DNA of 43,448 bases from an uncultured Atopobiaceae bacterium. GTDB lineage: Bacteria; Actinomycetota; Coriobacteriia; Coriobacteriales; Atopobiaceae. Numbering within the stretch: the first letter of the stretch is position 1; each line of letters begins with the position of its first letter. Positions 1 to 43,448 of this stretch are shown here, in pieces. Location of the stretch: the NCBI GenBank assembly GCA_947625235.1, contig CANQNP010000008.1, forward strand, positions 1 through 43,448. The letters are read 5' to 3'. Made by a program: the position numbers and the translations under genes. The notes below the pieces were generated by a model that saw only the letters and a list, made by a program, of their open reading frames with translations, ran no database searches and was not told the origin of the DNA.

Positions 1-1
1 A

Positions 2-2044
2 CATAGACAACGAATACTCGATGCTTCGTTACACAGTTATAGGGATATCCTCGGAGATTCCTATACATATAGTGTCTATCGTGGTGGAGGAGAGCGGCCG
101 ACAACAGACTGCGTTTTTGCCATGATCGGCATGCTCTCAAGACACCTCGAAGAGTTCGAACCAACTGAATTTGATTATATTATTATCGATGAGGCCCATC
201 GTTCTGGCGCTGAGAGTTATCGTAGGGTAATCAACTACTTTAAGCCTAAGTTTCTTCTGGGGATGACAGCGACACCAGATAGATCTGACGGTTACGATGT
301 CTATAAGCTTTATAACCATGTAATCGCATATCGCATTTCTTTAAGAGAAGCACTTGAGAATCAAATGCTCACACCGTTTCACTATTTCGGTATCGCAGAT
401 CTCTCCATAGATGAACGCGAGCTCGATAACGTTGCGCTGTTTTCCCGCTTGACGTCTGAGGAACGAGTAAGGCATGTGATCAACAAAATTGAAGAGTATA
501 CGGTCGATAAGAGGAATCGACGCGGTCTTATATTCTGTAGTCGCAATGACGAAGCTCGAGAACTTTCGAAGCGTTTTAATGATCTGGGCTATAGAACCGT
601 GGCCATAAGTGGTGCAACGAATGAGTACGATCGCAATCTCGCAATCTCACGACTTGAGAGTGGCGATATCGAATATATCTTTTCAGTCGATATCCTGAAT
701 GAGGGCGTTGATATCCCTTCCGTGAATCAGGTAATCATGCTCAGAAAGACTGAATCTGCAGTGGTGTTCATGCAACAACTCGGACGTGGACTCCGTAAGC
801 AGCACCAAAAGGACTACACACTCGTCCTCGACTTTATCGGTAATTATCAGCAGAATTACTTGATTCCAATGGCGCTCGCAGAGGATAGGAGCTATGACAA
901 AGATACGCTTCGGCGCATCGTAAAAGAGGGTAGCTCGATTATCCCGGGAGCATCAACGGTCTCCTTCGAACGTATTTCCGAGCAGCGCATATTTAGATCT
1001 CTTGAAGAGAGCAATTTCACAGAAGCGAAGCTTATTAGAAGCGAGTATCAGCATTTGAAGCAGATGCTAGGACGAATACCTCGACTTGCAGACTTCGATA
1101 CGAATGAAGTTATGGATCCCTTGAACATTATAAAGAAGTACAAATCTTACGCTGCCTTCCTTCAGACCTATGAGAAGGATCTCCCTGATAGCTTGAGCAA
1201 ACGAAAGCTTGAGTTACTCGCCTACCTTTCAAAGTTCGCTTCAGGCAAGAGGAGAGGCGACCTCCTGGTGCTTAAACGGCTTGTACAACAGGCTAATTGG
1301 AAAACTTCATGCTCATCTGAGTCAATTTCGTATAATGCTGAAGAAGTGCAATCGATCGCGAGAGTATTAACCGGTACATACTATCCAAAGGCTAATGTCG
1401 AACTCGTTGAATACCGTGATGGTGTATTTGAATTGAGTCAAGAGTTTGCAAGAGCCCTTCAGAATCCGATGTTTTTAGATCAAGTAGATCAGATAATTGA
1501 TTTCGGTTTGGCACGAAATAGTGGACAGTATGCAGACACCTACAAAGATACCGATTTCGTTCTTTACGAAAAGTATAATATTGATGAGATTTGCAGGCTC
1601 CTTCGATGGGATCACAATCCGAATCCATTCAATATTGGCGGGTATTATCATGATAAGAGAACAAACACATTTCCTGTCTTCATAAACTATGAGAAGGATC
1701 CATCAATCAGCGCAACTACTAAATATGAAGATCGATTTGAATCTGAGAACCGACTTATAGCGATCTCTAAGAGTAAGCGAACGCTCCACTCTCCGGAGAT
1801 TGAAATGCTCAAGCATGCGGACACGAATGGTGTGCGATGCTTCTTGTTCATACGTAAGAATAAGAAAGACAAGAATGAGAGCAAAGAATATTACTTCCTG
1901 GGAGAGATTCACCCCACCGGCGAGTTCAAGGAGATCGTCATGGATGATGCGAAGACAAGAGCGGTAGAGATCGTCTACGACATTGAGGAATCAGTGCGCG
2001 CAGATATATACGATTATCTTACAAGTAGTTTTAATGAAGAATAG
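2..2044 (+). CDS. DEAD/DEAH-box (SF2) helicase with DUF3427-like C-terminus, 5' end outside window
   Basis: The reading frame is open to the left edge of the window, so the N-terminus, including the Walker A motif, is missing. An internal ATG at 122 is probably not the real start, because codons 2-121 continue a helicase-like sequence. Motifs visible, numbered from the ATG at 122: DEAH in IIIDEAH (about residues 20-26), the motif III-like GMTATP, and motif VI QQLGRGLR (about 219-226). About 300 further residues have the length and style of DUF3427. Proteins with this layout often carry an N-terminal phospholipase-D-type nuclease domain, which cannot be seen here. Role inferred: DNA or RNA translocation, possibly phage defence or repair. 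The gene is visibly AT-richer than everything after ~2590, which suggests horizontal transfer. It converges on the NUDIX gene with only 15 bp between stop codons. Confidence 0.85.
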   Translation, partial: HRQRILDASLHSYRDILGDSYTYSVYRGGGERPTTDCVFAMIGMLSRHLEEFEPTEFDYIIIDEAHRSGAESYRRVINYFKPKFLLGMTATPDRSDGYDVYKLYNHVIAYRISLREALENQMLTPFHYFGIADLSIDERELDNVALFSRLTSEERVRHVINKIEEYTVDKRNRRGLIFCSRNDEARELSKRFNDLGYRTVAISGATNEYDRNLAISRLESGDIEYIFSVDILNEGVDIPSVNQVIMLRKTESAVVFMQQLGRGLRKQHQKDYTLVLDFIGNYQQNYLIPMALAEDRSYDKDTLRRIVKEGSSIIPGASTVSFERISEQRIFRSLEESNFTEAKLIRSEYQHLKQMLGRIPRLADFDTNEVMDPLNIIKKYKSYAAFLQTYEKDLPDSLSKRKLELLAYLSKFASGKRRGDLLVLKRLVQQANWKTSCSSESISYNAEEVQSIARVLTGTYYPKANVELVEYRDGVFELSQEFARALQNPMFLDQVDQIIDFGLARNSGQYADTYKDTDFVLYEKYNIDEICRLLRWDHNPNPFNIGGYYHDKRTNTFPVFINYEKDPSISATTKYEDRFESENRLIAISKSKRTLHSPEIEMLKHADTNGVRCFLFIRKNKKDKNESKEYYFLGEIHPTGEFKEIVMDDAKTRAVEIVYDIEESVRADIYDYLTSSFNEE

Positions 2045-2059
2045 GTGCGATTGCAATGC

Positions 2060-2473
2060 TCACTTCAGCATGGTCTCGTCGCGAGAGGTAAGCAGCTTCT
2101 TTAGCTTTTCCACGATCACTTCATCCGCAGGGAGCCAATCAACATCGTCGAGCTGTGAGACATCAAGCCACTTTGCTGCTTCATGCTCAAGAAGTTCAAG
2201 GTGGCTGCCCATGAGCGAGCATAGAAAGCAATCCATCGACAGATGGAATGACGGATAGTCATACTCTACGGTAAGAAGTTTGTCACCAACTTCAATACGA
2301 GCTTCAAGTTCTTCGAATATCTCACGTTGTAATGCGTTGACCGGCGTTTCGTGATCTTCGATCTTTCCTCCGGGAAACTCCCAGCCACCCTCAAACTCAC
2401 CGTAGCCTCGTTGGGTGGCGAGAATACGCCCATCACGCTGGATAATGGCGCATACAACACGAATACTTTTCAT
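2060..2473 (-). CDS. NUDIX hydrolase, MutT-like
   Basis: A 137-residue protein of typical MutT size. The Nudix box runs from G36 through E42 to R50-E51 and E54-E55, matching GX5EX7REUXEE; the glycine that normally follows is replaced by glutamate (E57). MutT-type enzymes remove pyrophosphate from damaged nucleoside triphosphates such as 8-oxo-dGTP, but the exact substrate cannot be read from sequence. The gene shares the low GC content of the neighbouring helicase and converges on it tail to tail, so both probably arrived together. The ATG at 2473 is the first start in frame; no strong ribosome binding site is seen. Confidence 0.85.
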   Translation of the reverse strand: MKSIRVVCAIIQRDGRILATQRGYGEFEGGWEFPGGKIEDHETPVNALQREIFEELEARIEVGDKLLTVEYDYPSFHLSMDCFLCSLMGSHLELLEHEAAKWLDVSQLDDVDWLPADEVIVEKLKKLLTSRDETMLK

Positions 2474-2587
2474 GATCAGCGATGTATCTCCATAGTAACT
2501 ATCCTTCCCTGTGCGTCTGGAATTCTACTCGGATTCACGAGAAGGATAGGCATGGCCTATCAATGCGAAAAAGCGTACATCCTTTAA

Positions 2588-2764
2588 GGCACAATCGCCC
2601 AATGCGCGGACGAGCGCGTGATCATCGCGAGCTGCAACGACGGCACGCGCCCCGTCGTCTTCAAGATCGAGCGCATCGACGTCCCCGACACCCCCGAGGA
2701 CGAGGCCTGGCTCGCGAGCCACGACTTCCTGCTCCGTCGCGATAGCGCATCCACGAGCGCGTAG
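2588..2764 (+). pseudogene. C-terminal remnant of an unrecognised gene at the GC junction
   Basis: After an in-frame TAA at 2585-2587 the sequence switches abruptly from AT-rich to GC-rich and stays open for 59 codons to TAG at 2762-2764. It has the codon style of the resident genes and reads like the end of a soluble protein (acidic, with a segment IERIDVPDTPEDEAWLA). No plausible start or ribosome site precedes it. I interpret it as the tail of a host gene whose 5' part was lost when the AT-rich block inserted. Family not recognised. Confidence 0.45.
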
Positions 2765-2854
2765 GCGCAACGCCTGATCGCACCCAAGCCATCCGCCGAT
2801 CCGGACTTTCACTCCTGATTAGCGGAAGCGCAGCGTGCGGCATGCGTTCAATCG

Positions 2855-2963
2855 CTACTTCGCGTTCGTGGTACTCGCTACCTTATGTTTGTGGAGCCTT
2901 CTACTTTACGTTTGTGGCATCATCTACTTTACGAATGTGGAGGTCGCCACTTCGCGTTTGACG
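2855..2963 (+). repeat. Five 17-bp repeats at exact 23-bp period
   Basis: Copies begin at 2855, 2878, 2901, 2924 and 2947. The consensus is CTACTTTACGTTTGTGG, separated by 6-bp non-conserved spacers. Inner copies match best and outer copies drift. Each core has CTAC/GTGG ends that form an imperfect inverted pair. The array ends 52 bp before the ATPase start, so it is a candidate multi-site operator or recognition array. The remainder of 2765-3015 shows nothing else. Confidence 0.8.
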
Positions 2964-3015
2964 AACTTCGCACGCGCGCTTCGACCCTATGGTCATCACG
3001 GCAAGGAGGTTCCTC

Positions 3016-4179
3016 ATGATTGAGCGCACCCTGGGTCCGCACCTCCTTGAGCTAGCCACGTGGTACCCCGTCATCTCGCTCACGGGGCCCCGGCAAAGTG
3101 GCAAGTCCACGCTCGTACGCCATGTCTTTTCCGACTATGACTACGTGAACCTTGAGGATCCAGCGACGCGGAGTCGCGCTCTCGCGGATCCCACTGGCTT
3201 TGTGGAGGATCTCCGCGAACGCACGATCATCGATGAGGCTCAGTACGCTCCCGAGCTGTTTTCCGCCATCCAAGCTCGGAGCGACGCACATGCCGCAAGC
3301 GGCCAGTTTGTACTCACCGGTTCGCAGAACTTCCTGCTACTCGGCCATATTAGCCAGTCGCTTGCCGGACGCGTGGGCATTGCGAAGCTCCTGCCGCTTT
3401 CGTATCCCGAGATTGTCTCGGCCAATGAAACCTCGGGTAAGGCCTCGCTTGCCGAGCTCATGGTGCGCGGCTCGTATCCCGCGCTGCACGCGGGCCGCGT
3501 GCCCACTCACGTCTTTTATCAAAACTACCTCGATACCTATCTCACCCGCGATGTAGCGGGCTACCTCGATGTGCGGCGTATCTCCGTGTTTCGCGCCTTC
3601 CTCGAGGCCTGTGCGGCGCGCGTGGGTAGCTTGCTGAATTGCGCCGATCTTGCGCGCGATTGCGGTGCGAGCGTTCCGACGGTGAAAGGCTGGCTCTCCA
3701 TTCTCGAAACGAGCTACATTGTGCGGCTTCTCCGCCCAAAATCCGCAAACCTATCGAAGCGTCTCGCAAAACGGCCCAAGCTGTACTTCATCGACACCGG
3801 GCTTCTCTGCCACCTTCTCGGCGTGCGCTCCGAAGAGTGGTTCACGTCGAGCGAGTGGTACGGGCCCGTGTTTGAGAACTATGTGATCTCCGAGCAGCTC
3901 AAGCGCGCGTGCAATCGCCTCGAAGAGCCGCGGCTTTCCTACTATCGCGACGACTCGAAACGCGAAATCGACCTCATCGAGGAAACGCCCGGCGAGGAGG
4001 CGAGAGCGGTAGAAATCAAATCGGGTCGAACGTATCGTCCCTCCTTCGCTTCGACGACGCGCGCCATCGCATCCGAGCTAGGCCTCGCGCCAGCCGTCAT
4101 CTACGGCGGCGATGGTACGTTTGACGACCATGGCGTGCAGGTCTTTGGCGTGAGGGAATGGCTCACGCGTGAAAGCTGA
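3016..4179 (+). CDS. ATP-binding protein, AAA_14 plus DUF4143 type
   Basis: A 387-residue ATPase of the common AAA_14/DUF4143 family. Walker A is GPRQSGKS (residues 24-31), Walker B is the IIDEAQ segment (71-76), and a sensor-like LTGSQN follows near 100-105. The C-terminal part has a KREIDLI ... VEIKSG pair resembling a PD-(D/E)XK nuclease fold, typical of the DUF4143 end. Start chosen at 3016 because AAGGAGG at 3003-3009 sits at ideal spacing; an upstream in-frame ATG at 2989 lacks one. The cellular role of the family is poorly understood. It stands alone, downstream of the 23-bp-period repeat array. Confidence 0.88.
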   Translation: MIERTLGPHLLELATWYPVISLTGPRQSGKSTLVRHVFSDYDYVNLEDPATRSRALADPTGFVEDLRERTIIDEAQYAPELFSAIQARSDAHAASGQFVLTGSQNFLLLGHISQSLAGRVGIAKLLPLSYPEIVSANETSGKASLAELMVRGSYPALHAGRVPTHVFYQNYLDTYLTRDVAGYLDVRRISVFRAFLEACAARVGSLLNCADLARDCGASVPTVKGWLSILETSYIVRLLRPKSANLSKRLAKRPKLYFIDTGLLCHLLGVRSEEWFTSSEWYGPVFENYVISEQLKRACNRLEEPRLSYYRDDSKREIDLIEETPGEEARAVEIKSGRTYRPSFASTTRAIASELGLAPAVIYGGDGTFDDHGVQVFGVREWLTRES

Positions 4180-4207
4180 GGACGCGCACCCTTGCCCCGC
4201 CGGTTCA

Positions 4208-4219
4208 CTAAACGTTTTA
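4208..4219. promoter_or_regulatory. Candidate LacI-family operator upstream of esterase 1
   Basis: Contains TAAACGTTT, matching 9 of 12 positions of GTAAACGTTTAC, the sequence present twice upstream of the minus-strand sugar operon. It lies ~80 bp before the esterase start, so the LacI regulator at 8803 could control both operons. Inference from motif identity. Confidence 0.5.
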
Positions 4220-4300
4220 AACCCTACTGAACGCGCAGGTGGCGCGGGGCGTTTTGGATAGCATGGGAAGCGTTTCGGTGCCCTATGCGAGGGAGGTTCC

Positions 4301-5620
4301 ATGGCCACATACAAGACGTTCACCACGGTGGGGGATAGCGGCCCCTTCGTCTCGATGCTCATCCTGAGCGTGGGCGCGCCGGTGCGCGACGCCGATCTCG
4401 ACCCCGCGCTCTTCTCGGTCTACGTCGAGCGCAAGGATCCGGCGACGGGCGAGGTCGTGCTCGCGAAGGAGCACCGCGCGGACCCCGTGGCGCTTCCCTC
4501 GCGCGGCTTCGTGCCCGTGCGCCGCGCCTTCGCGTGCGACGAGCACGGGCGTGCGCAGGACGGCGGCACGCACGTGGCGCTGAGGCTTCCCGAGATCCGC
4601 CTCACGAAGCGCATCGACGGCGACATCCTCTCGGGCAAGCTCCGCGAGCTCGACTATCGCGTGATGCAGACGCGCGCCCTGCCGCCCGAGAAGCCGGGCG
4701 AGGCGCCCGTCGTGGGCCTCGTCTTCGACGAGTGCACGGGCGACATCTGCCCGCAGCTCGCCGGCTGGGACGTCACCCTCTCCGGCACCTTCGACGGCAT
4801 CGAGATGGCCTACGCGCTCTACACGCCGGACGTGGCCGCCGTGAACGCGCGTCGGGCGAACCCCGGCCCCTTCGGCGAGGCGAAGCCGGCGCTCGAGAAG
4901 GTGCCGCTCGTCGTCTGGCTGCACGGTGCGGGCGAGGGCGGCGGCGAGCCGTATCGCACCATCACCGGCAACAAGGTGGTGGCGCTCGGCGAGGCCGACA
5001 TCCAGGGCAAGCTCGGCGGTGCCGCCTACGTGCTCGCGCCCTCGTGCCCCACGTTTTGGATGGACAGCGGCGCGGGCGAGATCGCGGACGACAACCAGTC
5101 CATCTACGGTCCCGCGCTCATGGAGCTCATCGACGAGGTCGCGCTCGCGCACCCCGACATCGATCGCTCGCGCATCTACATCGGCGGCCTCTCGAACGGC
5201 GGCTTCATGACCTGCCGCATGGTCGTGGACTACCCCGACGCCTTCGCCGCCGCGGTGGCGTGCTGCGCGCCGTGGGTGGGCGCGCTCGCCTCCGACGAGG
5301 AGATGGCGAAGATGGCTGAGACCCCCATCTGGTTCATCCAGGTGGACGACGACCCGCTCGTGCCGCCCGAGACGCACCTCAAGAGCTTCTGGGATCGCCT
5401 CATCGCCGCGGGCGCCGAGGACGCGCACGCCACCTACTACGACTGCATCGCCGACGAGACCGGCGTCTACCGCGACGAGGACGGCCGCCCCGTGCGCTAC
5501 ATCGGCCACCTCGTGTGGATCAACGTCTACCACGACACCGTGAAGACCGAGCTCGACGGCACGAACGTGCTCTGGGATGGCTTCCCGGTCACTTTGTGGC
5601 AATGGGTCGGTCTGCATTGA
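4301..5620 (+). CDS. Alpha/beta-hydrolase esterase with N-terminal Ig-like domain (copy 1)
   Basis: A 439-residue predicted esterase or peptidase-like hydrolase of the PHB-depolymerase/prolyl-oligopeptidase superfamily. Residues ~1-165 look like the Ig-like domain found in such esterases. The catalytic domain has an oxyanion-type segment WLHGAGEGG (206-214), the nucleophile elbow GLSNGG with Ser298, an acidic VDDDP near 348-352 and candidate histidines at 403 and 411. No signal peptide is seen, so it probably acts in the cytoplasm. It precedes a large glycosidase, suggesting removal of acyl groups from a sugar or glycoside. Start at 4301 is supported by GGGAGG at 4291-4296. A close paralogue lies at 12816-14144 on the other strand. 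Confidence 0.82.
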   Translation: MATYKTFTTVGDSGPFVSMLILSVGAPVRDADLDPALFSVYVERKDPATGEVVLAKEHRADPVALPSRGFVPVRRAFACDEHGRAQDGGTHVALRLPEIRLTKRIDGDILSGKLRELDYRVMQTRALPPEKPGEAPVVGLVFDECTGDICPQLAGWDVTLSGTFDGIEMAYALYTPDVAAVNARRANPGPFGEAKPALEKVPLVVWLHGAGEGGGEPYRTITGNKVVALGEADIQGKLGGAAYVLAPSCPTFWMDSGAGEIADDNQSIYGPALMELIDEVALAHPDIDRSRIYIGGLSNGGFMTCRMVVDYPDAFAAAVACCAPWVGALASDEEMAKMAETPIWFIQVDDDPLVPPETHLKSFWDRLIAAGAEDAHATYYDCIADETGVYRDEDGRPVRYIGHLVWINVYHDTVKTELDGTNVLWDGFPVTLWQWVGLH

Positions 5621-5736
5621 CGCTGCGGCACTCTGGTGCACCCGATCTGCGGGCGATTTTGCGGCCTCACGTAGCGAAGTACGCTACGGCCGCACAATCC
5701 CCCGCATCTCGGGCACCCCAGAGCGCCTCGCTGTCG
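5619..5736 (+). repeat. Long near-palindromic element, copy C
   Basis: A ~118-bp sequence that folds back on itself almost end to end, beginning at the esterase stop codon. It matches the element at 41413-41531 over its whole length. Several differences between the two copies fall at paired positions and preserve the pairing, for example TGCGGCC/GGCCGCA here against TGAGGGC/GCCCTCA there. It could act as a transcription terminator or RNA stability hairpin between esterase and glycosidase, or be a non-autonomous mobile palindrome. Confidence 0.8.
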
Positions 5737-5784
5737 TTTTGCTCGTTCCTGACTCGTCGATTGCTGGGGTAAGGACGCAAGATA

Positions 5785-5863
5785 CGGCTCCCACAGGGCG
5801 CGACGAACCATATGCTCCGCGCCCGGGAGACAATGCGGAAGAGAGATCGGAAAGGAACGCGCG
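5785..5863 (+). promoter_or_regulatory. Conserved leader of glycosidase 1 with 29-bp motif
   Basis: The 29 bp at 5796-5824, centred on GAACCATATGCTCC, recur with one mismatch in the leader of glycosidase 2 (12611-12639, minus strand) and as a second inverted copy at 12778-12806. Downstream, both leaders continue with similar sequence to the GGAAAGGA ribosome site (5849-5856) and the ATG. The conservation suggests a shared ancestral leader, possibly with a regulatory or RNA-processing site. Confidence 0.6.
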
Positions 5864-8566
5864 ATGGAGAAGCTCGAGAAGCTGTTGGCAGGCAAGCCCG
5901 AGAGCCATGTGATGCCGTTTCTCTGGGTGCATGGCGAGCCGCATGAGCGCTACGCGGCGCAGCTCGACGCCATGGAGGCGGCGGGCATCCGCGAGTTTTG
6001 CGTGGAGGCGCGCCCGCACCCCGACTTCGGCGGTCCCGGCTGGTTTTCCGACCTCGGCTTCCTCCTCGAGGAGGCGAAGCGCCGCGGCATGGCGATGTGG
6101 CTCCTCGACGACAGCCACTTCCCCACGGGCTTCGCGAACGGCGAGGTGAAGAGGCACCATCCCGAGCTCCAGAAGCGCTACCTGCGTCTCGCCACCTTCG
6201 ATGTGTGCGGGCCGCTCGAGGGCGCCGAGCTGAACCTGCGCTACACGGCGATGATGCCCACGGACGAGATCCTCGCGGTGCTCGCGTGCCGGCGCTGCTC
6301 GCCCGACGAGCCCGACGTCACCGAGACCGTGGACCTCACGCCGACGCTCCACACGCGCGCGGACTACGAGACCGGCAAGCCCGTCGTCTGCTGGGACGGC
6401 AAGCCCATGGGCTTCGACCAGGGCCCCTGCCCCGTGGTGGACCTCGACCTCGGCGAGGGGCTTTGGTACGTGAACGTGCTCTACACGAGCTTCGGCGGCG
6501 GCGAGAAGGAGACCGAGGGCTATCTGAACCCGATCGATCCCGCGGCCACGCAGGTGCTCGTGGACACCGTCTACGAGCCGGTGTTCGAGCACTTCGCGGA
6601 CGACTTCGGCACCACCTTCAAGGGCTTCTTCTCAGACGAGCCGCGCTTCGGAAACATCCACGGCGCCGAGGGCGCCTCCATCGGGCGCAACCCTCAGATG
6701 CCGCTCCCGTGGCGCGCGGACCTCGCGAGGCTCCTCGCCGAGCGCCTGCAGTCGACCGCGCTCGCGGGACTCGACGAGACGAGCGTGCTCGCGTACCTGC
6801 CGCTTCTCTTCTTCGGCGAGTGCGAAGCCGCGCACGTCGTGCGCTACGCCTACATGGACCTCGTCTCCGAGCTCTACTCCGAGTGCTTCGACGGGGTGCT
6901 CGGGCGCTGGTGCGAGGCGCATGGCGTCGAGCGCATCGGGCACGTGATCGAGGACAACCACGCCGCCTCGCGCCTCGGCTACGGCCCGGGGCACTACTTC
7001 CGCGCGCTCGCCCACGCGAGCATGGCGGGCGTGGACGTGGTGATGGAGCAGCTCATGCCCGGCTACGACGAGGGCTTCTACCGCGGATTCCACAAGCCGG
7101 GCTGGGAGATGGCGTTCTTCACGTACGTGCTCGGCAAGCTCGGCGGCTCGCTCGCACACCTGAACGCGGCCACGCGCGGGCGTTGCATGGCCGAGGTCTT
7201 CGGCGCCTACGGCTGGGAAGAGGGCAACAAGCTCGGCAAGTGGATGGTCGACTACATGCTCGCGCGCGGCGTGAACTACTTCGTGCCGCACGCCTACGAC
7301 GCGGCCGACTTCCCGGACCCCGATTGCCCGCCGCACCTCGCCGCCTGGGGCCACAACCCGCAAACCGGCAACTTCGGCGAGCTCATGGCCTATACGCAGC
7401 GCCTCTCGACGCTGCTCACCGGTGGCTACTACCGCCCTCAGGTGGCGCTCTGGTTCAACGCCGAGGCCGAGTGGAGCGGGGAATGGCAGAAGGTGGAGGA
7501 GCCGGCGCGCGCGATGGGCAGGGCGCAGATCGAGTACGACCTCGTCTCCACGGACTACCTCGTAGACGACTGCATGGTCGTGCGCAACGCGGGGTGCTTC
7601 GTCTGCGGCAAGGACACCTTCCGCGCGCTCGTGTTCCCGTGGGCCGAGGCCATGCCGAGGCGCCTCCTCGAGCGCGCGCTCGAGATCGCCGAGGCGGGCT
7701 TGCCCGTCTTCTTCGTGGACGCCTTGCCCACGCGCACCTCCGAGGGCGACGACGCCACGGAGCTCCTCCGCGCGCTTGCGAGCTCGAAGCACGTGGTCGT
7801 GGTGAGGCGGGCCGACCTCGCCGAGGCGCTCATCGCGGCCGAGCTTCGCGAGCTCACGCCGAGCATGGACGTGCCGTGGCTTCGCACCTACAGCTACGGC
7901 CATCGCGATGGCCTCGTGTACCTCCTCGTGAATGAGCATCCCTCGCTTCGCGTGGCGTGCGAGCTCACGGGCGCCGTCGAGGGCCATACCTACGTCTACG
8001 ACGCCTTCGAGAACACCCTCGTCGAAGATCCGCGCGCCTTCGAGATCGACCTCGCGCCCTACGGCTCGAAGATCGTCATCGTGAGCAGGGATCCGATCGC
8101 GGGAGCGGTGCCGGCGCCGGAGCCCTTCGTGGAGGACCACGCGCGCGAGCTCGGGGCCTGCGAGCTTTCGCTCGCGCCGATGGAGGAGGGCTGCCGCGCC
8201 TGGGCGCCCATCGCCACGCTCGAGCGGCCCGCGTACGTGAGCGAGCTCGAGGGGCTCGATTCCTTCTGCGGGCTCATCCGCTACGCCTTCGCGCCCGAGC
8301 TCACGGCTGAGGAGGCGAGCGGGCGCGTGCGGCTTACGCTCGAGGGAGTGCAGGAGGGCGCGACCGTCATCGCGAACGGCGAGCGCGCGGGCACGAAGAT
8401 CGTGGGCGACTACGCCTTCGACCTCACGGGCCGGCTTCACGAGGACGAAAACGAGCTCGTCGTCGAGCTCGACACCACGCTCGGCCGCGCCATGGACGAC
8501 TTCATCGGCCAGGTCCTCCCGCTCCGCCCCACCGGCATGAAGGGCGCCCGCCTCTCGTTTGACTGA
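5864..8566 (+). CDS. Large glycoside hydrolase, GH106-like architecture (copy 1)
   Basis: A 900-residue soluble protein. The N-terminal ~500 residues look like a TIM-barrel glycosidase with the conserved segments LLDDSHFPTG (80-89), FFSDEP (255-260; candidate acids D258/E259) and HVIEDN (360-365; E363). The C-terminal ~150 residues resemble the GH2-type jelly-roll with a VQEGATVIANGE-like strand pattern. Family assignment to GH106 (alpha-L-rhamnosidase) or a neighbouring unclassified family is tentative and substrate is unknown. No signal peptide, so it acts inside the cell. It follows esterase 1 and precedes lacI, and is about two-thirds identical over the first 60 residues to the paralogue at 9863-12571. 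Start fixed by GGAAAGGA at 5849-5856. Confidence 0.7.
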   Translation: MEKLEKLLAGKPESHVMPFLWVHGEPHERYAAQLDAMEAAGIREFCVEARPHPDFGGPGWFSDLGFLLEEAKRRGMAMWLLDDSHFPTGFANGEVKRHHPELQKRYLRLATFDVCGPLEGAELNLRYTAMMPTDEILAVLACRRCSPDEPDVTETVDLTPTLHTRADYETGKPVVCWDGKPMGFDQGPCPVVDLDLGEGLWYVNVLYTSFGGGEKETEGYLNPIDPAATQVLVDTVYEPVFEHFADDFGTTFKGFFSDEPRFGNIHGAEGASIGRNPQMPLPWRADLARLLAERLQSTALAGLDETSVLAYLPLLFFGECEAAHVVRYAYMDLVSELYSECFDGVLGRWCEAHGVERIGHVIEDNHAASRLGYGPGHYFRALAHASMAGVDVVMEQLMPGYDEGFYRGFHKPGWEMAFFTYVLGKLGGSLAHLNAATRGRCMAEVFGAYGWEEGNKLGKWMVDYMLARGVNYFVPHAYDAADFPDPDCPPHLAAWGHNPQTGNFGELMAYTQRLSTLLTGGYYRPQVALWFNAEAEWSGEWQKVEEPARAMGRAQIEYDLVSTDYLVDDCMVVRNAGCFVCGKDTFRALVFPWAEAMPRRLLERALEIAEAGLPVFFVDALPTRTSEGDDATELLRALASSKHVVVVRRADLAEALIAAELRELTPSMDVPWLRTYSYGHRDGLVYLLVNEHPSLRVACELTGAVEGHTYVYDAFENTLVEDPRAFEIDLAPYGSKIVIVSRDPIAGAVPAPEPFVEDHARELGACELSLAPMEEGCRAWAPIATLERPAYVSELEGLDSFCGLIRYAFAPELTAEEASGRVRLTLEGVQEGATVIANGERAGTKIVGDYAFDLTGRLHEDENELVVELDTTLGRAMDDFIGQVLPLRPTGMKGARLSFD

Positions 8567-8591
8567 CGCCGCGATCTCGGCCAAAACGAAA

Positions 8592-8742
8592 GCAAGACAA
8601 AAGGGACGGTTCTTTTGTCTTGCGCGCAGCGTCCCTAGCTGGGCAAACGTGGCAAGACGAAAGGGACGGTTCTTTTGTCTTTGCAAAGCTGCAGGTAGAC
8701 GGCTTGCCGCACGGCAAAAGAACCGTCCCTACTGTCTTGCGG
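8592..8742 (+). repeat. ~150-bp dispersed hairpin-cluster element, copy A
   Basis: Contains three modules related to GGGACGGTTCTTTTGTCTTG. The first (8593-8622) is a perfect 11-bp inverted repeat, CAAGACAAAAG/CTTTTGTCTTG, around an 8-nt loop; the second (8653-8682) is similar and the third is degenerate. The whole segment is homologous, in inverted orientation, to 15476-15624. It lies between glycosidase 1 and lacI and could act as a terminator-like or mobile repeat. Confidence 0.75.
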
Positions 8743-8765
8743 GGGAGTGGATTCGCTACACTCGA

Positions 8766-8777
8766 GCAATCGTTTAC
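8766..8777. promoter_or_regulatory. Candidate LacI operator upstream of lacI (autoregulation)
   Basis: GCAATCGTTTAC matches GTAAACGTTTAC at 10 of 12 positions and lies 26 bp before the regulator's start codon, which fits autorepression. Inference from motif similarity. Confidence 0.45.
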
Positions 8778-8802
8778 GTGGCGCGGGTGCGGGGAGGCGC
8801 TC

Positions 8803-9816
8803 ATGGCCCAGTCGAACAAGCCCATCTCCATGCGGGAAGTGGCTGAGCTCGCCGGCGTGAGCATCGCCACCGTCTCGCGCGTGATCAACGGCCTCGGCGG
8901 CTTTTCCGAGGAAACGCGCAAGCGCGTGGAGAAGGTCATCGAGGAAAACGGCTACATCGCCAACCAGGCGGCCAAGGGCCTTCGCGAGGCGCGCACGCGC
9001 ACGATCGGGATGATCGTGCCGGACATCACGAACGACTTCTTCTCCACGCTCGCGCTCCAGGCGGAGCGCGCCTTCGCCGACGAGGGCTACTCGGTGCTCA
9101 TCTGCAACGACGCGAACGACGCCGAGCGTGGCGAGCACTACCTGCGCACGCTCATCAGCAAGCGCGTGGACGGCATCATCTGCATCAGCGGGCGTACCAC
9201 CTTCGACGAGGACGAGGTCTTGGGAAACGTGCCCATCGTCTACGTCGACCGCTTCCCCGAGCGCTCGCACGACATCCCGCGCGTGATCTCGGACGACCTT
9301 CGCGGCGGGCGCCTCGCCACCGAGCACCTCATCGAGCGCGGCTGCACGCGCATCGCCTTCATGACGGGCACGCACAGCGCGCTTTCCGTGCAGAACCGCG
9401 GCATCGGCTACGAGGAGGCGCTCGCGGGCCACGGCCTTGCGGCTGATCCCGCGCTGAGAATCGAGCTCAAGGGCCGCGTGCGGCGCTTCCAGGAGGCACG
9501 CGAGACGCTTGCCGCGGTCATCGCCTCGGGCGTGGACTTCGACGGCATCTTCGCGATGAACGACGTGATCGCCGTGGGGGCGCTCCTCGCGCTGCGCGAC
9601 GCCGGCATCCGCGTGCCCGAGGACGTGAGGGTCGTCGGCTTCGACGATTCCATCTACGCGAGCATCGCCACCCCCGCGCTCACGAGCGTGCGACGCTTCC
9701 CCGAGGAGATGGCGAAGCGCGGCTGCGAGACCCTTCTCAGCCTCATCGAGGGAAACGACGTGGAGCTCGAGGACGTCATCCCCGTTGAGCTCGCGGTGCG
9801 GGAGTCGACGGCGTAA
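8803..9816 (+). CDS. LacI-family transcriptional regulator
   Basis: 337 residues, typical LacI/GalR size. Residues 8-30 form the helix-turn-helix (SMREVAELAGVSIATVSRVI), followed by the hinge and a periplasmic-binding-protein-like effector domain with the usual GMIVPDITNDFF and VVGFDDS segments. It probably represses the surrounding sugar genes and is released by a sugar or sugar phosphate. Start chosen at 8803 because GGGGAGG (8791-8797) precedes it; an upstream in-frame ATG at 8620 would translate the repeat element. Operators of the form GTAAACGTTTAC lie at 15361 and 15392, with weaker ones at 4208 and 8766. It converges on glycosidase 2 with 46 bp between stops. Confidence 0.92.
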   Translation: MAQSNKPISMREVAELAGVSIATVSRVINGLGGFSEETRKRVEKVIEENGYIANQAAKGLREARTRTIGMIVPDITNDFFSTLALQAERAFADEGYSVLICNDANDAERGEHYLRTLISKRVDGIICISGRTTFDEDEVLGNVPIVYVDRFPERSHDIPRVISDDLRGGRLATEHLIERGCTRIAFMTGTHSALSVQNRGIGYEEALAGHGLAADPALRIELKGRVRRFQEARETLAAVIASGVDFDGIFAMNDVIAVGALLALRDAGIRVPEDVRVVGFDDSIYASIATPALTSVRRFPEEMAKRGCETLLSLIEGNDVELEDVIPVELAVRESTA

Positions 9817-9862
9817 GCTCGCGTGTACCGCAGGAACCCCTCCTCGGCGTAAGCCCTGGCGC

Positions 9863-12571
9863 CTATTCCCCGAGCCAGAGCGCGGCGCCGTTGAGGCCGG
9901 TGGGGTCGTTTGGCAGGTAGACGCCCATGAAGTCGTCGATCGCGCGGCCGAGGGAGTTGTCCGTCTCCACGACGATCTCGTTCTCGCCCGCCTTGAGCGC
10001 GCCATCCGCGCGGAATGAGTACGGAGCGACGATCGCGGTGCCGCAATCCGCGCCGTTCACCGTCACCGTGGCGCCCTCGGAGACGCCCTCGAGCTCGACC
10101 TTCGCGGGCTTCGTGGCCTGCGCCTCGGAGAGCTCGAGCGTGAAGGCGTAGCGCGCCTTGCCGGAGAAGGAGGCGAGCCCCGCGAGGCGGCTCACCCATT
10201 CCGGGCGTCCCTCGAGTGCGCGCGGCTCGCTCCACGTCTCGCACTTATCCTCCATGGAGGCGAGGGCGAGGGTGGCGTCCTCGAGCGCGAGGGCCTGAGT
10301 CCACGCGACGGGCGCCGGCGCGGGCTGGGCGCCCTTGAGCGGGGCGTCGCTCACGATGACGAGCTTCGAGGCGTAGGGCGCGAGGTCGATCTCGAAGGCG
10401 TGCGCGTCCTCCATGAGCGTGTTTGCGAACGAGTCGTAGACGTAGGCGTGGCCAGCGGGCGCGCCTGCGAGCGTGCAGCGCACGGGCTCCTTCGAGTGCT
10501 CGTTCACGAGGAAGATCACGTGGTCCGCGCCTTGCCGATAGCTATAGGTGCGAAGCCACGGCACCTCCACGCTGGGAGTGAGCGTGCGAAGCCCGGCCTC
10601 GGCGACGGCGCTCGCGAGGGTGCCGAGCGCCACGACCTCGACCGCGTCCGCCGCCTCGAGCGCCGCGAGCAGCGCCGTGGCGTCCTCGCCCTCCGATGCG
10701 CGCGCCGGGAGCCCGTCCACGAAGAAGACGGGGATCTTCGCCTCGGCGAGCGCGACCGCCTTCTCGAGGAGGCGCACGGGCACGGCCTCCGCCCAGGGGA
10801 GCACGAGCGCGCGGAAGGTCTCGTTTCCGCAGGTAAACGTCTTCGCAGTGGTGTCGATCGTCGCCGCGTCGAGGTAGTCGGTGGGCACGATGTCGTACTC
10901 GATCGTCGCGCGTCCGAGCTCGCGCGCCGGCTCCTCCATGAGCTGCCAATCGCCGCTCCACTCGGCCTCGGCGTTGAACCAGAGGGCGACGGGCGCGTCG
11001 TAGCTGCCGCCAGTGAGGAGCGTCGCCACGCGCTGGCCATAGGCCACGAGCCGGCCGAAGTTGTCGAAGAGCGGGTTGTGGCCCCACGCGTGGAACTGCG
11101 GCGGGTTGTCCATGTCGGGGAACTCGGTGGCGTCGAAGGCGTGCGGCACGAAGTAGTTCACGCCGCGCACGAGCATGTAGTCGAGCATCCACTTGCAGAG
11201 CTTGTTGCCCTCGGCCCAGCCATACGCGCCGAAGACCTCGGCCATGCAGCGGCCCTGCTTCTTCGCGTCGAGATGCGCGTGCGAGCCGCCGAGCTTGCCG
11301 AGCACGTACGTGAAGAACGCCATCTCCCAGCCCGGCTTGTGGAATCCGCGGAAGTAGCCGGAATCATAGCCCGGCATGAGCTGCTCCATCACCACGTCCA
11401 CGCCGCCCATGCTCGCGGGCTCGAGCGCGCGGAAGTAGTGGCCGGAGCCGTAGCCGAGGCGCGCGACGGCGTTGTTGTCCTCGATGATGTGGCCGATCTT
11501 CTCCACGCCGTGCGCGCGGCACCACGCGGCCATCACGCCCTCGAAGTTCTTCCCGTAGAGCTCGGAGACGAGGTCCATGTAGGCGTAGCGCAGCACGTGC
11601 GCCGCCTTGCAATCGCCCACGAAGAGGAGCGGAAGATAGGGGAGGAGCGTCTTCGCGTCGAGGCCCGCGAGCGTCGTGCCGTCGAGGCGCGCGGCGAGGA
11701 GCTCCGCGAGGTCCTCGCGCCAGGGGAGCACCATCTGAGGGTTGCGCCCGATGGAGGCGTCCTCTGAGCCGTGGATGTTTCCGAAGCGGGCCTCGTCTGA
11801 GAAGAATCCCTTGAACGTGGTGCCGAAGTACTCCTTGAAGCGGTCGTAGAACTCCTGGTAGATGGTGTCGATGAGCACCTGCGTGGCCGCGGGGTCGAGC
11901 GGGTTCAGGTACCCCTCGGTCATCTTCTCGCCGCCCTCGAAGCTCGTGTAGAGCACGTTCACGTACCACTGTCCCTCGCCGATGCCGTCGAGCGCGACCA
12001 CGGGGCAGGGCCCGTAGTCGTGGCCGGTGGGGTGGTTCGTCCAGTCGAACTCGGGGCGCCCGGTGAGGTAGTCCGCGCGCTCGGTGATGCCCGGCGTGAG
12101 GTCGATGGTCTCGGTGACGTCGGGCTCGTCTTCGCTCGTGCGGCGTTGGCAGAAGATGGCGAGGATGCGATCGCCGGGGGCGGCGGCCGTGTAGCGAAGG
12201 TTCAAGTCCTGGCCCTCGAGGGGGCCGAGCACGTCGAAGGTCGCGAGGCGCAGGTAGCGTTTGCGCAGCTCGGGATGGTGCCTCTGCACTTCGCCGTTCG
12301 CGGTGCCGGTGGGGAAGTGGCTGTCGTCGAGCGACCACACGCCCATCCCTCGACGCTTGCCCTCCTCGAGCAGGAACGCCACGTCGCCCCACCACTGCTC
12401 GCTGCCGTAGTTCTCGTAGAAGCGCGGCTCGATGCAGAGCTCGCGGATGCCCGCCTCCTGCATGGCGTCGAGCTGCCCGGCGTAGCGCTCATGCGCGTCC
12501 CCGCGCACCCAGAGGAAGGGCATCACATGGCTCTCGGCCTCGCCTGCGAGCAGTTTCTCGAGCTTCTCCAT
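9863..12571 (-). CDS. Large glycoside hydrolase, GH106-like architecture (copy 2)
   Basis: A 902-residue paralogue of the glycosidase at 5864-8566, with the same MEKLEKLLAG start, SLDDSHFPTG, FFSDEA and HIIEDN segments, and a GH2-like C-terminal jelly-roll (VSEGATVTVNG). Note FFSDEA here against FFSDEP in copy 1. I place the start at 12571 because it matches copy 1 and has AGAAAGGA upstream; a longer frame to 12700 would translate leader sequence. It is the last gene of the minus-strand operon epimerase-rpiB-esterase 2-glycosidase 2. The two paralogues are diverged enough to differ in substrate or linkage preference. Substrate unknown, cytoplasmic. Confidence 0.7.
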   Translation of the reverse strand: MEKLEKLLAGEAESHVMPFLWVRGDAHERYAGQLDAMQEAGIRELCIEPRFYENYGSEQWWGDVAFLLEEGKRRGMGVWSLDDSHFPTGTANGEVQRHHPELRKRYLRLATFDVLGPLEGQDLNLRYTAAAPGDRILAIFCQRRTSEDEPDVTETIDLTPGITERADYLTGRPEFDWTNHPTGHDYGPCPVVALDGIGEGQWYVNVLYTSFEGGEKMTEGYLNPLDPAATQVLIDTIYQEFYDRFKEYFGTTFKGFFSDEARFGNIHGSEDASIGRNPQMVLPWREDLAELLAARLDGTTLAGLDAKTLLPYLPLLFVGDCKAAHVLRYAYMDLVSELYGKNFEGVMAAWCRAHGVEKIGHIIEDNNAVARLGYGSGHYFRALEPASMGGVDVVMEQLMPGYDSGYFRGFHKPGWEMAFFTYVLGKLGGSHAHLDAKKQGRCMAEVFGAYGWAEGNKLCKWMLDYMLVRGVNYFVPHAFDATEFPDMDNPPQFHAWGHNPLFDNFGRLVAYGQRVATLLTGGSYDAPVALWFNAEAEWSGDWQLMEEPARELGRATIEYDIVPTDYLDAATIDTTAKTFTCGNETFRALVLPWAEAVPVRLLEKAVALAEAKIPVFFVDGLPARASEGEDATALLAALEAADAVEVVALGTLASAVAEAGLRTLTPSVEVPWLRTYSYRQGADHVIFLVNEHSKEPVRCTLAGAPAGHAYVYDSFANTLMEDAHAFEIDLAPYASKLVIVSDAPLKGAQPAPAPVAWTQALALEDATLALASMEDKCETWSEPRALEGRPEWVSRLAGLASFSGKARYAFTLELSEAQATKPAKVELEGVSEGATVTVNGADCGTAIVAPYSFRADGALKAGENEIVVETDNSLGRAIDDFMGVYLPNDPTGLNGAALWLGE

Positions 12572-12610
12572 CGTGCGTTCCTTTCTGATCTCTTGTTCGT
12601 ATTGTCTTTC

Positions 12611-12806
12611 GGGCGTGGAGCATATGGTTCGTCGCGCCCGGCTCCCGCTCGGGCGGTCTTCGGCTTTCACCGGCCCTTTTTCTCGGGTGACACACCTCAC
12701 ATTGGCCTACGGGCTTTGATGCCGGCGGACCACTCCTGAGGTCCGAGAAAAAGGGCCTTCTCCTCGCGGCTCCCACAGGGCGCGCCGAACCATATGCTCC
12801 ACGCCC
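12611..12806. repeat. Nested inverted repeats between esterase 2 and glycosidase 2
   Basis: Outer arms of 29 bp (12611-12639 and 12778-12806) are inverted copies with 28 of 29 positions matching; inner arms of 15 bp (12672-12686, GGCCCTTTTTCTCGG, and 12743-12757) match perfectly. The minus-strand reading places the arm at 12611-12639 in the leader of glycosidase 2. The inner hairpin has T/A runs inside its stem. It could be a MITE-like insertion or an RNA structure controlling the operon. No target-site duplication is evident. Confidence 0.7.
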
Positions 12807-12815
12807 TCTGCCACG

Positions 12816-14144
12816 TTATCGAGAATGCCGACCTACCCACTGCCATAACGTCACCGGGAAGCCTTGCCACATCACGTTCGTGCCGTCGAGCTCGGTCTTC
12901 ACGGTGTCGTGGTAGACGTTGATCCACACCACGTGGCCCATGTAGCGCGTGGGCCGGCCGTCCTCGTCGTGGTAGGCGCCGGTCTCGTCTGAGATGTGGT
13001 CGTAGTAGGTGGCGTGGGCGTCAGCCGGGTGGTGCGCCTGGAGGCGCGGCCAGAGGGCCTTCAGGTGGTTCTCGGCGGTCACGAGCGGGTCGTCGTCCAC
13101 CTGCACGAACCAGATCGGCGTCTTCGCCATGGCCTCGTATTCATCGTCCGTGCCGAGCGCGCCCACCCACGGCGCGCAGCACGCGACGGCCGCCGCGAAG
13201 GTGTCCGGGTGGTCGACGATCAGGCGGCAGGTCATGAAGCCGCCGTTCGAGAGGCCGCCGACGTAGACGCGGGAGCGATCGATGTCGGGGTGCGCGTCGA
13301 GGACCTGCGCGAGCAGCGCCATCACCGCGCCCGCGTAGATGGTCTGGTTGTCGTCTTCCATCTGCCCGCTTCCGCTGTCCATCCAAAACGTGGGGCAGGT
13401 GGGGCAGAGCACGTAGGCGGCGCCGCCGAGCTTGGCCTGGATCTCGGCCTCGCCGAGCGCGACCACCTTGTTGCCGGTGACCGTGAGGTACGGGTCGCAC
13501 CCGCCCTCGCCCGCGCCGTGGAGCCAGAGGAGGAGCGGCGCCTTCTCGATGGGCTGCCATTTCGGCGCGAAGGGCCAGGTCTCGGCCGCCTTGCGCGCGT
13601 TCACGGCGGCGATGTCCGGGGAGTAGAGCGCGTAGGCGAGCTCGATGCCGTCGAAGGTGCCACGGCCGCAGAGATCCCAACCGGCGAGCTGCGGGCACAC
13701 ATCGCCCGCGCACTCGGCGAAGGTGAGGCCGGAGAGGGGAGCCTCGCCTTCGCCGAGTGCCGACATGGGAGAGACCTGCGTCACGCGAAAGCGCATCTCG
13801 CGAAGGCTCGAATAGAGGATCTCGCCGTCCACGCGCTTCGTGAGCTTGCATTCCGGCAGCTCGAGCGCCACGTGCGAGCCGGAAGGCGCGGGCTTGCCGG
13901 CCTCGCTTGCCGCGTAGGCGTGGCGCACCGGCACGTAGCCGAGCGAGGGCTTGCCCACTGGGTCCTTCCGGTGCTCCTTGGCGAGCGCGATCTCGCCCGT
14001 CTCGGGGTCGATGCGCTCCACGTAGACCGAGAACGTGCCCTCGTCCACGTCCTGCGTGCGCACGGCGCCCGGAAGCTCGAGGATGAGCTTCGTCACATAG
14101 GGGCCGTTGTCGGTCACCGTCGTGAAGGTCCTATAGCGCGCCAT
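12816..14144 (-). CDS. Alpha/beta-hydrolase esterase with N-terminal Ig-like domain (copy 2)
   Basis: A 442-residue paralogue of the esterase at 4301-5620, with the same N-terminal Ig-like region, WLHGAGEGG oxyanion segment, GLSNGG nucleophile elbow, VDDDPLV acid segment and a C-terminal GHVVWINVYHDT histidine region. Start at 14144 is chosen by alignment with copy 1 (MARYRTFTTV against MATYKTFTTV); the frame extends to 14267 but overlaps rpiB. It lies between rpiB and glycosidase 2 in one minus-strand operon, so deacylation and deglycosylation are probably coupled. No signal peptide; predicted cytoplasmic. The acyl group removed is unknown. Confidence 0.82.
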   Translation of the reverse strand: MARYRTFTTVTDNGPYVTKLILELPGAVRTQDVDEGTFSVYVERIDPETGEIALAKEHRKDPVGKPSLGYVPVRHAYAASEAGKPAPSGSHVALELPECKLTKRVDGEILYSSLREMRFRVTQVSPMSALGEGEAPLSGLTFAECAGDVCPQLAGWDLCGRGTFDGIELAYALYSPDIAAVNARKAAETWPFAPKWQPIEKAPLLLWLHGAGEGGCDPYLTVTGNKVVALGEAEIQAKLGGAAYVLCPTCPTFWMDSGSGQMEDDNQTIYAGAVMALLAQVLDAHPDIDRSRVYVGGLSNGGFMTCRLIVDHPDTFAAAVACCAPWVGALGTDDEYEAMAKTPIWFVQVDDDPLVTAENHLKALWPRLQAHHPADAHATYYDHISDETGAYHDEDGRPTRYMGHVVWINVYHDTVKTELDGTNVMWQGFPVTLWQWVGRHSR

Positions 14145-14193
14145 GGGCGTCCTCCCAAGTCGGGGCTTAGCGGGTGTACGTGCGAATGCCGAG

Positions 14194-14649
14194 CTAGACG
14201 TGCAGCTCCTGGGTCTCCTCGATCTCGGCGAGCATGGCGATGCGCTTCGCGTGCCGCCCGCCTTCAAAGGTGGCGCCGAGCCACTCGTCGACGATCATCT
14301 TCGCGAGCTCGCTTCCCACCACGCGCGCGCCGAACGCGATGACGTTCGTGTCGTTGTGCTCGCGCGAGAGCTTCGCCGTGTAGGGGTCGGAGCACACGCA
14401 CGCGCGCACGCCATGCACCTTGTTCGCGGCGAGCGAGATGCCCACCCCGGTGCCGCAGATGAGGACGCCGAGGTCCACCTCTCCCGCGGCCACCGCCTTG
14501 CCCACGGCGAAGCCCGAGACGGGGTAGTCGAAGCGCTCGGGGGAGTTCGTGCCGAAGTCCACCACCTCGTGGCCGAGCTCCTCGAGGTGCTCCTTGATGA
14601 TGCCCTTGAGCTCGACCGCCACGTGGTCGTTGCCGATGCCGATCTTCAT
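14194..14649 (-). CDS. rpiB: RpiB/LacAB-family sugar-phosphate isomerase
   Basis: 151 residues, the normal RpiB size. The N-terminal MKIGIGNDHVAVELK and the active-site segment VLICGTGVGISLAANK, including the catalytic cysteine, are typical. RpiB interconverts ribose 5-phosphate and ribulose 5-phosphate, and in E. coli also allose 6-phosphate and allulose 6-phosphate. Its neighbour is an epimerase that resembles AlsE, so the allose-6-phosphate reaction is a reasonable alternative here. It lies 27 bp downstream of the epimerase and 49 bp upstream of esterase 2 in the LacI-controlled operon. Confidence 0.88.
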   Translation of the reverse strand: MKIGIGNDHVAVELKGIIKEHLEELGHEVVDFGTNSPERFDYPVSGFAVGKAVAAGEVDLGVLICGTGVGISLAANKVHGVRACVCSDPYTAKLSREHNDTNVIAFGARVVGSELAKMIVDEWLGATFEGGRHAKRIAMLAEIEETQELHV

Positions 14650-14676
14650 GATGCTCGCCTCTCTTCTTTGCCGTGG

Positions 14677-15333
14677 CTAGGCCGCCACGAGATGGGTCGT
14701 GCGGAGGTTCTCGATGCTTTTCGCGTAGTCGCCCTTGCCGAAGAGCGCGCTCGTGCCGAGGACGAAGGCGTCCGCGCCGAGGTTCGTGAGCTGGGCGATG
14801 CGCTCGGGGCTGCAGGCGCCGTCGATCACCAGCGTATAGCCAAAGCGCCCCTTGAGCTCGGCGAAGCGCTCGATCTTCGGGAGGGTGAAGTCGAGGAAGG
14901 CCTGGCCGGCGAAGCCCGGGCTCACCGTCATCACCATGAGGTGGTCCACGAGGGGAAGCAGGTCCTCCACCGCCGAGACGGGCATCTCGGGGTTCACCGC
15001 GAGGCCCGCCTTGCGCCCCGCCGCGCGGATGGCGAGGAGCGCCTTCGCGGTGAAGCTTCCGGCCTCCGGATGGATGTAGATGATGTCCGCTCCCGCGTTG
15101 ATGAAGAGGTCGAGCTTGGGGAGGGGGTCGACGATCATCAGGTGCGCGTCGACGGGCTTTCTCGTGGCGGCCTTGATGGCGCGGATGTCGTTCGTGCCCA
15201 TGGTGATGTTCGGCACGAAGACCCCGTCCATGATGTCGCAGTGGAACGCGTCTGCGCCCGCGGCGTCGAGGGCTCGCACCTCGTTCGCGAGGTTGCCGAA
15301 GTCCGCACACATCATGCTCGGATAGAGCTCCAC
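14677..15333 (-). CDS. Ribulose-phosphate / allulose-6-phosphate 3-epimerase family
   Basis: 218 residues with the family signatures FHCDIMDGVFVPN and MTVSPGFAGQAF and a C-terminal phosphate-binding GADAFVLGTSALF. The VMTVSPGFAGQ form and the overall pattern resemble AlsE (D-allulose-6-phosphate 3-epimerase) at least as well as Rpe, so the substrate is left open. It starts with GTG at 15333, after AAAGGACAGGA. It is the first gene of the minus-strand operon, directly downstream of two perfect LacI-type operators. Epimerase plus RpiB would feed a released rare hexose or pentose phosphate into central metabolism; the kinase and transporter are not in the window. Confidence 0.85.
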   Translation of the reverse strand: MELYPSMMCADFGNLANEVRALDAAGADAFHCDIMDGVFVPNITMGTNDIRAIKAATRKPVDAHLMIVDPLPKLDLFINAGADIIYIHPEAGSFTAKALLAIRAAGRKAGLAVNPEMPVSAVEDLLPLVDHLMVMTVSPGFAGQAFLDFTLPKIERFAELKGRFGYTLVIDGACSPERIAQLTNLGADAFVLGTSALFGKGDYAKSIENLRTTHLVAA

Positions 15334-15360
15334 GGTCCTGTCCTTTCCGAATGGGTGAAC

Positions 15361-15419
15361 GTAAACGTTTACGTTCTCTGCTTGACACTAAGTAAACGTT
15401 TACGTACCTCGTTTGTCAA
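15361..15419 (-). promoter_or_regulatory. Promoter with two perfect LacI-type operators
   Basis: On the minus strand, TTGACA (15419-15414), a 17-bp spacer and TTTACT (15396-15391) form a promoter for the epimerase operon. GTAAACGTTTAC occurs at 15392-15403, overlapping the -10 box, and at 15361-15372, just downstream of the expected start. The centres are 31 bp apart, about three helical turns, which suits a pair of dimers on one DNA face. A plus-strand TTGACA at 15382 lacks a good -10. Confidence 0.8.
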
Positions 15420-15460
15420 GAGGGGATTTCGCACGCCATTGCTTCTCAAGACAATAGAGA

Positions 15461-15492
15461 GAAGACAATGGGGACAGAAGACAATGGGGACG
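15461..15492. repeat. 16-bp tandem duplication beside repeat copy B
   Basis: GAAGACAATGGGGACA at 15461-15476 is followed directly by an almost identical unit (15477-15492). It sits at the edge of the dispersed element at 15476-15624 and looks like local slippage. Confidence 0.7.
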
Positions 15493-15624
15493 GTTCTTTT
15501 GTCTTGCGGCACTTCATCTACCAGCGCTTTCTCCAAGACAAAAGAACCATCCCTTTTGTCTTGCGACGTTTTCCCAGCTAGAGGCGCTGCGCGCAAGACA
15601 AAAGAACCGTCCCTACTGTCTTGC
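15476..15624 (-). repeat. ~150-bp dispersed hairpin-cluster element, copy B
   Basis: Reverse complement of the element at 8592-8742, including shared connecting sequence such as GCGCGCAGCG and TAGCTGGG, so homology extends beyond the short hairpin modules. Together the two copies bracket lacI and the minus-strand operon as an inverted pair. The remainder of the 391-bp gap 15334-15724 holds the operator-promoter region and the ThrE leader. Confidence 0.75.
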
Positions 15625-15724
15625 GGGCCATTGGCCAGTCCTTGGCAAAAGAAGGAGACGGGTGAGAGTACCTTAGTAGGGGAATGTCGTGAACACGCAT
15701 GGCTGATGCCGCGGGGGAGGATCC

Positions 15725-17017
15725 ATGGCCACACATCGCGAGGCGAAGAGGCGCGACGCGCACGCAACACAGGCACCATCGTCCATCGAGTACGCCTCGA
15801 AGACGCTCATGCGCGCCGGGCGGCTGATGCTGAACTCCGGGGCCGGCTCGTGGCGCGTGCACCAGGTGATGTGCAAGCTCGGCGAGATCCTCGGCCTCAC
15901 GGTGCAGGCGGACGTGGGCCTGAACTCCATCGACGCCACCGTCACCGACGGGCACGACACCGTCACGGAAGTGGTGAACGTCGCCGTCCCCGGCACCTCC
16001 ACCTCGCTCATCGACCAGATGGACCACCTGCTCGAGGACGCAGAGGAGCTCGGGGGGAAGCTCGACGCCAAGGGCCTCGACGAGATGCTCACCGCGGTGG
16101 AGAGGGACACGCTCGTCTGGGGCCCCATCCAGACGGCGCTCGCCTGCGCGCTCGCCTGCGGCTCCTTCGCCTTCCTCCTCGGCGGCGGCCCGATCGAGTT
16201 CCTCTGCGCGTTCTTCGGCGGCGGCCTCGGCATGTTCGTGAACGTCTACCTCGGAGGACGCGGGTACAACCCGATGGTGGCCATCTGCATCGCGGTCGCC
16301 ATCTCCTGCGGCGGCTACCTCGCCGTCATGTACGCGGCGCAGGCGATGATGCCCGGCTCGGACCCGAAGCAGGCGGGCTACATCGCGGCCATCCTCTACA
16401 GCCTCCCGGGCTTTCCGCTCCTCGCCTCGGGGCTCGACCTCTTCAAGCTCGAGATGCGCGGCGGCTTCGAGCGCCTGCTCTACGCCATGGTGGGCTTCTT
16501 GCTCGCCGCGGCCATCGCCTGGCTCGTGGCGGCCCTCTTCGGGCTCTACCCCGACGACCTCCAGGGCCTCGGCCTTCCCTTCATCGGCCAGTGCTTCGTG
16601 GAGATCGGCGCGGGCTTCCTCGCCGCGGCCATGCTCGCCGTGCTCTTCAACGGGCGCCCCATGTTCTGCCTGATCTCGGGCGTGATCGGCGCCATCATCT
16701 GCGGCATCAAGTACCTGCTCGTCTCCGGCTGCGGCATGGAGGTGGAGGCGGCCACGTTCCTCGCCGCCACCTGCATCGGCATCCTCGCGGCCATCTTCTC
16801 GAAGGCGTGCGGCTGCTCGAAGCTCGCGGTCTCCGTGCCGCCGGCGATCCTCCTCATCCCCGGGCTCTTCCTCTATCGCGCCGTCTACTTCATGGCGACG
16901 ACGCAGATCACCGAGGGCGTGGAGTGGTTCGTGCAGGCGCTCATGATCATCCTCTTCATCCCGCTCGGGATCGTCTTCGGCCGCGTGCTCACCGATCGGG
17001 CGTGGCGCCAGATGTAG
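15725..17017 (+). CDS. Threonine/serine exporter family protein (ThrE-like)
   Basis: 430 residues. Residues ~20-125 form the soluble ThrE domain (LMRAGRLMLNSGAGSWRVHQ, LIDQMDHLLEDAEELGGKL), followed by about ten hydrophobic segments from ~135 to 425. This is the fused ThrE plus ThrE_2 layout of exporters that move threonine or serine out of the cell; the substrate is inferred from the family. The start has GGGGGAGG at 15713-15720. It lies 94 bp upstream of an MFS gene on the same strand and outside the LacI-controlled operons. Given the serC-serA cluster downstream, serine export is conceivable but not shown. Confidence 0.85.
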   Translation: MATHREAKRRDAHATQAPSSIEYASKTLMRAGRLMLNSGAGSWRVHQVMCKLGEILGLTVQADVGLNSIDATVTDGHDTVTEVVNVAVPGTSTSLIDQMDHLLEDAEELGGKLDAKGLDEMLTAVERDTLVWGPIQTALACALACGSFAFLLGGGPIEFLCAFFGGGLGMFVNVYLGGRGYNPMVAICIAVAISCGGYLAVMYAAQAMMPGSDPKQAGYIAAILYSLPGFPLLASGLDLFKLEMRGGFERLLYAMVGFLLAAAIAWLVAALFGLYPDDLQGLGLPFIGQCFVEIGAGFLAAAMLAVLFNGRPMFCLISGVIGAIICGIKYLLVSGCGMEVEAATFLAATCIGILAAIFSKACGCSKLAVSVPPAILLIPGLFLYRAVYFMATTQITEGVEWFVQALMIILFIPLGIVFGRVLTDRAWRQM

Positions 17018-17053
17018 GAAGGCCCAAATGGCATAGTCTTTCTTGGGATTGGA

Positions 17054-17076
17054 CGGAATTTCCTGATTTCCGTCAT
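17054..17076. promoter_or_regulatory. 7-bp inverted repeat upstream of MFS gene
   Basis: GACGGAA (17054-17060) and TTCCGTC (17070-17076) form an inverted repeat 22 bp before the predicted -10 of the MFS gene, followed by ATATTT. It could be an operator or a weak terminator for thrE. Confidence 0.4.
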
Positions 17077-17097
17077 ATTTCTCCCGCCGCGTAGTTG

Positions 17098-17106
17098 CTA
17101 GACTTT
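17098..17106 (+). promoter_or_regulatory. Extended -10 promoter, probably leaderless mRNA
   Basis: TGC followed by TAGACT (17101-17106) is an extended -10 that ends only 5 nt before the MFS start codon at 17112. Transcription would begin at or next to the ATG. No Shine-Dalgarno sequence is present, which fits leaderless translation. Confidence 0.5.
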
Positions 17107-17111
17107 CCCGC

Positions 17112-18482
17112 ATGAGTGAGAGAGACGAATCGCGCGCGCTGAGCGCGGAAGCCACCACGCCACCGACCTCGCCGGAAAACCGACGGGCCGAGTGGCTGCT
17201 CTCCATCGCGCGCCTCTTCGACCGCACCGGCGAAAACGGCGGCCGCTTCGTCGGTGTCCTCGGCATCGCCACCTACACGCTCGGCAGCGACGCCTTCGGC
17301 ATCGCCGCGATGATGCTCCTCTACGACGCGGCGATGGTCGTGGGCTACGTCTTCGCCGGCCCCATGACCGACCACTTCGGCCCACGCAAGACCGCCGTCA
17401 TCTCCCTCGGCCTCATCGGCGTGATCTCGCTCATCTACCAGCTCGTCCCCGATACCCTCGTCATGCTGGGGATCTTCACCTTCATGATGAGCTTTTGGAT
17501 GGGCGTGCAGTCGACGGCCTTCAACGCCTACCCGCCCTATCTCGTGCCCGACGAGGAGCTCCAGACGGCGAACGCCATGATGGGCACCGCCGCCAACATC
17601 GGCAGCTTCCTCGGCCCGCTCGTGGGCGGCCTCTTCGTGCTCGTGATGCCGCCGCGCGCGGTCTTCATCCCCTACGGCATCATGAGCCTCGTCTCCATGG
17701 GGCTCTGCTGGATGCTCCACGAGCGGATCACCCCCGCTGAGCAGGCCAAGGCCCGCGGCGAGAGCATGAAGTTCGTGAAGATGGAGGAAGAGGAGCCGCA
17801 CGGGCTCGTGAACACCCTCTCCTACGCCAAGGAGGGCCTGCTCATCGCCGTGCGCAACGCGCCGATCTGGCTCTGCCTCGTGATGGGCTGGTTCGGCTTC
17901 TTCGCCTTCGGCGCCTTCGACTCGCTCGAATCGCTCTTCTACCGCGACGTGCTCCAGGTGGGCGCGGACTGGCTCGGCTGGCTCTCCGCGATGGGTGGCC
18001 TCGGCACGGTGCTCGGCGCCATCTGCATGCTGAGGTTCCCGGACAACTGGCTCTCGCTTCGCGGCCTCGCGGTGATGCTCTTCATCACCGGCGTGGGCAC
18101 CGTGATCTACGTGGGCACGGACAACGTGTGGATCGCCTGCATCGGGCAGATCATCCTCGGCACCGGCTTCGGCGCGTTCGAGCCGGTGCAGGCGCTCATG
18201 GTGCAGCGCCTGACGGACCTTCCCGCGGTCGGCCGCGTGATGGCCATCATGCGCATCGGCTTCCGCTTCGCCGCGGTCGTGCCGCTCCTCGTCGCGCCCT
18301 TCCTCGCCGAGGCCTTCGGCGTGCAGCCGGTGCTCGTGACGGCGGGCGTCATCGTCACGATCTGCGGCATCGGCTTCATCTTCGGCATCCCGAAGTCGCT
18401 CAACCAGCGCTCGCAGATGGTGGCCGGCGACGGCGTCCCCTCGACGCGCCACTTCGTGAAGGCGCCGAAGAAGGACGAGTAG
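17112..18482 (+). CDS. MFS transporter
   Basis: 456 residues with about 12 hydrophobic segments and a central cytoplasmic loop (~215-245, rich in charged residues), as expected for the major facilitator superfamily. The loop between segments 2 and 3 carries the MFS signature in the form GPMTDHFGPRKTA. The substrate cannot be predicted; drug efflux and metabolite export are both possible. The N-terminal ~35 residues are polar, and the C-terminus ends in a charged cytoplasmic tail. The start has no ribosome binding site but lies 5 nt after an extended -10 box. It is monocistronic or followed by the zinc-ribbon gene after a 117-bp gap. Confidence 0.85.
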   Translation: MSERDESRALSAEATTPPTSPENRRAEWLLSIARLFDRTGENGGRFVGVLGIATYTLGSDAFGIAAMMLLYDAAMVVGYVFAGPMTDHFGPRKTAVISLGLIGVISLIYQLVPDTLVMLGIFTFMMSFWMGVQSTAFNAYPPYLVPDEELQTANAMMGTAANIGSFLGPLVGGLFVLVMPPRAVFIPYGIMSLVSMGLCWMLHERITPAEQAKARGESMKFVKMEEEEPHGLVNTLSYAKEGLLIAVRNAPIWLCLVMGWFGFFAFGAFDSLESLFYRDVLQVGADWLGWLSAMGGLGTVLGAICMLRFPDNWLSLRGLAVMLFITGVGTVIYVGTDNVWIACIGQIILGTGFGAFEPVQALMVQRLTDLPAVGRVMAIMRIGFRFAAVVPLLVAPFLAEAFGVQPVLVTAGVIVTICGIGFIFGIPKSLNQRSQMVAGDGVPSTRHFVKAPKKDE

Positions 18483-18599
18483 GGCCGCAAAGCGGTTCTT
18501 CGTTCGGGCTTCGAAATGGCATGCGGTAGGGGTTCGCTATGATGGCGCCGTTCGTATGCGCACCGGCATTCCTCGATTGAGCCAAGGAGACCGGATCCC

Positions 18600-19223
18600 A
18601 TGTACTGCAACCACTGCGGCGCCGAGCTCAAGGAGGGCGCCAAGTTCTGCCCGCATTGCGGCACCGCGATCGAGGTCGTGGACGTGCGGGCGGGCGAGGC
18701 GATATCCCACGCGCCGATCCCCGAGCCCGTCGATGCCAAGCGGGCGAGGCGAGCGGCGCGCCATCGCGTGCTCGGCGGATTCCCGCTCTTCCTCGTGTGC
18801 CTGGGCTTCGCGCAGAGCATCTACCTCTTCGTCTCGGGTGGCGTGCTGCTCGTCTACACGCTCAGCCTTCCTCCCCTCTACGCCTATGAGTGGATGCGCT
18901 TCGTGCTCTACGGCGCCGCCGCGGGCTACGGCCTTGCCGGCCTCTTCCAGCTCATCTCGGCGGTTCTCCTCTTGAGGCGGGGCAGGCGATTCCTCGCGCC
19001 CTACGCGATCTCCGCCGTCCTCGACGTGCTCACGCTCGTGGCGCTCCTCGTGGTCTTCGTGATGGGCGGGATCTCCTTCTGGCCCACCATCGTGAACATC
19101 GCGGTGGTGGTCGTGGCCTTCGTGCTCGTGCTCGTCTATCGCGCGAAGTCCTCGCGCCTGCGCGCCTTCCTCGGCCTCGAGGATCGCGCGTCCGAGGCGC
19201 CTTCACCCTCGGGCGGCATGTGA
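18600..19223 (+). CDS. Zinc-ribbon membrane protein
   Basis: 207 residues. The N-terminus is a zinc ribbon with two CxxC pairs (C3/C6 and C17/C20). After a basic linker (~50-60) there are about four membrane segments (roughly 60-82, 98-122, 130-150 and 155-180), then a polar tail. Proteins of this type are common and mostly uncharacterised; some sense or assemble envelope components. It ends 39 bp before the VWA-lipase gene on the same strand, so the two may be co-transcribed, but no function can be assigned. AAGGAG at 18585-18590 lies upstream of the ATG. Confidence 0.75.
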   Translation: MYCNHCGAELKEGAKFCPHCGTAIEVVDVRAGEAISHAPIPEPVDAKRARRAARHRVLGGFPLFLVCLGFAQSIYLFVSGGVLLVYTLSLPPLYAYEWMRFVLYGAAAGYGLAGLFQLISAVLLLRRGRRFLAPYAISAVLDVLTLVALLVVFVMGGISFWPTIVNIAVVVVAFVLVLVYRAKSSRLRAFLGLEDRASEAPSPSGGM

Positions 19224-19262
19224 GTCCGCGCACCGCGCGGCCCTCCACGGAAACGGAAAGCA

Positions 19263-21710
19263 ATGGGCAAGCACTGGCACACCACGTTCATCCTCGGCCT
19301 CCTCGCAGTCCTCGCGGCGTTCGGCCTCGCGGCGCCGACGGTCTTGGCGAAGGACTCCCCCGGCGAGGACGCCAACCGCTACACCGTGCTCCTCTTGGAC
19401 GCGTCGGACACGGAAACCTTCCACTACAGCAACACGAGCACCGGCGCGCGCGAGGAGTACGTGTCCGACAGCTCCATCGACGAGGTGAAGGCCGTCGGAA
19501 AGAAGTTCCTGGAGGGCGCCGAGAGCACGCTCGCGAACAACTCCATCGCCATCGTCTCCTTCGGCGACGGAGCGACGGTGGAATCGGGCTTCACCAACGA
19601 CTACCAAGCGCTTCTCAGTGCGCTCGATGGCGTCACGCCGCCTGCGGATGGAGACGACACGGAAAGCAACAACGACATGACGGCGGGGCTCAAGGCCGTG
19701 CAAGAGCTGTTCGAGGGGGTTGACGACGCAGACGCCACGAGGAGCGTGATCCTCTGCACGAGCGGGATCGACGAGGACGGCGACTACGACTACCAAGGCC
19801 ACTACGACTCGAACACCGTGGGCTCGAACTGGCAGAACATCGACACCGAGATCAAGCTCTACGCCTATTCGAACTGCGCCTACGAGGTGGCAAACGACAT
19901 CAAGGACGCCGGGGCCACCGTCTACGTCCTCGGCATCCACAAGCCGATCGAGGACCACATGCCCAAGGAGGTGGAGGACATCGCGTCCTTCTTCCGCCTC
20001 TTCTGCGGAGACCTCGCCTCCACGGAGCAGTCCTACCACGTGGTGGAGGATCCCGAGGACCTGGAGTTCCAGTTCGGGCAGATCTGGTCGGACGTGCTGG
20101 GCGCGTCGACGGTGCGCATCTACAACAACTCGGACGGCTACGCGGCGGGGGCGCCTGAGGAGGATCCCGATCCGAGCTCCGGCGCCGAGCACGGCGGCCA
20201 CTTCGAGGACATGGCCTGGGGTCCCTCGCTCTTCGAGACGCCCGCCACGCAGGTGCACATGCAGTCGATGGGCGACAAGGACTACGCGAACTACCACCTC
20301 GCGATGATCTGCGGCAACCTTTCGCAAGCCGCCTACGACACCACCTACCTCAAGCAGACCTACAAGCTCCTCGGCGTGGACGAGGGCGACTACTCCTTCT
20401 ACAGCTACCCGCAGGAAACGACCGACGACCCCGATACGAGCCTCAATCGCTGGAACGCGCGACGAGACGGCACGAGGTTCGCCGGCGACAGCGATCTCGC
20501 CTTCTCCCTCGCCACGCGCGAGATGGTGGTGGACGGCGAGCCCTGCGACCTCCTCATCGTGAACCTCAAGGGCACGCAGGACTTCTACGAGGTCATCAAG
20601 GACGGCACGGCGTGGGCCGACAAGGACTTCTACGGCTACACGGCCTGGGACTGGGTCTGGGACTTCGAGGAGGACGTGTTCGCCGGGCTCGAGGACTACC
20701 ACACCCTGCACCCCGAGCTGGGCGATCGTCCGCTGAAGTTCCTCATCACCGGCCACAGCCTCGGCGGGGCGGGCGCGAATCTCGTGGCGGCGAAGCTCAA
20801 CCGCGAGGCCGAGGGCGACGCGTGGTACGCCAAGAACACCGACGTCGACGACATCTACGCCTACACCTTCGGCGCCATCGATTCCATCAACGGGGACACC
20901 ACCGACAAGACCCCCGTGGTAAACGGCTACGAGAACATCATCAACGTCTACAACCTGCTCGACACCTTCGGCGAGGGCGGCTCGGGGGTGGGGCCGGGCA
21001 TCAAGGCGGCCGGCCGCACCATGTACGGGAAGTTCGGCGTCTTCTTCACCTATGCGAACGACATGGACGGCGTGGTGAAGGAGGACTCGCCGTGGCCCAC
21101 GCACGAGATCATCGGCTACATCCAGGCGGTGAAGAACGGCTGGCCCGAAGAGGACCAAGGCAGGGGCAAGGTGCGCGTGGTCATCGCCTGCCCCGTGGAC
21201 GTGGCGATCTCCCAGGGCGACGAGCTGGCGTGCGCCGTGGAGGGCGAGGAGATCACCGCGGAATCGCCCGACATCCCCATGGCGGTGGAGGGCGGCCACA
21301 AGGTGTTCCTCCTCCCCGCGGGCACCGCCTATACGGCGGACATCGACGCCACGGATGCGGGAACCATGCAGGTGGCGGTGCAATCGGCCGAGCCCGGGAG
21401 CGATCTCGGGGTCGCCTTTGCCAATGTGGCGCTCGAGGCGGGCAAGCACTTCTCGGGAGAGATCCCCGCGAACCTCGTCGAGGGCACCGTCGAGCTCTTC
21501 GTGGTGGACGCAAACGGGGCGATCCTCGAGCAGATCTCCCCGGACGGCTCGACAGGCGGCTTCCTCACCCTGCTCGGGAGCTTCAACTGGGTGGTCCTCG
21601 CGCAGGCTGCGGTGCTGCCCGTGGCCCTCATCGTCTTTTCGGTGTGGTGGCTCGCGACGCATCGCACGCGCAAGGCCGCCATCGCCGCCTCCGCCCCGCG
21701 CAAGGACTGA
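19263..21710 (+). CDS. Secreted, membrane-anchored VWA plus class-3-lipase fusion protein
   Basis: 815 residues. Residues 1-29 form a signal peptide ending VLA-K. Residues ~38-280 resemble a von Willebrand factor A domain: LLLDASDTE near 43-51 is a MIDAS-like DxSxT, and the SVILCTSG strand lies near 161-168. Residues ~340-630 look like a class 3 lipase (alpha/beta hydrolase) with the nucleophile elbow GHSLGG (497-502, Ser499). A Pro/Asp linker (~297-310) separates the two domains. A C-terminal region is followed by one membrane helix (~775-795) and a basic tail, so the protein is probably displayed on the cell surface. Substrate and ligand are unknown. The fusion of these two domains is uncommon in my experience. 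Confidence 0.75.
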   Translation: MGKHWHTTFILGLLAVLAAFGLAAPTVLAKDSPGEDANRYTVLLLDASDTETFHYSNTSTGAREEYVSDSSIDEVKAVGKKFLEGAESTLANNSIAIVSFGDGATVESGFTNDYQALLSALDGVTPPADGDDTESNNDMTAGLKAVQELFEGVDDADATRSVILCTSGIDEDGDYDYQGHYDSNTVGSNWQNIDTEIKLYAYSNCAYEVANDIKDAGATVYVLGIHKPIEDHMPKEVEDIASFFRLFCGDLASTEQSYHVVEDPEDLEFQFGQIWSDVLGASTVRIYNNSDGYAAGAPEEDPDPSSGAEHGGHFEDMAWGPSLFETPATQVHMQSMGDKDYANYHLAMICGNLSQAAYDTTYLKQTYKLLGVDEGDYSFYSYPQETTDDPDTSLNRWNARRDGTRFAGDSDLAFSLATREMVVDGEPCDLLIVNLKGTQDFYEVIKDGTAWADKDFYGYTAWDWVWDFEEDVFAGLEDYHTLHPELGDRPLKFLITGHSLGGAGANLVAAKLNREAEGDAWYAKNTDVDDIYAYTFGAIDSINGDTTDKTPVVNGYENIINVYNLLDTFGEGGSGVGPGIKAAGRTMYGKFGVFFTYANDMDGVVKEDSPWPTHEIIGYIQAVKNGWPEEDQGRGKVRVVIACPVDVAISQGDELACAVEGEEITAESPDIPMAVEGGHKVFLLPAGTAYTADIDATDAGTMQVAVQSAEPGSDLGVAFANVALEAGKHFSGEIPANLVEGTVELFVVDANGAILEQISPDGSTGGFLTLLGSFNWVVLAQAAVLPVALIVFSVWWLATHRTRKAAIAASAPRKD

Positions 21711-21739
21711 CCCCCTCCCGCGGGACGCGAGAGGGGGTC
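21709..21739. terminator. Bidirectional terminator between VWA-lipase and SDR genes
   Basis: GACCCCCTC (21709-21717) pairs perfectly with GAGGGGGTC (21731-21739), with a further short stem inside. It overlaps the lipase stop codon and lies between convergent genes. No T-run follows, so termination strength is uncertain. Confidence 0.6.
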
Positions 21740-21782
21740 AGGGAGCGTATCGACGCGCCTTGCGCGAGCGCAGCGCCCGTGC

Positions 21783-22562
21783 TTAGTAGATCGTGAAGCC
21801 GCCGTCGACGACGAGGTCCTCGCCGGTGATCATGTTCGACTCCGCGCAGGAGAGGAAGAGCACCGCCGCGGCGATCTCGTCGGTCTCGGCGAAGCGGTGG
21901 GCCGGGATGGCGCGGATCATGTTCTCCTTCACCTCGCCCTGCCAGGCCTTCTCGCCCATGTAGGTGTTCACGACGGTGGGGGCGACGCCGTTCACGTTGA
22001 TGCCGTACTCGGCCCACTCGAGCGCGCAGACCTTGATCATGCCCACGACCGCGGCCTTGCTCATGGTGTAGCCCACGTGCTCGTTGATGGCGATGAAGTC
22101 CGCCTGCGAGGTGACGCAGACGATCTTGCCGCCGCGCCCCTGCGTGATCATCTGGTTCGCCACGGCCTGGCACACGCGGAAGACGCCGATGGCGTTCACG
22201 TTGATGTGCTTCTCGATGGTGGCGATGGAGATGTCCTTCGCGGGGGTGAGGTGCACGTAGCCGGGCATCGCGGCGAGCACGTCCACGCCGCCGAGGCGCT
22301 CGACGACCGCGTTCACCATGGAATCCACGGACTCCTGGCTCGTGACGTCGCAGAAGACGCCCATGGTCTCGACGCCGTACTCCTCGGCGATCGCGCCCGC
22401 GACCTCCTCCACGGTGTCCTTCATGTCGGCGATGGCGATCTTCGCGCCCTTCTTGGCGTACATGCGCGCCGTGGCCTCGCCGATGCCGCCCGCGCCGCCG
22501 ACGACGATGGCCACCTTGCCGCCGAGATCGAAATCGCCCGTCACCTTCTGGTAGTTGATCAT
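21783..22562 (-). CDS. SDR-family NAD(P)-dependent oxidoreductase
   Basis: 259 residues, a classical short-chain dehydrogenase. The nucleotide-binding GGAGGIG lies near residues 22-28, with an acidic residue in IADMKD after the second strand suggesting NAD preference. The catalytic set is Ser in VTSQAD and Tyr/Lys in YTMSK. The C-terminus ends VVDGGFTIY. The substrate is unknown; family members reduce ketones or oxidise alcohols, including sugars and steroids. Start at 22562 is set by AGGGGAG just upstream; a longer frame runs to 22697 but would cover the divergent serC promoter. It is transcribed away from serC. Confidence 0.88.
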   Translation of the reverse strand: MINYQKVTGDFDLGGKVAIVVGGAGGIGEATARMYAKKGAKIAIADMKDTVEEVAGAIAEEYGVETMGVFCDVTSQESVDSMVNAVVERLGGVDVLAAMPGYVHLTPAKDISIATIEKHINVNAIGVFRVCQAVANQMITQGRGGKIVCVTSQADFIAINEHVGYTMSKAAVVGMIKVCALEWAEYGINVNGVAPTVVNTYMGEKAWQGEVKENMIRAIPAHRFAETDEIAAAVLFLSCAESNMITGEDLVVDGGFTIY

Positions 22563-22670
22563 GAAGCTCCCCTTTCGCCTCACCTCGAGCATGTGCCTTG
22601 CCGCAAGTCTAGCCCGCCACGCCTCAAGAATTGGAAACGCGCGACGTTTACTATTGCGCGGGGCGGGTGC

Positions 22671-22679
22671 TGCTAGTAT
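22671..22679 (+). promoter_or_regulatory. Extended -10 promoter of serC
   Basis: TGC plus TAGTAT (22674-22679) is an extended -10 box 35 bp before the serC start. No clear -35 is seen at normal spacing. The same TTGCTAnnnT style recurs before the MFS gene and the tRNA. Confidence 0.45.
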
Positions 22680-22714
22680 TCCGTGGGTCGTCTTCACGAG
22701 AGGTCGGAGGTTCC

Positions 22715-23839
22715 ATGGCCAGGGTGCACAACTTCAATGCCGGCCCGGCTGCGCTGCCGGTCGCGGTGCTCGAGGAGGTCCAGGAAGAGCTCGTCGACTA
22801 CGCCGGAAACGGGCTCTCGGTGCTGGAGATGAGCCATCGCTCCCCCTCCTTCATGGCGATCTACGAGCAGGCCGAGGCGACGCTTCGCGAGGTGCTCGGC
22901 ATCCCCGAGGACTACGACGTGCTCTTCCTCTCCGGCGGCGCCACGCTCGAGTTCGCCGCGCTCGCGATGAACCTCATGCGCACGGGGCGCGCGGGCTACG
23001 TGGTTTCCGGCCACTTCTCCAAGGTGGCGATGGACGAGGGCGCGCGCTACGGCGAGGCTCTCTGCCTCGCGACGGGCGAGGACGAGAATTTCACGCGCAT
23101 CCCGCAGAAGGCCGAGATCGAAGGCGCAATCGCGCGCGAGGTGGCCGCGGGCGGCCTCGACTACGTGCACATCTGCCAGAACAACACCATCTACGGCACG
23201 ATGTACCAGGCGCTTCCCGAGACGGGCGACGTGCCGCTCGTGGCCGACGTCTCGAGCTGCTTCCTCTCGCTTCCGCTCGACGTGGCGCGCTACGGCGTCA
23301 TCTACGCGGGCGCGCAGAAGAACGCGGGCCCCGCGGGCGTGACGGTCGTCATCTGCCGCCACGACCTCATCGCCCATGGCCCGGCGCTCGGGATCTGCCC
23401 CGCCTATCTCGACTGGCGCACCCAGGCGATGAAGCAGTCCATGCTCAACACCCCGAACACCTTCGGCATCTACGTGTGCGGCAAGGTCTTCGAGTGGGTG
23501 AGGAAGATGGGCGGCCTCGAGGTCATGGAGGCGAGGAACCGCAAGAAGGCCTCCATGCTCTACGACGTCCTCGACCAGTCCGCGCTCTTCCACGGCGTGG
23601 CGAATCCCGCCGACCGCTCCATCGCCAACGTGACGTTCTCCACGAACATCCCCGAGCTCGATCGCGAGTTCGTCTCCGAGGCGGCGCGCGCGGGCCTCGT
23701 GGGGCTCGGCGGGCACCGCCTCGTGGGCGGGATGCGCGCCTCCATCTACAACGCCGTGCCGAAGGCCTCCGTCGAGCGGCTCTGCGGCCTCATGAAGGAG
23801 TTCGAGGAGCTCCACGCGGGCACCTCGGCCACCGAGTAG
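22715..23839 (+). CDS. serC: Phosphoserine aminotransferase
   Basis: 374 residues, usual SerC length. It transfers an amino group from glutamate to 3-phosphohydroxypyruvate, giving O-phosphoserine, the second step of serine synthesis, with pyridoxal phosphate. Seen: the N-terminal HNFNAGPAALP, LFLSGGATLEF, the PLP-binding lysine in YAGAQKNAGPAG (K202) and GGMRASIYNA near the C-terminus. Start at 22715 is supported by GGAGG at 22706-22710; the frame extends to 22631 but covers the promoter. It is followed 27 bp later by serA, in one operon with the DUF1015 gene. Confidence 0.96.
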   Translation: MARVHNFNAGPAALPVAVLEEVQEELVDYAGNGLSVLEMSHRSPSFMAIYEQAEATLREVLGIPEDYDVLFLSGGATLEFAALAMNLMRTGRAGYVVSGHFSKVAMDEGARYGEALCLATGEDENFTRIPQKAEIEGAIAREVAAGGLDYVHICQNNTIYGTMYQALPETGDVPLVADVSSCFLSLPLDVARYGVIYAGAQKNAGPAGVTVVICRHDLIAHGPALGICPAYLDWRTQAMKQSMLNTPNTFGIYVCGKVFEWVRKMGGLEVMEARNRKKASMLYDVLDQSALFHGVANPADRSIANVTFSTNIPELDREFVSEAARAGLVGLGGHRLVGGMRASIYNAVPKASVERLCGLMKEFEELHAGTSATE

Positions 23840-23866
23840 CGCGGCGGCTCAAGAAGAAGGGCTTCC

Positions 23867-25024
23867 ATGCGTTCCCTCAAGATCTTCAACGACATCGCCT
23901 TCGAGCGGCTGCCCGAGGGCTACCGCTTGACCGACGACATCGACGGCGCGGACGCGGTGATCGTGCGCTCGGCCGACCTGCACGAGATCGAGATCCCGCG
24001 TTCCGTGCGCTGCGTGGCGCGCGCGGGCGCCGGCACGAACAACATCCCCGTCGAGGAGCTCGCCGAGCGCGGCGTCGTGGTGTTCAACACCCCCGGCGCG
24101 AACTCGAACGCCGTGAAGGAGCTCGTGATCGGGCTTTTGCTCATGGGCTCGAGAAACATCCTCCAGTCCGTGATGTGGGCGCAGGCGCACACCGAGGATC
24201 GCGACGCCATCCACACCGCCGAGAAGTCGAAGAAGGCCTTCGTGGGCCGCGAGCTCATGGGCAGGAAGATCGGCGTCATCGGGCTCGGCGCGGTGGGCAC
24301 GAAGGTGGCGAACGCCTGCGTGGCGCTCGGCATGGAGACCCATGGCTACGACCCCTACCTCACGGTGGACCACGCGCTCGAGCTCGACCGCGACGTGATC
24401 GTGGAGTACTCGCTCGACGACCTCATCGACGAGGCGGACTACCTCACCGTGCACGTGCCGCGCACGAAGGGCACGATCGGCCTCATCGGCCACGAGCAGC
24501 TCAGCCTCCTCGCCCCGGGCGCGCTCGTCTTGAACTACGCGCGTGAGGGCGTGATCGTCGAGGACGCCATGGAGGCGGCCCTCGAAAGCGAGCAGGTGGG
24601 GGCCTACATCACGGACTTCGCCACGCAGAAGGCGCTCCACATGCCCCGCACGCTCGTGACTCCGCACACCGGCGCCGGCACCGTGGAGGCCGCCGCGAAC
24701 TGCGCGCGCATGGCGCTCGACGAGGTGGTGGACTACCTCAACCGCGGAAACATCACGCACTCCGTGAACTTCCCCGACTGCTCGCTCGGCGCGGTGCGCG
24801 GGGCGAGCCGCATCGCCTGCCTTCACGAGAACAAGCCGGGCATGATCGGGCAGATCACGAACATCCTCGCCGGCGCCTCCGCGAACGTGCAGCGCATGTC
24901 GAACGAGAACGCGGGCGCCTTCGCCTACACGCTCTTCGACACCGACGAGCGCCTCGAGCGCGAGATCGTGGCGGCGCTGAAGGGCATCGAGGGCATGAGC
25001 CGCGTGCGCGTCATCGCGGGATAG
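23867..25024 (+). CDS. serA: D-3-phosphoglycerate dehydrogenase with ACT domain
   Basis: 385 residues. It oxidises 3-phosphoglycerate to 3-phosphohydroxypyruvate using NAD, the first step of serine synthesis. Seen: Rossmann motif GLGAVGTK (139-146), substrate arginine in NYAREG (R226), catalytic histidine in TPHTGAG (H267) and a C-terminal ACT domain (~315-385) that commonly binds serine for feedback inhibition. The usual catalytic glutamate in a DVFExEP-like segment is not obvious; the equivalent stretch reads TDFATQKAL, so this may be a divergent subfamily. It lies 27 bp after serC and 10 bp before the DUF1015 gene. Confidence 0.93.
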   Translation: MRSLKIFNDIAFERLPEGYRLTDDIDGADAVIVRSADLHEIEIPRSVRCVARAGAGTNNIPVEELAERGVVVFNTPGANSNAVKELVIGLLLMGSRNILQSVMWAQAHTEDRDAIHTAEKSKKAFVGRELMGRKIGVIGLGAVGTKVANACVALGMETHGYDPYLTVDHALELDRDVIVEYSLDDLIDEADYLTVHVPRTKGTIGLIGHEQLSLLAPGALVLNYAREGVIVEDAMEAALESEQVGAYITDFATQKALHMPRTLVTPHTGAGTVEAAANCARMALDEVVDYLNRGNITHSVNFPDCSLGAVRGASRIACLHENKPGMIGQITNILAGASANVQRMSNENAGAFAYTLFDTDERLEREIVAALKGIEGMSRVRVIAG

Positions 25025-25034
25025 GGGCCAAGAG

Positions 25035-26264
25035 ATGGAGGTTCGTCCGTTTCGCGCGAAGCGCCCCGCGCCCGGCTACGAGCGCCGCGTGGCGGCGCTT
25101 CCCTACGACGTCGTGGACGTGGCCCGCGCGCGCGAGCTCGTGGCGGCGGAGCCCATGAGCTTCCTCGCCGTGGACTTGCCGGAGCTGGCCTTCGCGGACG
25201 ACGTGGACCCCCTCGCGCCGGCGGTCTTCCATCGCGCGCGCACGGCGCTCGCGCGCCTCGACGCGGCGGGGGCCTTCGTGGAGGACGAGGATCCCGCGCT
25301 CTACGTCTACCAGCTTGCCTGGCGGGGCCACGTGCAGACGGGCCTCGTCGGATGCTTCGCCGTGGACGACTACCTCTCGGGCACGATCGCCAAGCACGAG
25401 GTCACGCGCGCCGAGAAGGAGGAGGGGAGGGTCCGCCACATCCGTGCGCTCGACGCGCAGACGGGCCTCGTCTTCCTCACGTACCGCGCGGCCGAGGGCG
25501 ACGCGCTCGCACGCGCGCTCGCCGAGGTGGCGGCGGGCGAGCCGCTCTACGGCTTCGTCGACGCCCACGGGGTGGGAAATCGCCTCTGGCGCGTGGATGG
25601 CGAGGCGATGCGCCCCATCCAAGACGCCGTGGGCGAGATCGAGCGCGCCTACATCGCCGATGGCCACCATCGCGCCGCGGCCGCGTCGCGCCACGCCCTC
25701 GAGCGCCGCGCGGCGCACGCGGAGGGCGAGGGCGCCTCCCACGACGCGCCCCACGACTACTTCATGGCGGGGCTCTATCCCGATCGCGAGCTCACCGTGC
25801 TCGCGTACCACCGCGTGGTGGCAGACCGCGCGGGTCTCTCGAAAGACGAGCTCCTCGACGCCGTGCGCGAGGTCGGCTATCGCGTCGCGCCCGTCGAGGG
25901 AGCGCCCCATCCCGCGCACCCGGGCGAGATCGGGCTCTTCACGGACGGTTCCTGGTGGCTTCTCGAGGACGAGCGCGGCGCCGCCGGCGCGCTCGACGTC
26001 GACGAGCTGCAGGAACGCGTGCTCGGGCCCGTCTTGGGCATCGGCGATGCGCGTGAGGACCCCCGCATCTCGTTCATAGGCGGAAACGAGGACGGCGCCG
26101 CGCTCGAGGCGGCCGCGGGCGCGGAGGGCGTGGCCTTCCTGCTCCGTCCCACCGAAGTCGCGCAGCTCATGGCCGTGGCGGACGCCGGCGAGACGATGCC
26201 GCCCAAGTCCACGTGGTTCGAGCCCAAGCTCAGAAGCGGCCTCTTGCTGCACCCGCTCTCGTAG
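25035..26264 (+). CDS. DUF1015-family protein, candidate serine/phosphoserine enzyme
   Basis: 409 residues, full-length DUF1015. Seen: YDVVD near 24-28, IAKHEVTRAEKEEGR at 118-132 and the hallmark IADGHHRAAAA (207-217). The DGHHR motif resembles that of SerK/SbnI, ParB-like kinases of free serine, so a phosphotransfer reaction involving serine or phosphoserine is a plausible role. It begins 10 bp after serA in the same operon. No serB phosphatase is present in the cluster, leaving the last step of serine synthesis open; this protein is a candidate. The reaction itself has not been inferred from anything stronger than motif and context. Confidence 0.82.
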   Translation: MEVRPFRAKRPAPGYERRVAALPYDVVDVARARELVAAEPMSFLAVDLPELAFADDVDPLAPAVFHRARTALARLDAAGAFVEDEDPALYVYQLAWRGHVQTGLVGCFAVDDYLSGTIAKHEVTRAEKEEGRVRHIRALDAQTGLVFLTYRAAEGDALARALAEVAAGEPLYGFVDAHGVGNRLWRVDGEAMRPIQDAVGEIERAYIADGHHRAAAASRHALERRAAHAEGEGASHDAPHDYFMAGLYPDRELTVLAYHRVVADRAGLSKDELLDAVREVGYRVAPVEGAPHPAHPGEIGLFTDGSWWLLEDERGAAGALDVDELQERVLGPVLGIGDAREDPRISFIGGNEDGAALEAAAGAEGVAFLLRPTEVAQLMAVADAGETMPPKSTWFEPKLRSGLLLHPLS

Positions 26265-26310
26265 CCTTGCGGCGGCCCAAGGCCCACGCCATGAGCCGCT
26301 TCTCTGCCCT

Positions 26311-26368
26311 CCGGATGGACTGCGGTTCGGACGCGCGAAGGGCGCGCATCCGAGACCTTGCCATCCGG
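26311..26368. terminator. Long interrupted hairpin between convergent genes
   Basis: CCGGATGG (26311-26318) pairs with CCATCCGG (26361-26368). Inside it, CGGA plus GCGCG (26328-26337) pairs with CGCGC plus TCCG (26343-26352) apart from one mismatch. It lies between the DUF1015 gene and the minus-strand membrane protein and is a candidate bidirectional terminator. Confidence 0.5.
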
Positions 26369-26373
26369 TTCAA

Positions 26374-27396
26374 CTAATTCGCTTTGGATTCATGTGGGGG
26401 GGCGTCCTCCGCGGCGGCGACGGCCTCGGCGAAGGCGTTCTCGGCGGCTTCGAAGTCCGCGAGCTTCTCGTCCTCTGAGCCAGTGGAAACCTGGCTCGCG
26501 GCTTCGCTCGCCGAGCTCCCGCGGATGATGCGATCGCGCATGGCCTGCAAGTCGCCGCTTCGTCTCACCTGCCGCATCACCCAGCGCACGCCGGCGTGGA
26601 TCACCGCCGCGCACGCCACGAGCGCCCCCGCGACGGGCACCCACCAAAAGGGCGATTCCAGGCTGGGGAGGAAGTAGCACGCGAGCGAGCCGAGCGCGCC
26701 GGCGACGATGATCACGCGGTTCACCGACTGCGAGCGCATGGCGTGGTACTTGGCCTCGAGCACCACGTCGCGCTCGGGACCCTTGTAGTACTGCTCGATG
26801 CGGTAGATGCTCGTGCGCTGCAGCGCCTCGTAGTTGTAGAGGATGCTCTGCGCCACGCGGTCGGCGAGGACGCCGTGCGCGATGAGCCACACTCCCACGG
26901 CCGCCACGCAGAGCCCGAAGCCGTTCGCGAGGAGCGGGAGCCTCGCCTCGTAGAGGGCGAGCCAGAGCGCGCCGGCGAGCGCGATGACGCCCGCGCCGAA
27001 GAGGATGAAGCGGAGCTCGACGCGCCTCGCCTCGTGGATCTCGTTCGGGGTGAAGGCGAGCTCGGTGTAGGGGTTCGCCTCCATGAAGGCCGCGTTGTCC
27101 TTGTGGGAGAACCTCAGGATGACGATGCCCACCACCACGAGTGCGATGAGGGTGAACGAGGCGCTCACGTGCGTGTTCGAGAACTTGTACTGGATGAGCT
27201 GGTCGCTCTCGAAGTGGATGAACCAGTCGAGCACCCAGGCGAGCCGCGACGCGTCCTCGGATTCGATGGGCGGAAGGAGCATGCAGAAGCTGCTCACGCC
27301 GAGGGAGGCCACGAGCACGGCCAGCCCGAGCGGCGTCCAAAACGCCCGCTTGCGCACGTGGTACTCGTAGCCGTTGAAATTGCGAACCTGCGCCAC
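26374..27396 (-). CDS. Hypothetical multi-pass membrane protein
   Basis: 340 residues, family not recognised. About six hydrophobic segments are visible (roughly 21-43, 77-95, 130-148, 152-171, 230-248 and 250-272). A cytoplasmic-looking charged loop lies between segments 4 and 5 (about 180-225). The C-terminal ~60 residues are polar, acidic and probably disordered. No catalytic or transport motif is evident. It is transcribed divergently from the phasin-like gene, with a 23-bp palindrome midway that may control both. The start at 27396 follows GGGAGGAGGA on the minus strand. Confidence 0.6.
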   Translation of the reverse strand: MAQVRNFNGYEYHVRKRAFWTPLGLAVLVASLGVSSFCMLLPPIESEDASRLAWVLDWFIHFESDQLIQYKFSNTHVSASFTLIALVVVGIVILRFSHKDNAAFMEANPYTELAFTPNEIHEARRVELRFILFGAGVIALAGALWLALYEARLPLLANGFGLCVAAVGVWLIAHGVLADRVAQSILYNYEALQRTSIYRIEQYYKGPERDVVLEAKYHAMRSQSVNRVIIVAGALGSLACYFLPSLESPFWWVPVAGALVACAAVIHAGVRWVMRQVRRSGDLQAMRDRIIRGSSASEAASQVSTGSEDEKLADFEAAENAFAEAVAAAEDAPPHESKAN

Positions 27397-27442
27397 GGCC
27401 GCTCCTCCTCCCTTGCCCCTAAGGCGGCTCCCACAAAGATGG

Positions 27443-27465
27443 CTATACCCATTGCGTGGGTATAG
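27443..27465. promoter_or_regulatory. Palindrome in a divergent promoter region
   Basis: CTATACCCA (27443-27451) and TGGGTATAG (27457-27465) form a perfect 9-bp inverted repeat with a 5-nt centre. Both arms contain -10-like TATAG sequences, one per strand, between the membrane protein (minus) and the phasin-like gene (plus). It could be the operator of an unidentified regulator. Confidence 0.55.
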
Positions 27466-27504
27466 TCAGGGTGTGACTGTGGTTTTCAGGACGGGAGGAT
27501 CCCC

Positions 27505-27933
27505 ATGGCCGATAGCCAGAACACCCCGCAGGTCCCGAGCGTAGAGGACGTCTCGAACGCGCTCCACACCATCTTCCTCGCGGGCGTGGGCGCGATCGCC
27601 GCGTCCACCGAGAAGGGCTCCGAGCTCTTCAAGAGCCTCGTCGACAAGGGCCAGGCGACGGTGGACGAGGGCAAGGCGAAGAACGCCGAGCTCATCCAAA
27701 ACGTGCAGGCGCGCGTGGAGGACACGAAGAACGACGCCATCCGCGCGTACCTGAAGACCCTCACGCCCGAGCAGCGCGCCTCGTTCGTGGAGAGCGTGCA
27801 GCGCGCGGCCAGCGAAGCCGAGGCCGAGGCGGATAAGGCCGCCGAAGCCGCCTCCGACGCCGCGGACGACGTGGCCGCCGAGGCGGTGTCCCTCGACCTC
27901 GACGCCGATGACGAGGTCGACGGCGACGCGTAA
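27505..27933 (+). CDS. Phasin-family-like protein
   Basis: 142 residues. A short hydrophobic stretch (about 20-34, ALHTIFLAGVGAIAA) is followed by a long, charged, probably coiled-coil helix with VDKGQATVDEGKAKN, then an Ala/Glu/Asp-rich tail. This resembles the phasin/PhaF-type proteins that coat polyhydroxyalkanoate granules, but such proteins also occur in bacteria without granules and may act as membrane or lipid-associated scaffolds. It overlaps the start of the downstream ABC1-kinase-like gene, suggesting joint translation. GGGAGG precedes the ATG. No PHA synthase is visible in the window. Confidence 0.65.
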   Translation: MADSQNTPQVPSVEDVSNALHTIFLAGVGAIAASTEKGSELFKSLVDKGQATVDEGKAKNAELIQNVQARVEDTKNDAIRAYLKTLTPEQRASFVESVQRAASEAEAEADKAAEAASDAADDVAAEAVSLDLDADDEVDGDA

Positions 27934-29764
27934 GCGGCGCGTCGCATCGCATCGCGCAATCGAGCGTTTCGTGGGAACCCGCACCCCAAAGAAGCACGAG
28001 GCCCGAGCTCGCGCGCCCGAGGAGGCGCGCCCTCCCGAGGAGCGGGAGGGCGCCCGCAAGGTGGGCGACGAGACCCTCACCGCCGACGGCGAGGCGCTCA
28101 CGGCGGACGGCGAGGAGATCACGCTCTCCCTCATGGGCGAGCGCCTCCGCGAGCCGAAGGTGGAGCGTCGCGCGCGCTCGGAGCGCCTGCGCGAGGTGCT
28201 CGGCATCGTGCGGCGCTACGACATCCTCCACGGCCTCACGCCCCTTCAGTTCAAGGCGCTCCTCGAGGAGCTCGGCCCCACCTTCGTGAAGGCGGGGCAG
28301 ATCCTCTCCATGCGCACGGAGATCATCCCGCCCGCGTTCGCGAGCGTGCTCGAGGAGCTCCGCACGCACGTGGAACCCATGGCCTTCTCCACGGTGGAGG
28401 AGGTGCTCGAGGGCGCCTACGAGCGCCCGCTCGGCGAGGTCTTCGAGATGATCGACCCCGTGCCGATCGGCAGCGCCTCCATCGCGCAGGTGCACAAGGC
28501 GCGCCTCGCCACGGGCGAGCTCGTGGCCGTGAAGGTGCAGCGCCCGCACGTGAGGGAGACGATGGCGCAGGACATCGAGGTGCTGCGCCGACTCGTGCGC
28601 CGCTTCGGCGGCCTCCTGAAGAGCCTCCAGGTGATGGACTTCCAGGGCGTGCTCGACGAGCTCTGGGAGAGCTTCACCGAGGAGACCGACTTCCTCGCCG
28701 AGGCCAGGAACCTGCGCGAGTTTCGCGAGGCGAACGCGAGCGTGGCCTACGTGACGGTGCCCAAGCCCCATTTCTCGCTCTCCACGAGCGAGGTGCTCGT
28801 GATGGAGTACGTGGAGGGCATCTCCATCTCGAAGCCCGAGGAGCTCTCGTCCGCGGGCTACGACCTCCAAGACATCGGCGAGAAGCTCGTGGAGAACTAC
28901 GCGAAGCAGGTGCTCGACGACGGCTTCTTCCACGCCGACCCGCACCCCGGAAACATCATGGTCCGCGATCGCAAGATCGTGTGGATCGACCTCGGGATGA
29001 TGGGGCGCCTCTCGGCCTACTACCGCGGGGTCCTGCGCGACGTGATGCGCGCCGTCGCGAGCAAGGACACACCCGCCCTCGCGCGCGGCCTCCTCGCGCT
29101 CTCGCAGTCACGCGAGATGGGCGACGTGGATCGCTCGGCGCTCCTCGCCGACCTCGACCAGATCGTCGAGACGTACGGCTCGATCGACCTCGCCGAGCTC
29201 GACATCGGGCGCTTCCTCGCCGACCTCATCGCCCTCGCCCGGCGCTTCAACGTGGAGCTTCCCGGGGCGATGACGATGATCGCGCGCGGCCTCGTGACGC
29301 TCGAGGGCGTGCTCGACGAGTTCATCCCGGGCGTGTCGATGATCACCATCATGGAGGCGCACCTCGAGGAGGAGGTCGATCCGCTGAAGGAGGTGGCGGG
29401 CGAGCTCAAGGACCTCACGCTCGAGGGCAAGAAGGCGCTCCACGGCACCCTCGACGGGCTCTCCCAGCTCGGGCTCGTGGCCTCCATGCTCACGCGCGGC
29501 CAGCTGAAGGTGAACATGGACTTCTCCGGCTCCACGGATCCGGTGGAAGACCTCTCGCACGTGGCCGACCGCCTCACGCTCGGCGTGATCGTGGCGGGGC
29601 TCCTTCTGGGAAGCGCGATGCTCATCCAGTCCGGCGTCTCGAGCGGCATCCTCGCCCTGCCGATCGTGGGGCTCATCGGCTACGGGATCGCGCTCCTCAT
29701 GGCGCTCTACATCGCCTGGGACATATGGAAGCGCCATCGGCGGCGCAAGCGCGCGGAGACGTAG
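27908..29764 (+). CDS. ABC1/UbiB (AarF) family kinase-like protein
   Basis: 618 residues. Seen in order: the family-specific KAGQ motif (128-131), an Ala-rich nucleotide loop GSASIAQVHKA (188-198), the lysine of VAVKVQRP (K209), ETDFLAEARN (259-268), catalytic HADPHPGN (342-349) and the metal-binding IDLG (360-363). Two C-terminal membrane helices (~560-605) anchor it. UbiB proteins are atypical ATPases that support isoprenoid lipid or quinone metabolism. The start overlaps the phasin-like gene by 26 bp; a GTG at 27971 is an alternative. Residues 57-69 contain a short LTADGEA/LTADGEE duplication. Confidence 0.88.
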   Translation: MTRSTATRKRRVASHRAIERFVGTRTPKKHEARARAPEEARPPEEREGARKVGDETLTADGEALTADGEEITLSLMGERLREPKVERRARSERLREVLGIVRRYDILHGLTPLQFKALLEELGPTFVKAGQILSMRTEIIPPAFASVLEELRTHVEPMAFSTVEEVLEGAYERPLGEVFEMIDPVPIGSASIAQVHKARLATGELVAVKVQRPHVRETMAQDIEVLRRLVRRFGGLLKSLQVMDFQGVLDELWESFTEETDFLAEARNLREFREANASVAYVTVPKPHFSLSTSEVLVMEYVEGISISKPEELSSAGYDLQDIGEKLVENYAKQVLDDGFFHADPHPGNIMVRDRKIVWIDLGMMGRLSAYYRGVLRDVMRAVASKDTPALARGLLALSQSREMGDVDRSALLADLDQIVETYGSIDLAELDIGRFLADLIALARRFNVELPGAMTMIARGLVTLEGVLDEFIPGVSMITIMEAHLEEEVDPLKEVAGELKDLTLEGKKALHGTLDGLSQLGLVASMLTRGQLKVNMDFSGSTDPVEDLSHVADRLTLGVIVAGLLLGSAMLIQSGVSSGILALPIVGLIGYGIALLMALYIAWDIWKRHRRRKRAET

Positions 29765-29824
29765 GCGCGGGCGAGCGCGCGTGCTCTTGGCAAGGACGAT
29801 CTTCTACGAGGGGTTGGGGAGGCC

Positions 29825-31597
29825 ATGGCCGAAAAGGACAGGATGGACGCGAGCGACGAGCGCGTGCGGGAAGCCACGCAGAGGGCCGTGGACGAGCTCG
29901 CGTGGTGGCAGAAGGCCGTCGTCTACGAGTGCTATCCGAAGAGCTTCCAAGACACGCGCGGCCAGGGCACGGGCACGATCAAAGGCGTGACGGAGCACCT
30001 CGACTACCTCGAGCGCCTCGGCATCGGCGCGCTCTGGCTCACGCCCTTCTACCCCTCGCCCATGAAGGACAACGGCTACGACGTGGCCGACTACTGCGCC
30101 GTGAACCCGGAGTTCGGCACGATGGCCGACATGGACGAGCTCATCTCGGAGGCGAAGAGGCGCGGCATCCGCATCATCGTGGACCTCGTGCTGAACCACA
30201 CCTCCGACGAGCACCCGTGGTTCGTCGAATCCTCCTCGAGCCGCGAGAACCCCAAGGCCGACTGGTACGTGTGGGTGGATCCGAAGCCCGATGGCTCCGA
30301 ACCCACGAACTGGCGCGGCTGCTTCGGCGGCTCCGCGTGGACGTGGTGCGAGGCGCGCGAGCAGTACTACCTCCACACCTTCGGCAGCTACCAGCCCGAC
30401 CTCAACTGGGAAAACCCCGAGGTGCGCCACGCGCTCTACGACGCGGCGCGCTTCTGGCTCGAGAAGGGCGTGAGCGGCTTTCGCATCGACGCGATCATCT
30501 ACATCAAGAAGCCGCCGCTCGAAGACGGCAAGGTGGACGCGCCGGACGGCCTTGCCTCCATCCACGACGTGGAGGCCTGCGTGCCGGGCATCATGGACTT
30601 CCTCTGGGAGTTCAAGCACGAGGTCATCGACGGCACGGACACCTTCACCATCGCCGAGGCCTCGAGCGTGACCCCCGATACGATCGGCGAGTGGGTGGGG
30701 CCGGACGGCGTCTTCGACGTCGTCATCGAGTACAGCGCGATCCACGTCATCCGCGGCGGCACCCCGCACTGGTTCGAGCGCCCCGGCTGGCGGCTCTCCG
30801 ACCTCACGAACACCATCACGCGCATCCAGAAGAACACCGCGGGGGACAAGTGGTGCTGCGTCTACCTCGAAAACCACGACCAGCCGCGCTCGCCGAACCA
30901 CTTCTTCCCGCACGATACGCGCTACGAAGCCGAGGCGAAGCTCCTCGGCCTCGTGCTCCTCACGCTGCGCGGCACGCCCTTCATCTACCAAGGCGAGGAG
31001 CTCGCGATGACGAACCAGTCCTACCCCTCGGTGGACGACTACAACGACGTGGAGATGAAGGGGCAGTACGCCCAGGCGCTCGAGTACGGCATCGATCCCG
31101 AAGAGGCGCTTCGGCTGGTGGGGGAGTACTCGAGGGACAACGCGCGCTCGCCCATGCAATGGAACGCCTCGAAGAACGCGGGCTTCACCACGGGCGTGCC
31201 GTGGATGCGCGTGCACGACGACTACGAGAGCGTGAACGCGGCGGTGGAGGATGCGAGCGCCTCGTCGGTGCTCTCGTGGTATCGCCACCTCGCGTACCTG
31301 CGCAATCGCCTCGCGATCCTCCTCGCGGGCGACTACCACGACCTCATGCCCGGAAACGACTCCCTCTACGCCTTCGAGCGGCGCCTCGCCGGCACGCGCG
31401 CCGTGGTGCTCGCGAACTTCACGAACGAGCGCCAGGCCTACGATCCCGCGCTCGTGGCCGACGTGCGGCCGCACACCTCCTCGCTCGGCCTTCCGGAGAG
31501 CGTGGTGGACGGGGTGCTTCGGCCGATGGAGGCCGTGCTCTACGTCTCGCCCGTCTACTTCGTGCCGGGAGACGACGTGCGCGCGCCGGGCCTTTAG
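29825..31597 (+). CDS. GH13 alpha-glucosidase (oligo-1,6-glucosidase type)
   Basis: 590 residues, a full-length GH13 enzyme. Seen: VDLVLNHTSDEHPWF (119-133), nucleophile region GFRIDAI (Asp222), acid/base TIAEAS (Glu278) and ENHDQPR (Asp352). The QPDLNWENPEV segment is typical of oligo-1,6-glucosidase, trehalose-6-phosphate hydrolase and sucrose isomerase relatives. It hydrolyses alpha-glucosidic bonds at non-reducing ends; the exact linkage is not determined. No signal peptide, so cytoplasmic. The start at 29825 has GGGGAGG just upstream. It lies 60 bp after the ABC1 gene and before the two-component system. Confidence 0.92.
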   Translation: MAEKDRMDASDERVREATQRAVDELAWWQKAVVYECYPKSFQDTRGQGTGTIKGVTEHLDYLERLGIGALWLTPFYPSPMKDNGYDVADYCAVNPEFGTMADMDELISEAKRRGIRIIVDLVLNHTSDEHPWFVESSSSRENPKADWYVWVDPKPDGSEPTNWRGCFGGSAWTWCEAREQYYLHTFGSYQPDLNWENPEVRHALYDAARFWLEKGVSGFRIDAIIYIKKPPLEDGKVDAPDGLASIHDVEACVPGIMDFLWEFKHEVIDGTDTFTIAEASSVTPDTIGEWVGPDGVFDVVIEYSAIHVIRGGTPHWFERPGWRLSDLTNTITRIQKNTAGDKWCCVYLENHDQPRSPNHFFPHDTRYEAEAKLLGLVLLTLRGTPFIYQGEELAMTNQSYPSVDDYNDVEMKGQYAQALEYGIDPEEALRLVGEYSRDNARSPMQWNASKNAGFTTGVPWMRVHDDYESVNAAVEDASASSVLSWYRHLAYLRNRLAILLAGDYHDLMPGNDSLYAFERRLAGTRAVVLANFTNERQAYDPALVADVRPHTSSLGLPESVVDGVLRPMEAVLYVSPVYFVPGDDVRAPGL

Positions 31598-31675
31598 GCC
31601 GCCTTTAGGCAGCGCGGGCAGAGTGGACAGAGTGGGCGGAGCGGGCGGCCGGAAGACTTCGGAGCGGGAGGCGCC

Positions 31676-32353
31676 ATGCGGCTCTTGGTTGCAGAGGATG
31701 AACGCGATCTCGCCGAGGTGATCGGCGTCTACCTCGAGCGCCACCACTTCGCCGTGGACGTGGTGAACGACGGCGCCGCGGCGCTCGCGCACGGCGAGAC
31801 GGGCGTCTACGACGCCATCATCCTCGACATCCTCATGCCCAAGATGGACGGCATCGAGGTCCTGCGTCGCCTTCGCGCCGAGCGCGTGGACACGCCGATC
31901 ATGCTCCTCACGGCCAAGGGCCAGAAGGCCGATCGCATCGCGGGCTTCGACGCGGGCGCGGACGACTATCTCCCCAAGCCCTTCGCGCCGGATGAGCTCC
32001 TCGCGCGCGTGCGGGCGCTCCTCAGGCGTCGCGGGAGCTATCAGGCGCAGGTGCTCGCCTTCGGCGATCTCGCGCTCGACACGGGCACCACGCGGCTCAC
32101 GGCGCCCGGGGGCTCCGTGGAGCTCCCGCGGCGCGAGTACCAGATCCTCGAGCTCCTCATGTCCACGCCGTCGCGCTCCTTCAGCGCAGACGACATCCTC
32201 GAGCGCATCTGGGGCTGGGACGCGGAGGCCGAGGTGAGCGTCGTCTGGGTGCACATCTCGAACCTTCGCAAGCGCCTCGCCGCGCTCGGCTCGCGCGTGA
32301 GCATCAAGGCCTCGCGCGGCCTCGGGTATAGGCTCGTGGAGGAGGGTGAGTGA
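31676..32353 (+). CDS. OmpR/PhoB-family response regulator
   Basis: 225 residues. The receiver domain (1-115) has the acidic pocket AEDERD (6-11), the phospho-acceptor D51 in ILDILMPKMDG, Thr79 in LLTAKG and K101 in YLPKPF. Residues ~128-222 form a winged-helix DNA-binding domain with VSVVWVHISNLRKRL as the recognition region. It is activated by the downstream kinase, whose GTG start overlaps its stop codon by 3 bp, indicating coupled translation. Target genes are unknown. The start has GGGAGG upstream. Confidence 0.95.
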   Translation: MRLLVAEDERDLAEVIGVYLERHHFAVDVVNDGAAALAHGETGVYDAIILDILMPKMDGIEVLRRLRAERVDTPIMLLTAKGQKADRIAGFDAGADDYLPKPFAPDELLARVRALLRRRGSYQAQVLAFGDLALDTGTTRLTAPGGSVELPRREYQILELLMSTPSRSFSADDILERIWGWDAEAEVSVVWVHISNLRKRLAALGSRVSIKASRGLGYRLVEEGE

Positions 32354-33735
32354 GGCCCGCGGATCCGCGAAACCCCTCCGAGCGGCCTGGCGGGCGCGCC
32401 GCCGAGCCCCCTCGGCCGCGGCGCCTCGTGCGCCTCCGGCGCCGCTTCGTGGGCTTCACGATGCTCGCCGTCGTGGGCGTGCTCGTCTTCGTGGGGCTCG
32501 CCGTGAACGTGGCGAACGGCGTGGCCACCACGAGCGACCTCGACCATCTCCTCTCGCTCATCTACTACTCCGAGGCGAGTTCCTCGAGCGTTCCCGGGGC
32601 CTCGTATTTCGATGACGGCTCCCGCAGCCGCGATGACGGCCTCGAGGACCTCGAGGATCTCGAGGACGACTGGGAGGACCTCGTGGAGGAGGGCCCCAAG
32701 GGCTTCTGGGAGCGACCGCTCACGCAGGAGACCTCCTTCGCCACGCGGTGGTTCTCCGTGCGCTGGCAGCCCGGCGGCTCCATCGCCGAGGTGAACCTCG
32801 CCCACATCGCGTCCGTCTCGCAGGCCGACCTTCCCGTCTACGTGGCGGCGGCCACCAAGGCGGGGTCGGGCTATGGCTGGGAGGGGGACTTCCGCTACCT
32901 CGTGGTCGAGGGGCAGAGCCTCTCCGAGGCGATCTTCCTCGACGCCTCGGACGAGGTGCACGCCCTCTCCACCCTCGCGCTCCTCACCGTCGGCGTGGTC
33001 GTGGTGAGCGCGGCGGCCATCTTCCTTCTCGTGTGGGCGATCTCGGGCGCGGTGGTGCGGCCCTTCGCCGAGGCCGACGCGCGCCAGCGCCGCTTCGTGA
33101 CCGACGCGTCGCACGAGCTCAAGACCCCGCTCGCGGTGATCCTCGCCTCCCTCGGCGTCCTCAAGATGGACGTGGGGGAGAACCGTTGGATCGAGAAGGC
33201 CGACGCCTCGGCCGAGCGCATGGGCGAGCTCGTGGACGAGCTCGTGACCCTCTCGAGGCTCGACGAGGAGGGGGAGCGCGAGAAGGCGACCTTCGACGCC
33301 TCGCTCGCGGTGGGCGAGGTGGCGCAGGGCTTCGCGGACGTCGCGTGGGCCAAGGGCCACGCGCTCGAGCTCCGCATCGCCCCCGAGCTCGCCTACACCG
33401 GCGATGCGGCGGAGCTCAAGCAGATCGTCTCCGTGCTCCTCGACAACGCGGTGAAGTACGCCGCGCCCGGCGGCGGCATCACGCTCACGCTCGAGCGCTC
33501 GAGGCGCAAGGGGCTCCACCTTCGCTGCGAGAACCCCGCGGAGCCCATGGACGCCGAGTCCCTCGCGCATCTCTTCGATCGCTTCTGGCGCCCCGATTCG
33601 TCGCGCACGCGCGAGAGCGGCGGGTTCGGCATCGGCCTCTCCATCGCGCGCGAGCTCGCCGAGGCCGCCGGAGGCACGATCTCCGTCGAGCAGGACGGCG
33701 CGGGCGCCATCCGCTTCGACGTCACGCTGCCGTAG
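32350..33735 (+). CDS. Sensor histidine kinase
   Basis: 461 residues starting with GTG. Membrane helices at ~33-55 and ~208-232 bracket a ~150-residue extracytoplasmic sensor region containing a strikingly acidic stretch (about 88-113) with three LED units encoded by a 9-bp DNA repeat at 32641-32667. The HisKA helix carries the phospho-acceptor in DASHELKTP (H255), and the ATPase domain has DNAVKYA and GGFGIGLSIA. It autophosphorylates and passes phosphate to the adjacent response regulator. The acidic loop may bind a cation or a cationic peptide, which is inference. Confidence 0.93.
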   Translation: MRPADPRNPSERPGGRAAEPPRPRRLVRLRRRFVGFTMLAVVGVLVFVGLAVNVANGVATTSDLDHLLSLIYYSEASSSSVPGASYFDDGSRSRDDGLEDLEDLEDDWEDLVEEGPKGFWERPLTQETSFATRWFSVRWQPGGSIAEVNLAHIASVSQADLPVYVAAATKAGSGYGWEGDFRYLVVEGQSLSEAIFLDASDEVHALSTLALLTVGVVVVSAAAIFLLVWAISGAVVRPFAEADARQRRFVTDASHELKTPLAVILASLGVLKMDVGENRWIEKADASAERMGELVDELVTLSRLDEEGEREKATFDASLAVGEVAQGFADVAWAKGHALELRIAPELAYTGDAAELKQIVSVLLDNAVKYAAPGGGITLTLERSRRKGLHLRCENPAEPMDAESLAHLFDRFWRPDSSRTRESGGFGIGLSIARELAEAAGGTISVEQDGAGAIRFDVTLP

Positions 33736-33940
33736 GGAACATCCGCCCCGCTCGCAGCCTCGCCCCGTTGGGGCCGACGCGGCAGCATGAAGCCCGGCTC
33801 CCCGTTTGCTCTTTTGGAACTCCGGTCTCTCGTTCTTTCGAAGTGAGACTGCAACCTAGCGGGAAGGGCCTCGTCCTCGCGGTGGGGCCTCAGGAGATCA
33901 AGCACGGTCGGGGAACCGGGCATTCATGGGCAAGCATATC

Positions 33941-34585
33941 TTAAATGTTCCCCTTTGTGTTGCGGCGATGCAGGCCATTGAACATGTCTCGTGCGGCAAC
34001 GGGCCCCTGCTCAAGCACGGCGATCGCCGCGTCGGCCGCGTGGGCGCACGTGACGTCGTGATCCTCGCTCGCACTCCCCTTGAGCTGCTTCAAGACGAAG
34101 TCCACGGGGTCCATGCGCCCGGGAGGGCGGCCGATCCCCACCCGCACCCGCACGAAGTCCCTACTCTGGAGCTTGTCGATGAGGGAGCGCAGGCCGTTGT
34201 GGCCCCCGTGGCCGCCGCCGACCTTCACGCGCACATCGCCGTCATCGATGTCGAGCTCGTCGTGGATGACGAGGATCTCCTCGGGCGAGAGCCCCATTTC
34301 CCGCGCAAGCTTGGAGACGGGGCCGCCGCTCGAGTTCATGAAGGATTGCGGCTTGGCGAGCACGACCTTTCGGCCCGCGAGGTTCGCGAGGGCCACCTCG
34401 GAGCCGAGGTGGTGCTTCCAGTACGTGACGCCCCCCTCCGCGGCGAGGCGATCGACCACGTGGAAGCCCGCGTTGTGGCGCGTGCGGTCGTACTCCTCGC
34501 CGGGGTTTCCGAGCCCCACGACGAGCATGATGGGCGCCTCGTCGGCCGCGCCCTTGGTCCTTCGATCCGCGCTCCCCTCGGCCAC
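33941..34585 (-). CDS. pth: Peptidyl-tRNA hydrolase
   Basis: Releases tRNA from peptidyl-tRNA dropped by the ribosome. The core LVVGLGNPGEEYDRTRHNAG carries the conserved catalytic histidine; KPQSFMNSSG and IHDELD complete the active site. I choose the GTG start at 34585 because AGGAG lies 5 nt before it and overlaps the prs stop codon; this gives 214 residues. The ATG at 34528, giving 195 residues, fits the family length better but lacks a ribosome site. It is the last gene of glmU-prs-pth. The 205 bp between its stop and the histidine kinase stop hold only a weak hairpin near 33762-33774. Confidence 0.93.
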   Translation of the reverse strand: MAEGSADRRTKGAADEAPIMLVVGLGNPGEEYDRTRHNAGFHVVDRLAAEGGVTYWKHHLGSEVALANLAGRKVVLAKPQSFMNSSGGPVSKLAREMGLSPEEILVIHDELDIDDGDVRVKVGGGHGGHNGLRSLIDKLQSRDFVRVRVGIGRPPGRMDPVDFVLKQLKGSASEDHDVTCAHAADAAIAVLEQGPVAARDMFNGLHRRNTKGNI

Positions 34586-34593
34586 GAGCGCTC

Positions 34594-35595
34594 CTAGAGG
34601 TTGAGGTCGGCGCCGAACATCGCCGAGACGGGGATCTCGTCGTAGACGCGGCGTATCGACTCCGCGAACTCCTCGGCCACCGAGATCTGCTTGACCTTCG
34701 AATCCGGCGCGTCGAGCACCGCGGGATCGAGCGGCACCGCGTCGGTGACCACGCACTCCACGATGGGCGCCGCCTGGAGGCGCTCGATGGCGGGGCCGGA
34801 GAAGATGCCGTGCGTGGAGCACACGTAGATGTCGCCCGCGCCGAGCTTCTTCAGCTCCTTGATGCCGGCCACGAGGGTGCCGCCGGTGTCGATCATGTCG
34901 TCGTTCACGATGCAGGTCTTGCCGTTGATCTCGCCGATGATGCCCGTGACCTCGGCCATGTTGTGCTTGGGGCGGCCCTTGTGGGCGATGGCGATCGAGC
35001 AGCCGAGCATGTCGGAGAGCTTCTTCGCGGCCTTGGCGCGGCCCACGTCGGGCGAGACGACGCAGAGGGTCTCGGGGTCGAGGTCCATCTGGCGGTAGTA
35101 GCTCGCGAAGAGCGGGAGCGCCGTGAGCTGGTTCACGGGCTTGTCGAAGAAGCCCTGGATCGTGTTGGTGTGGAGGTCGAGGGTGATGACCTTGTCCACG
35201 CCCGCGGTCTCGAGGAGGTTCGCCACGAGGCGCGCCGTGATGGGCTCGCGGGGGGCCGCCTTGCGGTCTTGGCGCGCGTAGCCGTAGTGCGGGATCACCG
35301 CGCAGAAGCTCCGGCAGCTCCCGCGCTTGGCGGCGTCGCAGGCGATGAGCAGCTCCATGAACATGTCGTTCACGTTCGCGCCCACGATGGACTGGATGAA
35401 GAAGACGTCCGTGCCGCGCACCGTCTGGTCGTAGCGCGCGTAGATCTCGCCGTTGGCGAAGGTCTCGAGCGTGAGGCCCGAGAGGTCGACGCCGAGCGCG
35501 GTGGCGATGCGCTGGGCGAGGACGGGGTTGGAGCGCCCGCTGAAGAGCTGGAAGCGCTTCTCCATGGTCTTCGGGCTGTTGAGGTCGTGGTTCAT
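34594..35595 (-). CDS. prs: Ribose-phosphate pyrophosphokinase
   Basis: 333 residues. It makes PRPP from ribose 5-phosphate and ATP, feeding purine, pyrimidine, histidine, tryptophan and NAD synthesis. Seen: ETFANGEIYARYDQTVRG near the N-terminus, the RQDRKAAPREPITA flexible-loop region, LDLHTNTIQGFF and the PRPP-binding loop in CIVNDDMIDTGGTL. It lies 37 bp after glmU and 8 bp before the pth GTG, so the three genes form one operon linking envelope precursor, nucleotide and translation-recycling functions, a common arrangement in Gram-positive bacteria. Confidence 0.96.
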   Translation of the reverse strand: MNHDLNSPKTMEKRFQLFSGRSNPVLAQRIATALGVDLSGLTLETFANGEIYARYDQTVRGTDVFFIQSIVGANVNDMFMELLIACDAAKRGSCRSFCAVIPHYGYARQDRKAAPREPITARLVANLLETAGVDKVITLDLHTNTIQGFFDKPVNQLTALPLFASYYRQMDLDPETLCVVSPDVGRAKAAKKLSDMLGCSIAIAHKGRPKHNMAEVTGIIGEINGKTCIVNDDMIDTGGTLVAGIKELKKLGAGDIYVCSTHGIFSGPAIERLQAAPIVECVVTDAVPLDPAVLDAPDSKVKQISVAEEFAESIRRVYDEIPVSAMFGADLNL

Positions 35596-35632
35596 GGCAC
35601 CCGTGCCTTTCTCAAGGGGGAGTGGGAGTGGC

Positions 35633-37021
35633 CTAGCTTTCGCGAGCCATGCGGGCCGCGCGCCTTGCCGCGTAGCCCTCGATGATGCGCTCGTCCGTGC
35701 GCTCGATCGCGAGCGCGCCCGCGGGCACGTCCTTCGTGATGCAGCTCGCGGCGCCCGTGATGGCGCCGTCGCCGATCGAAACCGGCGCCACCATCATGGT
35801 GTCGGAGCCGATGAAGACGTCGTTTCCGATGGTCGTGCGGTGCTTCTTCGAGCCGTCGTAGTTGCAGGTGACGGACGCCGCGCCGATGTTCACGCCGGAG
35901 CCCATCGTGGTATCGCCGATGTAGGAGAGGTGCGGCACCTTCGAGCCCTCGCCGATGGTGGAGTTCTTGATCTCCACCGACGTGCCCACGTGCGCGCCCG
36001 GCATGAGGTGCGTGCCCGGGCGAAGGTAGGCGCGGGGCCCGCAGGTCGCGCCGTCCTCGATGACGCTCTCGAGGGCGACGGTCTCCTCGAGGCGGCAGCC
36101 GTCGCCGACGGCCACGTTGGTGAGGCGTGTGTTCGGGCCGATGACGTTTCCCTTGCCGATCGTCGTCTCGCCGAAGAGGAAGGTGAGCGGCCAGAGTTCG
36201 GTGTCCTGGCCCACCTTCACGTCCGGGCCCACCCACACGAGGTCGGGATCGAGCATCGTGACCCCGGCATCCATGAGGCGCGCGTTGATGCGCCGTTGCA
36301 TGGCCTTCGTGGCCTCGGCGAGCTGGCTGCGCGAGTTCACGCCGAGCATCTCGCTCGCGTCCTCCACGAAGACGCGGCCCACGCTGAGGCCCTCGTCGCG
36401 CATGAGCTCGACCATGTCCGTGAGGTAGTACTCGCCCTGCGCGTTCTCGTTCGTGATCTCGCGCACGAGGCGCGCGAGCGTGGCGCCGTCGAAGGCGTAG
36501 ACGCCGCTGTTGCACTCCGTAAGCGCCTTGCGCTGCTCGAGCGTGGCGTCCGCGTGCTCGATGATGGCGAGGATGTGGCCGGCCTCGTCGAGGACGATGC
36601 GGCCGTAGCCCGTGGGATCCTCGGGCGCCATCGTGAGCACGGCGCCGGGAAGGCCGCCCTCGCTGACCTCGCTCGCGAGCTCCTCGATGGTCTCGGCGCG
36701 CACGAGCGGGGTGTCGCCGTAGAGCACGACCACGCAGCCGTCGTCGATGCCGGCGGCCTCGAGCGCCACCCTCACGGCGTGGCCCGTGCCGAGACGCTCC
36801 GCCTGCTCCACGACCTCGGCCCCGAGCCGCTCGCAGATGGCGGAGACCTCGCCCTTGCCGGCTCCCACCACGCACACGATGCGATCGGCGCCCGCGGCGC
36901 GCGCGGCCTCGATGGGCCAGGCCACGAGTGGCTTCCCCAAGAGCGGATGGACGGTTTTGGAATGGGCGGACTTCATGCGCGTGCCCTCGCCGGCGGCGAG
37001 GACGAGTGCGGTAAAGGCCAT
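35633..37021 (-). CDS. glmU: Bifunctional GlmU: GlcN-1-P acetyltransferase / GlcNAc-1-P uridylyltransferase
   Basis: 462 residues. The N-terminal uridylyltransferase domain starts LVLAAGEGTRMKSAHSK (7-23) and contains LYGDTPLVRAETI. The C-terminal half is a left-handed beta-helix of hexapeptide repeats that acetylates glucosamine 1-phosphate. Together they make UDP-GlcNAc for peptidoglycan. Start at 37021 is supported by AAAGGGG upstream; the frame extends to 37084 but includes leader. First gene of the glmU-prs-pth operon, divergent from the tRNA gene. Confidence 0.96.
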   Translation of the reverse strand: MAFTALVLAAGEGTRMKSAHSKTVHPLLGKPLVAWPIEAARAAGADRIVCVVGAGKGEVSAICERLGAEVVEQAERLGTGHAVRVALEAAGIDDGCVVVLYGDTPLVRAETIEELASEVSEGGLPGAVLTMAPEDPTGYGRIVLDEAGHILAIIEHADATLEQRKALTECNSGVYAFDGATLARLVREITNENAQGEYYLTDMVELMRDEGLSVGRVFVEDASEMLGVNSRSQLAEATKAMQRRINARLMDAGVTMLDPDLVWVGPDVKVGQDTELWPLTFLFGETTIGKGNVIGPNTRLTNVAVGDGCRLEETVALESVIEDGATCGPRAYLRPGTHLMPGAHVGTSVEIKNSTIGEGSKVPHLSYIGDTTMGSGVNIGAASVTCNYDGSKKHRTTIGNDVFIGSDTMMVAPVSIGDGAITGAASCITKDVPAGALAIERTDERIIEGYAARRAARMARES

Positions 37022-37162
37022 GGAGAGGACCCCTTTCGCGCGGTGTGGCACCGACGCAGATGGCGGTTTCGCGCCCGCTTTCACGCCCGCGGCGCGGCGC
37101 TCCCATGGTAGCGCAGGGCCCTTGTGCGCGCCCGTCCATGCGGGCAGGCGGCGCGTTCCCTT

Positions 37163-37171
37163 TGCTACACT
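37163..37171 (+). promoter_or_regulatory. Promoter of tRNA-Gln
   Basis: TGC plus TACACT (37166-37171) is an extended -10 ending 14 bp before the tRNA gene. No convincing -35 is visible. Confidence 0.5.
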
Positions 37172-37185
37172 AGGCCCTTGGAATT

Positions 37186-37260
37186 TGGGGCTTCGTCCAA
37201 CGGCTAGGACTCTGGTTTTTGGTGCCAGCTATGGGGGTTCGAATCCCTCAGCCCCAGCCA
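37186..37260 (+). tRNA. tRNA-Gln (anticodon TTG)
   Basis: A 75-nt cloverleaf. Acceptor stem TGGGGCT pairs with AGCCCCA, followed by discriminator G and an encoded CCA. The anticodon stem CTGGT/GCCAG encloses TTTTGGT, giving anticodon TTG, and the T-arm contains TTCGAAT. Reads CAA and, by wobble, CAG. It stands alone between glmU and the ArsR gene. Confidence 0.96.
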
Positions 37261-37388
37261 TCTTCCCCTCGTGTGGCCCGTCTTCTCGATTTTTCGCAGG
37301 TATCCGCCCCCCCTGAGCTCGCGCCTTGCCGAGCGCGTGGCTTTCGGGGAATCAGCCGATCGCCACGGTGGCGCGCCCGTGCGCGGGT

Positions 37389-37403
37389 GGTATAAGATAT
37401 ACC
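37389..37403 (+). promoter_or_regulatory. Operator-like palindrome overlapping arsR promoter
   Basis: GGTATA and TATACC form a perfect inverted repeat with a 3-nt centre. TATAAG (37391-37396) could be the -10 box, so regulator binding would block transcription. It lies 18 bp before the ArsR-family start codon, which fits autoregulation. Confidence 0.5.
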
Positions 37404-37420
37404 AAATGAGAGGAGGAGGT

Positions 37421-37804
37421 ATGAGATCTGCCGACATCCCTGCCCTCCTCAAGGCCCTCGGCAACGAGAACCGCATCGAGATCGTGCGGCTCATCGCGAA
37501 GTCGCCGGGCATCACGGCGAACAAGATCCTGAAGACGTTGCACGTCGCGCAATCTACGCTCTCGCATCACATGCACATCCTCGTCGAGGCCGGCGTGGTC
37601 ATCGCCGTTCGCGAGGGCAAATGGTCGCACTACTCCGTGAGTCCCGAGGCGCTCGATAGCATCGATCGCTTCGTGAACGGCCTGCGCGCCGATCGCTCGC
37701 AACGCGCCCGGCGCCTGCGCATGCTCCTCGACCTCAAGCACGACCCGCGCATGACGTCCAAGCTGCGCGATTCCATCGATCGCATCGTCGATACCCTCAG
37801 CTGA
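37421..37804 (+). CDS. ArsR-family transcriptional regulator
   Basis: 127 residues with a winged helix-turn-helix: LLKALGNENRIEIVRLI (9-25), the recognition helix VAQSTLSHHMHILVEAGVV (42-60) and the wing VREGKWSHYSVS. The typical metal-binding ELCVCDL cysteines are absent and the protein has no cysteine at all, so it probably does not sense thiophilic metals in the ArsR/SmtB way. Start at 37421 is fixed by GGAGGAGG; the frame runs to 37271 but would read through the promoter. It lies 55 bp before metQ1 and may co-regulate it. Confidence 0.85.
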   Translation: MRSADIPALLKALGNENRIEIVRLIAKSPGITANKILKTLHVAQSTLSHHMHILVEAGVVIAVREGKWSHYSVSPEALDSIDRFVNGLRADRSQRARRLRMLLDLKHDPRMTSKLRDSIDRIVDTLS

Positions 37805-37859
37805 AACCCCGTATCCTTTCCCCTAGACTTGGCACTTCATCGCGCGTGAGGGGAGGCCC

Positions 37860-38714
37860 ATGCTGCTCAGCCGAAGGGAGATCCTGCTGCTCGCGGGGGC
37901 GCTTCCCCTGGCGACGCTCTTCGGGTGCTCGGCTCCCGGCGCCGCCGATGCGGGAGAGGCGGACATCACGGTGGGCGCGTCGCACACCCCGCACGCCCTC
38001 ATCCTCGACGGTCCGGTGAGGGAGCTCCTCGAGGCCGAGGGCTTTCGCCTGGACATCGTGGAATACGAGAACTACGACGAGCCCAACCAGGCGCTCGCGG
38101 AGGGCGAGATCGATGCCGCCTTCTACGAGCATCGCCCCTTCCTCGACGCGTGGAACGCGGCGAACGGCACGAACCTCGAGGGGCTCGTCTCGGTGCACTT
38201 CGAGCCCCTCGGCATCTACTCCGACTCCGTCGATTCCATCGCGAACCTCGAGAAGGGCGCGACGGTGGCCATCCCGGCCGACCCCGCGAATCGCGCGCGT
38301 GCGCTCCTCCTCCTCGAACAGGAGCGCCTCATCACGCTCTCCGACGACGCGGGGATCGAGGTCGTGCCCGCGAACATCGTCGAGAACAGACGCGACATCA
38401 CGCTCGTGGAGGTGCCGGCCGAGGAACTTGCCGATGAGCTCTCGGAGGTGGAGCTCGTGGTGATGCCGGGAAACGTCGCCATGGAACACGGCCATTCGCT
38501 CGCCGACGCCCTCGCCGCCGAGCCCTTCGGCTCGCTCCTCGCGAACACCTACGCAAACCTCCTCGTCGTGCGTCCCGGCGAGGGCGACGATCCCAAGATC
38601 CAGGCCCTCGCGGCCGCCCTCAACTCCCAAGAGGTCCACGACTACATCGACCAATCCTTCGGCGAGAACGTCATATCGGTATTCGATCCCACGCCTCTCG
38701 ATTCGGAGATTTGA
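37860..38714 (+). CDS. metQ: MetQ/NlpA-family substrate-binding lipoprotein (copy 1)
   Basis: 284 residues. Signal peptide with lipobox TLFGC (Cys23 lipidated), then the MetQ/NlpA fold with ITVGASHTPHALIL, AFYEHRPFLDAWN and PADPANRARALLLLE. It captures methionine, or a related amino acid, outside the cell for the ABC importer. A second copy follows at 38981, with the permease and ATPase beyond it. The stop overlaps a promoter (TTGACG at 38711), so the downstream genes can be expressed separately. No ATPase or permease lies between the two copies, so copy 1 must share the transporter or be regulated differently. Confidence 0.9.
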   Translation: MLLSRREILLLAGALPLATLFGCSAPGAADAGEADITVGASHTPHALILDGPVRELLEAEGFRLDIVEYENYDEPNQALAEGEIDAAFYEHRPFLDAWNAANGTNLEGLVSVHFEPLGIYSDSVDSIANLEKGATVAIPADPANRARALLLLEQERLITLSDDAGIEVVPANIVENRRDITLVEVPAEELADELSEVELVVMPGNVAMEHGHSLADALAAEPFGSLLANTYANLLVVRPGEGDDPKIQALAAALNSQEVHDYIDQSFGENVISVFDPTPLDSEI

Positions 38715-38739
38715 CGATTTTGTGATGCTGCGCTAGGGT
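38711..38739 (+). promoter_or_regulatory. Promoter of the metQ2-metN-metI attenuator transcript
   Basis: TTGACG (38711-38716), a 17-bp spacer and TAGGGT (38734-38739). It overlaps the metQ1 stop codon (38712-38714). Transcription would start near 38746, giving a ~235-nt leader. Confidence 0.6.
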
Positions 38740-38781
38740 GTCCCGCGTCGTTTCGCTGCGAACCGGAGGAGGTGCCCCGCC

Positions 38782-38853
38782 ATGACCATGGCCATGTCCA
38801 TGTCCATGCCGAGCTCCCGGGCACCTCGTTTGGCGCGCGTGTTCGCCGCGTGA
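38782..38853 (+). CDS. Methionine-rich leader peptide
   Basis: A 23-codon ORF beginning MTMAMSMSMP, with Met at positions 1, 3, 5, 7 and 9, ending in TGA at 38851-38853. GGAGGAGG (38765-38772) lies 9 nt upstream, a strong ribosome site for so short an ORF. The peptide itself probably has no function; its translation senses charged methionyl-tRNA. Only 23 codons, so it is missed by usual length filters. Confidence 0.75.
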   Translation: MTMAMSMSMPSSRAPRLARVFAA

Positions 38854-38891
38854 TCTTTGGCGAAACCCTCCTCCAGGCGACGTGTTCGGGA

Positions 38892-38917
38892 GCTGCCTCC
38901 ACAGGGCAGCCTTTTTT
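38892..38917 (+). terminator. Intrinsic terminator of the attenuator
   Basis: GCTGCCT (38892-38898) pairs with GGGCAGC (38904-38910) around a 5-nt loop, CCACA, and is followed by C and six T residues (38912-38917). The right arm could also pair with GCTGCCC at 38920-38926. Confidence 0.8.
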
Positions 38918-38980
38918 CTGCTGCCCGATCCCGTTTTCGAATTCGCGCGTGTGCGCACCTGTGATCGAAGGAGAGAAACC

Positions 38981-39871
38981 ATGAAGAAGTCCATTTCCCG
39001 CAGGGCCGCCATCCTCGGCCTTTCCGCCTTCGCCGCCCTCAGCCTCGCCGCGTGCGGCGGCGCCCCCGCCACCGAGGAGGCCCCCGAGGCCACCACTCCC
39101 GAGGCCACCGAAGCGTCCGACACCACCATCACCGTGGGCGCGAGCCCCACTCCCCACGCGGAGATCCTGAACGGCCCCGTGAAGGAGCTCCTCGAGCAGC
39201 AGGGCTACACCCTCGATGTCGTCGAGTTCACCGACTACGTGCTCCCCAACACCGCACTCGAGGAGGGCGAGCTCGACGCGAACTACTTCCAGCACACGCC
39301 CTACCTCGAGAGCTTCAACGAGGAGAACGGCACGCACCTCGCGGCCGTCACGAGCGTGCACTACGAGCCGTTCGCGCTCTTCAGCGATAAGGTCGCGAGC
39401 GTGAAGGAGATCTCCGACGGCGCCACCGTGGCCGTGCCGAACGACACCACCAACGAGGCCCGCGCGCTCCTGCTCCTCGAGCAGGAGGGGCTCATCACGC
39501 TCGACGAGGGCGCGGGCGTGACGGCCACCACGAAGGACATCGTCGACAACCCCAAGAACCTGCAGTTCGAGGAGATCGAGGCGGCGAACCTGCCGAACGT
39601 GCTCCCCGACGTGGACCTCGCGGCCATCAACGGCAACTACGCCATCTCCGCGGGCCTCTCGCTCGATGACGCGCTCGCCACGGAGGACGCCTCGTCCCTC
39701 GGCGCCACCACCTACGCGAACGTCCTCGTGGTGCGCGAGGGCGAGGAGAACGACCCGAAGATCGTCGCCCTCGCGAACGCCCTCACGAGCCCCGAGACCT
39801 ACAAGTTCATCGAGGAGACCTACAACGGCGCCGTGGTGCCCACCTTCGAAGTGGCCGAGGCCACCGAGTAG
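38981..39871 (+). CDS. metQ: MetQ/NlpA-family substrate-binding lipoprotein (copy 2)
   Basis: 296 residues. Signal peptide with lipobox SLAAC (Cys25), an acidic Thr/Glu-rich linker (~26-47), then TVGASPTPHAEIL, ANYFQHTPYLESFN and PNDTTNEARALLLLE. These match copy 1 and the MetQ family, which binds methionine for the MetNI importer. Start at 38981 is set by AAGGAGAG at 38968-38975; an in-frame ATG at 38882 lies inside the terminator region and is rejected. It is the first structural gene after the attenuator and is followed by metN (30-bp gap) and metI. Confidence 0.92.
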   Translation: MKKSISRRAAILGLSAFAALSLAACGGAPATEEAPEATTPEATEASDTTITVGASPTPHAEILNGPVKELLEQQGYTLDVVEFTDYVLPNTALEEGELDANYFQHTPYLESFNEENGTHLAAVTSVHYEPFALFSDKVASVKEISDGATVAVPNDTTNEARALLLLEQEGLITLDEGAGVTATTKDIVDNPKNLQFEEIEAANLPNVLPDVDLAAINGNYAISAGLSLDDALATEDASSLGATTYANVLVVREGEENDPKIVALANALTSPETYKFIEETYNGAVVPTFEVAEATE

Positions 39872-39901
39872 CGGCAAGCCAGCCGGCTGAGCGCACGGAC
39901 G

Positions 39902-40672
<771 letters not shown>

Positions 40673-40675
40673 CAG

Positions 40676-41353
40676 ATGGATTGGATTGCGGCTTTCTTCG
40701 CCGAATACGGCGGGCTCCTCCTCGAGGGCACGTGGGATTCCATCGTGATGACGACGGTGTCCTGCGTCTTCGCCTACGCGCTCGGCATCCCGCTCGGCGT
40801 GCTCGTGCTCATCACCGGCGAGGGGAACCTCCGGCCCAATCGCGCCGTGCACGCGGTGCTCGGGTGGATCATCAACGTGGGGCGCTCGATCCCCTTCATC
40901 ATCCTGCTCTTCTCCATCATCCCGTTCACGCGCCTCGTCGTGGGCACCTCGCTCGGCGTCCAGGGCGCCATCGTGCCGCTCGTGGTGTGCGCGACGCCCT
41001 TCGTGGCGCGCATGGTGGAGCAGAGCCTCGCCGAGGTGGACGCCTCGCTCATCGAGGCCGGCGAGGCCTTCGGCGCGAGCGCCTGGCAGCTCGTCTACAA
41101 GGTCTACCTGAAGGAGAGCCTGCCGAGCCTCGTGCGCGGCGCCTCCATCACGTTCATCACGCTCTTCGGCTTCGTGGCCATGGCCGGCTGCGTGGGCGCG
41201 GGCGGCCTCGGCGACATCGCCATCCGCTACGGCTACCAGCGCTACCAGCCCGGCGTGATGATCGCCGCCGTCATCCTCTGCGTCATCCTCGTCGAGGTCG
41301 TCCAATCCCTCGGCAACGCCATCTCAAAGGCGGTGGACAAAAGAACGAGATAG
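40676..41353 (+). CDS. metI: Methionine ABC transporter permease
   Basis: 225 residues with about five membrane helices. The cytoplasmic EAGEAFGASAWQLVYKVYLKE segment is the EAA loop that contacts the MetN ATPase. MetI-type features include GRSIPFIILL and GGLGDIAIRYGYQRYQP near the C-terminus. It imports methionine with MetN and the MetQ lipoproteins. The start follows metN by 3 bp. The stop at 41351-41353 is followed by ~60 bp of unremarkable sequence and the palindromic element. Confidence 0.93.
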   Translation: MDWIAAFFAEYGGLLLEGTWDSIVMTTVSCVFAYALGIPLGVLVLITGEGNLRPNRAVHAVLGWIINVGRSIPFIILLFSIIPFTRLVVGTSLGVQGAIVPLVVCATPFVARMVEQSLAEVDASLIEAGEAFGASAWQLVYKVYLKESLPSLVRGASITFITLFGFVAMAGCVGAGGLGDIAIRYGYQRYQPGVMIAAVILCVILVEVVQSLGNAISKAVDKRTR

Positions 41354-41412
41354 CTCGATTTCTCGTCCTTTTCGATTCTTTTCAGCCATTCAAGCGTCAG
41401 GGGATCCACTCA

Positions 41413-41531
41413 ACGTCAGCGAGGCGCCCTGGGGTGCCCGAGATACGTGGGATCTTGAGGGCGTAGCGTACTAAGGTACGTGAGCCCTCAAGATCGCGCG
41501 TAGATCGGGTGCACCAGGGCGCCGCAGCGTC
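41413..41531 (-). repeat. Long near-palindromic element, copy D
   Basis: ~119 bp, homologous to 5619-5736 when reverse-complemented, and itself nearly self-complementary. It sits between convergent metI and the ClC gene and ends 2 bp before the ClC stop codon, as copy C begins on an esterase stop codon. The inner stem GATCTTGAGGGC pairs perfectly with its partner. A bidirectional terminator role would fit this position. Confidence 0.8.
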
Positions 41532-41533
41532 GA

Positions 41534-43057
41534 CTACTTCGCGCCTGGGAGTTTCGTAGCAGGGGGAGTCGTGTTGTCTGATTCCTCGAGCGCCTCTTCC
41601 ACGGCGCGGAGGCCCTCGTGGATGCGGTAGAAGCGTCGCTCGAGGCTGGAGGCCGCGTCGAGCGCCTCCTTCGCCTGCGCCATGCTCTGCTGGTCGTGGT
41701 CGTTCTCCCGCACCTCGCTGGTGAGGTCCTCGAGGGGATGGCGCTCCTCGAGCGGCTGGAAGGTCTCGGGGGCGTGCGCGACGATGATGCCGCCGGGAAG
41801 CTCGCCGAGGCGCTGCTGGAGGTGCGCGCCGACGCGCTCGATGGAGGCGGAGACGCCGAGGCCGTAGATGCCCATGTCGCCGCCGATGGAATAGGCCACG
41901 ATGACGGCGATGGCGAAGTAGGGCGCCATCGCCCAGCCGAAGATCTCACACCCCATGAAGAAGGACGCGAGCGGCGCGCGGATGACGGCCGTGAAGAACG
42001 CCATGATGCCGAGCGCCGAGGAGAAGCCCGCGTCGGTGCCCGTCATCACGCAGCAGGCGGCGCCGAGGAGCGCGCCCGTGGTGAGGGTCGGCATGATCTC
42101 GCCGCCGCGGAACCACAGGCCGAGCGCGAGGATCGTGAGCAGGCCCTTGATGGCAAAGCCCCAGCTCGGCTCCTGGTTCTCGAGCGAGATCTTGATGAGG
42201 GGCGCGCCGGCGCCGCCGTAGTTCGTCCATCCGAAGCCGAGCATGAGCGCCGCGATGATCGCGCCGCCGACGACCACCCAGAGGTAGTAGTTCCTCTTGA
42301 TGGCGATGGTGTGGCGCTGGAGCCAGTCGATGCAAAACGCGTAGACCGCGCCGATGAGCGCGCACATGACCCCGACGATGAGGCTCTTGCCCACGTAGGT
42401 CCAGCCGAGTGCGGGGATGGCCACCGTGGGGAGGATGTCGCCGATGTGGAAGGGGTAGGCGATCGCGCAGCCCACGAAGCTCGCAAGGAGGATCGTGAGC
42501 GCGTGGCGGGTGATGTCGCGACGGTAGCGGCAGAGCTCGAGCACGAGGAAGGTCGCGCCGAGCGGGGAGAAGAAGAGCGCCGAGAACGTGGCCGCCATGC
42601 CGGTGGCGGCGGTGTAGCCGAAGAGGTCGTGCTTCTTCTCGAGCTTGAGCACCTGCGAGAGGTGGAACGGGCGCGCCACGAGGTTGCCAAGCGAGGCGCC
42701 CATCTGGAGCGCCCCCGCCTCCTTGCCCACGGAGGCGCCGCCGAGGACGGAGAGGCAGGTGCCGAAGAGGATGCCCGGGGTGAGCTTGGGCGAGATCTCC
42801 TGGTTCGAGCGCAGGTAGTGGATGACCTTGTGGGTGGTGAGGTCGTAGTCGAGGTCGAGCGCGTGGTAGAGCACGAGCGAGAGTGCGCCCGTGGCGGGAA
42901 GCGCGATGGCGAGCCAGGGCTGTGCGTAGAAGAGGTTCAGCGAGAAGTCGACGCAGATGCAGAGCGTGATCGAGGCTCCCGCGCCCACGGCGCCCATCAC
43001 GAGGGCGAAGAGCACGTGGCGCACCATCTGGCCCACGTCGATCGTGTTCTGCGCCAT
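41534..43057 (-). CDS. ClC-family anion channel/antiporter, divergent selectivity motifs
   Basis: 507 residues with the ClC fold: about 10-12 hydrophobic segments and a cytoplasmic C-terminal tail (~430-507) rich in charged residues and probably coiled coil. The region equivalent to GREGP reads GKEAG (111-115), retaining the gating glutamate (E113); the region equivalent to GIFxP reads GGEIMP (318-323). Classical ClC proteins conserve GSGIP, GREGP and GIFAP, so ion specificity may differ, for example fluoride rather than chloride. That is inference. It converges on metI. The start at 43057 lies just after AGAGGGGAGGGG on the minus strand. Confidence 0.83.
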   Translation of the reverse strand: MAQNTIDVGQMVRHVLFALVMGAVGAGASITLCICVDFSLNLFYAQPWLAIALPATGALSLVLYHALDLDYDLTTHKVIHYLRSNQEISPKLTPGILFGTCLSVLGGASVGKEAGALQMGASLGNLVARPFHLSQVLKLEKKHDLFGYTAATGMAATFSALFFSPLGATFLVLELCRYRRDITRHALTILLASFVGCAIAYPFHIGDILPTVAIPALGWTYVGKSLIVGVMCALIGAVYAFCIDWLQRHTIAIKRNYYLWVVVGGAIIAALMLGFGWTNYGGAGAPLIKISLENQEPSWGFAIKGLLTILALGLWFRGGEIMPTLTTGALLGAACCVMTGTDAGFSSALGIMAFFTAVIRAPLASFFMGCEIFGWAMAPYFAIAVIVAYSIGGDMGIYGLGVSASIERVGAHLQQRLGELPGGIIVAHAPETFQPLEERHPLEDLTSEVRENDHDQQSMAQAKEALDAASSLERRFYRIHEGLRAVEEALEESDNTTPPATKLPGAK

Positions 43058-43119
43058 TGCCCCTCCCCTCTAAGACGCAAAGACGAACTTGCGAGCGCGC
43101 TCGCCGGAAGAACGCCCGA

Positions 43120-43143
43120 GGGGCGCCGCCGAAGCGGCGCCCC
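43120..43143 (-). terminator. Hairpin with UUCG tetraloop after AEC transporter
   Basis: GGGGCGCCGC (43120-43129) and GCGGCGCCCC (43134-43143) form a perfect 10-bp stem. The loop is CGAA on plus, UUCG on minus. It lies 26 bp downstream of the AEC stop on the minus strand. No T-run follows, so termination is inferred from stability and position. Confidence 0.6.
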
Positions 43144-43169
43144 CGAATAGTGCGAGCGGCGAGTGCGAA

Positions 43170-43448
43170 TTAGTGCGCGAACATCGCCTGGAAGATCGGG
43201 ACGAGCCAGATCCAGAGGATCGACGTGACCGCGAAGCCCGCGGTGGACACCGCCACCGAGCTCGCCCCTTCTTGGACGTAGATGTTGTATCTCGCGGAGA
43301 TGATGATGCCCGAGAACGCAGGCGGCAGGGCGACGGCCATGATGAGCATGCCGAGCTTGTCGCCGTCGTTCGCCATGCCGAAGATGAGGCCGGCGGCCAG
43401 GATGACGGCGGGCGTGAGGATCAGGCGGAAGAACGTGTTCCAGATGGT
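43170..43448 (-). CDS. AEC-family (auxin efflux carrier/malate permease) transporter, 3' end only
   Basis: The frame is open to the right edge of the window, giving the last 92 residues. Three hydrophobic segments are visible, beginning FRLILTPAVILAAGLIFG and continuing LIMAVALPPAFSGIIISARYN and a final helix before MFAH. The RLILTPA and ALPPA segments are typical of the C-terminal end of AEC transporters, which move organic acids such as malate or lactate. An internal ATG at 43376 is not the real start. The N-terminal part lies outside the window. Confidence 0.75.
   Translation of the reverse strand, partial: TIWNTFFRLILTPAVILAAGLIFGMANDGDKLGMLIMAVALPPAFSGIIISARYNIYVQEGASSVAVSTAGFAVTSILWIWLVPIFQAMFAH

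Follow-up and report, generated by a model that had tools for sequence, protein, structure and literature searches.

A putative methionine-codon attenuator upstream of metQNI in an uncultured Atopobiaceae bacterium, an apparent member of a Cys/Met leader family of Coriobacteriales and Clostridia

The operon for the methionine ABC transporter of an uncultured Atopobiaceae bacterium is found on the forward strand of a stretch of 43,448 nucleotides, which was analysed as a whole and is referred to here as the window. It comprises three genes:

38981-39871 (+): metQ, methionine ABC transporter binding lipoprotein (PF03180, E 3.9e-92; the MetQ/NlpA family is the best NCBIfam match, below its cut-off)
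39902-40672 (+): metN, ATPase of the same operon (TIGR02314 MetN is the best match, E 1.4e-89, below the cut-off because the protein is short)
40676-41353 (+): metI, permease of the same operon (NF008049 MetI, 232 bits against a cut-off of 212)

A second, more diverged gene for a MetQ-type lipoprotein (37860-38714) lies directly upstream of the leader described below and shares its last nucleotides with the -35 box of the leader promoter. This first metQ paralogue is preceded by a gene for an ArsR-family regulator (37271-37804), a possible source of further control at the locus, and by a tRNA-Gln gene (37186-37260, anticodon ttg). The single metY of the same genome (L193) has no leader upstream. 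The interval in front of metQ contains a promoter, a short open reading frame (ORF) and several mutually complementary segments:

38711-38739 (+): leader promoter, with the -35 box TTGACG at 38711-38716, a 17-bp spacer and the -10 box TAGGGT at 38734-38739
38768-38774 (+): leader Shine-Dalgarno (SD) sequence GGAGGTG, 8 nt before the ATG, kept in relatives
38769-38777 (+): region 1, GAGGUGCCC, which overlaps the leader SD and is the 9-bp complement of GGGCACCUC at 38819-38827
38782-38853 (+): leader ORF, MTMAMSMSMPSSRAPRLARVFAA followed by a stop; 23 codons, with five Met within codons 1-9
38812-38824 (+): region 2, AGCUCCCGGGCAC, within the leader ORF, with region 1 or region 3 as partner
38882-38894 (+): region 3, GUGUUCGGGAGCU, the antiterminator 3′ arm GTGTTCGGGAGCT, which forms 13 bp with region 2
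38892-38917 (+): intrinsic terminator, GCTGCC-loop-GGCAGC at 38892-38910 and then T6 at 38912-38917; its 5′ arm overlaps region 3

The promoter, the SD, the 23-codon ORF, the three mutually exclusive pairings and the T6 terminator had been named in an earlier sequence-only reading of this DNA, and all of them were located at these places. The helix between regions 2 and 3 (helix 2:3) is composed of 13 contiguous base pairs, including two G-U pairs, and resumes past an interruption, which results in a duplex of -37.5 kcal/mol; it overlaps the terminator helix (3:4), so that the two are mutually exclusive. In helix 1:2, the leader's own SD serves as the 5′ arm. The leader RNA folds more stably than its shuffled versions (z -3.66), and none of 100 Markov-resampled windows contained an ATG start with five Met within nine codons. 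The real window holds only one other start of this kind, on the antisense strand of the same spot; this antisense run was rejected, since a GCC to GCA codon change in relatives disrupts it while the run of the forward strand is kept.

The conservation of these elements within the genus was assessed in five species, i.e., that of the window and G001, G002, G003 and G005, each with the leader before metQ. None of the five Met codons changes in any of these species. Among the remaining positions, codon 6 varies between Ser and Tyr and codon 8 among Ser, His and Tyr, codons 4, 10, 14, 16 and 20 show synonymous changes only, and the stop is either TGA or TAA. The TTGACG box and the 17-bp promoter spacing are retained in 5/5 members, and helix 2:3 is strong in every one of them (-29.5 to -37.5 kcal/mol). 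The alignment upstream of metQ in related genomes proposed by the sequence-only reading thus recovers the Met run and the 2:3 pairing throughout the genus; the terminator is clear in four of the five species and only weak in G001. The extra layer of control suggested by the same reading, an anti-SD (CCTCCTCC, 38867-38874), had to be abandoned: the sequence is present in the window, but just one of the four relatives (G003) has kept it.

The region is very probably a ribosome-mediated transcription attenuator of metQNI which senses charged tRNA-Met; we infer the stalling, the antitermination and the response to Met. According to this mechanism, upon scarcity of Met-tRNA the leading ribosome would stall at Met codons 3-9, between regions 1 and 2, so that helix 1:2 would be kept apart and region 2 would pair with region 3; the formation of 2:3 would block the terminator and metQNI would be transcribed. 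When Met is ample, the ribosome would reach the stop codon and cover region 2, leaving region 3 free for the terminator, and transcription would end. Since helix 1:2 traps the leader SD, a leader that is not translated would default to termination: 1:2 would form and the operon would be off. The sensor codons match the operon, since all five are for Met and the genes encode a Met transporter; a leader reading Met alone is what would be expected in front of such genes.

The metQ upstream regions inspected in other genera contain no comparable leader, which indicates that metQ is the wrong anchor for the comparison and that metY (O-acetylhomoserine sulfhydrylase) is the right one. In G049 and G022, which belong to another genus of the same family, a leader beginning MTTTTMMMCMRMLSSRAP... 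lies upstream of metY and presents the same SD, region 2 and region 3, plus a terminator. Leaders upstream of metY are found in several Coriobacteriales families, for example MDCQMCRMCQRMPASRACSG..., MKASYSNRFMMWCRMPYSRMC..., MARGFNTQMRCMMAGRMMCSRAF..., MTARTLMMMRMPSSRP... and MNCLPRRMPGSCLRPSA followed by a stop; a leader that recurs unchanged in a record named Eggerthellaceae (L211) suggests that this is one of the families. The leaders have in common the core CGA-AUG-NNNNN-CUCYCGG and, about 20-90 nt further on, the complementary CCGGGAG, and compensatory pairs are seen between the two segments (CUCCCGA/UCGGGAG, CUCCUG/CAGGAG, CUCCUGG/CCAGGAG, and CUCUCGG/CCGGGAG). Further covariance-model matches in the order precede metN (G017, L322) and a metE-type gene (G095, L362). 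Several Coriobacteriales leaders (Collinsella-like, G007, G269, and G285) are without a clear intrinsic terminator. The run of sensor codons is missing from some relatives, which carry at most one Met and one Cys codon. At L104, L105, L106 and L127, very short in-frame core ORFs (MSGRMPR and MRHTKRMPNSR, each ending in a stop) stand far upstream of metY. Other searches were less productive: the exact pattern of the genus returned the genus and g18 only, among chance matches, and model R1, built from 7 close sequences, gave many chance matches. L007 (G060 C27) was rejected as a leader, being a weak and unrelated match with a long ATGAGC/His-codon repeat, and other weak matches were attributed to chance.

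A scan of a named genome collection with the core pattern returned at least 118 stretches, overwhelmingly from Lachnospiraceae, Ruminococcaceae and other Clostridia, plus Eggerthellaceae. The pattern was exact, so that counts are lower bounds and the conservation of the CGA core is in part a search bias; the core variants CKM and CCCHRV occur outside the pattern, and the matches L209, L220 and L243 are evidently due to chance. The Clostridial leaders are rich in Cys and Met (...MCMCCCRM..SRA...), as in MKTFAINYNSMCMCCCRMLFSRAC..., MCCRMLNSRA...MAG and ...LLRSNFRCGRMLNSRT...MAG. Among the matches listed, Cys makes up 14.8% and Met 8% of the residues from start to core, an SD-preceded start is present in 72 of 76 loci, and the upstream SD-ATG sites are in frame and open to the core in 201 cases against 14 others (overlapping matches counted); this shared frame is kept over many distances between SD-ATG and core. 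A hairpin with a U-run right after region 3 is present in 57 of the 73 Clostridial loci among the matches listed, compared with 18 of 380 random places.

The genes downstream of the Clostridial leaders, again among the matches listed, are mostly metY, and also metQ, metN, metF and metA, as well as genes for cystathionine-synthase-family proteins, cystine-type binding proteins and amino-acid ABC permeases. Leaders are biased towards Met in front of metN, metQ or metE and towards Cys in front of the genes for cystine-type binding proteins, a difference with p 0.0009 (Mann-Whitney test, n = 10 and 7, uncorrected for phylogeny). Behind the most Cys-rich leaders, the gene at L344 (Lachnospiraceae bacterium AB2028, minus strand 3-1397) encodes by Pfam a family-3 (cystine-like) binding protein fused to a MetQ-type lipoprotein domain, perhaps a joint cystine/methionine binding protein; similar starts are found at L198, L208, L224, L225, L236, L245 and L251. 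The family leaders at L237, L239, L253, L227, L229, L265 and L272 are followed by genes without an obvious Met/Cys role, among others those for a Cons_hypoth698 membrane protein, a lipoprotein with no NCBIfam match and an amino-acid binding protein, and these could be new members of a sulfur regulon.

The relationship between the window leader and this group was also addressed with a covariance model (R2) built without the genus of the window, which gave the following match:

38806-38895 (+): model R2, 32.6 bits, E 2.1e-8 in the window and 8.7e-7 in the genome

Other copies in the same genome were sought with R1 and R2, and the window leader is the only strong R2 match there. Among 246 Actinomycetota genomes, R2 matched two, both of Coriobacteriales. 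In the order to which Clostridium porci belongs, matches that passed strict filters were obtained in 15 of 245 genomes, and each of the 30 Clostridial genomes in which the element was already known gave 1-5 matches. In 47 aligned sequences, from which the window genus was excluded, helix 2:3 is 97.7% paired and contains 20 two-sided changes against 6.1 in shuffles, a signal that collapses when the helix is slid. As helix 2:3 is partly fixed by the search pattern, its extension beyond the pattern provides an independent test: the cognate duplex has -9.24 kcal/mol and shuffled partners -6.43 ± 0.27. Helix 1:2 is likewise stronger for cognate than for shuffled partners, with -11.65 against -10.55 ± 0.21 in 94 leaders and, within Coriobacteriales, -17.8 against -14.9 ± 0.6 (22 leaders); in all these comparisons the shuffles retain the relatedness of the sequences.

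Taken together, sequence and comparison show a leader ORF with invariant Met codons, a terminator, a covarying helix 2:3, a helix 1:2 that recurs throughout the family and a link to sulfur-amino-acid genes. The Met-codon transcription attenuator of metQNI put forward by the sequence-only reading is therefore favoured on comparative grounds, i.e., invariant Met codons, conserved 1:2 and 2:3 helices, a terminator that is conserved although weak in one species, and homologous elements before other methionine genes. The window leader does not appear to be an isolated case, and these data support its membership of a large family of Cys/Met leaders across Coriobacteriales and Clostridia, with the core CGA-AUG-C....CUCYCGG ... 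YCGGGAG, which is apparently undescribed. Leaders of the window genus have S/H/Y-Met-Pro where the family often has Arg(CGA)-Met, and contain no Cys; the C-R-M core codons before region 2, common in the family and not universal, are absent from this genus. The best explanation seems to be that the genus carries a Met-only version of the family on metQNI, and that its relatives sense Cys and Met.

Three other explanations have to be weighed against attenuation by charged tRNA. The first is an arrest peptide, in which the core C-R-M-x-x-S-R would stall the ribosome through a nascent chain that senses Met, SAM or another small molecule, rather than uncharged tRNA, with the helices acting as described above. 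The retention of the R-M-x-x-S-R core even in very short leaders with few Met or Cys codons speaks for it. However, the S-R residues are accounted for by the RNA pairing of region 2, no C-R precedes the last Met in the window genus, other leaders have CKM or CCCHRV, some are just 7-11 residues long, the Met/Cys content of the leader tracks the target gene, and the search pattern itself contributes to the CGA-AUG conservation; we consider this explanation improbable. The second is that leader translation acts through Rho-dependent termination, or on the translation of the first gene, rather than through the intrinsic terminator. Some Coriobacteriales relatives do combine a leader and helix 2:3 with no clear terminator, but a hairpin with a U-run directly follows, and overlaps, region 3 in the window and in most Clostridial members, which makes this mechanism very improbable. 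The weakest is a metabolite riboswitch or T-box, i.e., a structured RNA that binds SAM, Met or tRNA directly and in which the short ORF plays no part: the same genes are indeed under the control of SAM riboswitches and Met T-boxes in other Gram-positives and the core nucleotides are highly conserved, yet Rfam gave no family match at gathering score for the window leader or its relatives (tRNAs and an unrelated sRNA match apart), nor any for 38600-39100 when E values up to 1 were admitted, so that neither of the RNAs which the sequence-only reading had regarded as refuting was found, the in-frame SD-ATG occurs at many distances, codons and not bases alone are conserved, and the conserved structure is one long alternative helix and nothing else, all of which leaves it extremely improbable.

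Several points stand against the reading as a Met-codon attenuator. Besides the weak terminator of G001, the Coriobacteriales leaders with no clear terminator and the relatives with few sensor codons, the counting of codons does not by itself account for the strong conservation of the CGA-AUG core, and starvation for Met should also slow initiation, which would favour helix 1:2 and termination. A broader and decidedly speculative proposal, which we hold to be doubtful as a whole, is that the sulfur-amino-acid regulon of Clostridia and Coriobacteriales is governed by one old class of leader RNA, whose fixed C-R-M core would serve to read charged tRNA-Cys and tRNA-Met. With the leader SD trapped in helix 1:2, such leaders would also read the supply of initiator Met-tRNA and so combine elongation and initiation signals, and CGA-AUG would add a programmed pause or arrest.

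SAM riboswitches and T-boxes are the usual explanation for the control of methionine genes in Gram-positive bacteria. Like the Met T-box of the Staphylococcus aureus met operon (PMC3771891), which responds to tRNA-Met charging, and the SAM riboswitches, which respond to SAM, the window leader would control methionine genes at the RNA level; these systems differ in that tRNA or metabolite is bound directly and no leader ORF is involved. The classical ribosome-mediated attenuators (trpL, hisL, leuL, ilv, and the actinobacterial trp and leuS; PMC1262725) resemble the window in their pathway-codon leader ORF, exclusive helices and intrinsic terminator, whereas here Met would be sensed (and Cys too in relatives), region 1 is the leader SD instead of leader codons, and the core is common to two phyla. 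Short Cys-codon ORFs before sulfur genes are known from the cys operons of Mycobacterium and Propionibacterium and from Bifidobacterium cbs (PMC1262725), and from uORFC-8-2 before cysS in Rhodobacterales (PMC8632094), but they belong to other taxa and genes, and neither Met codons nor the CGA-AUG/CUCYCGG core is described for them in the accessible parts of these sources; in the actinobacterial cases, the Cys codons lie at the stop and there is no terminator (PMC1262725). A candidate uORF of fthC in Streptococcus likewise links methionine supply to uORF translation in the accessible text of its report (PMC11109978), where, however, it is thought to sense initiation and to act on translation, in another gene and taxon, and no run of Met codons is reported.

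In a comparative survey, no RNA element was recorded upstream of methionine operons in Actinobacteria (PMC1262725), and the accessible parts of three structured-RNA surveys (PMC8632094, PMC11109978, PMC6429828) and of an attenuator survey (PMC2965389) contain nothing that fits. Phrase searches of the literature returned no prior description; subscription papers lay outside their scope, so an earlier one may exist. The sequence-only reading, which knew of no Met-codon leader of this kind, was thus right in that no earlier description was found and too narrow in its scope, given a Cys/Met family that spans Coriobacteriales and Clostridia. NCBIfam has no model for the leader peptides and, with the family missing from Rfam as well, the leader ORFs go unannotated.

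The leader also turns a puzzle into a testable question, namely how attenuation could respond to methionine, the single amino acid with which the translation of any leader has to begin. A conserved Cys/Met attenuator in two phyla, with many of the genomes from gut or rumen, would add a widespread layer to the control of methionine, cysteine and sulfide metabolism in these habitats.
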